Shown piece after piece: positions 1-64,000 of a stretch of 64,000 nucleotides of DNA. The stretch spans positions 1 through 64,000 of the forward strand of contig NZ_JAKVTV010000003.1 of NCBI RefSeq assembly GCF_022489035.1, given 5' to 3'. Every line of letters starts with the position of its first letter. Positions within the stretch are counted from its first letter, which is position 1. This DNA comes from Christiangramia lutea (lineage in GTDB: Bacteria > Bacteroidota > Bacteroidia > Flavobacteriales > Flavobacteriaceae). Both the position numbers and the translations under genes were made by a program. Under the pieces are notes generated by a model. The model did not search any database. It was not told the DNA's origin and saw nothing but the letters and a program-made list of their open reading frames with translations.

Positions 1-112
1 TTAGTTCCCTTAAGCATGATCTTTAAAAGTTGATATAAAAAGGTTATTCCAATTAATGAAACTGCTAAATAGAATATGATTTCTCCTAATTTCACTCTTT
101 CTAAAAAATGTT

Positions 113-245
113 AGCTAACGGTCTCGGCTATCGCCAGTTGCGGGAGTTGGGACGCGGAGTTGTCGGCTTATTTGTTCTATTTCCTGGTTTCTAAAATTAC
201 ACTTTTTCGATGATACCCGTTATTGGCGATGAGCCGTTGTTAGGC
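113..245. repeat. attC-like site 1 (integron cassette recombination site)
   Basis: The ends are AGCTAAC (113-119) and GTTAGGC (239-245); the second fits the attC core GTTRRRY exactly and the first is one base off. Inside, CGGCTATCGCC pairs with GGCGATGAGCC near the other end, leaving one extrahelical base, as in foldable attC sites. The site is 133 nt long, the same as the second site at 917-1049, and the two share most of their first 60 and last 25 nt. The R box at 239-245 contains the higA stop codon. Read on the minus strand, the order gene then attC is the usual one for an integron cassette. No integrase is visible. The assignment is by structure, not by a search. Confidence 0.65.
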
Positions 246-539
246 AGCGTTATTTTCTAACGGTTTTATGTTATTAAATTCTGCCTCTTTTAAATTCTTT
301 TCTTCTTCCAAATCATAATCATCTTGTAATCCCAACCAAAATTTAGCAGTTGTTCCAAAATATTTTGAAAGTCGTAGTGCTGTATCTGCTGTAATTCTTC
401 TTTTCTTTTTAATGATTTCACTAATCCGAGTTTGAGGAATAAAAGTTTCTTTGGAAAGTCGGTAAGCAGTTATTTCCATTGGATCTAAAAACTCTTCTTT
501 TAAAACTTCTCCAGGATGTATATTTTCTAACTTTTTCAT
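240..539 (-). CDS. higA: HigA-type antitoxin, XRE-family helix-turn-helix
   Basis: This 99-residue protein is the likely antitoxin of the pair. It opens with the HigA/VapI signature IHPGEVLKEEF, followed by a Cro/C1-type helix-turn-helix at about residues 24-62 (AYRLSKET...ISEIIKKKRRIT...ALRLSKYF) and the typical FWLGLQDDYDL segment. It would neutralise HigB by direct binding and repress the shared promoter. It lies 12 nt downstream of higB on the same strand, the toxin-first order of higBA loci. Its TAA stop lies inside the attC-like R box, so the gene fills its cassette to the edge. Confidence 0.93.
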   Translation of the reverse strand: MKKLENIHPGEVLKEEFLDPMEITAYRLSKETFIPQTRISEIIKKKRRITADTALRLSKYFGTTAKFWLGLQDDYDLEEEKNLKEAEFNNIKPLENNAA

Positions 540-551
540 TTTTTTATCTTT

Positions 552-833
552 TTAATGATAATCAATAATTTGAACTTCAAAGGCATTGTCATTTTCCCAT
601 TTGAACATTATTCTCCATTGTTTATTAATTCTAATGCTATGAAAACCTTCTAAATTCCCACTTAGTTTTTCTAAATGATTTGCTGGTGGAATTCTTAAGT
701 CATTTATATTTTGAGCATTATTTATCATTCTTAATTTTCTTCTTGCTACGTTTTGGATATTAGCAGGAAGCTTTCTTGATTGGGTTCCATTCCAAATTTT
801 GTCAGCTTCTTTATCTGCAAATGATTTTATCAC
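552..833 (-). CDS. higB: HigB-type mRNA interferase toxin (RelE superfamily)
   Basis: This 93-residue basic protein has the HigB/RelE-like layout: N-terminal helices with KIWNGTQSRKLP, a central HLEKLSGNLEGFHSIRI strand-turn region, and a C-terminus QWRIMF...VQIIDYH that ends in the DYH typical of HigB. Members of the family cleave mRNA on the ribosome. It is the first gene of the higBA pair and is preceded by its own promoter (-7 element at 862-869). Toxin-antitoxin pairs with private promoters are common cargo of large integron arrays, which fits the flanking attC-like sites. Confidence 0.93.
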   Translation of the reverse strand: MIKSFADKEADKIWNGTQSRKLPANIQNVARRKLRMINNAQNINDLRIPPANHLEKLSGNLEGFHSIRINKQWRIMFKWENDNAFEVQIIDYH

Positions 834-849
834 AAATAATTTTGTTTTA

Positions 850-869
850 CGTTACTAACGCCAAAGATA
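850..869 (-). promoter_or_regulatory. higBA promoter and possible HigA operator
   Basis: On the minus strand TATCTTTG (862-869) matches the Bacteroidota -7 element TAnnTTTG, 28 nt before the higB start. Just downstream, where transcription should begin, lies the palindrome CGTTACTAACG (850-860; 5-bp arms, one central base), a plausible operator for HigA autorepression. No clear -33 element was seen. Confidence 0.55.
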
Positions 870-916
870 AGTAAAAATTTAAAAATAAGAAGTTCCGAGC
901 ACGATAAAATTATGCT

Positions 917-1049
917 GCCTAACGGTCTCGGTTATCGCCAGTTGGCGGAGTAAGGGACGCGGAGTTGTCGGCTTAGTATTGATTCGTTGGTCAAGTTAAT
1001 TATTTTCTTTCTAACGGTGCCGCTTATTGGCGATGAACCGTTGTTACCT
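917..1049. repeat. attC-like site 2 (integron cassette recombination site)
   Basis: This is the second 133-nt copy. Its ends are GCCTAAC (917-923, a perfect RYYYAAC core) and GTTACCT (1043-1049). The arms GTTATCGCCA and TTGGCGATGAAC pair with each other. The 9-nt edge GCTGCCTAA (914-922) is the exact reverse complement of TTAGGCAGC (240-248) at the other end of the higBA unit, which is expected if both edges were joined in one circular cassette. The unit from one crossover point to the next is 804 bp in either orientation. Confidence 0.65.
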
Positions 1050-1495
1050 CTAGTTACGACACGTTTGAGTAAGCTCTAAAAACGACCATCGCTGCGCTAC
1101 AACAACAAAAATTATGAATGTTAGCAGAATTAAAAGAAAACACGTTCTTTCCTGTATTCTTTTTTAGGAAATTTTTGTTTTTTTAGTCGGAGTTAGAATT
1201 TTGAAATTCAGTTTTTTTCTTTTTTTTCTTTTCTGAATTTTTCTTTTGATTATTTATTTTTCAAGTTGAAATCCCCAATAGAATGAAGTTGATTTTAGGC
1301 AAATTTCGTTTTGTATTTTTTCCAGTCAGAGTGGAAAATATGAAAAGCATTTTTTTAAATTTTCCTTTTGATCTTTTTATTTTTAGTTGAAATTCAGTTT
1401 AAAGAAAACAATATTAGGCAAATTTCGTTCAGCACTTTTTTAATTTTAGCTAATGAAGTTCAGATTTCGTTTTTGTCGGAGTAATTAGAGGTAAC
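1044..1495. other. ORF-less cassette-like unit with degenerate internal repeats
   Basis: The segment opens with TTACCTCTA (1044-1052) and closes with TAGAGGTAAC (1486-1495), the complementary-edge rule that also holds for the higBA unit. It has no credible open frame and is very T-rich on the plus strand. It contains loosely repeated blocks: TTAGGCAAATTTCGTT occurs near 1295 and again near 1414, and a GTCGGAGT-like word recurs near 1182, 1325 and 1475. The third site that should follow at 1489 keeps only its left core (AGGTAAC); no matching right half was found, so the array seems truncated there. Confidence 0.4.
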
Positions 1496-1834
1496 GTGTT
1501 ATATGAGAACGAATATACACTTTTATAGGATTCCTCTCCGGGATAAGCCTAGGTTTTAGTGGCCTTTATAATCTGGGTTAAATAGGGGAAACTCAATGAT
1601 TGAATGGTCACCCATTTTTTCACCTGAAAATGAAAAAAACCGGTAAATCCCAGGATTCCGGGGTTTTTGATTGAGTTTAGCACTCAAAAAGTGGAGTCTG
1701 AAGGAACGACCATTTTTAAAATTATGCTGAGTTTGCAGGGCTTTCAAGAGGCTGTAAAAAATTGATCACCGGATTAGTTACACTTGAACAAAATTCAACT
1801 TATTATGAAGACACTTTTAAGCTAAAAGATGGTA
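1496..1834. other. Intergenic stretch without a supported gene
   Basis: No convincing gene was found. A 63-codon open frame on the minus strand (1556-1747) has no recognisable domain and no good start context. The word AGCCTAGGTT occurs twice, near 1546 and 1847. This may be degraded sequence at the edge of the cassette array. Confidence 0.4.
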
Positions 1835-1900
1835 AAAAATATGCCAGCCTAGGTTAGTAAATCGACCCTACCCAATTCACCTTTTAAGGTCTGGCATATT
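1835..1900 (-). terminator. Possible long-loop terminator of the two-component operon
   Basis: AATATGCCAG (1838-1847) and CTGGCATATT (1891-1900) are perfect 10-bp inverted arms. On the minus strand the closing arm runs into a T tract, seven nt after the response regulator stop. The loop is long (43 nt) and contains a small inner hairpin, so the call is tentative. Confidence 0.4.
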
Positions 1901-1906
1901 ATATTA

Positions 1907-2572
1907 TTAGATAAGTTGTAGATCCTTCATGATCGAAATAAGATGCGGATTGGTATTGGCGTTGAATTCGTCTCTTAATTCCTTTAAACGTTTTTCAATG
2001 GCACTTTTACTATTAGGTTTTAAGTTCTGACTTTTCAATTTTTGTTCTATCTGGTCCTGGGTAAATCCATTGGCCAGAAATTTTACAATATTAATTTCAA
2101 AATCATTTAAAGTCAGCACATTGTTTTGTTTCAGGATCTTTTCGATGGAAGGTGAATTATAAGATTCACCATCATTCAAACAAAAAATCGCAGCTTTTAA
2201 CTCTCTAAGTCCGTGACGATCTTTACAAACATAGGCATCGATATTCCCGGAATCCCAAAGCTCTCTAACAGATTGTGGATGATCCTCTATTGAATTCACC
2301 AGGATCTTGAGATCAGGATTTTCAGATTTTAAGATCGCGATCAATTCCTTTCCAGTTTTGATCTTTTCTTCGCGGTGATCATCTTTAAACGAAAGATCAC
2401 AGATGAGCAGATCAAAAGGCTCTCCATCCTGAGAAGCTTTTTTTGCCAGCAGCCAGGCTTTGTCGCAATATTGGGCATGGGCTACTTCCGGGATATTTAG
2501 TTCTTTTAAAACAGATGCAACGGCATGGTTGATACTGTCCATATCTTCTGCTACTAATATTTTTTTAAACAT
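1907..2572 (-). CDS. Response regulator with REC domain and C-terminal HTH
   Basis: This 221-residue protein has a receiver domain at about residues 1-130 (acidic pair E9/D10, phosphoacceptor Asp59 in LLICDLSF, conserved Lys in YVCKD), followed by a LuxR/NarL-like helix-turn-helix at about 155-205 (LTLNDFEINIVKFLANGFTQDQI). It starts 8 nt after the end of the histidine kinase gene, so the two are cotranscribed and almost certainly cognate. It should be a DNA-binding output regulator; its targets are unknown. The DNA-binding part is somewhat divergent from classical LuxR domains. Confidence 0.9.
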   Translation of the reverse strand: MFKKILVAEDMDSINHAVASVLKELNIPEVAHAQYCDKAWLLAKKASQDGEPFDLLICDLSFKDDHREEKIKTGKELIAILKSENPDLKILVNSIEDHPQSVRELWDSGNIDAYVCKDRHGLRELKAAIFCLNDGESYNSPSIEKILKQNNVLTLNDFEINIVKFLANGFTQDQIEQKLKSQNLKPNSKSAIEKRLKELRDEFNANTNPHLISIMKDLQLI

Positions 2573-2580
2573 GCCGGTTA

Positions 2581-4506
2581 CTATATTGGAATCTGGATGA
2601 AAATTTTTAATCCTTTTTCCTGTTCGATTTCAAAATTAAGTCTTCCTTTTATAGAAAAAATACGGTTTTCCATATTTTGAATTCCATTACCAGATTTAAG
2701 GTTTGTTTTTGTTACCCCAATACCATTATCCGTATACTGGATCTTCAATGAATTCTTTTCTTCAGAAAATATGATGGCCACCAACCTTGCCTTGCTGTGT
2801 TTATTCATATTGATCATTATTTCCTGCAAAACCCTGTAAAGGATGATCTTCTTCTCCTGGCTAATGTTATTCCAGTAAATAGTTTCTTCACCTCGGAGAA
2901 TAAGTCTCGTATTTTCGGAAATTGTAGAACTAAGCGTAGAGACCAAATGGGGCAGGTAATTATCGCCTGTATGAATACTGCTGTTCTCCCTGGAAATATT
3001 ACGGGTGCGCTTGTAGATATGCTCCAGTTTATCCATCAAGTGATTTGGCGCGATGTTCTGCATGCCACCCATTACATTATAGACATCGTTAGCCAGTTCA
3101 TCGTGAATCTTTTTAGAAATCCTGGATTCGGTCTTATAAGCTTCCTGAATTTTTTCCTTTTCGTGTCGCTGCCTTAAATAATAAAAACCGAATACGCTAC
3201 TCACCAGGATCAGCATTCCACCCAGGGATAGAATGATCGTTTGATTTTTTAATTCTTCGGTTTGTAATCGCTGTTCGCTAGATTCTGCTTCCAAGGATCT
3301 AATTTCCTCCTGCTTTTGTTTTTCATCATACCTGATCTTCGCGAAGAAATTTTTAGCCCGAATATTCTCCTTCCTAATGCTATCATTCAGTTGTATATAG
3401 ATTTTGGATAAATTCTTTATCTCATTTGAAGGTGAAAGTTGAATTAGCTTTTGAAGTGCATTTAGTTGTGAAGTCTTGCTACTGGTATTTTGAGCAGTCT
3501 GCAATAAACTGTCGGCATAAATCCTGGAAAGCCGCTTACTTTTGAACTGGTAATAATCTGAAAGATGATCATAACTCGCCAGAAGTCCATTTTGATCATT
3601 TTCCCTCCTCCTGAATTCCACCGCCTGTAATAGTTCGTCTATGACAATTGCCGAAGAATCCTGCAACCATTTTGTATAGGCATAATTATCAATGAACCTT
3701 GCTTTTGAAGTTTTATTGGTTTCGTTAGATCTTTCGATGATATCCTCAAAAATTTTCAAGGCTTCATCATATTTTTCCTGGTCCTGAAGAGTAAGTGCGA
3801 TGTTATTCAGGTTGCTGAGACTATCCCGGATGGTGGTTGCATATTTGAGCGCATTTCTCCATTCCTTGACCGCATCCTGATAAAATCCCTGGTTTCGGTA
3901 TGCCGTAGCAATGGTATTGTAAGCATTGCTTATATAGGAAGAATCTTCTTCAGAAAGATATTTTAAAGCTTCGGTTCCCGATTCCTGAGCGCCGATATAA
4001 TCGGTCGTGAGACTTTGAGCAAAAGCCATTTCAGATAATCTTCTGCCGGCACTGGAAGTGTCACCTATTGCTAAGTCGAACTTACTTGCTCTAAAAGCAT
4101 TCTCAAATTGTTGGTCATATTTTTTAAGGGACCTGAAAACTATCGATTTTCGATAGTATCCCTTAGCGATCTGGCCGGTGTCCTTTTGTGTTGTTGCGGA
4201 GTTGATTAGACTATCTGAAAAATAAAGCGAACTGTCATATTCCTTGATCCGGTTATGATAATATATTTTGTAATCAAGTATATCGGTTATTAGCGTATCC
4301 TTTTCATTTTTTATGATCCGAAGAGCTTTGTTGAAATTTGAGATTTTCTCGCGGATCCCTTCAGAATTTTTTCCTTTCTCAAAATAATAAAAAGAAGAAT
4401 CCTGCTTGGTTTGTATAGGATCAGGAGACATTTTTTCGTGGGTGCAGGAGCATAGCAACAGGAAACATAAAATACCAAAAAGATGAAGCAGGGGGCGTAG
4501 GTTCAT
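2581..4506 (-). CDS. TPR-containing sensor histidine kinase (NarL type), lipoprotein-like N-terminus
   Basis: This 641-residue protein has a lipobox (LLLCSC, Cys21), then tetratricopeptide-like helical repeats over about residues 35-390, one membrane helix near 423-445 (ILSLGGMLILVSSVFGFYYL), an H-box of the HisKA_3 kind (KKIHDELANDVY, near residue 466) and a HATPase with N box (EIMINMNKHSKA), DNGIGV and GNGIQNMENR. This layout is common in Bacteroidota, where the periplasmic TPR region is thought to sense proteins or peptides. It is the first gene of the pair with the response regulator. The ligand is unknown. Confidence 0.9.
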   Translation of the reverse strand: MNLRPLLHLFGILCFLLLCSCTHEKMSPDPIQTKQDSSFYYFEKGKNSEGIREKISNFNKALRIIKNEKDTLITDILDYKIYYHNRIKEYDSSLYFSDSLINSATTQKDTGQIAKGYYRKSIVFRSLKKYDQQFENAFRASKFDLAIGDTSSAGRRLSEMAFAQSLTTDYIGAQESGTEALKYLSEEDSSYISNAYNTIATAYRNQGFYQDAVKEWRNALKYATTIRDSLSNLNNIALTLQDQEKYDEALKIFEDIIERSNETNKTSKARFIDNYAYTKWLQDSSAIVIDELLQAVEFRRRENDQNGLLASYDHLSDYYQFKSKRLSRIYADSLLQTAQNTSSKTSQLNALQKLIQLSPSNEIKNLSKIYIQLNDSIRKENIRAKNFFAKIRYDEKQKQEEIRSLEAESSEQRLQTEELKNQTIILSLGGMLILVSSVFGFYYLRQRHEKEKIQEAYKTESRISKKIHDELANDVYNVMGGMQNIAPNHLMDKLEHIYKRTRNISRENSSIHTGDNYLPHLVSTLSSTISENTRLILRGEETIYWNNISQEKKIILYRVLQEIMINMNKHSKARLVAIIFSEEKNSLKIQYTDNGIGVTKTNLKSGNGIQNMENRIFSIKGRLNFEIEQEKGLKIFIQIPI

Positions 4507-4715
4507 AAAGCGAAAATAAATAAAAAATGTTTCTAGTTAGTTCACTAAAATAAGACACCCCTTTACGGAAAACCGTACAAAATTTAGAGGTGGTTCATTT
4601 AGGTTTGCCGCTGAAACGTTAATTAAAATTTCAGAGCTGATCTTCTAATTACAATCTCACGTTTTTGAAATACTAACTCCATTTTAGGGATTGAAATGGT
4701 TTATCTAAATTTTTC

Positions 4716-5222
4716 ATGAAAAAAATTACCCTTTTACTTTTGGCTTGCATTCTACTTTCAAGTTGTGCTTATCGTATTACTGATTTTACAATCATTTCAA
4801 CTAAAAATGTAGATCTTTCCAGAGCCAGCACTTTCACTCGAAATACAAATAGGAATGAAGGAGTAGATAAAGCTCATATAATTTTATTCATACCTTTTGG
4901 AAGGCCACATTTAAAAGAGGCAATTGATCGCGCGATTGAATCCACTCCCGGAGCTGTAGCCCTAGTTGATGGAGTAGTTTACTCAAAATCCTGATGGGCA
5001 ATTTTATACGGACAGTCTAAAATAATTGTTGAAGGTACTCCGCTTATGGATCCGTCACTGGCTAGCAATGAAAAAATGCCGGAATATTCAATCGCAAAAC
5101 TTGATAAAGAAGGTAATATTAAAGAATATGAAGAGATTTCTAAAGATGAATATCTGGATATGAAAAATGGAATTGTTCAGGATCTATCAGCAAAAGAATT
5201 TAGTTCTACTTCTGAATTATAG
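4716..5222 (+). pseudogene. Small lipoprotein gene interrupted by an in-frame UGA
   Basis: The gene begins with a lipoprotein signal (LLLLACILLSSC, Cys17) and reads 92 residues to a TGA at 4992-4994. The same frame continues without a break for another 75 codons to TAG at 5220-5222 (WAILYGQSKIIVEGTP and a lysine/glutamate-rich tail). The stop is followed by TGG, so the ancestral sequence was probably Trp-Trp, changed by one G-to-A substitution. Codon use is the same on both sides. A sequencing error would look identical. The full-length product would be a 168-residue outer-membrane-type lipoprotein of unknown function. Confidence 0.7.
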
Positions 5223-5331
5223 AATTTTAAAGATAATAGAAGAGGTGCCCGGTCAATGATCGGGTTCCTTTCTGTTTACGACACATTTTGTCGTAGTCTA
5301 TTTGTAGTCTTGTATTTTAATTAAAATCAAT

Positions 5332-5658
5332 ATGAGAAAACTAGAGATAACCCTCACCGAAGAACAACACCAGCACATAGTCGCAGAACGCAATTATGGC
5401 AACAGGACAAACCTGGAAGAAGGAACTTTTGGAGGCTATGAGTTGTGTTTACATGTAGCTAGCCCGGATGTTATTCTCGCTACTCTGGAATTGAAAATAG
5501 TTAATAGCATAGACCTGGGAAAGGTAGAATGTAAAATTCAATTGAGTAAATACGTAACTATAAATTTCGAGGAAAGAGACAGAAACAGAATTATATTACG
5601 GTATCGGGCGGAAGTATATCATTGTAGACATAGTTCCGATACTCACAGTGGGTTATAA
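5332..5658 (+). CDS. Hypothetical protein, 108 residues
   Basis: I do not recognise this family. The product is soluble, with no signal peptide or membrane helix. It is strand-rich in the middle (LCLHVASPDVILATLELKIV) and ends in a histidine- and serine-containing tail. The start is preceded by an A/T-rich leader, and a small palindrome (CGACACATTTTGTCG, near 5280) lies upstream. It stands alone between the broken lipoprotein gene and the convergent DUF2914 gene. It is probably real, because the frame is intact and the composition is normal. Confidence 0.55.
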   Translation: MRKLEITLTEEQHQHIVAERNYGNRTNLEEGTFGGYELCLHVASPDVILATLELKIVNSIDLGKVECKIQLSKYVTINFEERDRNRIILRYRAEVYHCRHSSDTHSGL

Positions 5659-5682
5659 AAGATAGTAATGAGATGATAGTTG

Positions 5683-6798
5683 TTAAAATGATTTCTTTAC
5701 CATTCCTCCTTTATGAGGTTCAGCAGTGTTTTTAATCTCAAAATCCACAATCCCAAGGATTAGTTCCTCTTCTGTTATTACTTCAACCTTCCATTGGCCT
5801 TCTTTAAGGTTATTTTTATAGGTATATCCCCGGAAACCACGATCACGCCCACCGGCAACTTCAAAATCAATATCATCGGTAACTTCCCATTTTCTATTTT
5901 CTGAATTGTACCATTTCCACCTATGGAAAATGGACTTTTTTAAATCTGTAGGTGCAAAAACAGAAGTGAACACATAAACTCTCTCACCTGCCTGATGATG
6001 AAAAGTGACGTCATGTTTACGCCAGAATATATACCATGGATTCTTCTCGTAAGTAACGATGTATTCGTTATTTATTTTTCGCACATCATGAGCCACCAAA
6101 CCTGTGTCCATAGCTAGCGGAACCGGTGGAATAAGATTGAAATAGTAAAAAACATTGATCGATATATAGATAGAAAGGATAAGACCGATCAGTTTTTTCA
6201 GACTTATCTCAGCTCTTGTGCCTGGGCTTGAACTGTAAATAAATGTGATGAGTGCTAGCGTACACCCCAAGCTAATAAGCCCCGAAATGATGAAAATGAA
6301 GGTATTCATTTCCTTGGTCAGCGTGGGAATAATAAAGGCGAAAAAGGTAAAACTGATAAAAAAATAAATACTGAACTGAAGATATTTGTTGGAGATCTTC
6401 CTTTTAAGAAACTCATTTGCAAATAAGAGCATCACCAGCAGTATGAAAAAAAACATGGTTTTTGACATGGACACACTTCTGAAAAAATAGATGACAAAAG
6501 CACTTGAAAGTGCGCCAAAGAAGAACTGTATGGCTAGCGGGAAATATTCGGAATAACGTTCAATAAAACTTCCTTCCAACTTGTCTTCATCCACGGTATT
6601 GAATAAATAAAGCGTTATGGACAATAAGGTCATATGCGAACAAAGTACCACCGTATCGTAAACGCGATCTATTCGCCCCAGGGTAAGGGTGTCAAAAATA
6701 AAACCACCCATAAAAAAAATAATGGGAGCGTACTTTTGATTGCGAAAAACAAACCTTCCAAAAGCAGTATTTCTATATCTTACTAAAGTTCTTTTCAT
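5683..6798 (-). CDS. Membrane protein with C-terminal DUF2914 domain
   Basis: This 371-residue protein has about seven membrane helices in residues 25-235, followed by a soluble beta-rich region. The end of that region (RVYVFTSVFAP...HRWKWYNSE...GYTYK...GQWKVEVITEE) matches what I know of DUF2914. The function is not established. A -7 element TAAATTTG lies 17 nt upstream of the ATG on the minus strand. It is a single-gene unit with no informative neighbours. Confidence 0.85.
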   Translation of the reverse strand: MKRTLVRYRNTAFGRFVFRNQKYAPIIFFMGGFIFDTLTLGRIDRVYDTVVLCSHMTLLSITLYLFNTVDEDKLEGSFIERYSEYFPLAIQFFFGALSSAFVIYFFRSVSMSKTMFFFILLVMLLFANEFLKRKISNKYLQFSIYFFISFTFFAFIIPTLTKEMNTFIFIISGLISLGCTLALITFIYSSSPGTRAEISLKKLIGLILSIYISINVFYYFNLIPPVPLAMDTGLVAHDVRKINNEYIVTYEKNPWYIFWRKHDVTFHHQAGERVYVFTSVFAPTDLKKSIFHRWKWYNSENRKWEVTDDIDFEVAGGRDRGFRGYTYKNNLKEGQWKVEVITEEELILGIVDFEIKNTAEPHKGGMVKKSF

Positions 6799-6815
6799 AC
6801 TGGATCTAGTAGCGC

Positions 6816-6823
6816 CAAATTTA
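6816..6823 (-). promoter_or_regulatory. -7 element of the DUF2914 gene
   Basis: TAAATTTG on the minus strand matches TAnnTTTG and ends 17 nt before the start codon at 6798. Confidence 0.5.
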
Positions 6824-7424
6824 GGATAAAAACTTCATCCTGTTATTTGCTTTGACTTTAATCCAAGAGAGCTTATGGAAAAGGCGGAACCAGGATTTTA
6901 TCAGATATTTCAGGGGAAAGGAATTTATCTATATTTTCTTTTGAGTCGGAGCAGATATAAAAAGTTGATTCTGTGTATTTAGAAGTTCAGAACAAATTAA
7001 CCAAGATAGGGCGATAAAATATGTCGCAATATTATAGAGTCGCTGAAAAACCGCCTCGATCTGATTAATTTACCTTCGCATTTTCCTTTCTTCCAAAACC
7101 GATAAAATTTAGGGCTAAACAGGCTACATAAACCGTTGCGCTTCTTATAAGTACTTCTTATCGCGAAATTTTATTCGAACCAATTTCAGAAAGGAAATGC
7201 CTACAGCTCTATGGGAAGTAAAATCAAAAATCAGAATGGGTGCTTATTTTTTTCTTTCAAATTTGCCATTTAATCATTCAGAAAATTATTCTTAGAAATA
7301 ACAATAGTCATATTTTGAATTTGATTGTATGGAATTTTAAATGAAATATAATTAAGAGTGATTCACTTCAACAGGAATAGTCGGAATCCAAGCCACCAGT
7401 ATCCGCATTCTGGCAGACTTGTTG
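6824..7424. other. Intergenic region of about 600 bp, no supported gene
   Basis: Only short open frames occur here, for example 35 codons from 6874 and 32 codons from 7198 on the plus strand, and neither has a recognisable domain. No tRNA-like or strongly repeated structure was seen. Confidence 0.4.
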
Positions 7425-7432
7425 TAAATTTG
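7425..7432 (+). promoter_or_regulatory. -7 element of the DsbA-family gene
   Basis: TAAATTTG matches the Bacteroidota TAnnTTTG motif, 49 nt upstream of the ATG at 7482. Confidence 0.45.
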
Positions 7433-7481
7433 ACCCGGGTTAACTAGTCAGCCCGGTAATTATTGAAAATTAAGGCGATAT

Positions 7482-8174
7482 ATGAAAGTAAGTATTTGGT
7501 CAGATGTTAGATGTCCTTTCTGTTATATAGGAAAGAAAAAATTTGAAGATGCCCTGGAACAATTTCCAAATAAAGACAAAGTAGAAATCGTTTGGAAAAG
7601 CTTTCAGCTCGATCCATCCTTAAAAACCGATCCCCATACCTCAATGCTGGAGTATTTCATAGAGGCTAAAGGTGTGAGTGAAGAGCAGGCGCTGCAGATG
7701 TTCAGCGGAGCTACAAAGATGGCAGAGGAAGCAGGTATCTCAATGAATCTTCAGGAAGGGATCCTGGCGAATTCTTTTAAAGCACACCGCCTTATTCAAT
7801 TTGCTAAAACGAGGAATTTAGGGAACGAGATTAAGGAAATTCTGTTTAAAGTTCATTTTGAAGACGGAAAAAATATTGATGATATCTCCGTTCTATTAGA
7901 GGTTGCAACGTCTATAGACCTGGATGCTGAAGAGGTTAAGCAGGTTTTAAATTCTGATGCCTATGCTTATGAAGTGAAGCAGGACGAGATGGAGGCCAGG
8001 AATATTGGTGTTCGAGGAGTTCCATTTTTTGTATTTGATGATAAATATGCCATTTCCGGGGCCCAGCCAGTTGAAACTTTCCTTCAGACTTTAGAAACGG
8101 TCTGGAAGGAAAAGAATTCCGAACTTAAGATCTCTGAAGGGGATTCGTGTACCAGCGAGGAAAATTGTGACTAA
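7482..8174 (+). CDS. DsbA-family oxidoreductase (FrnE-like)
   Basis: This 230-residue protein has a thioredoxin fold with helical insertion. The CPFC redox motif is at residues 11-14, right after the first strand (VSIWSDVRCPFC), and the cis-Pro loop reads RGVPFFVFD. There is no signal peptide, so it is cytosolic, as expected for FrnE/2-hydroxychromene-isomerase-like members. The tail holds two more cysteines (DSCTSEENC), a feature of some FrnE proteins. It probably reduces or isomerises thiols in stress defence; the substrate is not known. Confidence 0.9.
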   Translation: MKVSIWSDVRCPFCYIGKKKFEDALEQFPNKDKVEIVWKSFQLDPSLKTDPHTSMLEYFIEAKGVSEEQALQMFSGATKMAEEAGISMNLQEGILANSFKAHRLIQFAKTRNLGNEIKEILFKVHFEDGKNIDDISVLLEVATSIDLDAEEVKQVLNSDAYAYEVKQDEMEARNIGVRGVPFFVFDDKYAISGAQPVETFLQTLETVWKEKNSELKISEGDSCTSEENCD

Positions 8175-8284
8175 AAAACCCCTTGCCATATTTAAATAGG
8201 CTATTATACCAATCAACTTGATCTAAACTGCATCTTGGACCTCCGTCCACCGCCCACGTGCGCCTAAGCTTTATTAGAGGCGCA

Positions 8285-8376
8285 AGCTCGCAATAAAAAA
8301 AGTAGATTAAAAATAAGGAGAGATGATAGAATAAAAAAGCTCGCCTTCGCTCAAAAATGAGCTTCGGCGAGCGAAG
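8285..8376. repeat. 92-bp direct repeat, copy 1, with terminator hairpin
   Basis: This copy differs from the one at 8743-8834 by two bases (around 8319 and 8322). It contains a strong hairpin, GCTCGCC pairing with GGCGAGC, with an inner GCTCA/TGAGC stem. On the minus strand the hairpin is followed by a run of six T, so it can work as an intrinsic terminator for the GIY-YIG gene, which is read toward it. Confidence 0.8.
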
Positions 8377-8466
8377 AGGTTGACTGCGCCTCAACCAGGC
8401 ACTCCCACCCCGTAATAGCATCCGGTTTTTCTTGCAGTCCAAAGGTCATAAAACCAAAAATCTGCT

Positions 8467-8709
8467 TTAGACTAACCTTTTATTGAGAAAGGCTCTTCCA
8501 GAACCGGTTTTCAAATATTTTTCAAAGGCATAGGCTTTATACTTATCATTAAAATGAATTTGGGTAACAAGAAAAACCGGCAATCTTTGTTTAGTAGATT
8601 TCACTTTTCCTGCACAATGTTCCTGGAAACGGCGTTGGAAGTTAGAGGTGCAACCCACATAGATTGTTTTGTCAGAACATTCTAATAAATAAACAATCCG
8701 GGTATCCAT
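8467..8709 (-). CDS. GIY-YIG domain nuclease-like protein
   Basis: This 80-residue single-domain protein has the variant motif VYLLECSDKTIYVG (GIY-YIG equivalent) followed by RRFQEH and AYAFEKYLKTGSGRAFL, so the conserved Arg and Glu are present. I chose the ATG at 8709 because it puts MDTRIVYLL at the N-terminus; an in-frame extension to 8751 would run into the flanking repeat. Such small proteins are scattered beside RNA genes in Flavobacteriia. It lies between two 92-bp repeats next to ssrA, which suggests it arrived as a small mobile or duplicated unit. Nuclease activity is inferred, not shown. Confidence 0.85.
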   Translation of the reverse strand: MDTRIVYLLECSDKTIYVGCTSNFQRRFQEHCAGKVKSTKQRLPVFLVTQIHFNDKYKAYAFEKYLKTGSGRAFLNKRLV

Positions 8710-8742
8710 TCTATTTAAAATGATAGTGGACTGCGTCCCCGT

Positions 8743-8834
8743 AGCTCGCAATAAAAAAAGTAGATTAAAAATAAGGAAAGGTGATAGAATAAAAAAGCTC
8801 GCCTTCGCTCAAAAATGAGCTTCGGCGAGCGAAG
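8743..8834. repeat. 92-bp direct repeat, copy 2, with terminator hairpin at the tmRNA 3' end
   Basis: This is the second copy of the repeat at 8285-8376. It touches the 3' end of tmRNA: on the minus strand the RNA ends in ACC and the hairpin with its T tract follows at once, so this copy is the likely ssrA terminator. Having the same sequence beyond the GIY-YIG gene makes that gene look inserted at, or copied with, the ssrA terminator. Confidence 0.8.
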
Positions 8835-8835
8835 G

Positions 8836-9231
8836 TGGAGTCGGAGGGGTTCGAACCCTCGTCCAAACAAGCAATTCAGCTGCTTTCTACACGTTTAGTT
8901 TTCACTTAATTGTCGATGCAAAGCCGGCCGAAAACCACCAACTTTACACGTATCCTCGTTTAAATTTCAGGAACTCATCAAGGCCCTGAGCTCCCTATAT
9001 TTACTTTATCGGTGCCTCTAATGTGAACGCCGTAAATCAAGGCTTTCACGAGACATCTTGGTTCCCTGCCTAGCAGGGATTAAGGTAACGTACTATAATT
9101 CGGTTACGCAGCCAAGGCGTAGTTATTCTCGCCGTTTAAAAAAGTGTGAAACATGAGATTTAAGAGCTATATCCCAGCGCTCTACGTGCTTACAACTCAA
9201 TTAGACTCGCTGTCAAAACCAAGTCGACCCC
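8836..9231 (-). ncRNA. ssrA: Transfer-messenger RNA (tmRNA)
   Basis: The 5' end reads GGGGUCGACUUGGUUUUGAC and pairs with the 3' end CGACUCC to form the acceptor stem. The T arm (GGGUUCGAACCC) is intact. The resume region encodes GENNYALAA followed by UAA (GGCGAGAAUAACUACGCC, then UUGGCUGCGUAA), the flavobacterial type of proteolysis tag. The RNA rescues stalled ribosomes together with SmpB. The genome encodes ACC and then T after the acceptor stem, so the final A of CCA must be added post-transcriptionally. The ends are estimated to within a few bases. Confidence 0.95.
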
Positions 9232-9284
9232 ATAAAATAATGAACATCTTCTTTGCCGCAATAATTGTAATAATTATGCGGGCG

Positions 9285-9550
9285 TTACCCCGCTCAGGCG
9301 GGGTCGGGCTATTCGCTGCAATCTTTTTTGTCGTGCTTAGACAAGCTCAGCACTTAAAAAAAGGATTTCCGCTGCTATCCCTAACGCGAATGAGAACGGT
9401 TAAAATTGTTAGGTTTTAACCAGTTCGAATTCGTCCTGAACTTGTTTCAGGACCTATGGAAATGCTGAAACTCCCGATTTATCAGGACAGCATAACCCTT
9501 TCAATATTTCAAAATTCTTGAACCCTGAGCGTAGGCGAAGGGTCAAAGAA
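9285..9550. repeat. Intergenic cluster of dispersed palindromic repeats
   Basis: This gene-free stretch upstream of ssrA holds several short palindromes: ACCCCGCTCAGGCGGGGT near 9285-9304, CCTGAACTTGTTTCAGG near 9435-9451, and ACCCTGAGCGTAGGCGAAGGGT near 9522-9543. The second belongs to the same family as the elements at 25.6-26.1, 35.2 and 36.3 kb. They look like REP-type elements of Flavobacteriaceae. No coding function was seen. Confidence 0.6.
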
Positions 9551-9600
9551 ATCCGACTGTAGTTTACAATCGGGCCAGCAAAGATACTCAATTAAATTTA

Positions 9601-9608
9601 TATCTTTG
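9601..9608 (+). promoter_or_regulatory. -7 element of the saccharopine-dehydrogenase-like gene
   Basis: TATCTTTG matches TAnnTTTG, 35 nt upstream of the ATG at 9644. Confidence 0.55.
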
Positions 9609-9643
9609 AGACACTACTAAACTACGCAAAACCTATACCATAA

Positions 9644-10867
9644 ATGATAAAATTCGCCCTGATCAAAGAACGAAAAACACCACCAGACAGGAGAGTGGTT
9701 TTTTCTCCCGATATGCTTAAAAAGGTGGTTTCCAAATTTCCGGAAGCTTCCTTTAAAGTGGAAAGTTCTGATATCAGGATATTTAGCGATGATGAATATC
9801 GAAAAGCAGGTTTTGAAGTTTCCGAAGATATCAGTGATTGCGACGTACTTCTGGGAGTAAAAGAAGTACCGATCCCGAATTTGATACCTGACAAAAAGTA
9901 CTTTTTCTTTTCCCATACCATCAAAAAGCAGCCATATAATCGTGACCTGCTTCGTGAAATTCTGTCAAGAACGATAGAATTATACGATCATGAGGTGATC
10001 ACCGATAAAAATAAGGCCAGGCTCATAGGTTTTGGTCGTTATGCCGGGCTGGTGGGTGCCTATAACGGAATTCGGGCTATCGGTGTCAAGGAAAACAAAT
10101 TCCAGTTACCCAAGGCCGAAGACCTGCCAGATCTGGATGCTATGCTAAAAGAACTGGACGGTATCGAATTGCCACTTTATAAATTCGTGCTTACCGGTAG
10201 TGGAAAAGTGGCACATGGAGCGAGGGAAATTCTGGAGCATTTAAAAATGAAACAAGTAAACCCGGAAACGTACCTGGTCAACGAATTCGATCAGCCGGTA
10301 TTTTGTCATATCGATGTGTTAGACTACGCAAAAAGAAAGGACGGCGCTGAAGGTAGCCGCAAGGAGTTCTATAATGTCCCTGAAAATTATGATTCCGATT
10401 TTATGAAATTCGCCAAGACCAGCGATGTTTTTATCGCCGGGCATTTTTACGGACAGGGAGCACCAGTTTTTTATTCAAAGGACGATGTTCGCCACAAGGA
10501 TTTCCGAATAAAATATGTAGCCGATATCTCCTGTGATATTGCCGGTCCGGTAGCATCTACCATCAGGCCTTCCACCATCGCTGAACCTTTTTACGGCTAC
10601 GACAAGAAAACAGGTTCCGAAGCAGATTTTAAGGATCCTAAGGCTATTGCAATTATGGCGGTAGATAATTTGCCATGCGAGCTGCCCAAAGATGCCAGTG
10701 AAGGCTTTGGGGAGATGTTCCTGGAGCATGTAATTCCTGCATTTTTTAATGAAGATAAAGATGGAATTCTGGGAAGAGCTCGGATGACAAAAGATGGAAA
10801 ATTAACTCCGTTATATTCTTACCTTCAGGATTATGTAAACGGAAAGCACAATAATGATGACAATTAG
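9644..10867 (+). CDS. NAD-dependent saccharopine/alanine dehydrogenase-family enzyme
   Basis: This 407-residue protein has the N-terminal alanine-dehydrogenase/transhydrogenase-like domain (MIKFALIKERKTPPDRRVVFSP, with the paired Arg used for substrate binding) and a central Rossmann region (KFVLTGSGKVAHGAREIL) of the GxGxxxxG type. It most resembles saccharopine dehydrogenase of the NAD, lysine-forming (LYS1) type, which Bacteroidota often annotate only as an NAD(P)-dependent oxidoreductase. It overlaps the next gene by 14 nt. The exact substrate is not certain. Confidence 0.8.
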   Translation: MIKFALIKERKTPPDRRVVFSPDMLKKVVSKFPEASFKVESSDIRIFSDDEYRKAGFEVSEDISDCDVLLGVKEVPIPNLIPDKKYFFFSHTIKKQPYNRDLLREILSRTIELYDHEVITDKNKARLIGFGRYAGLVGAYNGIRAIGVKENKFQLPKAEDLPDLDAMLKELDGIELPLYKFVLTGSGKVAHGAREILEHLKMKQVNPETYLVNEFDQPVFCHIDVLDYAKRKDGAEGSRKEFYNVPENYDSDFMKFAKTSDVFIAGHFYGQGAPVFYSKDDVRHKDFRIKYVADISCDIAGPVASTIRPSTIAEPFYGYDKKTGSEADFKDPKAIAIMAVDNLPCELPKDASEGFGEMFLEHVIPAFFNEDKDGILGRARMTKDGKLTPLYSYLQDYVNGKHNNDDN

Positions 10868-11693
10868 ATCTATTTTTTTAACCGGGGTACTCTTTCTTCT
10901 TAGCCTTACGATGATGGCACAGACCCAGGTAATGACTTACAATATCAAGTATGCCAACGAAAATGATGGTGAGAACAGCTGGTCCAAGCGGAAAGACTGG
11001 ATCACAAGCCAGATCAATTTTTATGAGCCGGATGTACTGGGAATGCAGGAAGCAGTGAAGTCTCAGCTGGATCATTTTTCAGAAAATATCAAAAATTACG
11101 CAGTTATTGGTGAAGCAAGGGATGGAGGAGATAAAGGAGAATTCAGTGCGATCCTGTACAAAGAGGACAATTTCAAAGTTTTAAAAGAAGATACTTTCTG
11201 GCTTTCTCAAACTCCAGATGAGGTAAGCAGGGGATGGGATGCCGATTTTAACCGGGTTTGTACCTATGCACTTTTTGAGAATAAAAAAACCAGAGAGAAG
11301 TTCTGGATCTTCAATACCCATTTTGACCATGTGGGAACGGAGGCCCGTCAAGAGAGTTCAAAATTGATCATTTCAAAGATCAAAGAATTGAATAAGGACA
11401 ACCTCCCGGTATTACTGATGGGTGATTTTAACCTGGAGCCAGATTCCGAAGAAATAAAAATGATCTCAGAATTTTTGGCTGATTCTAAAGACAAGGCCGA
11501 AAATACTTTCGGACCGGAGGGAACATTTAATGGCTATAACTTTAGCGAACCTGTTACCCGCCGGATAGACTACATTTTCAGCAATGAGAAAGTGAAAGTG
11601 AAGAAATACGCGGTTTTAAGCGATTCCAAAGACTTGCGCTATCCTTCAGATCATTTGCCAGTAATGGTAGAGGTGGAATTTCCCGAAGAATAA
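10854..11693 (+). CDS. Secreted endonuclease/exonuclease/phosphatase-family protein
   Basis: This 279-residue protein has a cleavable signal peptide (FLTGVLFLLSLTMMAQ) and the EEP metal-dependent phosphodiesterase fold: TYNIKYAN, DVLGMQEA (catalytic Glu), NTHFDHVG, LLMGDFNLEPDS and a final SDHLPV with the catalytic Asp-His. Export implies action on extracellular or periplasmic phosphodiesters such as lipids, nucleic acids or sugar phosphates. Two adjacent ATGs (10854 and 10857) both lie within the end of the preceding gene, so translation is probably coupled. The 3' end overlaps the convergent DUF2809-like gene by 43 nt. Confidence 0.88.
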   Translation: MMTIRSIFLTGVLFLLSLTMMAQTQVMTYNIKYANENDGENSWSKRKDWITSQINFYEPDVLGMQEAVKSQLDHFSENIKNYAVIGEARDGGDKGEFSAILYKEDNFKVLKEDTFWLSQTPDEVSRGWDADFNRVCTYALFENKKTREKFWIFNTHFDHVGTEARQESSKLIISKIKELNKDNLPVLLMGDFNLEPDSEEIKMISEFLADSKDKAENTFGPEGTFNGYNFSEPVTRRIDYIFSNEKVKVKKYAVLSDSKDLRYPSDHLPVMVEVEFPEE

Positions 11694-12058
11694 GTCCGGT
11701 AAAATTCGATAAAACCTACGAGAAAAATTCCGAGGCTATAAGCCAGCAGATCCAAAACTGAAAAACTGCTCCCCAGGATGATAAAGAAGATTTCGGGCAA
11801 CTGGTATTGCAAAACTTTTACGATGTTGATCAGCTGGAAGAATTCCACTGCAAATGAAAATAGAAGCACGCTGCTTAATGCTTTTATGATCGAAAATCTG
11901 GTAATGCTCATCAAAAAACAATAGAGCAGGATCACGACGAGGAAATCGCCTAGGTAAGGCCTAATAAAATCATCTTTTATATAAATGGCGATCAGGACTT
12001 CGACCAGAAGCAAAAAGCAAAAGCCAAGAAAATAATGTAGTTTCTTATCTCTTTTCAA
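11651..12058 (-). CDS. DUF2809-like small membrane protein, TTG start
   Basis: This 135-residue protein has four predicted membrane helices and the segments RPYLGDFLVVILLY, FAVEFFQ and GSSFSVLDLLAYSLG, which fit DUF2809. The frame opens with TTG at 12058, no in-frame ATG lies near, and the N-terminus KRDKKLHYFLG looks natural, so TTG is the likely start. It is the last gene of a three-gene minus-strand operon, 10 nt after the oxygenase gene. The function is unknown. Confidence 0.75.
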   Translation of the reverse strand: MKRDKKLHYFLGFCFLLLVEVLIAIYIKDDFIRPYLGDFLVVILLYCFLMSITRFSIIKALSSVLLFSFAVEFFQLINIVKVLQYQLPEIFFIILGSSFSVLDLLAYSLGIFLVGFIEFYRTYSSGNSTSTITGK

Positions 12059-12068
12059 GCTTAGAGAT

Positions 12069-12839
12069 TTAAATGTGATTAGGATGATGGTTTAGAGATT
12101 TGATCTGGCTTTTATATTCTGAAGGCAGGATTAGAGATTTCAGCAACCAGTCCAGGTTGATCTTCCTGCTGAACCGGTAGAAAAAGAGTAGGGGTGATAA
12201 CACAGAAACTTTCCTGAAAAACATGATCTTTTTTACCGTTTTCGGACATATCAGGATCTGGGTTTCGATGAGAAGGCGATACCTAAAATATCCGAGGTGT
12301 TTTCGGTACTGCCTGTAGAGTTCCCTCGAGAAATCTCCGTAAGCCAGGTGCTGTTCAAGATGATTTTTTCTCATACTTTTAAAGTCTTCGAACGAGTTGG
12401 GTAGTTCCCTCATATGCATTCCTTTGCCCACCCTGTGGAAGACTTCGAGGACCTCTTCCTTTTCGGAATAGGAAAGAGGGCGCTTCAGGATTTCGCAGGA
12501 CCGTATGGAATAATCGATTAGCATAAACAAAACATCCCGGTATGCCCAGTCCGGTATCGATTTACCCCGACTTCCTTCCACTGAAGCGTGAATGGTGTTG
12601 ATCTTTTGAATAGCTGTCTCCGCTTCATGTTTAGGAGAAAATACTATTTTCCTTGCGTATTCTACGGTAGAAAATAGTCTTCCTAAAGGATCTTCTGGTA
12701 ATCTGCCGGTATAGAAAAGCCAGTCCACACCTTTGTTGAGGGCGAATTCGGCGGAAGCTCCGGCGAAAATGAACAATATTGTATCGCTCTTTCCCCAGAT
12801 TTCCCTTACGATCGAATCTTTTTTAACGAAATAATCCAT
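12069..12839 (-). CDS. MpaB/latex-oxygenase-like protein (DUF2236)
   Basis: This 256-residue soluble protein has DUF2236-like features: the early DTILFIFAGASAEFALN segment, TVEYARKIVF, the HASVEG motif and the WAYRDVLFMLIDYSIR helix. The family includes haem-dependent oxygenases such as MpaB and rubber oxygenase Lcp; the physiological substrate in Bacteroidota is unknown. It lies 11 nt downstream of a small membrane protein gene in an operon whose promoter carries the 19-bp palindrome shared with the winged-helix regulator operon. Confidence 0.8.
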   Translation of the reverse strand: MDYFVKKDSIVREIWGKSDTILFIFAGASAEFALNKGVDWLFYTGRLPEDPLGRLFSTVEYARKIVFSPKHEAETAIQKINTIHASVEGSRGKSIPDWAYRDVLFMLIDYSIRSCEILKRPLSYSEKEEVLEVFHRVGKGMHMRELPNSFEDFKSMRKNHLEQHLAYGDFSRELYRQYRKHLGYFRYRLLIETQILICPKTVKKIMFFRKVSVLSPLLFFYRFSRKINLDWLLKSLILPSEYKSQIKSLNHHPNHI

Positions 12840-12850
12840 GATTTTTTAGT

Positions 12851-13135
12851 TTAACTACCTGCAAATGGAGTTCCGAAAACTCCTACCGCCAGCTCGGCCC
12901 AAACAAGTAAAAAAGCCATTAGTATGATCCCGCAAATGATAAGTCGGTTTCTAGCTGAAGAAACCATGCTCAGTGCACGCTCGATAGCAATTCCCGTAAT
13001 AAGTAACAGGATTCCCATTACGATAAAATCGAAGGCAGACCAGTTAACTCCGGTATCGAATTGCATGGCGAGGAATGGGATGAGCAGGATAGCTCCCACG
13101 ATCAAAAAGACAATTAATAATCTGTTTGTTTTCAT
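12851..13135 (-). CDS. Small membrane protein, 94 residues
   Basis: The protein has three hydrophobic segments (residues about 7-25, 35-52 and 66-88) and no domain I can name with a function. Similar small proteins occur widely in Bacteroidota and cyanobacteria. It is the first gene of the operon with the MpaB-like and DUF2809-like genes. The 19-bp palindrome at 13168-13186 lies 32 nt upstream of its ATG, so the neighbouring winged-helix regulator probably controls it. Confidence 0.75.
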   Translation of the reverse strand: MKTNRLLIVFLIVGAILLIPFLAMQFDTGVNWSAFDFIVMGILLLITGIAIERALSMVSSARNRLIICGIILMAFLLVWAELAVGVFGTPFAGS

Positions 13136-13167
13136 AATTTTAAATTTAAAAGTGGTTTAGTATTAAG

Positions 13168-13186
13168 TACTTTGAAATTCAAAGTA
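13168..13186. promoter_or_regulatory. 19-bp palindromic operator, site 1
   Basis: TACTTTGAAATTCAAAGTA has perfect 9-bp arms around one central base. It lies upstream of the 94-residue membrane protein gene. A second 19-bp copy with the same outer 7-bp arms lies at 14185-14203. The first gene of the operon there leads into a winged-helix regulator, the obvious candidate to bind both. Confidence 0.7.
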
Positions 13187-13224
13187 AATTGATAAAAAAA
13201 TATAGTGCTTAATTCATGAATGAT

Positions 13225-13536
13225 TTATTTGTTCAGTTCATTTCCGGCTTTCAATAGCTTTTCCAATGCATCCAGGTGTTCCTGGAAAGCCTTCCGGCCT
13301 TTTGCCGTAGCGATATATCGCGTATTCGGTTTGCGGTCTATAAATGATTTTTCAACAATAATATACTTCTGTTTTTCTAAAGCCTTAGTATGACTGGCCA
13401 CATTACCATCGGTTGCTCCCAAAAGCTCCTTCAGGGTTTTGAAATCGACAAATTCATTCACCATAAGCACGCTCATGATCCCAAGCCGGATACGATGATC
13501 GAAGGCCTTATTAATATTGCTTATAATATTCTTCAT
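13225..13536 (-). CDS. Winged helix-turn-helix transcriptional regulator
   Basis: This 103-residue single-domain protein starts with IRLGIMSVLMVNEFVDFKTLKELL and continues with the recognition region GNVASHTKALEKQKYIIVEKSFI and the wing RKPNTRYIATAKGRKAF, as in the HTH_34/MarR-ArsR-like group. It overlaps the preceding membrane protein gene by 4 nt, so the two are translationally coupled. The palindromes at the two neighbouring promoters suggest that it represses both its own operon and the downstream one. No effector-binding domain is visible. Confidence 0.9.
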   Translation of the reverse strand: MKNIISNINKAFDHRIRLGIMSVLMVNEFVDFKTLKELLGATDGNVASHTKALEKQKYIIVEKSFIDRKPNTRYIATAKGRKAFQEHLDALEKLLKAGNELNK

Positions 13537-14177
13537 TCAGCGGTTTTTCTGTCATATTTATTATGCATCCAGATGCCGTAAATAATATGAAAGAGCCCAA
13601 AACCAATCGCCCAGAAATAGATTCCGTAGCCAATGAACTGGGTAGCGATAAGCCCGAGTAACAGGTTGGCATATCCAAGACTTTTCAGATCGGCAAAAGT
13701 ATATTTACTTCCGTGAATTAAAGCCAGGCCGTAAAAAATAAGCATGGCCGGCGCGATAAGCCCGATAAGTCCGTATTGCAAAAGGACCAGGCAAAATAGC
13801 CCTCCAGAGAAAAGCGGAATAAAAAAATTAATTAGTAGCCGTTTACTGGTATGATCCCAAATTTTCTGATCGTTCTTACTTGCTTTTCTGGTAGTAAGAA
13901 AAATGGCGGTACCAATTGCCAAGACCAGAACGCCTAAAGCAATCAGTATTAATTGCTGAATCACTTCGGTACTAATATTACTTGCAACCACCGCATTGTA
14001 ATTCTCTTCGTAAATCGACCCACCGCCGGCAAGAATGCTGATGGCAAGTATCGCACCAATGATCGCATAAATCCCTGCAAAAACTCCGGCAAGTGCGCTT
14101 AGAGAAATGAATCGGGAGGAGCGGTTCATCATATTCCGGATCTCGCTTAGATCGTCCAGATACTTTTTATTTTCCAT
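13533..14177 (-). CDS. Five- or six-helix membrane protein cotranscribed with the regulator
   Basis: This 214-residue protein has a short cytosolic N-terminus (MENKKYLDDLSEIRNMMNRS) and about six hydrophobic helices. I chose the ATG at 14177 because the upstream part of the open frame crosses the operator at 14185-14203 and does not look like protein. It couples to the regulator gene by the ATGA overlap at 13533-13536. Pairs of such membrane proteins with HTH_34 regulators are frequent in Flavobacteriia; the membrane protein may modulate the regulator, which is inference. Confidence 0.8.
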   Translation of the reverse strand: MENKKYLDDLSEIRNMMNRSSRFISLSALAGVFAGIYAIIGAILAISILAGGGSIYEENYNAVVASNISTEVIQQLILIALGVLVLAIGTAIFLTTRKASKNDQKIWDHTSKRLLINFFIPLFSGGLFCLVLLQYGLIGLIAPAMLIFYGLALIHGSKYTFADLKSLGYANLLLGLIATQFIGYGIYFWAIGFGLFHIIYGIWMHNKYDRKTAE

Positions 14178-14184
14178 TTTAAAG

Positions 14185-14203
14185 TACTTTGAAAAACAAA
14201 GTA
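14185..14203. promoter_or_regulatory. 19-bp palindromic operator, site 2
   Basis: TACTTTGAAAAACAAAGTA has perfect 7-bp outer arms and ends 7 nt before the ATG at 14177. It has the same length and outer arms as site 1 at 13168-13186. Binding here would block initiation and expose autoregulation of the membrane protein/regulator operon. Confidence 0.7.
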
Positions 14204-14240
14204 AGTTTATTTTTCTGAATGAAAAAAATAAATTCAGCAT

Positions 14241-14272
14241 AAAAAAAGCCCCGCTTATAGCGAGGCTTTAAT
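14241..14272 (-). terminator. Intrinsic terminator of the TlpA-type lipoprotein gene
   Basis: On the minus strand a GCCTCGC/GCGGGGC stem with loop TATAA is followed by a T tract, 14 nt after the stop at 14286. Confidence 0.8.
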
Positions 14273-14285
14273 TTTTCTAAGCTTT

Positions 14286-16214
14286 TTAAGCTTCTGGCTG
14301 TGAATCTTTTTGAGTTAACTCTATCATTAAACCAATCTCTTTCAGCATTTTTTCATTATTACCACTATACCCAACTTTTCGGAAATTTATATTCCCTTTA
14401 GGCCCTATAATGATCTTGGTAGGAATTCCATTAATCCCATAGTCTGAAACTACTGTGAAGTCACGGCTACCGTCAGCTACAACTTCATCCATGATCACAT
14501 GAAAATCATAATCATTTTTTTCGATGAAATCGGAAACCTTTTCATCCCGGTCTTCACCGGGTTCCCAGGTATTTACGAAAAGAAATTCTACATTCTCATT
14601 AGAGGCATATTTTTCAACTGCTTTCTGCATTCCGGGGAAAGACTTTTTACATGGTCCACACCAAGTTGCCCAGAAATCAAGAATAACGGTTTTACCCTTC
14701 ATAGAACTAAGAGCTACTTCGTTACCCTGAAGGTCTGTAAGCTGGAAGGAGGGAGCCTCTTCATCTAACATTTCCTTCAGAAGATTTTCCCTTGCTTTTT
14801 CCATAGCTTTTTCTTCAAGCGATGCATAGTAAGCATCAAAATCATCATCGTTATCACCTTCAGAATATGCCTTTTTCAGGTATTCTTTCATTTCTGATTC
14901 AGCGCGGTTCTCAATGATAAACTGCTCTGCCTTGTCCAGGGTTTTTTTATAATCACCAGCTTCAATAAGATATTCCACGTAACGTGTGGTCATATCAGAA
15001 GAGGATTCATCGGTTAAAGCCTTTTCCTGAATGGCGATCGCTTCTTCAATCTTCCCTTGTTTATAAAGAGTGAATGCATAAGTGTCCCCATACATACTTT
15101 CACTGAAGGCAAGCGATTTATCATACTGCTTTCTGGAATAGTAATCTGGTTTATTCTCATAATCACCTTCACTCTTACGAAGGATTTCAAGGGATTCTTT
15201 CGATAGTTCTGCAGCCTTTTCCAGTTCCTCACCTTTTTCTGCTAATTCCCAGGCGACACTATTATATAAACCGGCTTTTGTAGTTTCCGTATCGATCTTA
15301 TTCACATATTTCTGAAATTCTTCCCAGTTCTGTTCTTTAGCATAGGCCATAGCGATGTAACGTAGCATCACATTCCGGAAATTCTCATTATCGATCCCAA
15401 GTTCTTCGAATTTTTTGAAGCTATTTACCTTTTCCTCCAGATCTTTAGACCGTACCGCCTTCATCACCAGGTCCATTTGAGCTACATTGCTTTTTGGGTA
15501 TTTTTCCAGGGCGATCGCTTTCAATGAATCACTTTCCTTGTCTGCGCCTTTGATCTCATACAACCGGTAAAGAGAATTTATTCCTTTTGTCTCAAGGCTA
15601 TCTCGGCCAAAATAGTCTGCGATACGTTTATCTATATATTCCAGCCCTTTTTTTCGATCAGATTTTAGAAGTACCTCGGCATAAGACGCTTCGTAATCCT
15701 TTTCCAGTTCTGGATTTTTTTCCAGTTCTTTTTCCATTAGTACAAGTACTGAATCTGGCTCAACCTTAACATTGTATCTGTCTGCCTGGTTAGTGTAGTA
15801 ATAACCTCTGGAAGCTAAGGCGCCTTTCACCTGTTCGCCATTTTCATCGTAAAGAGGCATCACATAACCTTTGCGGTTATTCGACTCGAAAATATCATTA
15901 TTCTTAAAGTTGAATGCAATGGCCTGAATGGTATCTGGTATATTCAAACTAGCGTAGTGTGTACCAGCTGAATCTCGAAATTCAAGATCTACCGGATAAT
16001 GCTTAGTTTTTACAAGATAATTTACGGTAGCTTCGGTTTTCTGGTTAAATTCACCGGAATACCTGATATTAATAGTTTCTCCGGGTTGTGGTTTGGACTT
16101 GGAAATATAAAGTTTTCCCATTTCCATGCCCTCTTCCTTTTCAGAATAATCTTCTCCACAGGAGACAAAGGTAACCATGGCTGAGAAGGCCAGTAATTGA
16201 ATGAAATTCTTCAT
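14286..16214 (-). CDS. TlpA-type thioredoxin lipoprotein with TPR-like middle region
   Basis: This 642-residue protein has a lipobox (AMVTFVSC), an N-terminal beta-rich part similar to the TlpA N-terminal domains of Bacteroidota, helical TPR-like repeats in the middle, and a C-terminal thioredoxin domain with WCGPC in LDFWATWCGPCKKSFPGM. It should be a periplasmic or outer-membrane-anchored disulfide reductase. I chose the ATG at 16214 because the lipobox then lies about 20 residues in; the upstream extension is not signal-like. It is monocistronic with its own terminator. Confidence 0.87.
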   Translation of the reverse strand: MKNFIQLLAFSAMVTFVSCGEDYSEKEEGMEMGKLYISKSKPQPGETINIRYSGEFNQKTEATVNYLVKTKHYPVDLEFRDSAGTHYASLNIPDTIQAIAFNFKNNDIFESNNRKGYVMPLYDENGEQVKGALASRGYYYTNQADRYNVKVEPDSVLVLMEKELEKNPELEKDYEASYAEVLLKSDRKKGLEYIDKRIADYFGRDSLETKGINSLYRLYEIKGADKESDSLKAIALEKYPKSNVAQMDLVMKAVRSKDLEEKVNSFKKFEELGIDNENFRNVMLRYIAMAYAKEQNWEEFQKYVNKIDTETTKAGLYNSVAWELAEKGEELEKAAELSKESLEILRKSEGDYENKPDYYSRKQYDKSLAFSESMYGDTYAFTLYKQGKIEEAIAIQEKALTDESSSDMTTRYVEYLIEAGDYKKTLDKAEQFIIENRAESEMKEYLKKAYSEGDNDDDFDAYYASLEEKAMEKARENLLKEMLDEEAPSFQLTDLQGNEVALSSMKGKTVILDFWATWCGPCKKSFPGMQKAVEKYASNENVEFLFVNTWEPGEDRDEKVSDFIEKNDYDFHVIMDEVVADGSRDFTVVSDYGINGIPTKIIIGPKGNINFRKVGYSGNNEKMLKEIGLMIELTQKDSQPEA

Positions 16215-16315
16215 AAATAGGTTTAATATTGGTTCATGACCAATAAAACTACTCATTTTATAGCACTTAGAGGAACTTCGTTCAGATTATTCGACGACTA
16301 ACGTTTTCGTGTAAA

Positions 16316-17170
16316 TTATTTGGCTACCCAAAGCGGAATTTTAAGACTACGGTCAAAAAGTTCATCGGTCACCGAACCAACTAATAGAGAAGAGAATACA
16401 TTTCCTCCTTTATCAGCGACGATAAGTAGATCTGCTCCAGCTTTTTCCGATTCATTCGACAGGTTTTCCGCTACACTGGAATCTCTGCCACGTATGATCT
16501 TTTTGTCGCATCCCGTGATCGAATGTCGTTTTAGGAATTTTTCGAATTTTTCCCGGGTATGATTTTCAATTCGAGGGATCATCTCCTCTTTGTTTAGGTA
16601 GGGAGTAAACTGAACAGGTACATTAAAAATGTTCACCGCGCTTACGGCTGCTTCATTTATTTCTAAGAGATAGGCAGCCACCTGAAATACTTTAACAGAT
16701 TCCTTTGAAAAATCGGTTCCTGCCCAGATGCTCTTTAGCTTTAAACCTGGTTCCGCCGGAACAGACAGAATATCGCATTTCAAAAGTTTCATTAGTTTTT
16801 CAGAAACCACTCCTGTCCCATGATCTTTGACCTTATTACCTACCACAACCAGGTCTATGGCATATTTCTGAACAACATAATTTACCAGCGATTCGGTATA
16901 GGGATCTTCTGAAATAAGTACCTCATGTTCCACATCGGCATCAAAATTTCTGGCAACCTTGTCTTCAAGTTCCTCGCTGATCATCTTTTCCAGATCCAGT
17001 CTTTTCAGCTGTTCCTGAAAAAGATCAGAGATCTCATATTTCTTAATATTATGAACAAAATAGATCTTTTCTGGCTTGATAAGTCCAGATAGGAAGGAAG
17101 CATACTGGATAAGGTCTGTATCTATACTGGTTAAATCTAATGCAACCAGTATCCTGCTGATGCTTTTCAT
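16316..17170 (-). CDS. Tandem universal stress protein (UspA)
   Basis: This 284-residue protein has two Usp domains (about 1-145 and 146-284). The second has the better ATP-binding tail (LIVADKGGNVFSSLLVGSVTDELF, a G-x2-G-x9-G-S/T-like loop). The gene begins 2 nt after the BCCT transporter gene ends, so the two are cotranscribed. Pairing a Usp protein with an osmolyte transporter suggests an adenine-nucleotide-dependent cytoplasmic regulator of transport or of the stress response; that role is inference. Confidence 0.9.
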   Translation of the reverse strand: MKSISRILVALDLTSIDTDLIQYASFLSGLIKPEKIYFVHNIKKYEISDLFQEQLKRLDLEKMISEELEDKVARNFDADVEHEVLISEDPYTESLVNYVVQKYAIDLVVVGNKVKDHGTGVVSEKLMKLLKCDILSVPAEPGLKLKSIWAGTDFSKESVKVFQVAAYLLEINEAAVSAVNIFNVPVQFTPYLNKEEMIPRIENHTREKFEKFLKRHSITGCDKKIIRGRDSSVAENLSNESEKAGADLLIVADKGGNVFSSLLVGSVTDELFDRSLKIPLWVAK

Positions 17171-17172
17171 GA

Positions 17173-18798
17173 TTATTCGTTTTTTTCTGAAGTTTCTAAA
17201 TTCCTTTTTTCTACGATCTCGGCTACGATCTCCTCGTAATTTTCCATTTGTTTCTCAGATTTCTTTTCCTGAAGTTTCCTGAAATCCTCTTTTAAACCTT
17301 TATAAAGAGAATAGCACATCACCAGCAAAATGAGGGCAAAGGGCAATCCGGTAACAATGGTGGCTGTTTGCAGCGCCTGTAATCCTCCGCCAATTAGAAG
17401 TACGGCCGCGACCGACCCTTCGGTAACCGCCCAGAAGATTCTTTGACCTACGGGCGCATCTATTTTTCCTCCGGAAGTAAGACTGTCTATTACCAGCGAC
17501 CCGGAATCTGAGGAGGTTATAAAGAATCCTGCTATTAGCAACACGGCGACGATATTAATTACCATGGACAGCGGATAATCCTGGAAGAAAACGAATAGAG
17601 CTGTCGCTATATCATCGTTCACTGCTTCGTTAAGAACGTTATTTCCTTCCATGATCTGGTCTATGGCGACACTACCAAAAGCCGACATCCAGAAGAATGT
17701 AACCAGAGAAGGTACCAGTAAAACTCCTAAAATGAATTCTCTTACGGTTCTACCTTTAGAAATACGTGCTATGAACATACCAACAAACGGAGACCAGCCA
17801 ATCCACCATCCCCAATAAAACACGGTCCAGTCATTCTGCCAGGATCCATTGGAGTAAGTTTCACTCCAGGTTGATATTTCCAAGAAATTATATAGGTAGC
17901 TCCCGGTATTTTCCACAAATGACCTGAAGATAAATATGGTTGGTCCCAGTATTAATGCGAGAATTAGCAATACTACGGCAATTCTCATGTTCCATTCACT
18001 CAATACTTTTACTCCTTTATCTACTCCAAGAACTACCGACATTGTAGCAATACCGGTGATAATTGCAATTATCGTTACCTGTGTTGTGATCCCGGCAGGA
18101 AGGTCGAAAACGTGATTTAATCCTGAAGCGATCTGTTGTACTCCAAATCCGAGTGATGTGGCCAGGCCAAAAAGGGTTGCCAGGACCGCAAATATATCAA
18201 TCGCATCTCCAATTTTTCCATAGATCTTGTCACCTAAGAAAGGATAGAAAATTGATCTTATGGTAAGAGGAAGTCCTCTAGTGTACGTGAAATAACTTAA
18301 AGAAAGTCCCACCAGTGCATAAACGGCCCAGGCATGAAAACCCCAATGTAAAAAGGTGAAATTCATAGCCTCTCTGGCGGCATCTGCGGTTTGAGGATCG
18401 GCGGTGGGAGGGGTGTTAAAATGCATCACCGGTTCTCCAACTCCAAAGAACAATAAACCAATACCCATTCCGGCACTAAATAGCATGGCGAACCAGGAGA
18501 GTGTTTTAAATTCAGGTTTGGCGTCCTGTCCTCCTATACGAAGTTTTCCGAATCTACCAAGTGCGAGATAGATCAGGAACACCAGGAATAAATTAATACA
18601 GAGAATAAAAAACCAATCGGCATTCTCGGCCACACCGGTTTGAAGATCGGTAAAAAAGCTTTCGGCTTTTTTCCTGAACACAAGGGTTAGAACAATACTT
18701 GCAACAATAAAAATGGACGATGTAAAAAAGACCGGTCCGTTTACCTTCAAACCAAAGATCGATTTCTTTTCGTCACTTCTGGTAACTTTCTCTGCCAT
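17173..18798 (-). CDS. BCCT-family betaine/carnitine/choline transporter
   Basis: This 541-residue protein has twelve membrane helices and the BCCT signature WGWWIGWSPFVGMFIARISKGR near residue 340, preceded by the glycine-rich SAGMGIGLLFFGVGEP stretch. It should import glycine betaine or a similar quaternary amine with Na+. The C-terminal tail is short and highly charged, as in osmoregulated members. It is the middle gene of a porin/BCCT/Usp operon with gaps of 17 and 2 nt. The substrate cannot be fixed from sequence. Confidence 0.93.
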   Translation of the reverse strand: MAEKVTRSDEKKSIFGLKVNGPVFFTSSIFIVASIVLTLVFRKKAESFFTDLQTGVAENADWFFILCINLFLVFLIYLALGRFGKLRIGGQDAKPEFKTLSWFAMLFSAGMGIGLLFFGVGEPVMHFNTPPTADPQTADAAREAMNFTFLHWGFHAWAVYALVGLSLSYFTYTRGLPLTIRSIFYPFLGDKIYGKIGDAIDIFAVLATLFGLATSLGFGVQQIASGLNHVFDLPAGITTQVTIIAIITGIATMSVVLGVDKGVKVLSEWNMRIAVVLLILALILGPTIFIFRSFVENTGSYLYNFLEISTWSETYSNGSWQNDWTVFYWGWWIGWSPFVGMFIARISKGRTVREFILGVLLVPSLVTFFWMSAFGSVAIDQIMEGNNVLNEAVNDDIATALFVFFQDYPLSMVINIVAVLLIAGFFITSSDSGSLVIDSLTSGGKIDAPVGQRIFWAVTEGSVAAVLLIGGGLQALQTATIVTGLPFALILLVMCYSLYKGLKEDFRKLQEKKSEKQMENYEEIVAEIVEKRNLETSEKNE

Positions 18799-18815
18799 AA
18801 AAATTTATTCAGTTA

Positions 18816-19955
18816 TTAAAAATAATAGCCAATATTAATATTAAATCTTGCCTCCCATTTAGCATCGGGATCTCCAACTGCAAAGTCGTCTACGTAATCT
18901 CCTCCCAGCCAGGAGTGATTATACCCGGCGGCGTAATCTATAAAACAGAAAACGGGACCCGAACTAAACAACATACCAACCACGTTCATAAAAGAATCTT
19001 CAAAGCCCGAATTTCTTTTTCGCATATACCCGAAGTCATTGTATACCTCGATGTGTTTAACGAGTTTGGTATTAATATCCAGGATTCGGGAAATTCCAAC
19101 ATTGTAAATTTCAAATTCTGTCGCTACTTCATATGGAGCCCCGAAAGCACCCATCATGATAGATTGCCTGGATTCACCCACAGCGTTTTCGGGACTAAAA
19201 GACGCTGTGAGACCTTGTGCCTTAATAAACCAATCCTCGGTTTTATATTGATAATGCAAGGCGAAAGCGTAGCGATCTCCAATATTTTCTGTGTCCAGGT
19301 TATAAATTCCTCCATATTGCCCGGAAACCCCTATTTTGTGAGAAGGATCTTTTAGTGGTTTATATACAATCTTAGCATTGAACTGATGAATCTCCTTGTT
19401 GCGACCAACAATATCGTAGGCATATCTGCTGGAAGTATGCTCTGAGGCATCCCCAAAAATCTCTTCTTCAGCATTTTTAAAATACCCTAGATGATATTCC
19501 AGTTTCTCGCCGATATGTGTAAAAGCGGCTCCCATATCATAATCATCTTCCAGACCAACATAATAGGGTAAATTGAAGAAGAAATTATGGGAATTATAGC
19601 GTTCTATACCGAAGGGAACCTTGATGAGACCAAATTCTACTGTATTTTTTTCATCAAAATTATATCCCACGGTTCCCTCCTTCAGAAAATTACCTCCAAA
19701 GGTATCTGAGTAGAATCTGTATTCAAATCTTGTGAATAGGCCTTCATAAGATCCTGTCACATCCAGCCTGAAAAGATCAAAACCGAAATCACCACCGCGA
19801 TTTTTTTGTCCTTCTTTCCAGGAAGATAAATTATAGTTAAAACGCAATGCTCCACCAAAATCTACCTTCGGCTTTTCCTGAGCGTTAATCTGAGTAGGGA
19901 ATAAGGCCAAGGCAAGCCAAAAAAATATGCAGATAGAGGAATAATGCTGTTTCAT
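18816..19955 (-). CDS. Outer-membrane porin-like protein
   Basis: This 379-residue protein has a signal peptide ending at INAQ, then a run of amphipathic beta strands rich in Phe/Tyr and a C-terminus ending in YYF, the terminal aromatic signature of outer-membrane barrels. It resembles the OprP/OprO-like porins of Bacteroidota. It leads the operon with the BCCT transporter and Usp, so it probably provides the outer-membrane path for the same osmolyte. No plug domain or TonB box is seen. Confidence 0.8.
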   Translation of the reverse strand: MKQHYSSICIFFWLALALFPTQINAQEKPKVDFGGALRFNYNLSSWKEGQKNRGGDFGFDLFRLDVTGSYEGLFTRFEYRFYSDTFGGNFLKEGTVGYNFDEKNTVEFGLIKVPFGIERYNSHNFFFNLPYYVGLEDDYDMGAAFTHIGEKLEYHLGYFKNAEEEIFGDASEHTSSRYAYDIVGRNKEIHQFNAKIVYKPLKDPSHKIGVSGQYGGIYNLDTENIGDRYAFALHYQYKTEDWFIKAQGLTASFSPENAVGESRQSIMMGAFGAPYEVATEFEIYNVGISRILDINTKLVKHIEVYNDFGYMRKRNSGFEDSFMNVVGMLFSSGPVFCFIDYAAGYNHSWLGGDYVDDFAVGDPDAKWEARFNINIGYYF

Positions 19956-20098
19956 AGGGTCCCAGGATTAGTTATTCCACTCAAGTTACCTTAGAATCCT
20001 TTCTGAAACGAAAAACCTGAAAAAATTTAAGAATACTTTAATTTAATTGAAGTCTCCAAAATTTCCTCTAAAATATACCATTCATCAGGCTACAGAAC

Positions 20099-20127
20099 AA
20101 AAAAGGCCTCCTGAACCGGAAGCCTTT
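20099..20127 (-). terminator. Intrinsic terminator of kdsA
   Basis: On the minus strand AAAGGCTTCCGG pairs imperfectly with the GGAGGCCTTTTTT arm and ends in a T tract, 24 nt after the kdsA stop. Confidence 0.75.
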
Positions 20128-20150
20128 GAAATAACGATTTCAGATAAAAT

Positions 20151-20972
20151 TTATTTAAGCGAATTAACAGTTTTTTTGATTTCTGTGAGGTTGCTTAGCA
20201 ATTTTTCGAGATGAGCCAGATCCAGCATATTGGCTCCATCACTCTTTGCATTGGCCGGATCGAAATGTGTTTCAATGAAAAGCCCATCTACATTATTTAC
20301 TACCCCGGCGCGGGCAATAGTTTCTATCATATCTGGTCTTCCGCCCGTAACTCCACTGCTTTGGTTAGGTTGTTGAAGTGAGTGAGTTACATCAAGTACT
20401 GTAGGTGCAAATTCACGCATGGTAGGAATACCCCTGAAATCTACAATTAGATCCTGATAGCCGAACATGGTTCCTCTGTCTGTAACCATCACCTGTTCAT
20501 TATTACAGTCGGTCACCTTGGTAACAGCGTGTTTCATCGCGTCTGGACTCATGAACTGACCTTTTTTAAGGTTTACAACTTTTCCTGTTTCAGCAGCAGC
20601 GACCACAAGATCTGTTTGCCTTACCAGGAATGCGGGAATCTGTAGAACGTCAACATACTCAGCGGCCTTTTTAGCATCACTAATTTCATGGATATCAGTA
20701 ACTGTAGGAACATTAAAGGTTTCGGAAACCTTGCGCAAAATTTTAAGTGCCTTTTCATCACCAATGCCGGTAAAACTATCTATCCTGCTTCGGTTGGCCT
20801 TTTTAAAGGAACCTTTAAAGACATACGGGATCTTTAATTTATCGGTGATAGAAACAACTTTTTCAGCAATCCTAAGCGCCATTTCCTCACCCTCGATGGC
20901 ACATGGACCGGAGAGTAGAAAGAAATTGTCAGAATCGGCGTGTTTTATATTTGGAATTTTATTCAGCTTCAT
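20151..20972 (-). CDS. kdsA: 3-deoxy-8-phosphooctulonate synthase (KDO-8-P synthase)
   Basis: This 273-residue protein makes the phosphorylated precursor of KDO for lipopolysaccharide from PEP and arabinose 5-phosphate. The motifs are LLSGPCAIEG, FKGSFKKANRSR, LKKGQFMSP, VTDRGTMFGYQDLIVDFRG and THSLQQPN, followed by IETHFDPANAKSDGANML near the end. I chose the ATG at 20972 because the family starts near MKLNKIPN; the extra upstream frame is not conserved-looking and covers the -7 element at 20990-20997. It is monocistronic, with a terminator just downstream. Confidence 0.97.
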   Translation of the reverse strand: MKLNKIPNIKHADSDNFFLLSGPCAIEGEEMALRIAEKVVSITDKLKIPYVFKGSFKKANRSRIDSFTGIGDEKALKILRKVSETFNVPTVTDIHEISDAKKAAEYVDVLQIPAFLVRQTDLVVAAAETGKVVNLKKGQFMSPDAMKHAVTKVTDCNNEQVMVTDRGTMFGYQDLIVDFRGIPTMREFAPTVLDVTHSLQQPNQSSGVTGGRPDMIETIARAGVVNNVDGLFIETHFDPANAKSDGANMLDLAHLEKLLSNLTEIKKTVNSLK

Positions 20973-20989
20973 TTTTTCAGAATTTGAAG

Positions 20990-20997
20990 CAAAGATA
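20990..20997 (-). promoter_or_regulatory. -7 element of kdsA
   Basis: TATCTTTG on the minus strand lies 17 nt before the chosen kdsA ATG and supports that start. Confidence 0.55.
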
Positions 20998-21101
20998 ATT
21001 GAATTAATCGCCGGTTGCAATTAAGAAGAATAGAGTATTATTACAATTAAAAATGTAAAAAACTGTAAATTAGACACTTGTGAAATGTTAATTAGCCAAC
21101 T

Positions 21102-21587
21102 ATGAAAATTCATGAATTTTTAATTCCGCAACTGCAGCAGGAAGTTGCTTTAACTGAAAAATTCCTCAAAAGAATCCCAGAAGAGCATATGGACTGGAAG
21201 CCTCACGAAAAGTCGATGACTATAAAACAGATTGCCAATCACCTGGCAGAGATACCTGCATGGATCACCGGTACTATGGAGGCTGAATCTCTGGATCTAA
21301 AGGGTTATAACTCGCCAGACTTCGATACTGTTGAAGATATTATTAAAGAATTAAAGAAAAATACAGCAGGGGCAGAAACCTCCTTACGAAAGAGAGATGA
21401 AGAATTTCACAGGACCTGGAGGATGACCAGGGAAGGGGAGACGCTCTTCGAAATGCCCAAGTTCAACGTTTTACAGGCGATGGTACTGAACCAGTTCCCG
21501 CATCACCGGGCGCAGCTTGGCGTATATTTCAGGTTGCTCGATATCTCGGTCCCGGCCACTTATGGACCCAGTGCCGATGAAGATTAG
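21102..21587 (+). CDS. DinB-family putative metalloprotein
   Basis: This 161-residue four-helix-bundle protein has the histidines expected of DinB/DfsB metal sites (QIANHLAEIP in helix 2 and NQFPHHRAQLGVYFRLL near the end). Family members include thiol-S-transferases with mycothiol or bacillithiol and proteins of unknown function; none of this can be resolved here. The gene stands alone, with a bidirectional terminator right after the stop. A second DinB-fold protein is encoded at 36427-36972. Confidence 0.85.
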   Translation: MKIHEFLIPQLQQEVALTEKFLKRIPEEHMDWKPHEKSMTIKQIANHLAEIPAWITGTMEAESLDLKGYNSPDFDTVEDIIKELKKNTAGAETSLRKRDEEFHRTWRMTREGETLFEMPKFNVLQAMVLNQFPHHRAQLGVYFRLLDISVPATYGPSADED

Positions 21588-21592
21588 AAAAA

Positions 21593-21615
21593 AAACCGCC
21601 GAAGAGGCGGTTTTC
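21593..21615. terminator. Bidirectional terminator between convergent genes
   Basis: AACCGCC-GAAGA-GGCGGTT has an A tract before it and T residues after, so it can end both the DinB gene (plus) and the CHRD-like gene (minus). Confidence 0.75.
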
Positions 21616-21635
21616 TACTTCTATAACAGAACTTT

Positions 21636-22187
21636 TTAATTCATCATTAGTTCCCCACATGCTGCCGGAATAGTAGCCACATATTCTCCCTCGTTATCAA
21701 TACCGTGAAGTACAATAACTCTGTTTTCAAGATCGGCAAGTTCTTCAGCAGTAGGCATACCATTCTCGCCAAGCATAAAAGTTTGCTCATAAGAAATATT
21801 TCCTTCAGCATCGGCCATTGGAAAATCTTCTAGCGGAAGAAGAACCTCTCCGTAAAATGGAGCTCCTTCAGGAATTGTGATAATTCCGTCTTCATCCTCA
21901 TCAGCGGTTGCAGGTGGGCAGGTTGCATTTGCATTAGCATCACTTAATCCGTGGATATGTTGAGGGTGAGTCATTTCCGGCGTCATTCCTTGAGCCATTA
22001 TATTCACAGTTATTTCATCGCCCTGTAAACTTACCGTTGCCGTACCTGAAACACCTGAATCGTTCAGGCTTCCTAATTGAGCCGTATAAGACATCATTTC
22101 TTCCATATTCTCGTTGTCATCATCGTCATCACAACTTACAAATCCCATCACTAGAATAGACAGGAATAATCCTTTGATAATTTTCAT
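21636..22187 (-). CDS. CHRD-like lipoprotein
   Basis: This 183-residue protein has a lipobox (LVMGFVSC) followed by an acidic DDDDD stretch, as in surface-exported Bacteroidota lipoproteins. The body has a CHRD-like pattern: SGTATVSLQGDEITVNI, HPQHIHG and later RVIVLHGID. CHRD domains are beta-rich and of uncertain function. I chose the ATG at 22187 because it places the lipobox 18 residues in. The gene stands alone. About 330 nt upstream hold no further gene. Confidence 0.8.
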   Translation of the reverse strand: MKIIKGLFLSILVMGFVSCDDDDDNENMEEMMSYTAQLGSLNDSGVSGTATVSLQGDEITVNIMAQGMTPEMTHPQHIHGLSDANANATCPPATADEDEDGIITIPEGAPFYGEVLLPLEDFPMADAEGNISYEQTFMLGENGMPTAEELADLENRVIVLHGIDNEGEYVATIPAACGELMMN

Positions 22188-22518
22188 AAAAATGTATTTT
22201 GTTTGGCCCAAAACTAGAATGATGAAAATGGCTGGTCAAAAACTTTAAAGGCATTTAACACGAATTGATTTTACATTTAACAGTGACTAAATCTCAGGTA
22301 GTTTTTAACTGAGCTACATTTCAATCTACTACAAGTCCGATGCCTGAAATTTTCGTATTCCGGTCTTAACTTTTTTAGTAGAATTTTACTTTTTGAACTG
22401 TTTTAAATGTTTTTGGGATTGAAACTATTATTTGAATACAGAAAAATTAGATTAAAATGATTGATATTCAATTATTTAAAATCTTCTAAAACAGCGATGG
22501 TTTAGTGAAAAATAGCTG

Positions 22519-22526
22519 TACATTTG
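22519..22526 (+). promoter_or_regulatory. -7 element of typA
   Basis: TACATTTG matches TAnnTTTG and ends 21 nt before the typA ATG. The rest of the 22188-22547 gap shows nothing else identifiable. Confidence 0.55.
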
Positions 22527-22547
22527 CAGCCTTAAAAATAGGGCTAC

Positions 22548-24350
22548 ATGACAGCTATTAGAAATATCGCGATTATCGCACACGTTGACCACGGGAAGAC
22601 TACCCTGGTTGATAAAATTATGCATCACTGTGAATTGTTCCGTGATAACGAATCTACAGGCGAACTTATCCTGGATAATAACGATCTGGAAAGAGAACGC
22701 GGAATTACCATTACTTCCAAGAACGTTTCGGTAACCTATAAGGATACCAAGATTAATATTATCGATACTCCTGGTCACGCCGATTTTGGTGGTGAGGTAG
22801 AACGAGTTCTTAACATGGCAGATGGTGTGTTACTTTTGGTAGATGCTTTTGAAGGGCCTATGCCGCAAACACGTTTTGTTCTTCAGAAGGCCATCGATCT
22901 CGGGTTGAAGCCTTGTGTGGTGGTAAACAAAGTTGATAAAGAAAACTGTACCCCGGAAGAGGTTCACGAAAAAGTTTTCGATTTGATGTTTGAACTTGGA
23001 GCGGAAGAGTGGCAGTTAGATTTTCCAACCGTTTACGGTTCAGCGAAGAATAACTGGATGAGTGAAGACTGGAAGCAACAAACTGAAAATATCGAGCCTT
23101 TGCTTGATATGGTAATAGAGCATATCCCGGAGCCAAAAGTAGACCTGGAAGGAACTCCTCAAATGCTTATTACTTCTCTTGATTTCTCTTCATTTACCGG
23201 TCGTATCGCAATTGGAAGGTTACAAAGAGGAACTTTAAAAGAGAACCAGCAGGTTTCTTTAGTTAAACGTGATGGTAGCATCAAGAAAACAAGAATAAAA
23301 GAATTACATACTTTCGAAGGTTTAGGCCGTAGAAAGATCGAAGAAGTACAGGCAGGTGATATTTGTGCCATCGTTGGATTAGAAGGATTTGAAATTGGTG
23401 ATACTGTAGCCGATTTCGAAAATCCTGAAGGTTTGAAGACCATCCGTATCGATGAGCCTACCATGAGCATGCTGTTCACGATTAACGATTCGCCATTCTT
23501 CGGAAAGGACGGAAAGTTCGTGACTTCAAGACATATCAAGGAAAGACTTTATAAAGAACTTGAAAAGAACCTTGCACTTCGTGTAGAGGAAACTGATAGT
23601 GCCGATAAATTTATGGTCTTTGGTAGAGGGGTTCTTCACCTATCTGTTCTCATCGAAACGATGAGGCGTGAAGGTTATGAACTTCAGATCGGTCAGCCAC
23701 AGGTAATTATCAAGGAAATTGATGGTGTAAAATGCGAGCCGGTTGAAGAGCTTACCATTGACCTTCCAGAGGATGTTTCCGGTAAAGCCGTGGAAATGGT
23801 GACCATGAGAAAAGGGGAGATGCTAAGCATGGAAGCAAAAGGTGACCGAATGAATATTCAGTTCCTTATTCCATCCAGAGGGATCATTGGTTTAAGAAAC
23901 CAGTTGCTTACTGCAACTGCCGGTGAAGCGATCATGGCTCACAGATATAAGGAATATCAGCCTTTAAAAGGTGGAATTCCGGAAAGACAGAACGGTTCTT
24001 TGGTTTCTATGGAAAAAGGAAAAGCGATTCCTTATTCAATTGATAAGCTACAGGATAGAGGTAAGTTTTTCGTAGATCCGGGTGAGGATATTTATGAAGG
24101 TCAGGTTATTGGTGAGAACTCACGCCAGGATGATATGGTGGTGAACATTACCAAGACCAAGAAACTTTCTAACGTACGTTCTTCAGGAGCCGATGATAAA
24201 GCGAAGATCGTTCCAGCTATTAAATTCTCATTAGAAGAAGCATTGGAATATATTCAGAAGGATGAATATGTTGAGGTTACTCCAAACCACCTGAGACTTA
24301 GAAAAGTTCTTCTTACTGAAAACGAAAGGAAAAGAGCCAAAGCTATTTAA
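22548..24350 (+). CDS. typA: Ribosome-associated translational GTPase TypA/BipA
   Basis: This 600-residue protein has the full GTPase set: [10 protein letters not shown] (G1), ERGITI (G2), [12 protein letters not shown] (G3) and NKVD (G4), then the elongation-factor-like domains and the BipA-specific C-terminal region around [17 protein letters not shown]. BipA binds the 70S ribosome and supports 50S assembly under stress and cold. It is a single-gene transcription unit between its own promoter and a terminator. Confidence 0.98.
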
Positions 24351-24453
24351 ATTATAAAGGTCATTTTGAAGAAGGGAAACGACTGAGAGATCTCTTGGAA
24401 GATGGTATTGAGTTGAGATTTCTCCCTTTGGTCGATATGACAATAATGTTATC

Positions 24454-24480
24454 AAAGCCTGCCGTAAGGCGGGCTTTTTT
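24454..24480 (+). terminator. Intrinsic terminator downstream of typA
   Basis: AAGCCTGCC-GTAA-GGCGGGCTTTTTT follows typA by about 100 nt. The intervening bases (24360-24445) contain a REP-like block with GAGATTTCTCC and GGTCGATATGACA. Confidence 0.8.
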
Positions 24481-24486
24481 ATTAAA

Positions 24487-24741
24487 ATGAAGATTATGAC
24501 CGAATTTTTAGGAGTTTCCGTCACCGAGTGGATTGGCTACCTGGCTTCCTTCTTTGTAGGAATTTCTTTTTTTATGAGGAATATTATCACCTTGCGTTAT
24601 GTGAACAGTGTAGGATGTTTGTTCTTTATTGTTTATGGCTTCTTGCTGGATTCATGGCCAGTGATCATTACTAATTTTGTGATCGTTAGTGTAAACTTTT
24701 TTTACCTCTTCATCAATAAGAAAAATACTGCAGAAGCCTAA
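24487..24741 (+). CDS. YgjV-like small inner-membrane protein
   Basis: This 84-residue protein has three hydrophobic segments: EWIGYLASFFVGISFF, MRNIITLRYVNSVGCLFFIVYG and PVIITNFVIVSVNFFYLFI. The pattern fits the YgjV family, whose function is unknown. An ATG at 24496 is an equally good start. It converges with the glucokinase-type gene, leaving only 3 nt between them. Confidence 0.75.
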   Translation: MKIMTEFLGVSVTEWIGYLASFFVGISFFMRNIITLRYVNSVGCLFFIVYGFLLDSWPVIITNFVIVSVNFFYLFINKKNTAEA

Positions 24742-24744
24742 ATT

Positions 24745-25491
24745 CTAATCGCCGTAAAGGTTCTTAGCCGCTATAGCAGCTCCAAGGATTCCGGCGGTAT
24801 TGCGTAGTTTTGCCGGAGCGAGCCTGGTATTTACCTTAAGATATTCGTCATATTTCTTCCAGTGCTTGGAAATTCCACCCCCAACCAGAATAAGGTCAGG
24901 ATTCAGGACTTTAAAAATATGGTTGATGAAAACATTGAATCTTTTCGCCCATTTTTTATAACTAAGATCTTCCTTCTTTTTTATTGAAGAGGCTGCCCAG
25001 TCTTCGATTTTTTCATATTCATTGTAGGATAACTGGCCCAGTTCGAAATTAGGAATTAGCTCGCCATCAAAGTAAGCGCCACTGCCAAGCCCGGTGCCCA
25101 CGGTGATCATAAGAATGAAACCTTCTTCATCCTGACCGGCACCAAAGTTTAATTCTGCCAATCCTGCGGCATCAGCATCGTTAATCACTGTGAAATTAAA
25201 GCCTGTAGTTTTTTCGAAAAGTTGTTCAACATTTACTCCAACCCAATCTTTGTGAAGATTACCTTCATCTTTGCAGACTCCCTTTTTTATGATCGTGGGA
25301 AATCCGCATCCTACGATTCCCTCGTATTCAAAATGTTGAATTATCGCCTCTACGGCTCTCGCCATAGGTTCGGGTTTTCGGGATTTAGGAGTTGGGATCC
25401 TGAATTTTGGCGTGCATAACTCTCCGGTATGAAGGTTTACGATTGCACCTTTTATACCTGAACCTCCTATATCTATTCCTAGTATTTCCAT
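24745..25491 (-). CDS. ppgK: Polyphosphate-glucokinase-type ROK kinase
   Basis: This 248-residue protein has the ROK/hexokinase-fold motifs: LGIDIGGSGIKGAIV (phosphate 1), NDADAAGLAEL with the catalytic Asp, TVGTGLGSGAYFDG (phosphate 2) and LILVGGGISKHW (adenosine loop). It lacks the zinc-finger insert of longer ROK repressors and has the short length of strictly polyphosphate/ATP glucokinases. It should phosphorylate glucose in the cytosol. The codon before the ATG is TTG; I chose ATG. The gene is monocistronic. Confidence 0.88.
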   Translation of the reverse strand: MEILGIDIGGSGIKGAIVNLHTGELCTPKFRIPTPKSRKPEPMARAVEAIIQHFEYEGIVGCGFPTIIKKGVCKDEGNLHKDWVGVNVEQLFEKTTGFNFTVINDADAAGLAELNFGAGQDEEGFILMITVGTGLGSGAYFDGELIPNFELGQLSYNEYEKIEDWAASSIKKKEDLSYKKWAKRFNVFINHIFKVLNPDLILVGGGISKHWKKYDEYLKVNTRLAPAKLRNTAGILGAAIAAKNLYGD

Positions 25492-25599
25492 CAATTGAAT
25501 TGAAGTTAATACAAGTTATCAAAAATGAAATTTTTCAGAAAAGATTTTAGAAAGGATTATTGAGCAAAGCGATATTCGTTTCCTTTATTAGGTAAAATG

Positions 25600-26093
25600 T
25601 CATGCTGAATTTATTTCAGCATCTTTTAAAAAGTAGGATATTTTAGAGACCCTGAAACAAGTTCAGGGTGACGTTCTTTTTGATGTTATTGTGAACAAAG
25701 CGAAGTAGTTTTTTCATCTTCGTCATGCTGAATTTATTTCAGCATCTTTTAAAAATCAGGATATTTTAGAGACCCTGAAACTAGTTCAGGGAGACGTTCT
25801 TTTTAATGTTATTGTGAGCAAAGCGAAGCAGTTTTTACATCTGCGTCATGCTGAATTTATTTCAGCATCTTTTGAAAAGTAGGATATTTCAGAGACCCTG
25901 AAACAAGTTCAGGGTGAGGTTCTTTTTGAGGTTATTGTGAACAAAGCGAAGCAGTTTATTTTCATCTTCGTCAGGCTGATATTATTTCAGCATCTTTTAA
26001 AAAGTAGGATATTTTAGAGACCCTGAAACGAGTTCAGGGTGACGTTCTTTTTTGATATTATTGTGAGCGTAGCGCGGCAGTCTTATTAATTGA
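25600..26093. repeat. Fourfold tandem repeat with 123-bp period, REP-like
   Basis: Four units begin near 25600, 25723, 25846 and 25971, so the period is 123, 123 and 125 bp. Each unit holds two palindromes (TGCTGAATTTATTTCAGCA and CCCTGAAACAAGTTCAGGG) and then a TTGTGAACAAAGCGAAGCAG-like block. Units differ by only a few percent. Related sequence continues to about 26187. The array fills the gap between ppgK and ftsE (25495-26205) and holds no gene. It is not a CRISPR array, because the units are almost identical along their whole length. Confidence 0.85.
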
Positions 26094-26205
26094 TTTAGTG
26101 CGGAGTAAGCTGAATGAGCTTGCTTCGTCGTAGCCTCCTCGCAATGACGTTAAGTTCATGTCACTGCGAGCCTAGCGAAGCAGTCTCAGGATAGTGCCGG
26201 TAATT

Positions 26206-26889
26206 TTAAACAGATTTCTGTACTACTTCAAAAACCCGTTGCCCGTCACATTTTAAAGTTTTGGATGGATACTTCAGTAGTAAGGCATAATCATGGGTGG
26301 CCATTAAAATGGTATTTCCATTCTTGCTGATCTCCTGTAGGACTTCCATAACTTCTACCGAAGTTTGTGGATCCAGGTTTCCGGTTGGCTCATCGGCGAG
26401 TATAAGTTCAGGATCATTAAGCAAAGCTCTGGCAATGGCAACTCTTTGTTGCTCACCACCAGATAGCTGGTAAGGATATTTGAACCCCTTGGTTTTCATT
26501 CCAACTTTATCAAGAACCTCGTCGATCTTACTATCCATCCCTTTTTTGTCTTTCCAGCCGGTTGCTTTCAGAACAAAGAGAAGATTGTCTTTTATATTCC
26601 TGTCGGTAAGTAATTTAAAATCCTGGAAAACCACACCCAGTTTTCTTCTTAAATAGGGAATGTCTTTTTCCTTTAGAGTACGTAGATTAAAATCTACAAT
26701 ATGTCCTTCACCTTCGGTAAGAGGAAGGTCACCATAAAGGGTTTTCATAAAACTACTTTTTCCCGTTCCAGTTTTACCAATCAGGTATACAAAATCACCT
26801 TTGTTCACCGTAACATCTACTTCAGATAAAATAAGGCTTTCGCGTTGATAGATAGCTGCATTTTTAAGTTCCAGAACAGGTTGAGACAT
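26206..26889 (-). CDS. ftsE: Cell-division ABC ATPase FtsE
   Basis: This 227-residue ABC ATPase has Walker A GKTGTGKSS (residues about 38-46), the signature LSGGEQQRVAIARAL and Walker B LILADEPTGNLD. The short YLRRKLGVVFQDFKLL stretch is typical of FtsE. With FtsX it would transmit ATP hydrolysis to peptidoglycan hydrolases at the septum. No ftsX lies next to it in this window. A -7 element TATATTTG sits on the minus strand at 27012-27019, about 120 nt upstream. Confidence 0.92.
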   Translation of the reverse strand: MSQPVLELKNAAIYQRESLILSEVDVTVNKGDFVYLIGKTGTGKSSFMKTLYGDLPLTEGEGHIVDFNLRTLKEKDIPYLRRKLGVVFQDFKLLTDRNIKDNLLFVLKATGWKDKKGMDSKIDEVLDKVGMKTKGFKYPYQLSGGEQQRVAIARALLNDPELILADEPTGNLDPQTSVEVMEVLQEISKNGNTILMATHDYALLLKYPSKTLKCDGQRVFEVVQKSV

Positions 26890-27011
26890 GAAATTAGCGA
26901 TTTGAGGTTTTATCCTGAATTAATTCAAAGTTCATATTTGCCCGGCACGTTTTAGATAAGACAGAAACTAACCGATCAAAAAATTGATTTTTAAAAATCC
27001 ATAATGGCCTT

Positions 27012-27019
27012 CAAATATA
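27012..27019 (-). promoter_or_regulatory. Candidate -7 element of ftsE
   Basis: TATATTTG on the minus strand in the ftsE/TPR divergent gap; it is 122 nt from the start codon, so the leader would be long. Confidence 0.35.
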
Positions 27020-27104
27020 CATTTTTCAGCATGTCCCTGCATACTTTTTTTTGCATTAACATAATTATAGAACTTTATCGGCGTTATAGAACCAAGCTTT
27101 AAAT

Positions 27105-27112
27105 TATCTTTG
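27105..27112 (+). promoter_or_regulatory. -7 element of the TPR/beta-barrel operon
   Basis: TATCTTTG matches TAnnTTTG and ends 23 nt before the ATG at 27136. Confidence 0.55.
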
Positions 27113-27135
27113 AATTCCAATCTAAAACACCATAA

Positions 27136-30100
27136 ATGACACTTAAAAGAGCTTACCTGCTTGCCGCTTTTATACCTTTCTCATTTTCTGCTGTTTGTCA
27201 GCAATCTGCTGCTTATACCCATGAGTTGGTTGACTTTAACCGTGCTCTGGAATTATATAATAATGAACAATATCTGGCCGCACAAAATCTTTTTGATGAG
27301 GTACTGGAAGAGACCGATGACGAGAAGATCAAGGGAGATGCCGCCTACTATATTGCCAATGCTGCAGTAAGAATGAATCAACCTGGAGCAGACAGGTTGA
27401 TGGAGAATTTCGTGACCAGGTATCCTACCAGCACGAAAACAAATTCGGCTTATCTCGATGTGGCTGATTATTATTTTCAGACCGGTAAATATGCTTTATC
27501 CAGAAGATGGTATGATCGTGTGGATGAAAATGCGATGAGCAGGAAAGATCGGGAGCGTTTTTACTTCAATAACGGCTATGCCTATTTCAGGGCGAATCAA
27601 TTCGAAGAGGCTCAAACTTACCTGAACAGGGTTCGGGATTCAAAAGAATACGGAGCCCAGGCAAAATATTACCTTGGATATATCGCCTATGAAGGTGATG
27701 ATTATGAAGAGGCCAATGAATATTTCGAGAAGGTAAAAGGGAACGACAGATATACTGAAGACCTTTCTTACTTCCAGGCCGATATGAATTTCAAACTTGG
27801 AAATTTTGAAAAAGCCATAGAGCAGGGGCTGGAGCAGCTTCCAAAAGCAAATCGTCTGGAAATTCCTCAACTTAACAAGATCATTGGGGAAAGCTATTTC
27901 AATCTTGAACAATATGAAGAGGCCATTCCATACCTGAAAGGTTACAACGGAATGCGCGGGAAATGGAATAACACCGACTATTACCAGCTGGGATATGCCT
28001 ATTACAAGCAGGGGAACTATGAAGCGGCGATCAATGAGTTCAACAAGATCATTGATGGTAAAAATGCTATCGCTCAGAATGCTTATTATCACCTGGCCCA
28101 ATCATACCTGGAATCAGATCAAAAGCAGCAGGCATTAAATGCCTTCAAGAATGCCAGTGAAATGGAATTTGATGCAAAGATCCAGCAGGATGCGATGCTG
28201 AATTATGCAAAACTGAGTTACGAAATAGGAAATTCATATGAATCACCTTCGCAGGTTCTTATCAATTACCTCAACAAATATCCTGATACGGCAAACAGAT
28301 CTGAACTGGAAAGCCTTTTAATCGATTCTTTCATTACTTCCAAAAATTACGAGGAAGCGATGAGATTGCTGGAAAATAACAGAAATTTCAGTGATAAGCA
28401 GGCTTATCAAAAAGTGGCTTATTTCTATGGTCTTGAACTTTTCGAAGAGGGAGATTACCAGGCCGCGATCAATAATTTCGATAAAGCTTTAAAAGAACCT
28501 CGCGACCAGAATATCACCGCGAAAGCTACTTTCTGGAAGGCTGAAAGTGAATACAGTATTAACCGTATGGAAGATGCTATCCTTGGATACCGGGAATTTA
28601 AAGGAATGAGTGCGGCTAAAGGCACAGATGAGTATGCCGACCTGGATTATAATATTGGTTATGCCTATTTCAAAAAGAACGATTATTCCCAGGCGGTAAA
28701 TTATTTTAAAAATTATACAGCAAGCTCAAATGCTGAAGGAGCTAAGAAGAATGATGCTTTATTAAGATTGGGAGATACCTACTACGTAACCAGTCAATAC
28801 TGGCCGGCGATGGAAGCTTATCAGAAAGCTATTGATAATGGTGTAAGTAATGCCGATTATGCTGCTTTTCAAAAAGCCATAAGCTACGGATTTGTAGATC
28901 GTAACGATACCAAGATCGAAGAGCTGAACAGTTTTACCAATAGATACCCGCGTTCTCCATATCGCGACGATGCGATGTATGAACTGGGAAATACCTATGT
29001 GGCTACAAATAATGTAACCCAGGGGATTCAGTCTTATAACAGGCTTATCAGGGACGTTCCCCAAAGTGCTCTGGTTCCAAAAGCAATGTTGAGACAGGGT
29101 CTTATTTATTACAATAATAATGAAGGTAACAAAGCTCTGGAAAGATTAAGAAAAGTGGTTGCGGAATATCCTAATACTCCGGAAGCCAAGCAGGCAGTTT
29201 CAACTGCAAGGAATGTTTACGTTGATCTTGGCAGAACAGACGAATATGCAAACTGGGTAAGGAATATCGACTTTGTGGAGGTAAGTGATTCAGATCTTGA
29301 TAACGCGACCTATGAAGCTGCAGAAAATCAATACCTGAACAATAATACTGAAAAGGCGATCGCCAATTTAGAGAAATATGTTCAGAATTTCCCGAACGGA
29401 ATTCACTCTATAAACGCCAATTTCTATTTGGCACAACTTTATTATAGAAATGGAGAGGTTGATAAGTCCATTCCAAACTATAAATATGTGACCTCGAAAC
29501 CAAAGAATGAATTTAGCGAGCAGGCTCTGGCCAGGTTATCCCAGATCTACCTGGAGAAAAAGAATTATGCGGAAGCACTTCCATTACTAGAGAAATTGGA
29601 GCAGCAGGCAGATAATGAGCAAAACGTTGTATTCGCCCAGCAAAACCTGATGAAGTCTTACTACGAAACGGGCAATTTCAATAAAGCCAACCAGTATGCT
29701 GATAAAGTATTAAACAATAGCAGCGCTGAAGCCGAAGCCAGAAATGATGCCCGCATCATGGTAGCGCGAGCGGCGATACAGTCTGGAAACGACACTAAGG
29801 CGCGTTCAGCCTATAAGGAAGTTCAGAAGACAGCCACCGGTGAATTAGCAGCCGAAGCTCTTTATTATGATGCTTATTTCAAAAATAAGGATGGAAATTA
29901 TGAAGCTTCCAATGCTGCGGTTCAAATACTAGCTAAAGACTTTTCGGGATATAAATTATGGGGAGCTAAAGGCCTTGTTCTAATGGCCAAGAATTTCTAT
30001 GCTCTTGATGATGCCTACCAGGCAACCTATATCCTCGAGAACGTGACCAAGAACTTCCAGAAATATCCGGAAGTGGTAAAAGAAGCCCAGGCCGAACTGG

Positions 30101-30156
30101 CCAGAATCAAAGCCCAGGAAGCCAAGACCAATTCTTCCGTTGAAACAAATAACTAA
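27136..30156 (+). CDS. Large secreted TPR protein
   Basis: This 1006-residue protein has a signal peptide (AFIPFSFSAVCQQ) followed by about 25 tetratricopeptide-like repeats along the whole chain, recognisable from recurring Y-x-A, G-N-Y-E-A-A and Y-P motifs (YYQLGYAYYKQGNYEAAINE). It should be a periplasmic protein-protein scaffold. The next gene, 26 nt downstream, encodes a beta-barrel protein, so the pair probably forms an envelope complex; this pairing recurs in Bacteroidota as far as I know. No enzyme domain is visible. Confidence 0.87.
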   Translation: MTLKRAYLLAAFIPFSFSAVCQQSAAYTHELVDFNRALELYNNEQYLAAQNLFDEVLEETDDEKIKGDAAYYIANAAVRMNQPGADRLMENFVTRYPTSTKTNSAYLDVADYYFQTGKYALSRRWYDRVDENAMSRKDRERFYFNNGYAYFRANQFEEAQTYLNRVRDSKEYGAQAKYYLGYIAYEGDDYEEANEYFEKVKGNDRYTEDLSYFQADMNFKLGNFEKAIEQGLEQLPKANRLEIPQLNKIIGESYFNLEQYEEAIPYLKGYNGMRGKWNNTDYYQLGYAYYKQGNYEAAINEFNKIIDGKNAIAQNAYYHLAQSYLESDQKQQALNAFKNASEMEFDAKIQQDAMLNYAKLSYEIGNSYESPSQVLINYLNKYPDTANRSELESLLIDSFITSKNYEEAMRLLENNRNFSDKQAYQKVAYFYGLELFEEGDYQAAINNFDKALKEPRDQNITAKATFWKAESEYSINRMEDAILGYREFKGMSAAKGTDEYADLDYNIGYAYFKKNDYSQAVNYFKNYTASSNAEGAKKNDALLRLGDTYYVTSQYWPAMEAYQKAIDNGVSNADYAAFQKAISYGFVDRNDTKIEELNSFTNRYPRSPYRDDAMYELGNTYVATNNVTQGIQSYNRLIRDVPQSALVPKAMLRQGLIYYNNNEGNKALERLRKVVAEYPNTPEAKQAVSTARNVYVDLGRTDEYANWVRNIDFVEVSDSDLDNATYEAAENQYLNNNTEKAIANLEKYVQNFPNGIHSINANFYLAQLYYRNGEVDKSIPNYKYVTSKPKNEFSEQALARLSQIYLEKKNYAEALPLLEKLEQQADNEQNVVFAQQNLMKSYYETGNFNKANQYADKVLNNSSAEAEARNDARIMVARAAIQSGNDTKARSAYKEVQKTATGELAAEALYYDAYFKNKDGNYEASNAAVQILAKDFSGYKLWGAKGLVLMAKNFYALDDAYQATYILENVTKNFQKYPEVVKEAQAELARIKAQEAKTNSSVETNN

Positions 30157-30182
30157 ACTTAATCTAATAGATTCACTGCTAT

Positions 30183-31907
30183 ATGCAATTTAAAGCGATC
30201 AAGAAAAATCTTTTCTTTAGTCTGTTCATATTTAGTGGGATCCTTTATGCCCAGGATCCTATTGGTAGCGAAAAAGTAACGGTGGTAAAGCCTTATACGC
30301 CATCGGTAAGAGATGCGAATAAGATAAGGGAAATGCCATCCAGGAATGATTCGGTAAACCTCCAGAAGAAGCCGGTGCAATATTCAATATTTTCAGTACC
30401 GGTAGCTTCAACTTTCACCCCGGCTAAGGGTAGAGCGACCACGGTAGAGAGAGTAAGGCCTCCAAAAGTTTATGATAATTATGCGACTCTTGGATTTGGA
30501 AATTATTCAAATGTTCTTGCTGAATTCTATTCCAACCTGGAAATAGACCGAAGCAGTAATTTCGGTATTTTTCTAACACATAATTCTTCTCAGGGTGGTA
30601 TCGAAGATGTTCGCCTGGACGACAAGTTCTATGATACAGAACTTAACCTGAACTATAGTACAAGAAACCGGGATCTTTCCTGGGAAGCTGAAGTAGGAGC
30701 AGAGCACGAGTTATTCAACTGGTATGGTTTACCTGAAACGGTGATAGCTGATAATGTTGAATTGGCTCAGTTGGATCCCGCTCAAAACTATTATTCGGTG
30801 TACCTGGGAAGTGAGATCGAGTTATACGAATCTTTTTTCAATAGTGCCAAGGCACGTTTTCGTCATTCTGGAGATGCATACTCCACGGCAGAAAATCATT
30901 TTAATGCCGAGGGACTATTTGAAATTGAAATAGCTGAAGAGCTTATTTCAACAAAAGTAGGTGCAGATATCGTAAATGGTGTTTTCGACAGGATGTATGA
31001 TTCAGAATTCGGTTACGATTATACGTTTATGAACTTCAATATGGCACCTAGCCTGCTTATTCTAAGAGATGACCTTAGTATCAATCTTGGAGTGAATTTT
31101 GTTTACGGAATGGACGTGGAAGGTAGCGATGGTAATTTTTATATCTATCCGCAGGTATCTGCCAGTTACAGGTTAGCCGGAGATTTGTTTACCGCTTATG
31201 CGGGGGTAGATGGAGACCTACAGCAAAATACCTACTATAATTTCTTCCAGGAAAATCCGTATGTATCACCTACATTAATGATACAACCTACAGATAATGA
31301 ATATAAAGGATACCTTGGAGGTAAGGGAAAGTTAAGTAACGCCGTTTCTTACAATGCCAGAGCCAGCTATCAGTCGCAATTTAATAAGGCATTATTCAAA
31401 AGGAATGCCGAGGCAGCTACTTTAGAAGGTGAGCCTTATACTTATGGGAACAGTTTCGGGGTAGTCTATGATGATGTGAAAACTCTTTCATTCTACGCAG
31501 AATTAAATGTGGATGTGAACAGGAATTTCAGGTTAGGCGTAAACGGTGAATTTTTCGATTATAACACCGATGCGGAAGCTGAAGCCTGGAACCTTCCGAA
31601 TATGAAAGCCAGCCTGAATGCCGATTACCAGATCACTGAAAAATGGTATACCGGGGCTAACCTGTTCTTCGTAGGAGAGCGTAAAGACGAAAACAGCTCG
31701 GTAAGTCTTGTTTTTGACGATCCAATTGTGACCCTGGATAGCTTTTTTGATGCAAATGCACACCTGGGTTACAGGTTCAATGATAGATTATCGGCTTTTG
31801 TGAAAGGAAGTAATCTTTTAGATAATAATTACCAAAGGTGGCTGGACTATGACGTTCAGGGAATCCAGGTGCTTGCCGGAGCCACTTATAAATTCGACTG
31901 GGATTAA
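30183..31907 (+). CDS. Outer-membrane beta-barrel protein (TonB-receptor-like barrel without plug)
   Basis: This 574-residue protein has a signal peptide (SLFIFSGILYAQ) and then EKVTVVKPYTPSVRDANK, a conserved motif after the signal in this family. From about residue 95 it is a chain of amphipathic strands (FGNYSNVLAEFYSNLEI...). The final strands NDRLSAFVKGSNLLDNNYQRW and GATYKFDWD resemble TonB-dependent receptor barrels, but no plug domain is present. It is cotranscribed with the TPR protein. The function is unknown; it may be an assembly or transport partner. Confidence 0.8.
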   Translation: MQFKAIKKNLFFSLFIFSGILYAQDPIGSEKVTVVKPYTPSVRDANKIREMPSRNDSVNLQKKPVQYSIFSVPVASTFTPAKGRATTVERVRPPKVYDNYATLGFGNYSNVLAEFYSNLEIDRSSNFGIFLTHNSSQGGIEDVRLDDKFYDTELNLNYSTRNRDLSWEAEVGAEHELFNWYGLPETVIADNVELAQLDPAQNYYSVYLGSEIELYESFFNSAKARFRHSGDAYSTAENHFNAEGLFEIEIAEELISTKVGADIVNGVFDRMYDSEFGYDYTFMNFNMAPSLLILRDDLSINLGVNFVYGMDVEGSDGNFYIYPQVSASYRLAGDLFTAYAGVDGDLQQNTYYNFFQENPYVSPTLMIQPTDNEYKGYLGGKGKLSNAVSYNARASYQSQFNKALFKRNAEAATLEGEPYTYGNSFGVVYDDVKTLSFYAELNVDVNRNFRLGVNGEFFDYNTDAEAEAWNLPNMKASLNADYQITEKWYTGANLFFVGERKDENSSVSLVFDDPIVTLDSFFDANAHLGYRFNDRLSAFVKGSNLLDNNYQRWLDYDVQGIQVLAGATYKFDWD

Positions 31908-31930
31908 AATTTTATAAATAATTTAGTTTA

Positions 31931-31958
31931 AAAGCCTTCTGAAAAGAAGGCTTTTTTA
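31931..31958 (+). terminator. Intrinsic terminator of the TPR/barrel operon
   Basis: AAGCCTTCT-GAAA-AGAAGGCTTTTTT lies 24 nt after the barrel gene stop. Confidence 0.85.
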
Positions 31959-31982
31959 TTGAGATCAAGGTTTTATCTTAAT

Positions 31983-33341
31983 TTATTCTGAAACATTCAG
32001 AACTTCGCCCTTAGTTACCACAGTATTTATGGAGCTCAGATTTTCAATGTTTTCCATAGGATTTTCAGAAAGTATAATAAGATCTCCAATTCTGCCTTTT
32101 TCCACCCGAACATAGGAACTTTGAAGGTCAAAGAATCTTGGGCCGTTCCTTATTGAAGTGAGCAATGCTTCCTGAGTGTTTAGCCCGGCATCAACCAGGG
32201 CTTTAAGTTCCTGATGTAAGGATTCTCCCGGGTAGACAAAGGAATTATAGGGGCCGCAATCTGAACCTGCCAGAATCCTAACTCCCGAATTGTACATAGG
32301 CCTGATCATTTTCTGGAAAATATCCTCGGTATGATCCCGCATGCTGGAACCTGATTCCTTTGCGCGCTTTGCCGACATTATCCTGCCCTGGTAAGTCTCC
32401 TGAATCCCCGGACCAATAAATTCTAGCAATTCATCCTGACTATGGTCGGCATCTGCCAGCTCTTTTAAAACCGAACCAATAAAAAGTGTAGGCGTCACAT
32501 AAAATTCTTCTTCAGCAAGCTCATCAAAAACGATTTTTGCAACAGAATCATTATAAGTCTGAGCCAGTGGAATGATCATAGAATAGCCAGAATTTACTTG
32601 TTCAATACTATCCTTTTTACCAGAAGCAGCTTTCATGACATAATACAAGTGTTCCGTTCCATCTAATCCAAATTTTACAGCTTCAGTTACATCTGCCGCC
32701 ATGGGCATATGCCCGGTTACTTTCAGTTTTCTTTTTTCAGCCTCCTTGATGATCTCGTAATAAATCTCCTTGGTAATGCTTCCATCATATATTTTTACAA
32801 AATCTGCATTCATTTTTTCCAGAGAGTCGAGAGCCATTTGAACATCAGATTCAGAATTTACCGAAATCGACCCGGGCCAGGCAGGATCTTTTCCATCCAG
32901 TTTAGGTCCTGAAGAAAATATACGCGGCCCGTCAAGCTTACCCTTTTCGATCTGTTCTTTCCACATAAACACCGATTCGCTGATATCGCCTCCTGCATCA
33001 CGAACGGTGGTAACCCCATATTTCAAGAACAGAGGTAATAGATCCTTATTTTCTGAAGCCAGGCTATCTCCGCCTCTAAAATGTACATGGTTATCCCAAA
33101 GTCCGGGCATCACGAAACTGCCCTGGGCGTCATAGGTCTCAGTAGCTGAAAAGTCATTGCTGTTACGCATGGTCTTCACCGCAACAATAGTGTCATTACG
33201 AATGGCGACAAGCCTGTTTGTCCACTTTTTATTTCGCTCTATATCCAGAACCGTGGCATTGGTAATAAGAAGATCTACATCTTCTGGTTCTGAATTACAG
33301 GAAATCATGGCGGCGAGAAGAAGGAAAAAAAGTCTTTTCAT
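31983..33341 (-). CDS. Amidohydrolase-family lipoprotein
   Basis: This 452-residue protein has a lipobox (LLLAAMISC, Cys14) and the amidohydrolase fold: metal site VMPGLWDNHVHFRG (HxH), DFVKIYDG with the bridging Lys, VTGHMPM, GTEHLY and LAGSDCGPYN with the catalytic Asp. It resembles imidazolonepropionase-like or prolidase-like secreted hydrolases of Bacteroidota. I chose the ATG at 33341 because it puts the lipobox correctly. The next gene on the other strand is also an amidohydrolase, 181 nt away. The substrate is unknown. Confidence 0.87.
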   Translation of the reverse strand: MKRLFFLLLAAMISCNSEPEDVDLLITNATVLDIERNKKWTNRLVAIRNDTIVAVKTMRNSNDFSATETYDAQGSFVMPGLWDNHVHFRGGDSLASENKDLLPLFLKYGVTTVRDAGGDISESVFMWKEQIEKGKLDGPRIFSSGPKLDGKDPAWPGSISVNSESDVQMALDSLEKMNADFVKIYDGSITKEIYYEIIKEAEKRKLKVTGHMPMAADVTEAVKFGLDGTEHLYYVMKAASGKKDSIEQVNSGYSMIIPLAQTYNDSVAKIVFDELAEEEFYVTPTLFIGSVLKELADADHSQDELLEFIGPGIQETYQGRIMSAKRAKESGSSMRDHTEDIFQKMIRPMYNSGVRILAGSDCGPYNSFVYPGESLHQELKALVDAGLNTQEALLTSIRNGPRFFDLQSSYVRVEKGRIGDLIILSENPMENIENLSSINTVVTKGEVLNVSE

Positions 33342-33522
33342 ATAAAATCTATTGTTGGTATTGGAAAAGTACAAATAAAATCAGGGAATATTTCCCTTGC
33401 TGCTTTCATGTGGATATTTGATGAATCTTTTCTCAAGAATTAAGGGCCAATTTGAAAGCAGTTGTTGGCTAATTTTTCTAATTCGTAGAAAAGTCGGAAT
33501 TTGAGGCTCTAAAATTTGATTT

Positions 33523-35154
33523 ATGAAAAGAATAATTACCCTGATAATTCTTAGTTTTTTGATTTGCTCTTGCGGAAGTGAGAAAGAAAAAGCAGACCTT
33601 TTAGTATTTAACGCCAATGTTTATACGGTTGATGATCAGTTCGGGAAAGCTGAAGCTTTTGTTGTGAAAGACGGTAAATTCCTGGAGGTTGGAACTTCCG
33701 AAAACCTGAAAGAGAAATATGAATTTGTTGAAAGTATAGATGCGACAGGCAAGCCTGTTTATCCTGGATTTATTGATGCGCATGCGCATTTTTACGGATT
33801 GGGAATGCAGCAGCAGCGAGTGGATCTTACCGGCACTAAAAGCTTTGATGAGGTAGTGACCAGGATTGTTGAATTTCAGCAAAAGAATACGGTAGGTTTT
33901 ATTACCGGCCGGGGCTGGGACCAGAATGACTGGGAAATAAAAGAATTTCCGGTAAAAGATACGCTAGACAGGCTTTTTCCTGATACTCCTGTAGCCGTTA
34001 CCAGGATCGATGGACATGCTATGCTGGTGAATCAGGCAGCCCTGGATGCTGCTAATATTACTACTGAGACTGAATTTGAAGGAGGCGATATTGAGCAAAA
34101 AGACGGAAAGCTCACCGGGATTCTTGTAGATAATCCAATGCTATTAATTGAAAAGATAACTGATGATGTAGATCTAAGAACTCAGTCTAAAGCTTTGCTG
34201 GACGCACAGGAGATCTGCTTTAGTTATGGACTTACTACCGTAGATGATGCGGGAATAGACCGAAAAGTGATTGAATTAATTGATAGCCTCAATAATTCTG
34301 AGAAACTGAAAATCAGGATCTATGCAATGATCAGTAATACAAAAGAAAACCTGGATTACTACCTGGATAAGTCGCCTTATAAAACAGACAGGCTTAATGT
34401 AAGTTCGGTTAAATTCTATGGTGATGGAGCCTTAGGATCTCGAGGTGCAGCTTTAAAAGAAGAATATTCAGACAGATCCAATCATTTTGGAGCTTTACTC
34501 TCTCCAGTTTCAGAATTTAAAGAAACAGCGGCTAGAATTGCTAGGTCTGAATATCAGATGAATACTCATGCCATCGGAGATTCGGCTAATTACATGGTAT
34601 TAAAAACTTATGATAGCCTACTGAAAGGTACCGAAAACAGAAGGTGGAGAATAGAACATTCACAGGTAATAGATTCTGCAGATTTTAACTACTTCAGCAA
34701 GAATATCATTCCTTCAGTTCAGCCAACCCACGCGACCAGCGATATGTACTGGGCAGAAGACAGACTGGGAGCAGAAAGGATACAAGGGGCTTATGCCTAT
34801 AAGAAGTTGCTCGATCAGGCTGGAATAGTTGCCCTGGGAACCGATTTTCCTGTGGAACAGGTAAACCCATTCTTAACTTTTTATGCTGCGGTAGACCGGC
34901 AGGATACAGATAATTACCCGGCAGCTGGATTTATGCGAGATCAGGCCCTTAGCAGAGAAGAAACGCTTAAAGGGATGACCATTTGGGCGGCATATTCGAA
35001 TTTTGAGGAAGACGAGAAAGGAAGTATCGAACCTGGGAAATTTGCCGATTTTGTGATCCTGGACAGGGATATTATGGAAGTTGAAATCGATAGCGTTCCA
35101 GATTCAAAAGTGATCTCAACTTTTGTAAATGGAGAACAGGTTTATAACAATTAA
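33523..35154 (+). CDS. YtcJ-like amidohydrolase lipoprotein
   Basis: This 543-residue protein has a lipobox (LSFLICSC) and the long amidohydrolase form (Amidohydro_3): VYPGFIDAHAHFYGLG, TGRGWDQNDW, VTRIDGHAMLVN, VKFYGDGALGSRGA, NTHAIGD, WRIEHSQ and LGTDFPVE. Such YtcJ-like proteins hydrolyse amides or formamides; the substrate here is unknown. It is divergent from the other amidohydrolase lipoprotein and possibly coordinated with it, for instance in peptide-derivative scavenging, which is inference. Confidence 0.88.
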   Translation: MKRIITLIILSFLICSCGSEKEKADLLVFNANVYTVDDQFGKAEAFVVKDGKFLEVGTSENLKEKYEFVESIDATGKPVYPGFIDAHAHFYGLGMQQQRVDLTGTKSFDEVVTRIVEFQQKNTVGFITGRGWDQNDWEIKEFPVKDTLDRLFPDTPVAVTRIDGHAMLVNQAALDAANITTETEFEGGDIEQKDGKLTGILVDNPMLLIEKITDDVDLRTQSKALLDAQEICFSYGLTTVDDAGIDRKVIELIDSLNNSEKLKIRIYAMISNTKENLDYYLDKSPYKTDRLNVSSVKFYGDGALGSRGAALKEEYSDRSNHFGALLSPVSEFKETAARIARSEYQMNTHAIGDSANYMVLKTYDSLLKGTENRRWRIEHSQVIDSADFNYFSKNIIPSVQPTHATSDMYWAEDRLGAERIQGAYAYKKLLDQAGIVALGTDFPVEQVNPFLTFYAAVDRQDTDNYPAAGFMRDQALSREETLKGMTIWAAYSNFEEDEKGSIEPGKFADFVILDRDIMEVEIDSVPDSKVISTFVNGEQVYNN

Positions 35155-35160
35155 ACCTTT

Positions 35161-35168
35161 TATCTTTG
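35161..35168 (+). promoter_or_regulatory. Candidate -7 element upstream of the immunophilin gene
   Basis: TATCTTTG matches TAnnTTTG but lies 181 nt before the ATG at 35350. If used, the leader would include the palindromic repeats at 35219-35302. Confidence 0.4.
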
Positions 35169-35218
35169 CGCTTTATCAAAAATCAATTGGAAATCCGTTT
35201 GAACTTAAAATGGTTATT

Positions 35219-35302
35219 CCGTCACCCTGAATTCATTTCAGGGTCTCAACTTTGAAAAGATATTCAATATTCTGAGATTCTGAAACAAGTTCAGAATGAC
35301 GC
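35219..35302. repeat. REP-like palindromic repeat pair
   Basis: Two palindromes (CCCTGAATTCATTTCAGGG and TTCTGAAACAAGTTCAGAA) ending in ATGACGC belong to the same family as the units at 25.6-26.1 kb and the pair at 36299-36361 on the other side of the immunophilin gene. Confidence 0.7.
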
Positions 35303-35349
35303 ATTTTTAGCCTATTAAATATTATTCGGACCTTTAAAAAATTAAAAAA

Positions 35350-36282
35350 ATGAACGAAGGACTATATGCAAAATTCCATACTTCCAAAGGAGAGATCCTG
35401 GTAGAACTGGAATATGAAAAAACACCGGGTACTGTTGGCAACTTTGTAGGACTTGCAGAAGGTAAAATAGAGAATGACCCTAAAGATAAAGGAGAGCCTT
35501 ATTACGACGGACTTAAATTTCACCGTGTAATTCCAGACTTTATGATACAGGGTGGTGATCCTCAGGGAACCGGAGCAGGTGGCCCGGGTTATAAATTTGA
35601 TGACGAAATTCATCCAGAACTAAGGCATGACGCTCCTGGAAAACTGTCTATGGCGAATGCCGGTCCAGGAACGAACGGAAGCCAGTTTTTTATAACCCAT
35701 GTTGAAACTCCGTGGTTAGACGGGAAACATACCGTATTTGGTAACGTAGTGGAAGGCCAGACTATCGTAGACAAAATCCAGCAGGGAGATAAGATCGAAA
35801 AACTGGAGATCATTCGTGAAGGTAGTGAAGCTGAAAATTTTGATGCCGTTCAGGCTTTTACTGCTTTCACTGCTGAAAAGGCTAAAAGAGAAGAAGAGGA
35901 GAAAAAGAAAGCAGAAGCTGAAGTTGAAAAACTTGCTGCCGGTTTCGAAAAGACCAATAGCGGCCTTCGATATAAAATGATCCAGAAAGGTGAAGGGAAA
36001 CAGGCTGAAAAAGGCAAAACCGTTTCAGTTCATTATAAAGGACAACTGGCCGATGGAACTGTTTTCGATTCTTCATATAAAAGGAATAAACCTTTAGAAT
36101 TCCCGGTAGGGGTTGGACATGTGATCCCGGGATGGGATGAAGGTATTCAGCTTTTACAGGTAGGAGATAAGGCCAGAATGGTGATTCCTTCTCATCTTGC
36201 CTATGGAGAAAGAGGTGCAGGCGGAGTTATACCTCCAAATGCTGTCCTTATTTTTGATGTGGAATTGATGGATGTAAAGTAA
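35350..36282 (+). CDS. Dual-family peptidyl-prolyl isomerase: cyclophilin-FKBP fusion
   Basis: This 310-residue cytosolic protein has an N-terminal cyclophilin domain (about 1-150: [39 protein letters not shown]), a charged helical linker of about 35 residues ([20 protein letters not shown]) and a C-terminal FKBP domain (about 200-310: [55 protein letters not shown]). Both active sites look intact. It should fold proteins by proline isomerisation and chaperone activity. Dual-family immunophilins of this order are known from Flavobacterium and a few protists. The flanks hold REP-like repeats. Confidence 0.95.
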
Positions 36283-36298
36283 TTAGTTTAAACCTGGC

Positions 36299-36361
36299 GT
36301 CAACCTGAACTTGGTTCAGGGTCTTAACGAAGCGAGATGCTGAAACAAGTTCAGCATGACT
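36299..36361. repeat. REP-like palindromic repeat pair
   Basis: CCTGAACTTGGTTCAGG and TGCTGAAACAAGTTCAGCA with the linker GTCTTAACGAAGCGAGA; same family as the repeats at 35219-35302 and 25.6-26.1 kb. Confidence 0.7.
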
Positions 36362-36385
36362 ATAGATCATAATCATATATATTTA

Positions 36386-36417
36386 AAAACGCGCTGAAAT
36401 CTCAGCGCGTTTTTTTA
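36386..36417 (+). terminator. Intrinsic terminator of the immunophilin gene
   Basis: ACGCGCTGA-AATC-TCAGCGCGT followed by seven T, about 105 nt after the stop. Confidence 0.85.
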
Positions 36418-36426
36418 TTTTTAGAT

Positions 36427-36972
36427 ATGACAACCGAAGAAATTAATACTTTAAAATATCCGATAGGAAAGGAAGAAATTCCGGAAAAGATTACTGCCAA
36501 GCATATTCAAAAATGGATAAGTGATATCAGCGAATTACCTTCAAAATTGAGAGAAGCAGTAAGTAAACTTTCCAAAGAACAGTTAGATACTCCCTACCGC
36601 CCGGATGGTTGGACCCTGAAACAACTAATACATCATATCGCCGATAGTCATATGAGTGCACTATTACGTTTTAAATGGGCTTTGACAGAGGATGAACCAA
36701 CCATAAAAGCTTATGATGAAAAATCCTTTGCCGAATTATATGATTCAAAACTGGCTCCAGTGGAAATTTCAATTGATTTCATTACAGCTTTACATGGAAA
36801 ATGGGTGATTCTTCTGGAAAATATGAGTAATTCAGATTTTGAAAGAACCTTTGTGCATCCGGAGTCTGGCTACAGATATACCTTAAAGGAAAGTTTGGGA
36901 CATTATTCCTGGCACGGAAGGCATCATTATGCTCATTTACAAAATTTACTGAAAAGAAAAGGCTGGTTTTAA
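36427..36972 (+). CDS. YfiT-like DinB-fold putative metal-dependent hydrolase
   Basis: This 181-residue protein follows the YfiT/BstA pattern: LKYPIGKEEIPEKIT at the N-terminus, TPYRPDGWTLKQLIHHIADSH with the first metal histidine, and HYSWHGRHHYAHLQNL near the end with two more. Relatives bind a divalent metal and include bacillithiol S-transferases, which fits Bacteroidota that make bacillithiol; the substrate is unproved. Its stop codon lies inside a bidirectional terminator. Confidence 0.87.
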   Translation: MTTEEINTLKYPIGKEEIPEKITAKHIQKWISDISELPSKLREAVSKLSKEQLDTPYRPDGWTLKQLIHHIADSHMSALLRFKWALTEDEPTIKAYDEKSFAELYDSKLAPVEISIDFITALHGKWVILLENMSNSDFERTFVHPESGYRYTLKESLGHYSWHGRHHYAHLQNLLKRKGWF

Positions 36973-36983
36973 GAACCAGCCTT
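36957..36983. terminator. Bidirectional terminator overlapping the YfiT-like stop codon
   Basis: AAAGGCTGGTTTTAAGAACC pairs with its own second half, ending AGCCTTT; the TAA stop at 36970-36972 lies in the loop. It serves the YfiT-like gene and the convergent peroxiredoxin gene. Confidence 0.7.
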
Positions 36984-36993
36984 TGTTTCAAGA

Positions 36994-37638
36994 TTAATTA
37001 TTTAATTCCGGTTCAGGGGTCATTCTTAGGTATGGTTTTATTTCCTTATAACCTTTTGGGAACATCTTGTCTGCTTCCTCATTGGTCACCGATGGACTAA
37101 TTACCACATCTTCTCCATGTTTCCAATTGGCAGGTGTTGCCACTTTATTATAGGCAGTAAGCTGAAGAGAATCTATCACCCTCAATAGCTCATCGAAATT
37201 TCTACCGGTGCTCGCCGGGTAGGTTAGGGTCATTTTAATGCTCTTGTCCGGTGCGATCACAAATACCGAACGTACCGTTAAAGTATCATCGGCTTTTGGG
37301 TGGATCATTCCGTAGAGATCAGAAACCTTACGGTCTTCATCAGCTATAATTGGAAAATTTACAGTGGTATTCTGGGTTTCGTTAATATCTTTTATCCAGC
37401 CTTTGTGAGATTCCAGTCCGTCAACACTCAATGCCATCACTTTTACATTGCGTTTTTCAAACTCCTTTTTATAGTTGGCCACGGTACCCAGTTCTGTGGT
37501 ACATACCGGTGTATAATCTGCAGGATGGGAAAACAGGATTCCCCAGCTGTCTCCAAGATAATCGTAAAAATTGATCTTTCCTTCTGAAGTCTCGGCATCA
37601 AAGTTAGGAGCTTTGTCACCTAATTTTAAATCACTCAT
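36994..37638 (-). CDS. 1-Cys peroxiredoxin (Prx6 group)
   Basis: This 214-residue protein has the peroxidatic Cys46 in the motif HPADYTPVCTTE, and a C-terminal extension (ANWKHGEDVVISPSVTNEEADKMFPKGYKEI) typical of the Prx6 group. It reduces hydrogen peroxide and organic peroxides. I chose the ATG at 37638; a TTG two codons upstream is less likely. It is followed on the same strand by a separate thioredoxin-like gene with a 99-nt gap, so the two may share a role in peroxide defence. Confidence 0.95.
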   Translation of the reverse strand: MSDLKLGDKAPNFDAETSEGKINFYDYLGDSWGILFSHPADYTPVCTTELGTVANYKKEFEKRNVKVMALSVDGLESHKGWIKDINETQNTTVNFPIIADEDRKVSDLYGMIHPKADDTLTVRSVFVIAPDKSIKMTLTYPASTGRNFDELLRVIDSLQLTAYNKVATPANWKHGEDVVISPSVTNEEADKMFPKGYKEIKPYLRMTPEPELNN

Positions 37639-37737
37639 AATCAATTATTTTATTAGTTAATATTAATAACCTATTAAATCGATAGGATTTGTAAAATTAT
37701 GGAAATATCAATTTTTAAACCTGAAGTTTGAGTTAAA

Positions 37738-38295
37738 TTATTCTTTCCATTTTATGTTACAACCTATGCTTGGTTTCTGAATTTTAGAAACCGGCCTGTT
37801 ATTCAGGACGGAATCCATAGCTTCTCTCAGGTCGCGTCCATTGGGATGAATTCCATTTCCAGGGCGGCTATCATCCAGCTGACCATGATAAATAAGTTTA
37901 AGTTCAGAATCGAAAAGATAAAAATCTGGGGTGCAGGCAGCATCATAGGCCTTTGCGATCTCCTGGCTGCCATCAAATAGATAAGGGAAGGAATACTGAT
38001 GTTTTGCCGCATGTTCTTTCATCATTTCAGGATTGTCCTGGGGATATTTATTCACATCGTTGCTCATTATTCCGGCAAAACCAAAACCCAACTGCCTGTA
38101 TTCGTTGGCAATGTGAACGATCTCTTCATTTACATGTTTTACAAATGGACAATGGTTACAAATGAACATGATAACGGTACCTTTTTCGCCTTGTACCTCT
38201 TCAAGGGTTATCAGATGGTCGGTAATAGTATCCATTAATTTGAATCCGGGAGCTTTCATTCCCAGCTCTATAATGTTTGATGGGGTAAGTGACAT
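37738..38295 (-). CDS. Thioredoxin-fold protein with CNHC motif
   Basis: This 185-residue AhpC/TSA-like protein has Cys46-Asn-His-Cys49 in VIMFICNHCPFVKH, the place of the thioredoxin active site, plus DYDAACTPDFYLFD-like cis-Pro region (AACTPDFYLF) and a third conserved Cys near the end (SIGCNIKWK). This family is widespread and is thought to reduce thiols; its partner is unknown. It starts divergently from csaA, 65 nt away. Confidence 0.88.
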   Translation of the reverse strand: MSLTPSNIIELGMKAPGFKLMDTITDHLITLEEVQGEKGTVIMFICNHCPFVKHVNEEIVHIANEYRQLGFGFAGIMSNDVNKYPQDNPEMMKEHAAKHQYSFPYLFDGSQEIAKAYDAACTPDFYLFDSELKLIYHGQLDDSRPGNGIHPNGRDLREAMDSVLNNRPVSKIQKPSIGCNIKWKE

Positions 38296-38360
38296 CTTTT
38301 TCTTTAAAATTAATTATTAATGCGGAATATTGTCTAATTTGAAACCTTTAAATTCTAAAA

Positions 38361-38699
38361 ATGAAAGAAATTACCTGGGACGATTTTGAAAAAGTTGAAA
38401 TGAGAGTTGGAACCATCATTTCTGCAGAAGATTTTCCTGACGCTCGCGATCCCGCTTATAAACTTCAGATAGATTTTGGAGAGGAAATAGGAGAGAGAAG
38501 ATCCTCTGCCCAGATTACACGCAGGTATACCAGAGAAGAATTACCCGGGAGGCAGATCATAGCAGTGGTCAATTTTCCAGTAAAAAGAATTGCCGGATTT
38601 AAAAGTGAGTGCCTGGTTCTTGGAGTACTGGGAGATCAAAAGGATGTAGTATTGCTTTCTCCAGATCAAAAAATGCCTAATGGTAGCCGGATAGCCTGA
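38361..38699 (+). CDS. csaA: CsaA-like tRNA-binding protein
   Basis: This 112-residue single OB-fold protein has the CsaA motifs FEKVEMRVGTI, DPAYKLQIDFG, SSAQITRRY and RQIIAVVNFPVKRIAGFKSE. CsaA proteins bind tRNA and have export-chaperone activity. Its stop abuts the end of the convergent ktrA gene with no gap at all. Confidence 0.92.
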   Translation: MKEITWDDFEKVEMRVGTIISAEDFPDARDPAYKLQIDFGEEIGERRSSAQITRRYTREELPGRQIIAVVNFPVKRIAGFKSECLVLGVLGDQKDVVLLSPDQKMPNGSRIA

Positions 38700-39407
38700 T
38701 TATACCTGTTCTTTGAACTTTTTATGTTCCTCCAGCAATCTTCTAATATCTTTGTTATGACCGTATAGAACCATGATCTCATCTTTGTGGAGAACAGTAT
38801 CTGCCTTGGCAATTCCCTTTACTTTCATTTTCTCCTTGTCGATACCCATTTCACTCCTGGTGTTAGAAACCTTCATGGTAGTGAGGATGAGAATGTCGAA
38901 CTCTTCTTTTATACCTAATTCTTTGATCGTTTTTTCATGGTAAGCCTCGGGAATTCTTGTTTCAACAATACTGTAATTACTGTCTAGTTCAAAACTGTCT
39001 ACAATACCTTCCATATTTAACCTCTGCGCCCAGCGATCGGCGGTTTCACTTTCAGGATGAATTATTTCATCTATACCCATAGTTTCAAGTACTGTGCGCT
39101 GAAGGGGATCTACCGCACGGCTTATAAGCCTTTTTACTTTCATCTGTTTCATTAAGGCCGCTACCATGATATTTGCTCCTTTATCTTCTCCAATCCCCAC
39201 GATCACAACATCACAATCTTTCAACGGAAGATTCTTTACAGCTTCAGGATCTGTTGCATCCAGGCTGATAGCGTGGGTGATCTTTTCCTTGATAGCGTCT
39301 ACTTTACTCATGCTAATATCAACTCCAATCACTTCATTTCCCATTTCTGCCAGTTTCTCGGAAATTGAGGAACCGAAAACGCCGAGTCCTATTACTATAT
39401 ATTTCAT
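38700..39407 (-). CDS. Potassium uptake regulatory subunit (KtrA/TrkA-type RCK protein)
   Basis: This 235-residue protein has an N-terminal RCK Rossmann domain (YIVIGLGVFGSSISEKLAEMGNEVIGVD, with GxGxxG) and a C-terminal TrkA-C domain (YSIVETRIPEAYHEKTIKELGI). It binds NAD(H) or ATP and gates the membrane subunit encoded 10 nt upstream. Together they should form a Ktr/Trk-type K+ importer for osmotic balance, which matches the BCCT osmolyte locus elsewhere in the window. Confidence 0.92.
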   Translation of the reverse strand: MKYIVIGLGVFGSSISEKLAEMGNEVIGVDISMSKVDAIKEKITHAISLDATDPEAVKNLPLKDCDVVIVGIGEDKGANIMVAALMKQMKVKRLISRAVDPLQRTVLETMGIDEIIHPESETADRWAQRLNMEGIVDSFELDSNYSIVETRIPEAYHEKTIKELGIKEEFDILILTTMKVSNTRSEMGIDKEKMKVKGIAKADTVLHKDEIMVLYGHNKDIRRLLEEHKKFKEQV

Positions 39408-39417
39408 AATTCTATGA

Positions 39418-41208
39418 TTAGTTGATTAATATTTCGTCTGTTGGGTATTTGTAATTCATATGCTTGACATTTCGAAGTAATGCGATCATAATGGTAAGCA
39501 TACTCACTCTTCCTATGAACATTGTAAAAATGATCACCATTTTTGAATAGGATGATAGATCGGCAGTTATTCCAGTAGATAATCCAACGGTGCTATAGGC
39601 TGAAAAGGCTTCAAATGCAATACTCAGTAAGGTCTTCTCCTGGTCGAAAGATGTGATAAGAAAAATAGAAAATCCAATAACCATCAAGGAAAGAGAGATG
39701 ATCGCAAATGCCCTTCTAATGGAAGCCTGGGAAACTTCTCGTTTATAGACTTCGATCCTGTCCTTTCCACGAGCCAGGCTGAAAAAATTTAGGGTAGCTA
39801 CTGCTATGGTACTGGTTTTAATACCGCCTCCGGTAGAAGCAGGCGATGCACCAACCCACATTAGCATGAAAAGCATCATTAAAGTAGTAAAGTTGAGGGC
39901 ACCGATATCAATGGTATTAAAACCGGCAGTTCTGGGAGTTGCAGCTCCAAAAAATGCCGTGACGATCTTCCCGAACCAGTTATGCTCTGCCAGGGTATTG
40001 TTATATTCAAAAAAGTAGAATCCAACACTCCCAATAGATAGGAGTACAACTGTACTTACGATAACGATTCGCGTATTTAGGTTGATCACCCATGGCGAAT
40101 TGGGCAATGGCTTCCTTTCCCTGAAATTTAGAATGAGGTTATGTAAGCTGAATTTCACATATTTATAAAGGTTCAAAACAATGGGAAATCCAATACCTCC
40201 AAGGATGAATAGAAATGCAATACCCAGGTGAAGAGGATAATTAAACCTGAAACCCGGATCATATAAACTGTTTTCCAGGGTAGAAAAACCTGCATTGCAA
40301 AAGCCGCTAACGGCATGAAAAACTGAGAAAAGTACACGATCACCCATACCCGAGATCTCAGAATTATTAAGACTCAAGTATATCCAAATGGCTCCAATCA
40401 ATTCAATAAGGAAAGTAATAAATAAGATCTTTTTAAGCACACCAAATACTTCACCGATCTTTTCTGAATTCGTTGCATCCTTAAGCATCAACTGACTTTG
40501 ATAAGAAGTTTCACCTCTGAAAAAATAGCTGAAATAACTGGCAAAGGTCATGATTCCGAGTCCGCCAACCTGCATAAGGAAAAGGATAATGCTCTGGCCG
40601 AAAACAGTGAAATATGAGCCGGTATCAACCACGATAAGGCCCGTTACGCAAACTGCACTCGTGGAAGTGAAAAGCGCGTCCAGCATACTAATTCCTTCGT
40701 GTGTAGCCTTGGGAAGCATCAAAAGGCCACAGCCAAGAAAGATAATTCCCAGGAAGCTGGTAATAAATAGCTGAGCCGGATTGAGGTATTGCTTCTGAAA
40801 CCTAAAATCTACGGTAGCAAATTCCCTTATAAAATATACCAGGGCCGCCGCATACATATAGGCCATTTTATTTAGAAACTCCAGTGCCGGGAAGTTTTCC
40901 AGTATGCCATCGGTTTTTACCAGAAGAAGCAAAAGGAAAATGATGCCCAGGAGCGAATCGAAGATCCTTACCTTTAAACGAAATTTAATTTTGAAAAGAA
41001 GATAGCGTAAAAGAATCGCAGAGATCCCGATTATCAGTATGGTGAAATAGTACGAATTCAGTTGCTGCTCTTCATATTCACCCTGCCTGAACCCCAGATC
41101 GTAAATCGCCACAAGAACTGTGATAAAGCTTAGAATGAATGAGAACCTGTTGAGGTATCTCAAGAATCTTTCATTACGAAGCCAGCTTTTGAATCCGGAG
41201 AATTTCAC
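39418..41208 (-). CDS. Potassium transporter membrane subunit (TrkH/KtrB family)
   Basis: This protein (about 596 residues) has four pore repeats with selectivity-filter stretches STSAVCVTGLIV, HAVSGFCNAGFS, AATPRTAGFNTID and SAYSTVGLSTGI, preceded by extra N-terminal helices. The open frame has no ATG near its start. A TTG at 41307 would overlap a -7-like element (TAACTTTG, 41305-41312), so I prefer the GTG at 41208, which gives the N-terminus VKFSGFKSW. It is cotranscribed with the RCK subunit gene. Confidence 0.88.
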   Translation of the reverse strand: MKFSGFKSWLRNERFLRYLNRFSFILSFITVLVAIYDLGFRQGEYEEQQLNSYYFTILIIGISAILLRYLLFKIKFRLKVRIFDSLLGIIFLLLLLVKTDGILENFPALEFLNKMAYMYAAALVYFIREFATVDFRFQKQYLNPAQLFITSFLGIIFLGCGLLMLPKATHEGISMLDALFTSTSAVCVTGLIVVDTGSYFTVFGQSIILFLMQVGGLGIMTFASYFSYFFRGETSYQSQLMLKDATNSEKIGEVFGVLKKILFITFLIELIGAIWIYLSLNNSEISGMGDRVLFSVFHAVSGFCNAGFSTLENSLYDPGFRFNYPLHLGIAFLFILGGIGFPIVLNLYKYVKFSLHNLILNFRERKPLPNSPWVINLNTRIVIVSTVVLLSIGSVGFYFFEYNNTLAEHNWFGKIVTAFFGAATPRTAGFNTIDIGALNFTTLMMLFMLMWVGASPASTGGGIKTSTIAVATLNFFSLARGKDRIEVYKREVSQASIRRAFAIISLSLMVIGFSIFLITSFDQEKTLLSIAFEAFSAYSTVGLSTGITADLSSYSKMVIIFTMFIGRVSMLTIMIALLRNVKHMNYKYPTDEILIN

Positions 41209-41363
41209 GAAAAATGAGATTTTAGCATAGGGAATATGGCTTTTAAAACCTAAAAAGTCCGGAGAGATAGACCACCGGACTCTTTTGAAGCTTTTAGTCC
41301 AGAGCAAAGTTATTTAAGAAAACTAACAAGAATCCTAAAAATTCCCTAAACTATGTTCTTTCG

Positions 41364-43880
41364 CTACATCTCTTCACCAAAGAAAATAGCATTCATGAGG
41401 AGTTTGTTGGTGCCATACCAAAATGCTCTAAAATTAGTATTATCGGTAAAAAGCATTACTTCTCCGCTGCCTAGACTTTTATGTTTGAAGGGTACCGTAC
41501 TCGCAATAGAATCAAGATTAGGCTTGCTAATATATCCGCTTAAAAGGGGTTTTTCAGTATAGCGAATCGGGTTTTTATAGCTTTGCTCATCGGCCTCCAT
41601 AAAAATTGTTGTATTTCTGAACATTGCGATCTTATCATCTTTATAACCAAAGGCGATAGGGTGGGAGCGGTCTAATTTCACTTCGAATATTGCTCCTCCA
41701 ATTCCCTGGGCACCGGTAAAATCACCCCGGTCTTCAAAACTGATATTATTTGCGATTAGCTCATTTTCCTTTGATTTGTACTCGATAAAATTATTTGACT
41801 TCATCCATTTTACGGCATTGCGGTAGGCAATTATCGTTCCGCCAGCTTTGGTCCAGTCTTTCAGTTTCGAAGCATGCTTTTTAGCGATTCCCTCTCCCCA
41901 TGAAGATGGCAAAATGATATCTGTATACTCTTTGAGATTGGTTTCATCAAGATCTTTTACATCCAGTTTGGTGATCTTCATATCATACCTCTGGTCGAAT
42001 AAGTGCCAGATCTCACCGGCATCATAGGGTGTGATGCTAACACCAACGATGATTGCCACTTTTTGAGGTTTTAAAGCTCTAAATTGATTGCTACCAAGGT
42101 TGATTCCCCGGGTCATTCCTGTATTAATTGAAGTTATTTCAACACCGCTTTCTTTAGAGATCTCACTGAGAAATTCAAAAAGTTCCTGCTGATCCAGTTT
42201 TTGATTCTGAACCGGGACCATGATGGTACCATGTCCATAATTTGTTCCTTCCAGCCAGAAATCTTCCATTGCCACCTTTGCTCTTAGGTCGTTTTCAAGA
42301 ATTTTGTTGAGGGCCTTGGGAGCCATGTAGTTGTTCCAGTTCAGTAAATATGCATAATTACTTTCAGCGGGTAAAGCAGGAGATGGCTTACTAAGTTCCA
42401 CGATAGGTTGGCCTGCATTTTTCATCGATACTTCCTCAGCGAAATCAAGGTTGAATGCTAAAGGGAAGGTCCAGGCCGAGATATCATAGAAAAGACTATC
42501 TCTAAACTCGGTTCTCCTTTCGAACATAGCCTTTAATAATTTATGCTGTCTTTGCGCTTTAGGGACTATATATGCGGTTCCTCTTTTGAATTGTTTTCCA
42601 TCTTCGTTGAAGTCCTGGTTTAAGTCATAAATTTCAATTTTATGCCGTTTTAATATTTCAGCAAGTTTATAAGCACTTACGGGATCTTTGGAACTACCAA
42701 AAGCATAAGCTCCTGATTTGGCAGTTTGCCGGGCTTCTTCAAAGAAATTTCGCTGATAATCGAGTAATTCCATTCTCATTTCCTGGGAAGCTTCCAGGGT
42801 AGATAGAGCCGCGGTAAACTGGTTTCTAATGGTGAATGGGAAGGTAAGCAGGCCATTTTCAGTCTCCTGCGCGTGTCCTCTTGAGCTTCCCTGTTCGAAC
42901 AAAATACCAACGCTTCCATTGATATCTGGAAAAGTAGATCCTTTACCATAGTAGAAATCGTCATAATTTTCCTCGGTATAATAGAGGGATCCAATTTTGT
43001 CTAAGGCCTCGGCATGATAAGTACCTATCTCTTTGGTTAGATCCTGGTTCATTTGCGGAGTAAGTGGGTGGGTCCTGGAGGGAATTCCGGGTTGGAAAAA
43101 GAATGTGGAGTTGGAACCCATTTCATGGTGATCTGTAAGTATATTGGGATACCATTTATGAAAAGTGGCAATCCTGGCCTGTGATTCCGGTAATTGAACA
43201 GGTAACCAGTCGCGGTTCATGTCAAACCAGTAGTGGTTGGTCCTGCCGCCCGGCCAAACCTCACTGTATTCTCTATCCTGAGGATCTGGATTAATATTTT
43301 TGCTTTTATTGGTATTTGCCCAGTAGGCGAACCTTTGCAGGCCATCTGGATTGAATGAAGGGTCCAGTAAAATTATTGAATTTTCCAGAGTATTTTGAAT
43401 TTCTTCACCTTCTGCTGCAGCCAGATAATATGCATAAAGAAGAGCGGCATTAGATCCGCTGGGTTCATTGCCATGAATGCTGAATCCCTGGTTGATTACA
43501 ATAGGCATTTCTTCAGTATTCAAGGATCCAGATCCTTTTTCAACAAGGGATACATGTTGTTTTCTAATTTGCTCAAGTTTAGCCAGATTCTCTTCCGAAG
43601 AGATCGTAAGTAAAACCAGCGGGCGACCTTCATAGGTAGTTCCCCTGTTTTCAATCTGAATTCTTGGTGACGCATCGGCCAGCCTGTGCATATACATTAA
43701 TAGACGGTCGTGGCTTACGTGCCATTCACCGGGTACAAATCCTATCACCTCTTGTGGAGTAGGAATTTCAGAATTATAGGAAATGTTTGAAGGGAGGTAG
43801 TAATCTAAAGTGACGTATTTCTCCTGGGCATTGCTGAATAAAAATGAGATTATTAAAATGAAACTGAGGATATTTCGCAT
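41364..43880 (-). CDS. Secreted M14-family zinc carboxypeptidase
   Basis: This 838-residue protein has a signal peptide (FILIISFLFSNAQ), then the M14 peptidase domain at about 50-370 with HGNEPSGS (zinc His and Glu), FNPDGLQRF, LTDHHEMGSNSTFF (third zinc ligand region) and ILFEQGSSRG (catalytic Glu). The C-terminal half is a long glutamine-amidotransferase-like region of about 400 residues often seen in Bacteroidota members. It should cleave peptides in the periplasm or outside the cell. It is monocistronic. Confidence 0.9.
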   Translation of the reverse strand: MRNILSFILIISFLFSNAQEKYVTLDYYLPSNISYNSEIPTPQEVIGFVPGEWHVSHDRLLMYMHRLADASPRIQIENRGTTYEGRPLVLLTISSEENLAKLEQIRKQHVSLVEKGSGSLNTEEMPIVINQGFSIHGNEPSGSNAALLYAYYLAAAEGEEIQNTLENSIILLDPSFNPDGLQRFAYWANTNKSKNINPDPQDREYSEVWPGGRTNHYWFDMNRDWLPVQLPESQARIATFHKWYPNILTDHHEMGSNSTFFFQPGIPSRTHPLTPQMNQDLTKEIGTYHAEALDKIGSLYYTEENYDDFYYGKGSTFPDINGSVGILFEQGSSRGHAQETENGLLTFPFTIRNQFTAALSTLEASQEMRMELLDYQRNFFEEARQTAKSGAYAFGSSKDPVSAYKLAEILKRHKIEIYDLNQDFNEDGKQFKRGTAYIVPKAQRQHKLLKAMFERRTEFRDSLFYDISAWTFPLAFNLDFAEEVSMKNAGQPIVELSKPSPALPAESNYAYLLNWNNYMAPKALNKILENDLRAKVAMEDFWLEGTNYGHGTIMVPVQNQKLDQQELFEFLSEISKESGVEITSINTGMTRGINLGSNQFRALKPQKVAIIVGVSITPYDAGEIWHLFDQRYDMKITKLDVKDLDETNLKEYTDIILPSSWGEGIAKKHASKLKDWTKAGGTIIAYRNAVKWMKSNNFIEYKSKENELIANNISFEDRGDFTGAQGIGGAIFEVKLDRSHPIAFGYKDDKIAMFRNTTIFMEADEQSYKNPIRYTEKPLLSGYISKPNLDSIASTVPFKHKSLGSGEVMLFTDNTNFRAFWYGTNKLLMNAIFFGEEM

Positions 43881-43909
43881 GGCATTATTTTTTGAGAAAT
43901 CTAAGATAA

Positions 43910-43937
43910 AAAAAACCGCCCTGAAAGAGGGCGGTTT
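43910..43937. terminator. Terminator between the M14 gene and the PUR gene
   Basis: AAACCGCCC-TGAAA-GAGGGCGGTTT; on the minus strand a T tract follows, 25 nt past the PUR-family gene stop. Confidence 0.8.
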
Positions 43938-43961
43938 GATAATAGCTAATCGAAAAGTTAA

Positions 43962-44345
43962 TTATATATCGTCGAAACTTACATCGGTAAATTTCTCAGC
44001 AGTTGAATTCTCCGGAGTGCTTTCGCTACTCTCGTCATCATACTCCTTTTTGAAGTCTTTCTGGTGACGCTCGCTAATTACTTCCTCACCTTTTTCGTTG
44101 ATGATGAAGTTGGTCATCTCTTCAAGAATTTCTTTAAAACCGTCAAAATCTTCTTTATAAAGGTAGATCTTGTGTTTTTTGTAGTAGAAAGACCCGTCGT
44201 CGTTGGTAAACTTTTTACTTTCGGTGATGGTAAGATAATAATCATCTGCCCGGGTTGATCTTACATCAAAAAAATAAGTTCTTCTTCCCGCTCTTAAAAC
44301 TTTAGAGAATATTTCTTCTTTCTCCATCATTCCCTTGTCGCTCAT
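43962..44345 (-). CDS. PUR-domain nucleic-acid-binding protein (DUF3276)
   Basis: This 127-residue protein matches the bacterial PUR family: EIFSKVLRAGRRTYFFDVRST, YYLTITESKK, KHKIYLYKEDFDGFKEIL, followed by an acidic, Ser-rich tail. Homologues such as Borrelia BpuR bind single-stranded DNA and RNA and act as post-transcriptional regulators. The gene lies just upstream of the ABC exporter on the same strand order (exporter first, 75 nt gap), a neighbourhood common in Flavobacteriaceae to my knowledge. Confidence 0.9.
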   Translation of the reverse strand: MSDKGMMEKEEIFSKVLRAGRRTYFFDVRSTRADDYYLTITESKKFTNDDGSFYYKKHKIYLYKEDFDGFKEILEEMTNFIINEKGEEVISERHQKDFKKEYDDESSESTPENSTAEKFTDVSFDDI

Positions 44346-44420
44346 ATAAATAGATTCTTTAATGGTTTGTTATTGTCGAGTCCAAAAATCTAAAAATTTT
44401 TAACATCTCACAAAATAATT

Positions 44421-46178
44421 TCACATTTCTTTTTCATTTAGCTGTTTTGCATACAGCTCCTTATAATATCCTTTTGTGTTCAATAACTGCTGATGCGTGC
44501 CTTCCTGCACGATCTGCCCATCTTCTAAAATGATGATTTTATCAGCATTTTTAGCTGACGAAATCCTATGACTTACAATAATGGTGGTTTTATTTCTGGT
44601 GATCTGGAAAAGATTATTCAGGATCTCCTCCTCGGTCTCAGTATCTACTGCTGAGAGGCAGTCGTCAAAAAGAAGTATATCCGGATCATGAATTATCGCC
44701 CTGGCAATAGATACCCTTTGTTTCTGACCTCCGGAAAGGGTGATCCCTCTTTCCCCTAATACCGTATCATATCCTTTGCTAAAGCCAATGATATTTTTAT
44801 GCACGGAAGCATTTTTCGCTGCCTGGACGATCTCTTCTTCAGTGGCATCGGTCTTTCCAAATTTAATATTGTTCCTGATGCTATCACTGAAAAGGAATGC
44901 ATCCTGCGGTACGTAACCAATACTTTCACGTAAACTTTCAAGGTTGAGTTCATGAATTTTCCTGCCATCTATAAGGATCTCGCCCTGGTCTACATCATAA
45001 AGCCTACCAATTAATTCAAGAATCGTGGATTTTCCTGAACCTGTTTTTCCAATGATCGCCAGAGTCTCACCTTTTTTTATGTTGAAACTGACATTTTTAA
45101 GAGCCGTGATATTCGTATCATCATACGTGAAACTCACATTCTTGAATTCGATACTACCGTTAATTTCGTCTGGCTCAGAATTCAAATTCGTAATTTCCGG
45201 CTTCTCGCCAAGGAATTCATTGATCCGTTCCTGTGAGGCTTCGGCCTGTTGAACTAGCGAGGTTACCCATCCGATAGATGCTACCGGCCAGGTGAGCATA
45301 TTCACATAAAGGATGAATTCTACCAACACATCTATATTGGCTATCTCCCCTGAAATGATCTTTTTCCCGCCAACATAAATCACAATGATGTTGCTTATTC
45401 CAATTAAAAGAATCATCAAAGGAAAAAAGAATGCCTGAACCTTTACCAGGTCAATATTTTTATCTCGACTGCCATTGGAAAGATCGTTGAAATTTGTATT
45501 CGTTTGCGGTTCGATACCATAACTTTTGATTACCGCAATTCCGCTGAAGCTTTCCTGGGTGAAGGTATTCAGTTTTGATAAGTATTGCTGAACTATGGTA
45601 CTACGCTGATGTATGGCTACACTTAATTTATAGATCGAAAAAGCCAGAATGGGCAACGGGATAACCGTCCACAAGGTTAATATTGGTGCCGCCTGAATCA
45701 TGAAAATAAGTACCACGATCGTAGAGGTAAAGGTGGTGACACTATACATGATCGCCGGGCCAAGATATAATCTCACTTTAGTAACATCTTCACTAATCCT
45801 GTTCATTAAATCTCCGGTACGGTTCTTTTTATAGAAGTTCAGTGATAGATCCTGGTAATGCTGATAAACCTCATTTTTAAGGTCATATTCCATATGTCTT
45901 GAAACCACTATAAAGGTCTGCCGCATTAAAAAAGTAAAAAATGCTGCCACTAAAGTGGTTCCAACAATTAAAAGAATATTGTAAGCCAGTTCACTTTTTA
46001 CGGTCTCAATATCGGTAACAGTTCCGTTTACCCATTTTTCAATTATTACGGTACTTTTTCCGATTAGGGGAATGTAATAAATGGCAAATATCCTGGCGGC
46101 AATCGTAATTACCAGACCAATCAATAATCTCCATTTGTATTTCTTGAAATATTTATTGAGATGCTGAAGGTTTTTCAT
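44421..46178 (-). CDS. ABC exporter, fused membrane and ATPase domains
   Basis: This 585-residue half transporter has six membrane helices (residues about 15-310) and an ATPase with Walker A IGKTGSGKST, signature LSGGQKQR, Walker B ILLFDDCLSAVD and the H loop VSHRI. The Walker B glutamate position carries Asp-Cys (DDC), so the usual catalytic Glu is replaced. It looks like the MdlB/SmdB type, half of a heterodimer or a degenerate site; no partner gene lies next to it. Substrate unknown. Confidence 0.9.
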   Translation of the reverse strand: MKNLQHLNKYFKKYKWRLLIGLVITIAARIFAIYYIPLIGKSTVIIEKWVNGTVTDIETVKSELAYNILLIVGTTLVAAFFTFLMRQTFIVVSRHMEYDLKNEVYQHYQDLSLNFYKKNRTGDLMNRISEDVTKVRLYLGPAIMYSVTTFTSTIVVLIFMIQAAPILTLWTVIPLPILAFSIYKLSVAIHQRSTIVQQYLSKLNTFTQESFSGIAVIKSYGIEPQTNTNFNDLSNGSRDKNIDLVKVQAFFFPLMILLIGISNIIVIYVGGKKIISGEIANIDVLVEFILYVNMLTWPVASIGWVTSLVQQAEASQERINEFLGEKPEITNLNSEPDEINGSIEFKNVSFTYDDTNITALKNVSFNIKKGETLAIIGKTGSGKSTILELIGRLYDVDQGEILIDGRKIHELNLESLRESIGYVPQDAFLFSDSIRNNIKFGKTDATEEEIVQAAKNASVHKNIIGFSKGYDTVLGERGITLSGGQKQRVSIARAIIHDPDILLFDDCLSAVDTETEEEILNNLFQITRNKTTIIVSHRISSAKNADKIIILEDGQIVQEGTHQQLLNTKGYYKELYAKQLNEKEM

Positions 46179-46250
46179 TCAGAAAAATTAGGGTTATTTG
46201 AGGATTCTGTAATTTAACACGTTTTAAATCACCGAATTTTAAAATATTGT

Positions 46251-46258
46251 TATTTTTG
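46251..46258 (+). promoter_or_regulatory. -7 element of the leucine dehydrogenase gene
   Basis: TATTTTTG matches TAnnTTTG, 53 nt upstream of the ATG at 46312. Confidence 0.55.
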
Positions 46259-46311
46259 CTTCGGAATTTTGATCAAATTCAAAATCTGAAAAAATTAAAA
46301 ATCAACAAATT

Positions 46312-47415
46312 ATGCAAGTTGACGTTCTAAATGCAAATGAACTAAAAAAGTCTGCTCCGGTATTCGGACAGGTGTCGTTCGACGAACACGAGCAAATCGT
46401 TTTTTGCAACGACAAAGATACAGGTTTAAAGGCAATTATTGGTATTCATAATACGGTTTTAGGACCTGCATTAGGAGGTACCAGAATGTGGAATTATACC
46501 AGTGAATGGGAGGCTGTAAACGATGTTTTGCGTCTGTCCAGGGGAATGACTTTTAAGAGCGCGATCACAGGATTGAACCTTGGAGGGGGAAAAGCCGTGA
46601 TCATTGGAGATGCTAAAAAGGATAAGACTCCGGAACTTATGAAAAGATTCGGTGAATTTGTTCATTCTTTAGGTGGTAAGTATATCACTGCCGAAGATGT
46701 TGGAATGGAAACTTCAGATATGGATACGGTAAGAGAAGTAACTCCTTACGTAACCGGAATTTCAGAATCTAAAGGTGGAGCAGGTAACCCTTCTCCTATT
46801 ACTGCTTACGGAGTTTTCATGGGATTGAAAGCTTCTGCTAAGTTCAAATATGGAACCGATGACCTTGAAGGTAAGAAAGTACTAGTACAGGGGATTGGTC
46901 ATGTAGGTGAAACTCTTGTTGAATATCTTACAGGTGATGGCGCCGAAGTATACATAAGTGATATTAACGAGGATCGTCTTGTGGAGGTGAGCAAGAAACA
47001 TGGAGCTCACATTTTCAGTGAAAGAGATATTTATTCCGCAGATATGGATATCTATGCGCCATGTGCTCTAGGTGCTACTATCAATGATGATACTATCCAA
47101 AGGCTTAAAGTAGATATTATCGCGGGTGCGGCAAATAACCAGCTCGCAGATGAGGTTGCTCATGGAGAGATACTTCAGAAGAAAGGGATCGTATATGCTC
47201 CAGACTTTTTAATTAATGCTGGAGGAATCATAAACGTTTACGCTGAGCTGGAAAATTATGACCGTCAGGAAATCATGCGTAAGACTGAAAATATCTATAA
47301 TACCACGCTTAGAATTCTTGAAAAAGCGTCTAAAGATGATATTACAACTCATTTTGCTGCCTTGAAAATCGCGAAGCAGCGAATTGAAGACAGAAAAAAT
47401 CAGAATTTCAATTAG
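46312..47415 (+). CDS. Glu/Leu/Phe/Val dehydrogenase, probably leucine dehydrogenase
   Basis: This 367-residue protein has GPALGGTRMWNY and LNLGGGKAVIIGD (substrate region with catalytic Lys), ITAEDVGMETSDMD, and the NAD-binding VLVQGIGHVGETLVEYL with GxGxxG. Length and motifs fit the short leucine/valine dehydrogenase subgroup rather than glutamate dehydrogenase. It would start branched-chain amino-acid catabolism by deamination, linking to the HMG-CoA lyase encoded at 55.2 kb in the leucine pathway. A hairpin that also starts the nusB transcript terminates it. Confidence 0.92.
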   Translation: MQVDVLNANELKKSAPVFGQVSFDEHEQIVFCNDKDTGLKAIIGIHNTVLGPALGGTRMWNYTSEWEAVNDVLRLSRGMTFKSAITGLNLGGGKAVIIGDAKKDKTPELMKRFGEFVHSLGGKYITAEDVGMETSDMDTVREVTPYVTGISESKGGAGNPSPITAYGVFMGLKASAKFKYGTDDLEGKKVLVQGIGHVGETLVEYLTGDGAEVYISDINEDRLVEVSKKHGAHIFSERDIYSADMDIYAPCALGATINDDTIQRLKVDIIAGAANNQLADEVAHGEILQKKGIVYAPDFLINAGGIINVYAELENYDRQEIMRKTENIYNTTLRILEKASKDDITTHFAALKIAKQRIEDRKNQNFN

Positions 47416-47433
47416 TCAGTTCTAATTTATTGA

Positions 47434-47441
47434 TATTTTTG
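47434..47441 (+). promoter_or_regulatory. -7 element of the nusB operon
   Basis: TATTTTTG matches TAnnTTTG; transcription should start a few bases on, inside the 5' arm of the hairpin at 47444-47468. Confidence 0.5.
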
Positions 47442-47443
47442 CA

Positions 47444-47472
47444 GGGCGAAAGTGGAATACTTTCGCCCTTTC
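47444..47472 (+). terminator. Hairpin at the end of the leucine dehydrogenase unit
   Basis: GGGCGAAAG (47444-47452) and CTTTCGCCC (47460-47468) form a perfect 9-bp stem with a TGGAATA loop, followed by TTTCTAATTTTC. It lies between the dehydrogenase stop and nusB, directly behind the nusB -7 element. Confidence 0.7.
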
Positions 47473-47498
47473 TAATTTTCAAAAGTTCTTTTACAATT

Positions 47499-48443
47499 AT
47501 GTTGACAAGAAGACATATCAGGGTTAAAGTAATGCAGTCCCTATACGCGTTCAGCCAAAGCCAGAATGACAATCTTAATACCGAAGAAAAATTCCTGTTA
47601 AAGAGTATGCAGGAAATGTATGATCTTTTTCTGCTTCAAATAAGCCTGATCACTGAAATAAGAGAACACGCAGAATCCTACCTGGAAAAATCACAACAAA
47701 AGCATTTAGCAACCAGCGAAGAGAAGGACCCCAATCGTAAATTTGTGGATAATAAGGTCTTTCAGATCCTGAATGAAAACGAAAGTATCCAGGAAGCTTT
47801 GGAATTGCATAAGATCAATCACTGGAAACAGGATGATGAGTATGTGGCGATAATCTGGAATGAGCTAAGAAACAGCTTAGCCTACCAGGAGTATATGGAG
47901 ACCAGGGATAGCGATTTTAAAGCAGATAAGAAATTTATCATAGATGTCTTCAAGGAAATTATTGCACCAAATGATAAATTATACGAATACCTAGAGGATA
48001 AGAAATTAACCTGGGTAGATGACCTGCCACTGGTTAATACTGCAGTTCTAAAATTTCTTCAAAAGTTGAAGGAGTCTACAGGAAGGGAGAAGAAGATCAC
48101 CCAGCTTTTCAAAAATGAAGAAGACAAAGAGTTCGCGATCAAGCTTTTCAGAAAAACCTATTTAAATGATGAAGATCTTTCTGAAGAGATGCTTGGGAAA
48201 ACACCTAACTGGGATAAAGACAGGATCGCAGAAGTAGATATGGTTCTTATTAAAATGGCTATTTGTGAGTTCCTGAAATTTACAAGTATCCCGGTGAAAG
48301 TAACTATTAATGAATACCTGGAGATCGCAAAGGAATACAGTACTCCAAAGAGTAGCATTTTTATTAATGGGGTATTAGATAAATTATCCAAGGAGTACCA
48401 ATCTGAAGATAAACTGAATAAAACCGGAAGGGGTCTTATGTAG
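47499..48443 (+). CDS. nusB: Transcription antitermination factor NusB, long form
   Basis: This 314-residue protein starts LTRRHIRVKVMQSLYAFSQS and has the conserved NusB core in its second half (NTAVLKFLQKL, DRIAEVDMVLIKMAICEFLKFTSIPVKVTINEYLEIAKEYSTPKSSIFINGVLDKL). The N-terminal half is extended by about 170 residues, the usual form in Bacteroidota. NusB binds the boxA RNA in rRNA antitermination. I chose the ATG at 47499 because the upstream frame runs through the hairpin. It is the first gene of nusB-DUF1573-yajC. Confidence 0.94.
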   Translation: MLTRRHIRVKVMQSLYAFSQSQNDNLNTEEKFLLKSMQEMYDLFLLQISLITEIREHAESYLEKSQQKHLATSEEKDPNRKFVDNKVFQILNENESIQEALELHKINHWKQDDEYVAIIWNELRNSLAYQEYMETRDSDFKADKKFIIDVFKEIIAPNDKLYEYLEDKKLTWVDDLPLVNTAVLKFLQKLKESTGREKKITQLFKNEEDKEFAIKLFRKTYLNDEDLSEEMLGKTPNWDKDRIAEVDMVLIKMAICEFLKFTSIPVKVTINEYLEIAKEYSTPKSSIFINGVLDKLSKEYQSEDKLNKTGRGLM

Positions 48444-48497
48444 TTAAGATTTTTTCTTTAATTTTATCAATTAGAAATTTAACAAAAAAACTTCACC

Positions 48498-48956
48498 ATG
48501 AAAAAAACAATTTTAATGTTTGCGGCAGTAGGGGCGATGCTGTTCACCGGATGTAAAGATAACGCTTCAGATAAAGTAAAGGCTGAAAACGTAGAAGCAT
48601 CTGCAGAGCGTGACGCAAAAGTTACTCAATATCCTGAAATTACTTTTGAAGAAACTGAGTTCGATTTTGGTAATATCGCCAAGGGAACTGCCGTGGAGCA
48701 CGTTTTCAAATTTGAAAACACCGGAAACGCTCCTTTAGTGATTACAAACGCTTCAAGTTCTTGTGGTTGTACAGTTCCTACCTATCCTAAGAATGAAACT
48801 ATCGCTCCTGGAGAATCTGGAGAGATGCTTGTAAAGTTCAATGGTTCTGGTAACGGACAGGTAACTAAAACTGTGACTGTATCTGCAAATACAGAAAAAG
48901 GAAAAGAGCAAATTAAAATCAAAGCTTTTGTAGAAGCTGACGAAAACGCTAGCTAA
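48498..48956 (+). CDS. DUF1573 lipoprotein
   Basis: This 152-residue protein has a lipobox (AMLFTGC, Cys19) and one DUF1573 domain: ITFEETEFDFGNIAKGT, FKFENTGNAPLVITNASSSCGCTVP and VKFNGSGNGQ. The fold is Ig-like, and the conserved SSCGCT motif is typical. The function is not known. It lies 54 nt after nusB and 8 nt before yajC, in a constant flavobacterial arrangement. Confidence 0.9.
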   Translation: MKKTILMFAAVGAMLFTGCKDNASDKVKAENVEASAERDAKVTQYPEITFEETEFDFGNIAKGTAVEHVFKFENTGNAPLVITNASSSCGCTVPTYPKNETIAPGESGEMLVKFNGSGNGQVTKTVTVSANTEKGKEQIKIKAFVEADENAS

Positions 48957-48964
48957 AAGCATAT

Positions 48965-49258
48965 ATGGATCAATTAACGCAGTTTGCGCCAATTATTTTA
49001 ATGTTTGTGGTAGTGTATTTTTTTATGATACGCCCGCAAATGAAAAAAGCTAAACAGGAAAAGAATTTTGCCTCTGAGCTTAAAAAAGGAGATCGGATCG
49101 TTACCAAAAGTGGAATGCATGGCAAGATCGTAGATTTCAGCGAAAAGAATAATTCGGTGATAATTGAAACCGGAGCAGGAAAAATAACTTTTGATCGTTC
49201 TTCCATTTCTATGGAAATGAGTCAGAAACTCAATGAACCTGCGAAGGAGAAGAAATAA
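48965..49258 (+). CDS. yajC: Sec translocon accessory subunit YajC
   Basis: This 97-residue protein has one N-terminal membrane helix (FAPIILMFVVVYFFMIRPQMKKAKQ) and the YajC core ELKKGDRIVTKSGMHGKIVDF. It associates with SecDF. It closes the nusB-DUF1573-yajC operon, and an intrinsic terminator follows. The genes I would expect next in many relatives (YbbR-like and coaE) are absent here. Confidence 0.95.
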   Translation: MDQLTQFAPIILMFVVVYFFMIRPQMKKAKQEKNFASELKKGDRIVTKSGMHGKIVDFSEKNNSVIIETGAGKITFDRSSISMEMSQKLNEPAKEKK

Positions 49259-49278
49259 AACATTTTTTTTAATTACAG

Positions 49279-49310
49279 GAAAGCCTCTCAATTTTGAGAG
49301 GCTTTTTTTT
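49279..49310 (+). terminator. Intrinsic terminator of the nusB-yajC operon
   Basis: AAGCCTCTCAA-TT-TTGAGAGGCTTTTTTTT, 22 nt after yajC. Confidence 0.88.
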
Positions 49311-49398
49311 GTCTATAAATTGCTTACGCAACCAATTCTGTTTTTTTGCATCTATTGATTGAATGAAAGCTTCTTACTCACTAACCAATAGAATAATC

Positions 49399-50583
49399 AT
49401 GAAGAAATCAGCACTATTATTCCTCTTATTTATCCTCGTTTTGATGGGATGTGAAACTGAAGGTGTTACCGGAGACGTAACCACAGATGACTCTACTTTT
49501 GAATCTGATTCTTCTGAAGGAGGAATTGATTCAGGAAATGGAGAAACTGAAGGAGAACAAGGTGAAGCCGGAAGAATTACTGCTGCAGAATGGAATGATC
49601 TTGAAAACTGGGATTTCTGGCAGAACTTAACAAACAGTGAAGAGTTTTCTAGTATGGCTGAACTTTGGGGATTCTATTCACAGCGAAGGATCTCGGTAAA
49701 GGTGAATGATCAATTTGGCATTCCCCTGAATAATGTGAAGGTTGAAATTAGAAATGAAAATGCTGATTCCTTCTGGATCTCAAGAACCGATAATTCTGGA
49801 ACTGCAGAATTATGGCCAGGTATTTATGAAGAGGAAAATCTGGAGAGTTCAGATCTGGAACTTTACGTGAATGATGTATTGTCAAAAAAGCCGGTATTGT
49901 ACTTTTCAGAAGGTGTCAACGAAATTGTTTATACCGGGAACAATAATGTATCCAAAAGAGTGGAACTATCTTTCATTGTGGATGCAACAGGATCGATGGC
50001 AGATGAGCTCGAGTTTCTAAAAGATGACCTTAAAGACGTCATAGCCAGGGTGAAAAACGGAAATAGCGCCTTGAACATTTTTACTTCTACCGTGTTTTAC
50101 AGAGATGAAGGAGATGATTATGTGACCAGGCATTCAGCCTTTACAGAAGATATAAACTCAACATTACAATTCATCAATCAACAACGTGCAGACGGAGGTG
50201 GAGATTTTCCTGAAGCAGTGCATTCGGCTATGAATGTAGCTTTGAACGATCTTCAATGGTCGGGCAATGCAAAGACAAGAATTGCTTTTTTATTACTGGA
50301 TGCGCCACCCCATAAGGAGTTACAGGTAATCGGGCAGATTCGTAATTCTGTAAAAATTGCCTCTGAAAAAGGTATAAAATTGATTCCAGTAACCGCCAGT
50401 GGGATCAATAAGGAAACAGAGTTCCTGATGAGGTATTTCTCCATTGCCACCAATGGAACTTATGTTTTTATCACCGATGACAGTGGAATTGGCAATCCAC
50501 ATCTGGAAGCCAGCGTAGGCGAATATGAAGTAGAATTGCTGAACGATCTTATGGTTCGGCTTATTCGTAAGTATTCAGAATAG
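49399..50583 (+). CDS. Lipoprotein with von Willebrand factor A domain
   Basis: This 394-residue protein has a lipobox (LFILVLMGC) and an acidic, Gly/Ser-rich linker (EGGIDSGNGETEGEQGEAG), as expected of a surface-exposed lipoprotein. A small Ig-like region (VKVNDQFGIPLNNVKVEIRN) precedes a VWA domain at about 195-385. The MIDAS motif reads DATGS, with Thr in place of the first usual Ser; the rest (GGGDFPEAVHSAMN, FLLLDAPPH) is conserved. I chose the ATG at 49399 for the lipobox position. Binding partner unknown. Confidence 0.85.
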   Translation: MKKSALLFLLFILVLMGCETEGVTGDVTTDDSTFESDSSEGGIDSGNGETEGEQGEAGRITAAEWNDLENWDFWQNLTNSEEFSSMAELWGFYSQRRISVKVNDQFGIPLNNVKVEIRNENADSFWISRTDNSGTAELWPGIYEEENLESSDLELYVNDVLSKKPVLYFSEGVNEIVYTGNNNVSKRVELSFIVDATGSMADELEFLKDDLKDVIARVKNGNSALNIFTSTVFYRDEGDDYVTRHSAFTEDINSTLQFINQQRADGGGDFPEAVHSAMNVALNDLQWSGNAKTRIAFLLLDAPPHKELQVIGQIRNSVKIASEKGIKLIPVTASGINKETEFLMRYFSIATNGTYVFITDDSGIGNPHLEASVGEYEVELLNDLMVRLIRKYSE

Positions 50584-50718
50584 CATTTTTATAAATTTAA
50601 GTTCTCCAAGGAGGTCATGTAAAAAAAATATTGTAATTAGTTGAAAATAAATTGGTTATATTTAGATTGATAAAATTTATTAACCATCCGTTTTAGTAAA
50701 CGGAATAAAAAACTAATT

Positions 50719-51354
50719 ATGAAAAGACTTTTACTATTATGTGCCTTAAGTTTTCTTGGGTTTTCGGCAATCTCATATTCACAGATCCAAAAAGGAAATG
50801 TGATGCTTGGTAGCGATATTGGTAGTGGTTTAGTGAATACCGGTAGCAATAGTTTGTTTGGATTGAATTTTGGCCTTAATGAAGGTGCAGGCTATAACCT
50901 GGGTATTAGTCCCAAGGGGGGATATTTTGTTCAGGATAATTTCTTAATTGGAGGGGTGGTAAACCTTGGTTTTACAAGATCTGCCAAAGTAGATGGAGAA
51001 GCTGCCGAAACCTTCCAATATGGGATACAAGCCTTAACAAGATATTATTTGAGCCCGGGTGAACAGGGAGTGGATAACCTACTGAAACATGGTCGTTTCT
51101 TTGGTGAAGCCAATGCAGGGATTGCCGGCGTGAATGTTAACGAGGGATCTACCACTAACGGATTTGCTTTCGGTTTTGGCCCTGGTTATTCTTATTTCGT
51201 AACCGAAACTGTAGCTTTAGAAGCTACCTTTAAATATAACGGTTTAGTTGGTGGAGGGAATACCACCTATCAACATTCTTTAGGTCTTAACTTAGGAATT
51301 CAAGTATTCCTTCCGTTTTCCAGAACCAAGAATATGGAAGATGATGACATTTAA
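50719..51354 (+). CDS. Outer-membrane beta-barrel protein, 211 residues
   Basis: The protein has a signal peptide (LLLCALSFLGFSAISYSQ) and a Gly-rich porin-like OMP_b-brl body (GNVMLGSDIGSGLVNTG, NLGISPKGGYFVQDNFLIGG, FGFGPGYSYFVTETVALEATFKYN). Eight to ten strands are likely. The end (FSRTKNMEDDDI) is polar, which is unusual for a barrel C-terminus. It is a monocistronic gene with a strong terminator. Function unknown. Confidence 0.82.
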   Translation: MKRLLLLCALSFLGFSAISYSQIQKGNVMLGSDIGSGLVNTGSNSLFGLNFGLNEGAGYNLGISPKGGYFVQDNFLIGGVVNLGFTRSAKVDGEAAETFQYGIQALTRYYLSPGEQGVDNLLKHGRFFGEANAGIAGVNVNEGSTTNGFAFGFGPGYSYFVTETVALEATFKYNGLVGGGNTTYQHSLGLNLGIQVFLPFSRTKNMEDDDI

Positions 51355-51381
51355 TTGAAAGTTTATAGAATTATTTATTTA

Positions 51382-51420
51382 AAGCAGGATCTTATTAAAA
51401 ATAGGATCCTGCTTTTTTTT
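51382..51420 (+). terminator. Intrinsic terminator of the 211-residue barrel gene
   Basis: AGCAGGATC and GATCCTGCT are 9-bp arms, with a 14-nt loop and nine T behind. Confidence 0.85.
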
Positions 51421-51534
51421 TTAAAGATAGTAGAATAGTAAATTAATTGCTCAAAGCTATTCCCAGGAATTTATGGAGCTGAAAAAAATAATTAAACTGT
51501 TGGTAGCTGTTATAAATGAATACTCTGGGTAGAC

Positions 51535-52128
51535 TTAACAATTCTTGTATTTATCATTCAGGCCCACTCCTTTTTTGATCATAGGAGTGATCTTTTCCAG
51601 TCGGTTTAATCTGGTTTGTTCTCTTTTAGCTTCAGAGACATGATCTGCATATTCCCTCTGCTTTCCTGGCGTTAGTAATTCGAAGCTTTTCTTTAATGCC
51701 TGGTCCTTTTTGAAGGCATCAGATAGCTCAGGAGGAACGATCAGCTCTTTTTTTGTGTTCGGTTTTATCTCTTTTCCTTCTCTCTGGTTCAATATGGCTT
51801 CCTTAATATACGGCAGTAAGACTGAGGTTTTTATCTCATCTCCCTTTTGAAATCGAATTTGCCGAAGCGCCTTTGTTTTCCCTTCCTGTGCGTTTACCAG
51901 TAAAGCGGTATTCTCTTTTAGCAGCGCTCCATTAAAGAACCAGATCCCATAATGATTTTTAAATGCTCCAAGACCTAGCACGTTCTTGCCGTCCAGGGTA
52001 TAGACCGGTGCTCCCCATTTGATCTCAGATTTGAGATCGGTGGTTAGGATCATCTCGTGAAGCTGCCTTAATTCATCCTCCCAGTTTTGGTGGCAGGAAA
52101 TATATTCTTCAGCATTTTTTACCGCCAT
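51535..52128 (-). CDS. DUF1801/YdeI-OmdA-like protein
   Basis: This 197-residue soluble protein has a DUF1801 part (about 15-110: LHEMILTTDLKSEIKWGAPVYTLDGKNVLGLGAFKNHYGIWFFNGALL) and a C-terminal YdeI/OmpD-associated part (about 135-190: LSDAFKKDQALKKSFELLTPGKQREYADHV). The combination is common in Bacteroidota and is of unknown function. It lies 14 nt downstream of pepT on the same strand, so it may be cotranscribed. Confidence 0.87.
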   Translation of the reverse strand: MAVKNAEEYISCHQNWEDELRQLHEMILTTDLKSEIKWGAPVYTLDGKNVLGLGAFKNHYGIWFFNGALLKENTALLVNAQEGKTKALRQIRFQKGDEIKTSVLLPYIKEAILNQREGKEIKPNTKKELIVPPELSDAFKKDQALKKSFELLTPGKQREYADHVSEAKREQTRLNRLEKITPMIKKGVGLNDKYKNC

Positions 52129-52142
52129 CCTTTAAATATTGA

Positions 52143-53384
52143 TTATTCGTATTTTTTAGCTGTAAGTTCAGCGATCTTAACGATCACTTCCGCGGCTTTC
52201 TGCATACTTTCTACCGGGACGTACTCATATTTTCCGTGAAAATTATGTCCGCCAGCGAAAATGTTAGGGCAGGGTAATCCCATAAAACTTAGTTGAGCTC
52301 CATCTGTACCTCCCCTAATTGGCTTGATGATAGGCTTAACGTCAACCTGTTCCATAGCCTTTTCAGCCAGGTCTACTATATGCATTACCGGCTCCACCTT
52401 TTCACGCATATTAAAATACTGATCTTTGATCTCTATGCTAATACAATCCCGTTCAAACTGGGAGCAAATATCACTCACCAGGTCTTTCATCATTTGCTTC
52501 CTGGCTTCGAAATGGGTTTTATCGTGGTCACGAATTATATATTCCAGAACTGTCTCCTCCACATCACCTTTAATATTGCTCAAATGAAAGAAGCCCTGGC
52601 GGTCCTCTGTATGTTCGGGAGTTTCAAGTCTGGGCAAAGAATTGATAAAGTCCTGGGCGATGTACATACTATTCACCATTTTATCTTTTGCATAACCCGG
52701 GTGTACACTTTTCCCTTTTACTTTAACTATAGCCTGGGCCGCATTGAAGTTTTCATATTCAAGTTCTCCAATCTCGCTTCCATCCATGGTATAGGCCCAT
52801 TCTGCTCCAAATTTTTCAACATCGAATTTATGGGCGCCGCGACCAATCTCCTCATCTGGGGTGAAGCAGATCCTTATCTTTCCGTGCGGAATTTCCGGAT
52901 TGTCTACCAGGTATTCCATAGCGGTGATGATTTCGGTTATTCCAGCTTTATCATCGGCACCTAACAAGGTTGTACCATCGGTAGTGATAAGGGTTTGGCC
53001 TTTATAAAGATTCAGATCTTCGAAGTAATCTGGTGAAAGCACGATATCCTGTTCCTTATTAAGGATGATATCCTTGCCATCATAATTTTCGATGATCTGA
53101 GGATTCACGTTTGTGCCTGTGAATTCTGGAGTAGTATCAAAATGGGATACAAAACCTATTACTGGAACATTGTGGGGTACGTTTGCCGGAAGGGTGGCCA
53201 TTACATAGGCATTGTCATCTATACTAACATCCTGAAGTCCTATTTCCCTTAATTCTTCAACCAGTTTTCTGGCCAGGTCCCATTGTTTTTCTGTACTTGG
53301 GGTAGAACTGCTGGAAGCATCACTTTGGGTATCTATCTTTACGTAACTGATAAACCTATCAATTATATGCTGTTTATTGGTCAT
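52143..53384 (-). CDS. pepT: Peptidase T (tripeptidase, M20B)
   Basis: This 413-residue zinc aminopeptidase has the family metal ligands in [14 protein letters not shown] (His/Asp), [12 protein letters not shown] (bridging Asp), [22 protein letters not shown] (catalytic Glu pair), [19 protein letters not shown] and the C-terminal [16 protein letters not shown]. It releases N-terminal residues from tripeptides in the cytosol. A divergent -7 element lies 18 nt upstream on the minus strand, back to back with the pyrD promoter. Confidence 0.96.
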
Positions 53385-53402
53385 TGTGGGTTAGATTTAG
53401 TG

Positions 53403-53410
53403 CAAAAATA
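53403..53410 (-). promoter_or_regulatory. -7 element of pepT
   Basis: TATTTTTG on the minus strand, ending 18 nt before the pepT ATG. Confidence 0.55.
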
Positions 53411-53472
53411 CACATATAGCGTCCTGCTTCAAAACCTTTTAAGTTTTCATATAGATTTTCACCAATTCCTTC

Positions 53473-53480
53473 TATTTTTG
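53473..53480 (+). promoter_or_regulatory. -7 element of pyrD
   Basis: TATTTTTG matches TAnnTTTG, 16 nt before the pyrD ATG; the leader would be about 10 nt long. Confidence 0.6.
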
Positions 53481-53496
53481 CACAAACCTAGCGGAA

Positions 53497-54519
53497 ATGT
53501 ATAAATCACTCATAAGACCTGCACTTTTTAAGTTCGATCCGGAAGAAATACACTATTTCACCTTCAGTTTTTTAAGAAAGTTTTGTAAGATTCCCGGTGC
53601 CACTTCATTTTTACAATCAAAGTTTGAGGTAAAAGATCCTCGTCTCGAGAGAGAAGTTTTCGGCCTTAAATTTAAAAATCCGGTTGGTCTTGCCGCAGGT
53701 TTCGATAAGGACGCGAAACTTTACCGTGAGCTTTCTTCCCTTGGCTTCGGTTTCATTGAAATTGGAACGGTAACTCCTAAACCACAACCAGGGAACGAAA
53801 AGAAAAGGCTTTTCAGGCTGAAAGAAGATTCTGCAATCATTAACCGAATGGGCTTTAATAATGAGGGGGTGGAAGCTACAGTGGCCAGATTGAAGAAAAA
53901 TAAGAATGTTCTGGTTGGAGGAAATATTGGAAAAAACAAGATTACTCCTAATGATAATGCGGTAGATGACTATGTGTATAGTTTCAACGCCCTTTTCGAT
54001 CATGTGAACTATTTCGTGGTGAATGTAAGTTCTCCCAATACTCCAAATTTACGGGAGTTACAGGATAAAGAACCTCTCAAAAAACTTCTAAATACTCTTC
54101 AGAAGCTAAATTCGGAAAAAGCTGATCCCAAACCTATTCTTTTAAAAATCGCTCCAGATCTTACCGATGAACAGCTTTTAGATATTATAGAAATTGTAAA
54201 AGAGACCGGAATAGCCGGAGTGATCGCAACTAATACTACCATTTCCAGGGAAGGTTTAAATTCTGACAATAAGAATGAAATGGGAGGGCTTAGTGGAAAA
54301 CCTCTTACTAAAAGGTCTACCGAAGTCATCAGGTTTCTTTCAGAAAAAAGCGGGAAGGCATTTCCAATAATTGGAGTAGGTGGGATACATACTGCCGAGG
54401 ATGCTATTGAGAAAATGGAAGCAGGAGCCAGCCTGATTCAATTGTATACTGGTTTTATTTATGAGGGACCTGCATTAATAAAATCGATTAACGAAAAGAT
54501 CCTGGAGAAAGGCCTGTAG
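53497..54519 (+). CDS. pyrD: Dihydroorotate dehydrogenase, quinone-dependent (class 2)
   Basis: This 340-residue membrane-associated FMN enzyme oxidises dihydroorotate to orotate in pyrimidine synthesis. It has the class 2 N-terminal membrane-binding helices ([17 protein letters not shown]), [28 protein letters not shown], the catalytic Ser loop [15 protein letters not shown] and the FMN-phosphate loop [20 protein letters not shown]. It is followed by a LysE-family gene after a 3-nt gap, so the two are cotranscribed. Confidence 0.97.
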
Positions 54520-54522
54520 TGT

Positions 54523-55137
54523 ATGCTGGACCAGATCATCCCATTTTTAACAGCTTCAATTTTATTGACGTTTTCACCGGGGCCAGATATCATTTACGTC
54601 TTGGTGAGATCTATGGCTTTTGGATATAAGCAGGGAATAGTCACGGCGCTAGGACTGGTTAGCGGTATTTTAATACATACAAGCCTGGTAGCATTTGGTA
54701 TTTCAGCGATCATTAAGCAATCGGAATCCATTTATCTTATTATAAAAATTCTGGGGGGGATCTATCTTCTATACCTAGCTTACCAGGTTTATAAAAGTGA
54801 CCCAGAGATCGCTTTTACTTCTGAAGGTATTAAGCAGAAAAGCCCGGGGCGTTTGTTCAGACAGGGATTTGTCATGAATGTGCTCAACCCAAAAGTTAGT
54901 ATATTTTTCCTGGCTTTCTTTCCAGGCTTTTTATGGGATCCGGAAGGTAATACCGTAGCTCAATTCTATATTTTAGGAGCACTTTTTATGCTACAGGCGC
55001 TGATTATTTTCAGTTTTGTTGCTGTTGCAGCAGGTAAAATCTCAAAATATATCAAGTCTCATCCAAAATCTGGCTTTTTCATGAAATGGATGCAGTTTAT
55101 AATTTTCATTTTAATCGCCATGCTGATCTTAATTTGA
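54523..55137 (+). CDS. LysE/RhtB-family amino-acid exporter
   Basis: This 204-residue inner-membrane protein has six hydrophobic segments and the family start MLDQIIPFLTASILLTFSPGPD, in which SPGPD is typical of LysE/RhtB exporters. It should export an amino acid or similar compound. It follows pyrD by 3 nt; the pairing is probably genomic chance rather than function. The substrate cannot be told. Confidence 0.92.
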   Translation: MLDQIIPFLTASILLTFSPGPDIIYVLVRSMAFGYKQGIVTALGLVSGILIHTSLVAFGISAIIKQSESIYLIIKILGGIYLLYLAYQVYKSDPEIAFTSEGIKQKSPGRLFRQGFVMNVLNPKVSIFFLAFFPGFLWDPEGNTVAQFYILGALFMLQALIIFSFVAVAAGKISKYIKSHPKSGFFMKWMQFIIFILIAMLILI

Positions 55138-55233
55138 TCTGCTGAAAAATCCTTACCGATTAATTCAATTTTCGTTGTTGAAATTTAGTATTAGCAATAA
55201 AACTATATTGTTTTTCAATTTTCTTTAAAATGC

Positions 55234-55241
55234 TATCTTTG
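55234..55241 (+). promoter_or_regulatory. -7 element directly at the HMG-CoA lyase start
   Basis: TATCTTTG matches TAnnTTTG and ends only 5 nt before the ATG at 55247, so the transcript should begin at or within a base or two of the start codon. Confidence 0.55.
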
Positions 55242-55246
55242 GCCAT

Positions 55247-56110
55247 ATGGGTAAAGTAAAACTTATCGAATGTCCCAGGGATGCCATGCAGGGGATAAGG
55301 GAATTTATTCCTACTGAGAAAAAGGCTCAGTATATACAAGCGCTTTTGCGTTGTGGTTTCGACACGATTGACTTCGGAAGTTTTGTTTCGCCGAAGGCAA
55401 TTCCGCAGATGAAAGATACCGCTGAAGTTCTTTCAAAACTGGATCTTTCTAAAACCACAAGTAAACTTCTGGCTATTGTGGCCAATACCAGGGGAGCAGA
55501 AGATGCATCGAAATTTGAAGAAATTAATTACCTGGGATATCCTTTTTCAATTTCTGAAAATTTCCAGATGCGTAATACGCATAAAACTATCGCTGAATCT
55601 GTTGAAGTTTTACAGGAAATCCTGGATATCGCTCATTCAACTGGTAAAGAAGTTGTAGCCTATTTAAGTATGGGTTTCGGAAATCCTTATGGTGATCCAT
55701 GGAATGTGGAGATCGTAGGAGAGTGGACAGAAAAACTCTCGGCTATGGGAGTGAGCATTCTATCATTATCTGATACGGTTGGGACATCCACACCCGATAT
55801 TATAGATTACCTTTTCTCGAATCTTATCCCTAAATACCCAAATATCGAATTTGGGGCACATTTGCATACCACTCCTTCTAAATGGCATGAAAAAATAGAC
55901 GCTGCCTTTAAGGCAGGATGTCATCGATTTGATGGGGCAATCCAGGGTTTCGGAGGATGTCCTATGGCCAAGGATGAACTTACCGGGAATATGCCTTCAG
56001 AAAAAATGCTTTCATACTTCAATTCAACCAGGGCAGATACAAACATAAAAATGACCAGTTTCGAATCTGCCTACAATGAAGCTTCTAAGATCTTTCAGGC
56101 CTACCATTAA
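55247..56110 (+). CDS. Hydroxymethylglutaryl-CoA lyase
   Basis: This 287-residue TIM-barrel enzyme cleaves HMG-CoA to acetyl-CoA and acetoacetate in leucine breakdown. The motifs are ECPRDAMQGIREFIPTEKK, the FGSFVSPKAIPQM region, LSDTVGTSTPDI, FGAHLHTTP with the metal histidines, and the signature GFGGCPMAKDELTGNMPSEK with the catalytic Cys. The ATG has no room for a leader behind its -7 element. Leucine dehydrogenase at 46.3 kb would feed the same pathway, although it is not adjacent. Confidence 0.95.
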   Translation: MGKVKLIECPRDAMQGIREFIPTEKKAQYIQALLRCGFDTIDFGSFVSPKAIPQMKDTAEVLSKLDLSKTTSKLLAIVANTRGAEDASKFEEINYLGYPFSISENFQMRNTHKTIAESVEVLQEILDIAHSTGKEVVAYLSMGFGNPYGDPWNVEIVGEWTEKLSAMGVSILSLSDTVGTSTPDIIDYLFSNLIPKYPNIEFGAHLHTTPSKWHEKIDAAFKAGCHRFDGAIQGFGGCPMAKDELTGNMPSEKMLSYFNSTRADTNIKMTSFESAYNEASKIFQAYH

Positions 56111-56145
56111 TAGGATTTATTGCTTTTCTAACCGTTATTGATAAA

Positions 56146-56172
56146 GTTTATTTAAAATTAATCTAAATAAAC
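56146..56172. promoter_or_regulatory. Inverted repeat upstream of the imelysin/TonB operon, site 1
   Basis: GTTTATTTA (56146-56154) and TAAATAAAC (56164-56172) are perfect 9-bp arms around a 9-nt centre. The ATCTAAAT half resembles half sites of Fur or DtxR-type metal regulators in Bacteroidota. It lies just upstream of the -33 element. Confidence 0.5.
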
Positions 56173-56175
56173 TTG

Positions 56176-56203
56176 TTGTAACTAAAACGGGTTTTTATAT
56201 TTG
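56176..56203 (+). promoter_or_regulatory. Promoter of the DUF4856/imelysin/HTTM/TonB operon
   Basis: TTG at 56176-56178, 17 bp of spacer, then TATATTTG (56196-56203): a full Bacteroidota -33/-7 promoter, 42 nt upstream of the first ATG. Confidence 0.65.
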
Positions 56204-56212
56204 CATCCGAAA

Positions 56213-56236
56213 TTATTTTAAACCAGTCTAAATAAA
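56213..56236. promoter_or_regulatory. Second half-site, downstream of the promoter
   Basis: TTATTTTAAACCAGTCTAAA is an imperfect inverted repeat that repeats the GTCTAAATAAA/ATCTAAATAAA half of site 1. With site 1 upstream, the promoter lies between two related sites, as in metal-repressed promoters. Confidence 0.4.
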
Positions 56237-56244
56237 GAAGAAAA

Positions 56245-57459
56245 ATGAAGAAGCTTTTGTTTTCGGCAGTTATTGGAGGTCTAACTCTTGTATCCTGTAC
56301 ATCTGATGATGACGCTCTAACCCCCGGAGGAGAAAACGAAATTGAAATCCCTGCAAATTATACCTTTGAAAGAGATAATAATTCTACGGTAAGTTATAGT
56401 GGTCAAACCACAAGACTTCAAATGACAGATGAGATATTGTCTAATTTCAATGATTTTGATAATGCTACAGAAGAGATGCTTTCAAATATGTTCGCTAATG
56501 AGAACTCTCCTTTTGAAAGTGCCAGTCTTAATGAATCTTCAAAAAGTGTAAAATCTAAAGTGGCTGCTTCAAACCTTTACTTTTCTACTAATAACGTAGA
56601 AAGCAGTGAAATTAGAGCAGATTTTGAAAATTGGATCGATGTTCAAATGAATGTGGTGGCAGCCAGCAGAAATGAACTGGCTGAACCTGGTGTAGCTGGT
56701 CAGATCGCTGATGGTGACGCCGTTCGTTATGTAGATTCAAAAGGTTTTGAAATGAATCAGGCCTTTGGTAAAAGTTTAATTGGTGGTCTTGTTGTTGATC
56801 AAATGTTGAATAATTACCTGGCTAGTGCTGTTCTTGATGCAGGTGATAACCAAACCAATAACGATCAGAAAATAGTTGAAGACGGAAAGTTCTATACAAC
56901 TATGGAGCATAAGTGGGATGAGGCTTATGGATATCTTTACGGTGCTCCATCCATTCCTTCTGAAGATCCAAATTCAGCTTTAGGTGATAACAATGATAAT
57001 CTTCTCTTTAAATATATGGGAAGAGTAGAGGGAGATGAGGATTTTGCAGGTATCGCAGAAGAAACTTTCGAGGCTTTTAAAACAGGTCGTGCTGCGATCG
57101 TAGCCGGAGACTATGAATTACGAGATGAGCAGGTTGCTATTATTCGTGAAAACATTTCTGAAATCATCGCAATTAGAGCAATTTATTATATGCAAGCCGG
57201 AAAGAATGCGATTGCAGCTAACAACTACGGTGCAGCTTTCCATGATCTTTCTGAAGGTTTCGGATTTATTTACAGCCTAAGATTCACAAATAAGCCTGGA
57301 ACTAACATGCCTTACCTTTCTAAGGATAAGATAGATATGTTCAAAGAGCAATTATTAGAAGGAAACGGTTTTTGGGATGTAACTCCTGACACTCTGGATA
57401 GTATCTCTGAAGAGATCGCATCTGCATTCGATTTTACCGTGGCAGAAGCAGCAGAATAA
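56245..57459 (+). CDS. DUF4856 lipoprotein
   Basis: This 404-residue protein has a lipobox (GGLTLVSC, Cys18) followed by an acidic stretch (TSDDD), then the DUF4856 body: YTFERDNNSTVSYSGQTTRLQM, HKWDEAYGYLYG, LLFKYMGRV and AFHDLSEGFGFIYSLRFTN. Relatives sit next to imelysin and TonB-receptor genes in Bacteroidota, and are thought to take part in metal handling, which is not proven. It is the first gene of the locus, separated from imelysin by a hairpin. Confidence 0.87.
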   Translation: MKKLLFSAVIGGLTLVSCTSDDDALTPGGENEIEIPANYTFERDNNSTVSYSGQTTRLQMTDEILSNFNDFDNATEEMLSNMFANENSPFESASLNESSKSVKSKVAASNLYFSTNNVESSEIRADFENWIDVQMNVVAASRNELAEPGVAGQIADGDAVRYVDSKGFEMNQAFGKSLIGGLVVDQMLNNYLASAVLDAGDNQTNNDQKIVEDGKFYTTMEHKWDEAYGYLYGAPSIPSEDPNSALGDNNDNLLFKYMGRVEGDEDFAGIAEETFEAFKTGRAAIVAGDYELRDEQVAIIRENISEIIAIRAIYYMQAGKNAIAANNYGAAFHDLSEGFGFIYSLRFTNKPGTNMPYLSKDKIDMFKEQLLEGNGFWDVTPDTLDSISEEIASAFDFTVAEAAE

Positions 57460-57469
57460 AAACAATTAG

Positions 57470-57502
57470 CCGGAGCCCGATTTTTATCGGCTCCGGTTTT
57501 TA
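57470..57502 (+). terminator. Terminator-like hairpin inside the operon
   Basis: CCGGAGCC (57470-57477) and GGCTCCGG (57489-57496) form an 8-bp stem followed by a T tract, between the DUF4856 and imelysin genes. It could attenuate expression of the three downstream genes or mark the end of the first transcript. Confidence 0.6.
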
Positions 57503-57513
57503 ATATTTTACCT

Positions 57514-58602
57514 ATGAAAAGAATTTCTAGCATAATTTTGATCGCAACCCTTATTTTTACTGCCTGTTCTACCGGGGACGATGGTTCTGGAAATGGTGGA
57601 GGGAACGAAACCGATTCTTTCGATCGTGGAGCAATGTTGGTAAACTGGGCTGATAATATTATCATTCCGGCTTTTTCAGATTTTAAGACTTCTACTCAAC
57701 AACTTGAAGAATTAACTCTTGCTTTTACTCAGGATCCTTCAGAGGAAAACCTCGTTGCTTTGAGGAATGAGTTTGAAAATTCCTACATAGAATTTCAAGC
57801 GGTAGCTATGTTCGATATAGGTAAGGCAGAAGAAGTTGGATTTCGCAGATTTCTAAATACGTATCCTCTTGATGCTGCCGCGGTTGAGGATAAGATATCC
57901 AGCGGTTCATACAATCTTGAATTGCCTTCAAGTTTTGATGAACAGGGGTTTCCAGCGATGGATTATCTTCTCAATGATCTGGGAGAAAACGATTCCGAGA
58001 TCGTAACAAAATATTCATCAGAGAATTACAGCAATTATCTTGTTGATGTTGCTCAAAGGATCAATTCTTTAACTTCAGAAGTGAATGCTTCATGGCAAGG
58101 TGATTACAGGGATAATTTTGTGAGTAATACAAGCTCTTCTAGTACTGGATCTGTAGATAAACTTACCAATAAGTTCGTCATGTATTATGAGGCTTTTCTT
58201 CGCTCAGGAAAGATAGGTTTTCCATCTGGAGTCTTTACAGGTTCGCCGTCGCCAATCAATGTAGAGGCTTACTACTCAAAAGATCTTTCAAAAGAACTTT
58301 ATCTGGAAGCCCTGGAAAGTGTTACAGATTTTTATAACGGAAATGGCTCTGGCGATAGTTACAAGCAGTACCTGGAATTTCTAGACAGGGGTGAACTTGC
58401 CAGCGATATATCGAGCCAGTTGACGGCAATCGAGGCGCAGGCTTCTAATCTCGATGCAAGCCTTAGGCGTCAGGTTGAAACAGATAATACAAAAATGCTG
58501 GAGGCTTATGATGAGCTCCAAAAAGGAGTTGTTCTGTTTAAATTAGATATGATGCAGGCACTGTCCATTAGTATTGATTATGTTGATTCAGATGGTGACT
58601 AG
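57514..58602 (+). CDS. Imelysin-family lipoprotein
   Basis: This 362-residue protein has a lipobox (LIATLIFTAC) and an acidic/Gly spacer. The four-helix imelysin fold is signalled by EFENSYIEFQAVAMFDIG, the motif GFPAMDYLLND (the family's G-x-x-A-[IM]-[ED]-x-L-L) and the final LQKGVVLFKLDMMQALSISIDY. Imelysins such as IrpA are implicated in iron uptake, and EfeO is a relative. Usually no peptidase activity is expected. It belongs to the locus with HTTM and the TonB receptor. Confidence 0.92.
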   Translation: MKRISSIILIATLIFTACSTGDDGSGNGGGNETDSFDRGAMLVNWADNIIIPAFSDFKTSTQQLEELTLAFTQDPSEENLVALRNEFENSYIEFQAVAMFDIGKAEEVGFRRFLNTYPLDAAAVEDKISSGSYNLELPSSFDEQGFPAMDYLLNDLGENDSEIVTKYSSENYSNYLVDVAQRINSLTSEVNASWQGDYRDNFVSNTSSSSTGSVDKLTNKFVMYYEAFLRSGKIGFPSGVFTGSPSPINVEAYYSKDLSKELYLEALESVTDFYNGNGSGDSYKQYLEFLDRGELASDISSQLTAIEAQASNLDASLRRQVETDNTKMLEAYDELQKGVVLFKLDMMQALSISIDYVDSDGD

Positions 58603-58612
58603 AAAATTTTAA

Positions 58613-59977
58613 ATGAGGTCGGCCATTGCAAAATATTTCGATTCTTATACTGATGCTGCTCCCCTGGCAGTATTTCGTATAGGTTTTGGAATAATGATGC
58701 TGGCCAGTATCATTCGGTTCTGGCTAAATGGCTGGATCGAGAAACTATATATACTTCCCGAATTTCATTTTAGTTATTACGGATTTGAATGGGTGAAACC
58801 GCTTGGCGATTTCACCTATTTACTTTTTATAATCTGTGGTCTTGCAGCCCTGTTTGTGGCTTTGGGTTACAAATACCGAATAGCGATCATTATATTTTTC
58901 CTGAGTTTCACCTATATCGAACTCATGGATAAGACCACTTATCTTAATCATTACTATTTCATAAGTATTCTGAGTTTCTTGATGATCTTTCTTCCGGCGA
59001 ACGCCTACTTTTCAATAGATGCATGGAAGAACCTAAAAAGATCATTTCAGAAGATTCCCCGCTGGTGTATAGATTCAATTAAGTTATTGCTGGGGATCGT
59101 TTATTTCTATGCTGGTTTGGCCAAGATCAACTCAGATTGGTTGTTCCGGGCCATGCCTTTGAAAATTTGGTTGCCTTCTAAATATGACCTGCCTCTAGTT
59201 GGAGATTTCATGCAACAGGAATGGGTCGCCTATGCATTTAGCTGGAGCGGGATGCTGTACGATCTCTTTATTCCATTCCTTTTACTATGGAAACGAACCA
59301 GGCTCTTTGCTTTCCTGATGGTCATTGTTTTTCATGTTCTAACTAGGGTGCTTTTTCCAATCGGGATGTTTCCTTATATCATGATCGTTAGTGCATTAAT
59401 ATTCTTTAGCCCGAAGGTTCACCATAAGATACTTGAAACGATTTCTACCTGGTTCAGAATTAACAGGCAAAGATTTGACAATTCCAGATTGCTTTTTCCA
59501 AACTCCAAAGCCAGGAAATTCCTGCTTTCTGTAGTAGGAGCTTTTTTTGTTATACAATTATTGTTTCCCTGGAGATACTTGATGTACCCTGGAGAGCTTT
59601 TTTGGACTGAAGAAGGTTTCAGATTTTCCTGGAGAGTTATGTTAATGGAAAAAGCTGGATTTGCCCAATTTAAGATCGTAGATGCTGAAACTGGAAAAGG
59701 ATTTCTGGTTACAAATTCAGATTTTTTGACGCCTTTCCAGGAAAAACAAATGTCTTTTCAGCCTGATTTTATCCTTGAATATGCCCACTTCCTGGCAGAT
59801 CATTTCAGGGAACAGGGACACGAAAATATAGAGGTATACGTGGAGAGTTATGTTGGGCTTAACGGCAGAAAAAGTGTACCCTATATAAGTCCTGATGTTA
59901 ATTTGCTTAATTTCGCGGACTCTTTTGAACGTAAAACATTCATTTTACCATTTAATGATGAAATTAAAGGCCTTTAG
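58613..59977 (+). CDS. HTTM-domain membrane protein
   Basis: This 454-residue protein resembles vitamin-K-dependent carboxylase homologues: AVFRIGFGIMMLASIIRF, HFSYYGFEWVKP, DKTTYLNHYYFISILSFLMIF, GLAKINSDWLFRAMPL and FHVLTRVLFPIGMFPYIM. It has about eight membrane helices and a C-terminal soluble domain (VEVYVESYVGLNGRK). Bacterial members lack a proven reaction. It lies between imelysin and the TonB receptor, and overlaps the latter by 20-23 nt, so it belongs to the operon. The role in transport is inference. Confidence 0.9.
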   Translation: MRSAIAKYFDSYTDAAPLAVFRIGFGIMMLASIIRFWLNGWIEKLYILPEFHFSYYGFEWVKPLGDFTYLLFIICGLAALFVALGYKYRIAIIIFFLSFTYIELMDKTTYLNHYYFISILSFLMIFLPANAYFSIDAWKNLKRSFQKIPRWCIDSIKLLLGIVYFYAGLAKINSDWLFRAMPLKIWLPSKYDLPLVGDFMQQEWVAYAFSWSGMLYDLFIPFLLLWKRTRLFAFLMVIVFHVLTRVLFPIGMFPYIMIVSALIFFSPKVHHKILETISTWFRINRQRFDNSRLLFPNSKARKFLLSVVGAFFVIQLLFPWRYLMYPGELFWTEEGFRFSWRVMLMEKAGFAQFKIVDAETGKGFLVTNSDFLTPFQEKQMSFQPDFILEYAHFLADHFREQGHENIEVYVESYVGLNGRKSVPYISPDVNLLNFADSFERKTFILPFNDEIKGL

Positions 59978-62423
59978 TATATTATTCTTTTTAACCCTTT
60001 TCGCCAATGCTCAGTTTTCATTGAGTGGTAAAGTGACTTCTGCAGATACCGGAGAGGCTGTTCCGAATGCCGAAGTTTGGAATAAAACTACCGGGAAGCT
60101 TACTGTTGCTAATGAAAATGGGGAATTTGAGATTAGTTCCCTGGCGGAAGGTTCTTATGTTTTTGCCGTTTTTAGCTACGAGTACGAAATCATAGAAAAG
60201 GAGATCAGGATTGAAGGAGATACAAATTTGAACTTTGAATTATCTCCATTGGCAGAAAGCCTTAGCGAAGTGATGATCACTAATAGAAGAGAGCAGATCT
60301 TCGCCTTGAGGAAACTTAGAAAAGTTGAAGGTACAGCCATTTATGCCGGCAAGAAAAGTGAAGTGGTCCTGATGGACAAAGTTACCGGAAACCTGGCCGC
60401 TAATAACGCCCGGCAGATCTACAGCCAGGTGGTGGGCCTTAACATTTACGATAATGGTGATGCGGGTTTACAGTTGAATATAGGTGGACGCGGGTTAGAT
60501 CCTAACCGAACCCAGAATTTTAACACGAGACAGAATGGCTATGATATTTCAGCAGATGTGCTTGGATATCCTGAAAGTTATTATACGCCACCACCGGAGG
60601 CTTTACGGGAAATCCAGGTGGTTCGCGGAGCGGCGTCTTTACAGTATGGAACCCAGTTCGGAGGACTTATTAACTTTCGTTTTAAGGAGCCGGTTCCAGA
60701 TAAAAAGATCGAACTGTTATCCAGGCAAACAGTGGGATCTTATGATCTTTTTACCAGCTTTAATAGCCTGAGTGGTACCATAGGAAAATTGAGCTATTAC
60801 ACGTATTATAATTATAAAGGAGGTAAAGGTTTCAGGCCAAATTCTGAATATGATTCCCATAATGCCTTTGCTCATTTGGGATGGAAATTTAATGACCGAA
60901 CCAAGATCAGTTTTGAATATACTTATCTGGATTACCTCGCTCAGCAACCGGGTGGCTTAACAGATGCGCAGTTTTACGAGAATCCTGATTTTAGCAACCG
61001 TCCAAGGAACTGGTTCGATGTGAACTGGAATCTTTTTGCGTTTCAGCTGGAACACGAAATTTCGGAAAAGACAGATCTTAGTTTGAATTTTTTCGGTCTC
61101 AATGCCAGCAGAAAAGCTGTTGGTTTCAGGCAGAACAGGGTGGCTCAGGCCGATGATCCGGAGGAACCAAGAGAACTTTTAACCGATGATTTCGCGAATT
61201 GGGGAGCTGAAGCAAGAGTACTTACCAGGTATGACCTTTTTGCAGAAGAATCGGTGTTGCTGCTTGGGACTAAATATTACCATGCAAACAATGAGCAGCA
61301 GCAGGGTCCGGGTAGTACTTCCGCCTTACCTGATTTTGACTTTGCTACAGATCAGTTTCCCGATTACGAGCGGCAGTCTGAATTCGATTTTCCCAATCGA
61401 AACCTTGCCTTTTTTGGAGAGAATATCTTTAATATCACCAATAATTTTTCGGTGACTCCTGGATTCAGGTTTGAATACATAGATACGGAAGCTGATGGTT
61501 TTTACAAGAATATTATCACCGATAATGCCGATAATGTTCTGCTTAACGAAACCATTGAGGACGATCGGAAATTTGAAAGAAGTTTTATCCTTCTGGGAGT
61601 TGGAAGTAGTTATAATCTGAATGCATCCAATGAGTTTTATGCGAACTTCTCTCAGAATTACAGATCGGTTACTTTTAATGATATCCGGGTAGTGAACCCA
61701 AGTTTCCAGGTAGATCCTAATATTAGTGATGAAGAAGGCTTTACCTCAGATATCGGGATACGTGGTCGCATCAAAAATTTCCTTTCTTATGACGCGAGCA
61801 TTTTTGGGTTAAAATACAATGAGCGGATAGGAGAAGTTTTAAAACCTGAAGAACGTGTTAATGCACAAGGTGAACTGGAAGAAACAGGTAGATTGGTAAG
61901 ATTCAGGGGCAATATAGGAGATGCATTTATTTACGGTTTGGAGACCTTTGCTGAATGGGACATTAGGAACAGCTTTTTTGAATCGGCAAAGAATTATCAG
62001 CTAAATGCCTTCGTGAATGCCGCCTTTACAAAATCTGAATACTTACGATCAGACCAGGTGAATGTGGAAGGAAATGAAGTGGAATTTATTCCGGAGGTAA
62101 ATTTAAAAACCGGATTGGATTTTGGCTATAAGAATTTTCTGGCTGGTTTACAGTATACATACTTATCCAGCCAGTATACAGATGCTACAAATGCACCACA
62201 AGACAAGACCGAAAATAATCGGGGAATTGAGGGAGAAATTCCAGCTTATGGGATCGTAGATCTTTCAGCTTCCTACAGTTACAGAAAATTCAAACTGGAA
62301 GTGGGTGTAAATAATTTGCTGGATAATTCTTATTTTACCCGTAGAGCCACAGGGTATCCTGGGCCTGGAATAATTCCAGCCCAACCGGTAACCTGGTATA
62401 CAACCTTACAAATAAAACTGTAA
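59955..62423 (+). CDS. TonB-dependent receptor (FecA-like)
   Basis: This 822-residue outer-membrane transporter has a signal peptide (SILFFLTLFANAQ), an N-terminal carboxypeptidase-regulatory-like domain (FSLSGKVTSADTGEAVPNAEV, about 25-100), a plug (NIGGRGLDPNRTQNFNTRQ, VRGAASLQYGTQFGGLINF) and a 22-strand barrel ending ARRATGYPGPGIIPAQPVTWY plus TTLQIKL. I chose the paired ATGs at 59955/59958, inside the HTTM gene, because the signal peptide follows directly. With DUF4856, imelysin and HTTM it forms a locus that is likely to import an iron or other metal chelate. Confidence 0.9.
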   Translation: MMKLKAFSILFFLTLFANAQFSLSGKVTSADTGEAVPNAEVWNKTTGKLTVANENGEFEISSLAEGSYVFAVFSYEYEIIEKEIRIEGDTNLNFELSPLAESLSEVMITNRREQIFALRKLRKVEGTAIYAGKKSEVVLMDKVTGNLAANNARQIYSQVVGLNIYDNGDAGLQLNIGGRGLDPNRTQNFNTRQNGYDISADVLGYPESYYTPPPEALREIQVVRGAASLQYGTQFGGLINFRFKEPVPDKKIELLSRQTVGSYDLFTSFNSLSGTIGKLSYYTYYNYKGGKGFRPNSEYDSHNAFAHLGWKFNDRTKISFEYTYLDYLAQQPGGLTDAQFYENPDFSNRPRNWFDVNWNLFAFQLEHEISEKTDLSLNFFGLNASRKAVGFRQNRVAQADDPEEPRELLTDDFANWGAEARVLTRYDLFAEESVLLLGTKYYHANNEQQQGPGSTSALPDFDFATDQFPDYERQSEFDFPNRNLAFFGENIFNITNNFSVTPGFRFEYIDTEADGFYKNIITDNADNVLLNETIEDDRKFERSFILLGVGSSYNLNASNEFYANFSQNYRSVTFNDIRVVNPSFQVDPNISDEEGFTSDIGIRGRIKNFLSYDASIFGLKYNERIGEVLKPEERVNAQGELEETGRLVRFRGNIGDAFIYGLETFAEWDIRNSFFESAKNYQLNAFVNAAFTKSEYLRSDQVNVEGNEVEFIPEVNLKTGLDFGYKNFLAGLQYTYLSSQYTDATNAPQDKTENNRGIEGEIPAYGIVDLSASYSYRKFKLEVGVNNLLDNSYFTRRATGYPGPGIIPAQPVTWYTTLQIKL

Positions 62424-62424
62424 T

Positions 62425-62667
62425 CTAGGCAGAAGCCTGTGGAGCCCAATGGTTGCAGAGCATTCCCGGCGCGGCCTTCTTAGGGTTAGCACAGGTAGGT
62501 GACTGGTATCTGCCGCAATTAAGACAATTTGGTTCGTTCTTAATGGCCGCTTTCATTTTGAAACTGTCACAGGTATGCTGGAAGCCAACACTGGTTTCAT
62601 GTTTTGTACAGAAGTTGTTTTTAAAGCGCTCACAATTCATACAGCTATTTCCTAATCTAATGCTCAT
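62425..62667 (-). CDS. Small protein of two tandem four-cysteine modules
   Basis: This 80-residue protein carries C9-x2-C12-x7-C20-x12-C33 and C48-x2-C51-x7-C59-x11-C71, two copies of one Cys4 module with similar flanking residues (CMNCERF and CLNCGRY). Each module could hold one zinc ion. There is no signal peptide. It converges with the TonB receptor gene, 1 nt apart. I do not recognise a named family; the regular spacing argues that it is real. Confidence 0.75.
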   Translation of the reverse strand: MSIRLGNSCMNCERFKNNFCTKHETSVGFQHTCDSFKMKAAIKNEPNCLNCGRYQSPTCANPKKAAPGMLCNHWAPQASA

Positions 62668-62858
62668 GATCTAAAATTTTAGTACCACTAAATTTACAAC
62701 CGACCGATTTAAGAAGCAATATAAATAACTTTATTTCAGAAAATTAAGGTCTGAATCTTTCATATTTCGCTCATAGAGCAGGCTTTCGTAAATATTGAAT
62801 TTTATACCTGAAAATTATCCTCTCTAAATGATTTAGAGACCCGTTTTCTCAGTAATAA

Positions 62859-64000
<1,142 letters not shown>

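Follow-up and report, generated by a model that had tools for sequence, protein, structure and literature searches.

Cassette arrays of Christiangramia lutea suggest a chromosomal integron-type system operated by a XerA-like recombinase

The genome of Christiangramia lutea contains arrays of cassettes separated by attC-like sites, one of which occupies the left end of the 64,000-nucleotide stretch analysed here (the window; positions 1 to 64,000 of contig NZ_JAKVTV010000003.1, our contig C23). We consider it probable that they constitute a sedentary chromosomal integron-type system run by a XerA-like tyrosine recombinase of 387 amino acids. This enzyme would excise and insert circular cassettes at G^TT, recombining attC-like hairpins with an attI situated directly 3' of the recombinase gene. 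The window array would have originated at a further attI copy, next to what remains of a recombinase gene, and is presumably served in trans. Several components can be read from the DNA: an array with G^TT bounds, pairing of cassette ends with their own starts, a single orientation and an attI; recurrence of cassette bodies in differing neighbourhoods and species; an association with the recombinase across genera; and the absence of the insertion specific for IntI. We infer that the recombinase catalyses cassette movement, with the folded bottom strand as its substrate. A putative HARP/XPB-like N-terminal domain, in place of the I2 helix, might help to read the hairpin.

All features of the window array are located on the minus strand. 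The initial annotation had described two 133-nt sites, genes which precede their sites, and unit edges which are reverse complements of each other. These descriptions were confirmed: the sites lie at 113-245 and 917-1049, the ORFs give the order gene-then-attC on the minus strand, and the inverted edge pairs were found, i.e. TTAGGCAGC/GCTGCCTAA for the higBA unit and TTACCTCTA/TAGAGGTAA at the ends of the next one. Site 1 (113-245) forms a bottom-strand hairpin when folded as DNA. It is part of the higBA cassette, and its crossover G^TT is between the complements of 119 and 118. The cassette (804 bp, 119-922) begins with TT (complement of 922-921), ends with G (complement of 119) and encodes a higB-like toxin of 93 aa (552-833) and a higA-like antitoxin of 99 aa (240-539). 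The predicted higBA content was borne out by the Pfam matches, PF05015 for HigB (E 1.5e-26) and HTH_3 for the antitoxin (E 2.2e-5). The stop codon of the higA-like ORF is inside the R'' box (GCCTAAC) of site 1. Site 2 (917-1049) represents the commoner sequence type in the C. lutea genome. The second cassette (572 bp, 923-1494), the first one after attI', contained no ORF of at least 50 aa. At the far left is the beginning of another cassette (1-118); window position 1 is base 1 of the contig and this unit is therefore cut there. A search of Rfam with window positions 1-2000 returned two matches, both far below the gathering scores and both outside sites 1 and 2.

The window array starts at attI' (TATATT-N7-ATATAAC-NN-G^TT, 1493-1517), of which the final TT belongs to the second cassette. 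Positions 1493-1569 form a relic: in a DNA comparison they align with the recombinase gene end and attI of contig C12 at 73% identity (78 aligned columns, E 7e-6). Because tblastn of the recombinase against window 1-3000 produced only chance-level matches (E 1.1 or worse), the relic is judged from DNA alone. From the attI motif and the adjoining match to the recombinase end, a second array seems to begin in the window, its attI having been left behind when a recombinase gene was lost. The window end does present an attC cluster with no integrase nearby, as in CALIN elements, and the earlier view of an array without integrase held in so far as none adjoins the window unit. A recombinase gene does adjoin another part of the array (L027:6864-8027). 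Genome-wide, the cluster is therefore not integrase-less: unlike a CALIN, the window array begins at a second copy of the recombinase's attI and the matching recombinase is encoded elsewhere in the genome. The response regulator gene adjoining the window attI is present in 15 of the 24 genus genomes, the own one included; in the 14 others no site was detected within 1.5 kb of it, and the own locus alone has sites. In another species (L323:136, genome G015) the response regulator locus has an attI-like motif with one mismatch close by, with no sites.

The recombinase is located on contig C12, with its own attI and array. Its open frame (387 aa, L027:6864-8027, minus strand) reads into the attI-like site and the first cassette, and the first G^TT has its G at base 28 past the stop codon. 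TATATT-N7-ATATAAC-NN-G was found at exactly 28 nt past the recombinase stop codon in 17/17 fetched loci of the genus, with TT following the attI G in 16 of them (L172 has TA). In other genera ATATAAC-NN-GTT was present within 90 nt in six of nine array loci, three of which had the full motif. An attI beside the recombinase is identified by position and motif only. One genome of the genus (G006, L169) possesses the recombinase, a good attI and 18 site matches, yet no array at the recombinase.

The best NCBIfam model for the recombinase was NF040815 of the XerA type (226 bits, cut-off 220); the integron integrase model TIGR02249 scored 212 bits, under its cut-off of 265. The best solved structure was 4a8e, an archaeal XerA. 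The catalytic columns were conserved across 29 homologues. When these were aligned with 30 canonical IntI and 30 Xer sequences, the region of the IntI insertion comprised 63-64 residues in 29/29 homologues, 106 in 30/30 IntI and 66-76 in Xer. The insertion of about 42 residues in IntI (2a3v), and with it the IntI-specific additional domain (I2), is absent from the C. lutea recombinase. In PMC9668308 the additional domain is given as a defining characteristic of IntI, and according to PMC7790495 cassette capture requires the I2 helix, which no other protein is known to have. The proposal of an integron-like array stood for the cassettes and the attC-type sites; with a recombinase lacking this domain it is no plain known integron. 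A quick tree was calculated from 123 of 165 sequences (at most 16/30 IntI, 9/18 XerD and 8/12 XerC, without short rows and without the named loci numbered above L300). XerC/XerD branched off from the rest with an SH-aLRT of 100. The IntI rows formed a separate clade, again with an SH-aLRT of 100; the recombinase group was outside the starred IntI clade of 20 (16 IntI plus four more) in a clade of its own with 33 members. The data did not reject IntI and the core group as sisters (p-AU 0.42). Grouping IntI with all 29 homologues was rejected (p 2e-65), and two of the 29 lie elsewhere in the tree. A profile of the N-terminal 80 residues yielded nothing significant against PDB sequences; 4o66, the HARP domain of SMARCAL1, was among the weak matches (E 0.64). 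On plasmids (E <=1e-40) and phages (E <=1e-30) all relatives of the recombinase were below 60% identity, with 31-46% among the matches listed. The recombinase matched 71 plasmid records, 50 of them from Acinetobacter, with 46% identity over residues 134-363 among the matches listed. NCBI names NF040815 'site-specific tyrosine recombinase/integron integrase', though the model is applied to proteins without the IntI domain. For the group described here this name may, by chance, fit the function.

The cassettes carry the signature expected from a circular intermediate. Excision and insertion at G^TT had been proposed initially from two units, and 99 cassettes of the genome, each lying between two adjacent sites, bear this out: between the first and last 18 nt of each cassette 13.8 of 18 positions paired, compared to 7.76 after shuffling (maximum of 1000 shuffles 8.31). 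The two sides of a single site paired no better than chance (7.66/18, 106 sites). The result was the same for 86 distinct cassettes (13.86 vs 7.63 shuffled). In 66 of these the first 8 nt were fully paired, whereas shuffling gave a mean of 1.63 and at most 5 in 200 shuffles. One position (A, mostly opposite C) never pairs. As far as sequence can tell, this own-end pairing is the expected trace of circle excision and of insertion between G and TT. Without the site core, these G^TT-bounded units are 208-2720 nt long (median 681). The largest ORF (>=60 aa) points towards the site in 90/99 cassettes and away from it in three, and six have none. Cassette G+C is 29% vs 39% in window 2000-64000.

Further copies of the sites, which the initial annotation had anticipated, amounted to at least 112 in the genome: 110 on 11 contigs in a local scan, which on C1, C26, C27 and C28 covered the first 20 kb, on C12 12 kb and on C23 3 kb, and two on C9. 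A search of the own genome gave 121 candidates, of which 40 were scored and all 40 were matches. Nine of the 11 site-bearing contigs are 3.3-42.4 kb in size with units along their length, e.g. 45 sites in the 42.4 kb of C29. The sites are up to about 98% alike and have a core of about 121-126 nt. In the excised form the bottom strand, i.e. the complement of the gene strand, folded more stably in 98/98 sites. The consensus structure of 97 distinct sites out of these 98 had 34 pairs, 18 of which showed at least two Watson-Crick types; the varied pairs are mostly the outer ones, i.e. the own-end pairing, and this covariation is not independent of the own-end test. An asymmetric unpaired spacer separates outer and inner stems. 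The extrahelical base seen initially in the stem is a single unpaired base on the R''-L'' arm, and it is G in 87/97 sites. The sites display a bottom-strand fold, R and L stems, a spacer, a variable end and one clear extrahelical base. These features belong to attC according to PMC2727003, in which two or three such bases are given as usual. The site was not matched on plasmids (blastn) or on viral contigs (one exact 23-base pattern).

Does the recombinase require a folded strand? It could use double-stranded DNA like an ordinary Xer enzyme, the site being a pair of inverted cores with no single strand involved. We regard this as unlikely, though it is the strongest of the alternatives. For a double-stranded reaction there would be no need for cassette ends that pair at about 14 of 18 positions, for a strand-asymmetric extrahelical G or for one orientation in 169/169 sites, as encountered in another genome of the genus (see below).

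Cassettes recur in differing surroundings. The comparison used at least 90% coverage and at least 80% identity against at most 20 kb per genome. A copy of the higBA cassette on contig C31 is 97.7% identical over the 683-nt body, and relatives with 86-91% identity exist in three other species (L168, L170, L175) with edges unchanged. One cassette is 99.1% identical in another species (G014), another one 95.8% in a different genus. The G^TT and AA^C edges were always kept, and among the matches listed the shared cassettes were single units, no runs of neighbours. These data bear on the question whether the array is a relic which had an integron-type origin and is no longer mobile. We consider this improbable. 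The window does contain a recombinase remnant; on the other hand, the C12 recombinase has an open frame with catalytic columns conserved in 29 homologues, and the 99.1% identity connects two species. The cargo is diverse. Among 92 cassette ORFs (93 ORF-bearing cassettes, minus one not located, minus one duplicate, plus higB) 59 Pfam families were detected (E <=0.001), none in more than four members. They include HTH regulators, thioredoxin-like proteins, the HigB toxin, barstar and several hydrolases, Erythro_esteras and Beta-lactamase among them. Defence models matched as well: 25 PADLOC models with one member each, with PD-Lambda-2_B (E 8.2e-43) and AbiLi (5.8e-19) as the best and the rest at 3.7e-11 or weaker.

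Within the genus, 23 of 24 genomes had site matches and the same 23 had one recombinase each; two of the 23, G011 and G019, had only two site matches. The remaining genome, 67% complete, had neither. The single-contig genome G017 contains 169 sites in one orientation at 2,191,108-2,378,090 (187 kb), directly preceded by the recombinase (2,189,410-2,190,558). Its 164 cassettes had an own-end pairing of 13.04/18 vs 7.55 shuffled. Of 15 genus loci with enough cassettes, the real pairing was unsurpassed (0/500 shuffles) in ten, and the others were at 8, 13, 20, 20 and 80 of 500.

In Flavobacteriaceae a relative of the recombinase (E <=1e-60) was detected in 160/299 genomes and 120/203 genera, with loci in Zunongwangia mangrovi and Algibacter onchidii among them. 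A contig search with the single recombinase protein gave no match and was rerun with an alignment as query. From other genera 20 loci were fetched, with about 1 kb of the 5' side, and the array search covered the 3' side. Nine loci had a clear repeat array 3' of the recombinase and passed the own-end test (0 to 1 of 500 shuffles) with recombinase identities down to 36%; for this test repeat peaks without AACA and CGTT end motifs were dropped (e.g. 10/16 kept in L152). The other 11 had no clear array; three of them run into a contig end within 2.4 kb. The own-end test was failed outright by L157 (three units, 500/500), and neither of the two named loci with enough units passed (L269 159/500, L248 300/500). 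Family matches of at least 300 bits within 3 kb of a contig start were on the minus strand in 25 cases vs one on the plus strand (counted by hand). Such an excess is expected if assemblies break in repeats beyond the 3' end of the recombinase gene.

These distributions also bear on whether another enzyme moves the array. Host XerC/XerD, or a canonical IntI that was missed or lost, might do so, with the adjoining recombinase being incidental; this we hold to be very improbable. The own genome has an XerD over the cut-off and a second Xer, and canonical IntI is present in other classes of the phylum. Repeats were located on the 5' side in three of eight canonical IntI loci, mainly 3' in two and not seen in three; arrays beside five of the eight indicate that the repeat finder does see canonical arrays. 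Against this, canonical IntI was found in 0/299 family genomes, in a search whose controls were also silent; across the phylum the same model exceeded its cut-off in 107/392 genomes. None was over the cut-off in the own genome, which is rated 100% complete. Accordingly, a canonical integron was rejected. Furthermore, several genera have recombinase, attI and array side by side, and in 24/24 genus genomes the recombinase and the sites go together (both there in 23, both missing in one). In L349 and L350, IntI loci from other classes, the repeats are mainly 3' of intI; reversed integrons seem to occur in the Bacteroidota phylum as well. Finally, MITE- or REP-like palindromes interspersed between ordinary genes with no cassette mobility, suggested by numerous, palindromic and closely similar sites, have a negligible probability and were discarded, since a transposed repeat gives no pairing of a unit's far end with its own start, the flanks of single sites pair at chance and complete units, their G^TT edges exact, reappear in other surroundings.

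The proposed integron-type system resembles the Vibrio cholerae superintegron with its VCR sites in many respects: a large array of near-identical attC-like sites, own-end pairing, one orientation, low G+C, an attI beside a tyrosine recombinase gene and toxin-antitoxin cassettes. In contrast to sedentary chromosomal integrons the C. lutea recombinase is without the I2-bearing insertion and with an extra N-terminal domain, and its gene reads towards attI and cassettes whereas theirs reads away. Xer enzymes are generally known as resolvases that act at a single chromosomal site. The recombinase shares with archaeal XerA and NF040815 the best model and the best structure; unlike Xer, its gene sits at a cassette array and has the extra N-terminal domain. 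A gene transcribed towards attI in the cassette direction is likewise reported in PMC3607928 for the reversed intI of the Treponema type; those recombinases are IntI, the one from C. lutea is not.

There is about an even chance that this constitutes a second kind of integron, common in Flavobacteriaceae and perhaps extending beyond them in Bacteroidota. Its XerA-type recombinase would capture cassettes via folded attC-like hairpins without I2, possibly reading them by a fork-binding HARP/XPB-like domain, and the system would have originated independently of IntI or diverged prior to the gain of I2. Integrons could then be built in a second way, and a natural cassette system without I2 would make the origin of integrons directly testable. 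Surveys which require the IntI domain would then miss large cassette reservoirs: compare the 169 sites of G017 with the one complete integron which the IntegronFinder 2.0 report (PMC9024848) names in Bacteroidetes, in the narrow sense, that of Salinibacter ruber M1. In the literature searched no paper describing such a system was found; subscription journals and preprints were outside its coverage, so one may exist.

Two minor observations concern neighbouring sequences. In window 8125-8870 the ORF 8467-8751, which we take to encode a GIY-YIG protein, is positioned between two ORFs sharing the stretch RSPKLIFERRRAFLFYHLSLFLIYFFYCEL, a local repeat. Contigs C2, C3, C7 and C8 (L033, L034, L037, L038) share an end sequence, which on each of the four is fused into a different attC-like site, always at the same position. 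The ORF L027:3-755 is presumably an IS110-family transposase. In canonical integrons attC sites are the targets of IS1111-attC elements. By analogy, the fusions suggest an insertion sequence which targets the attC-like sites in a similar manner.
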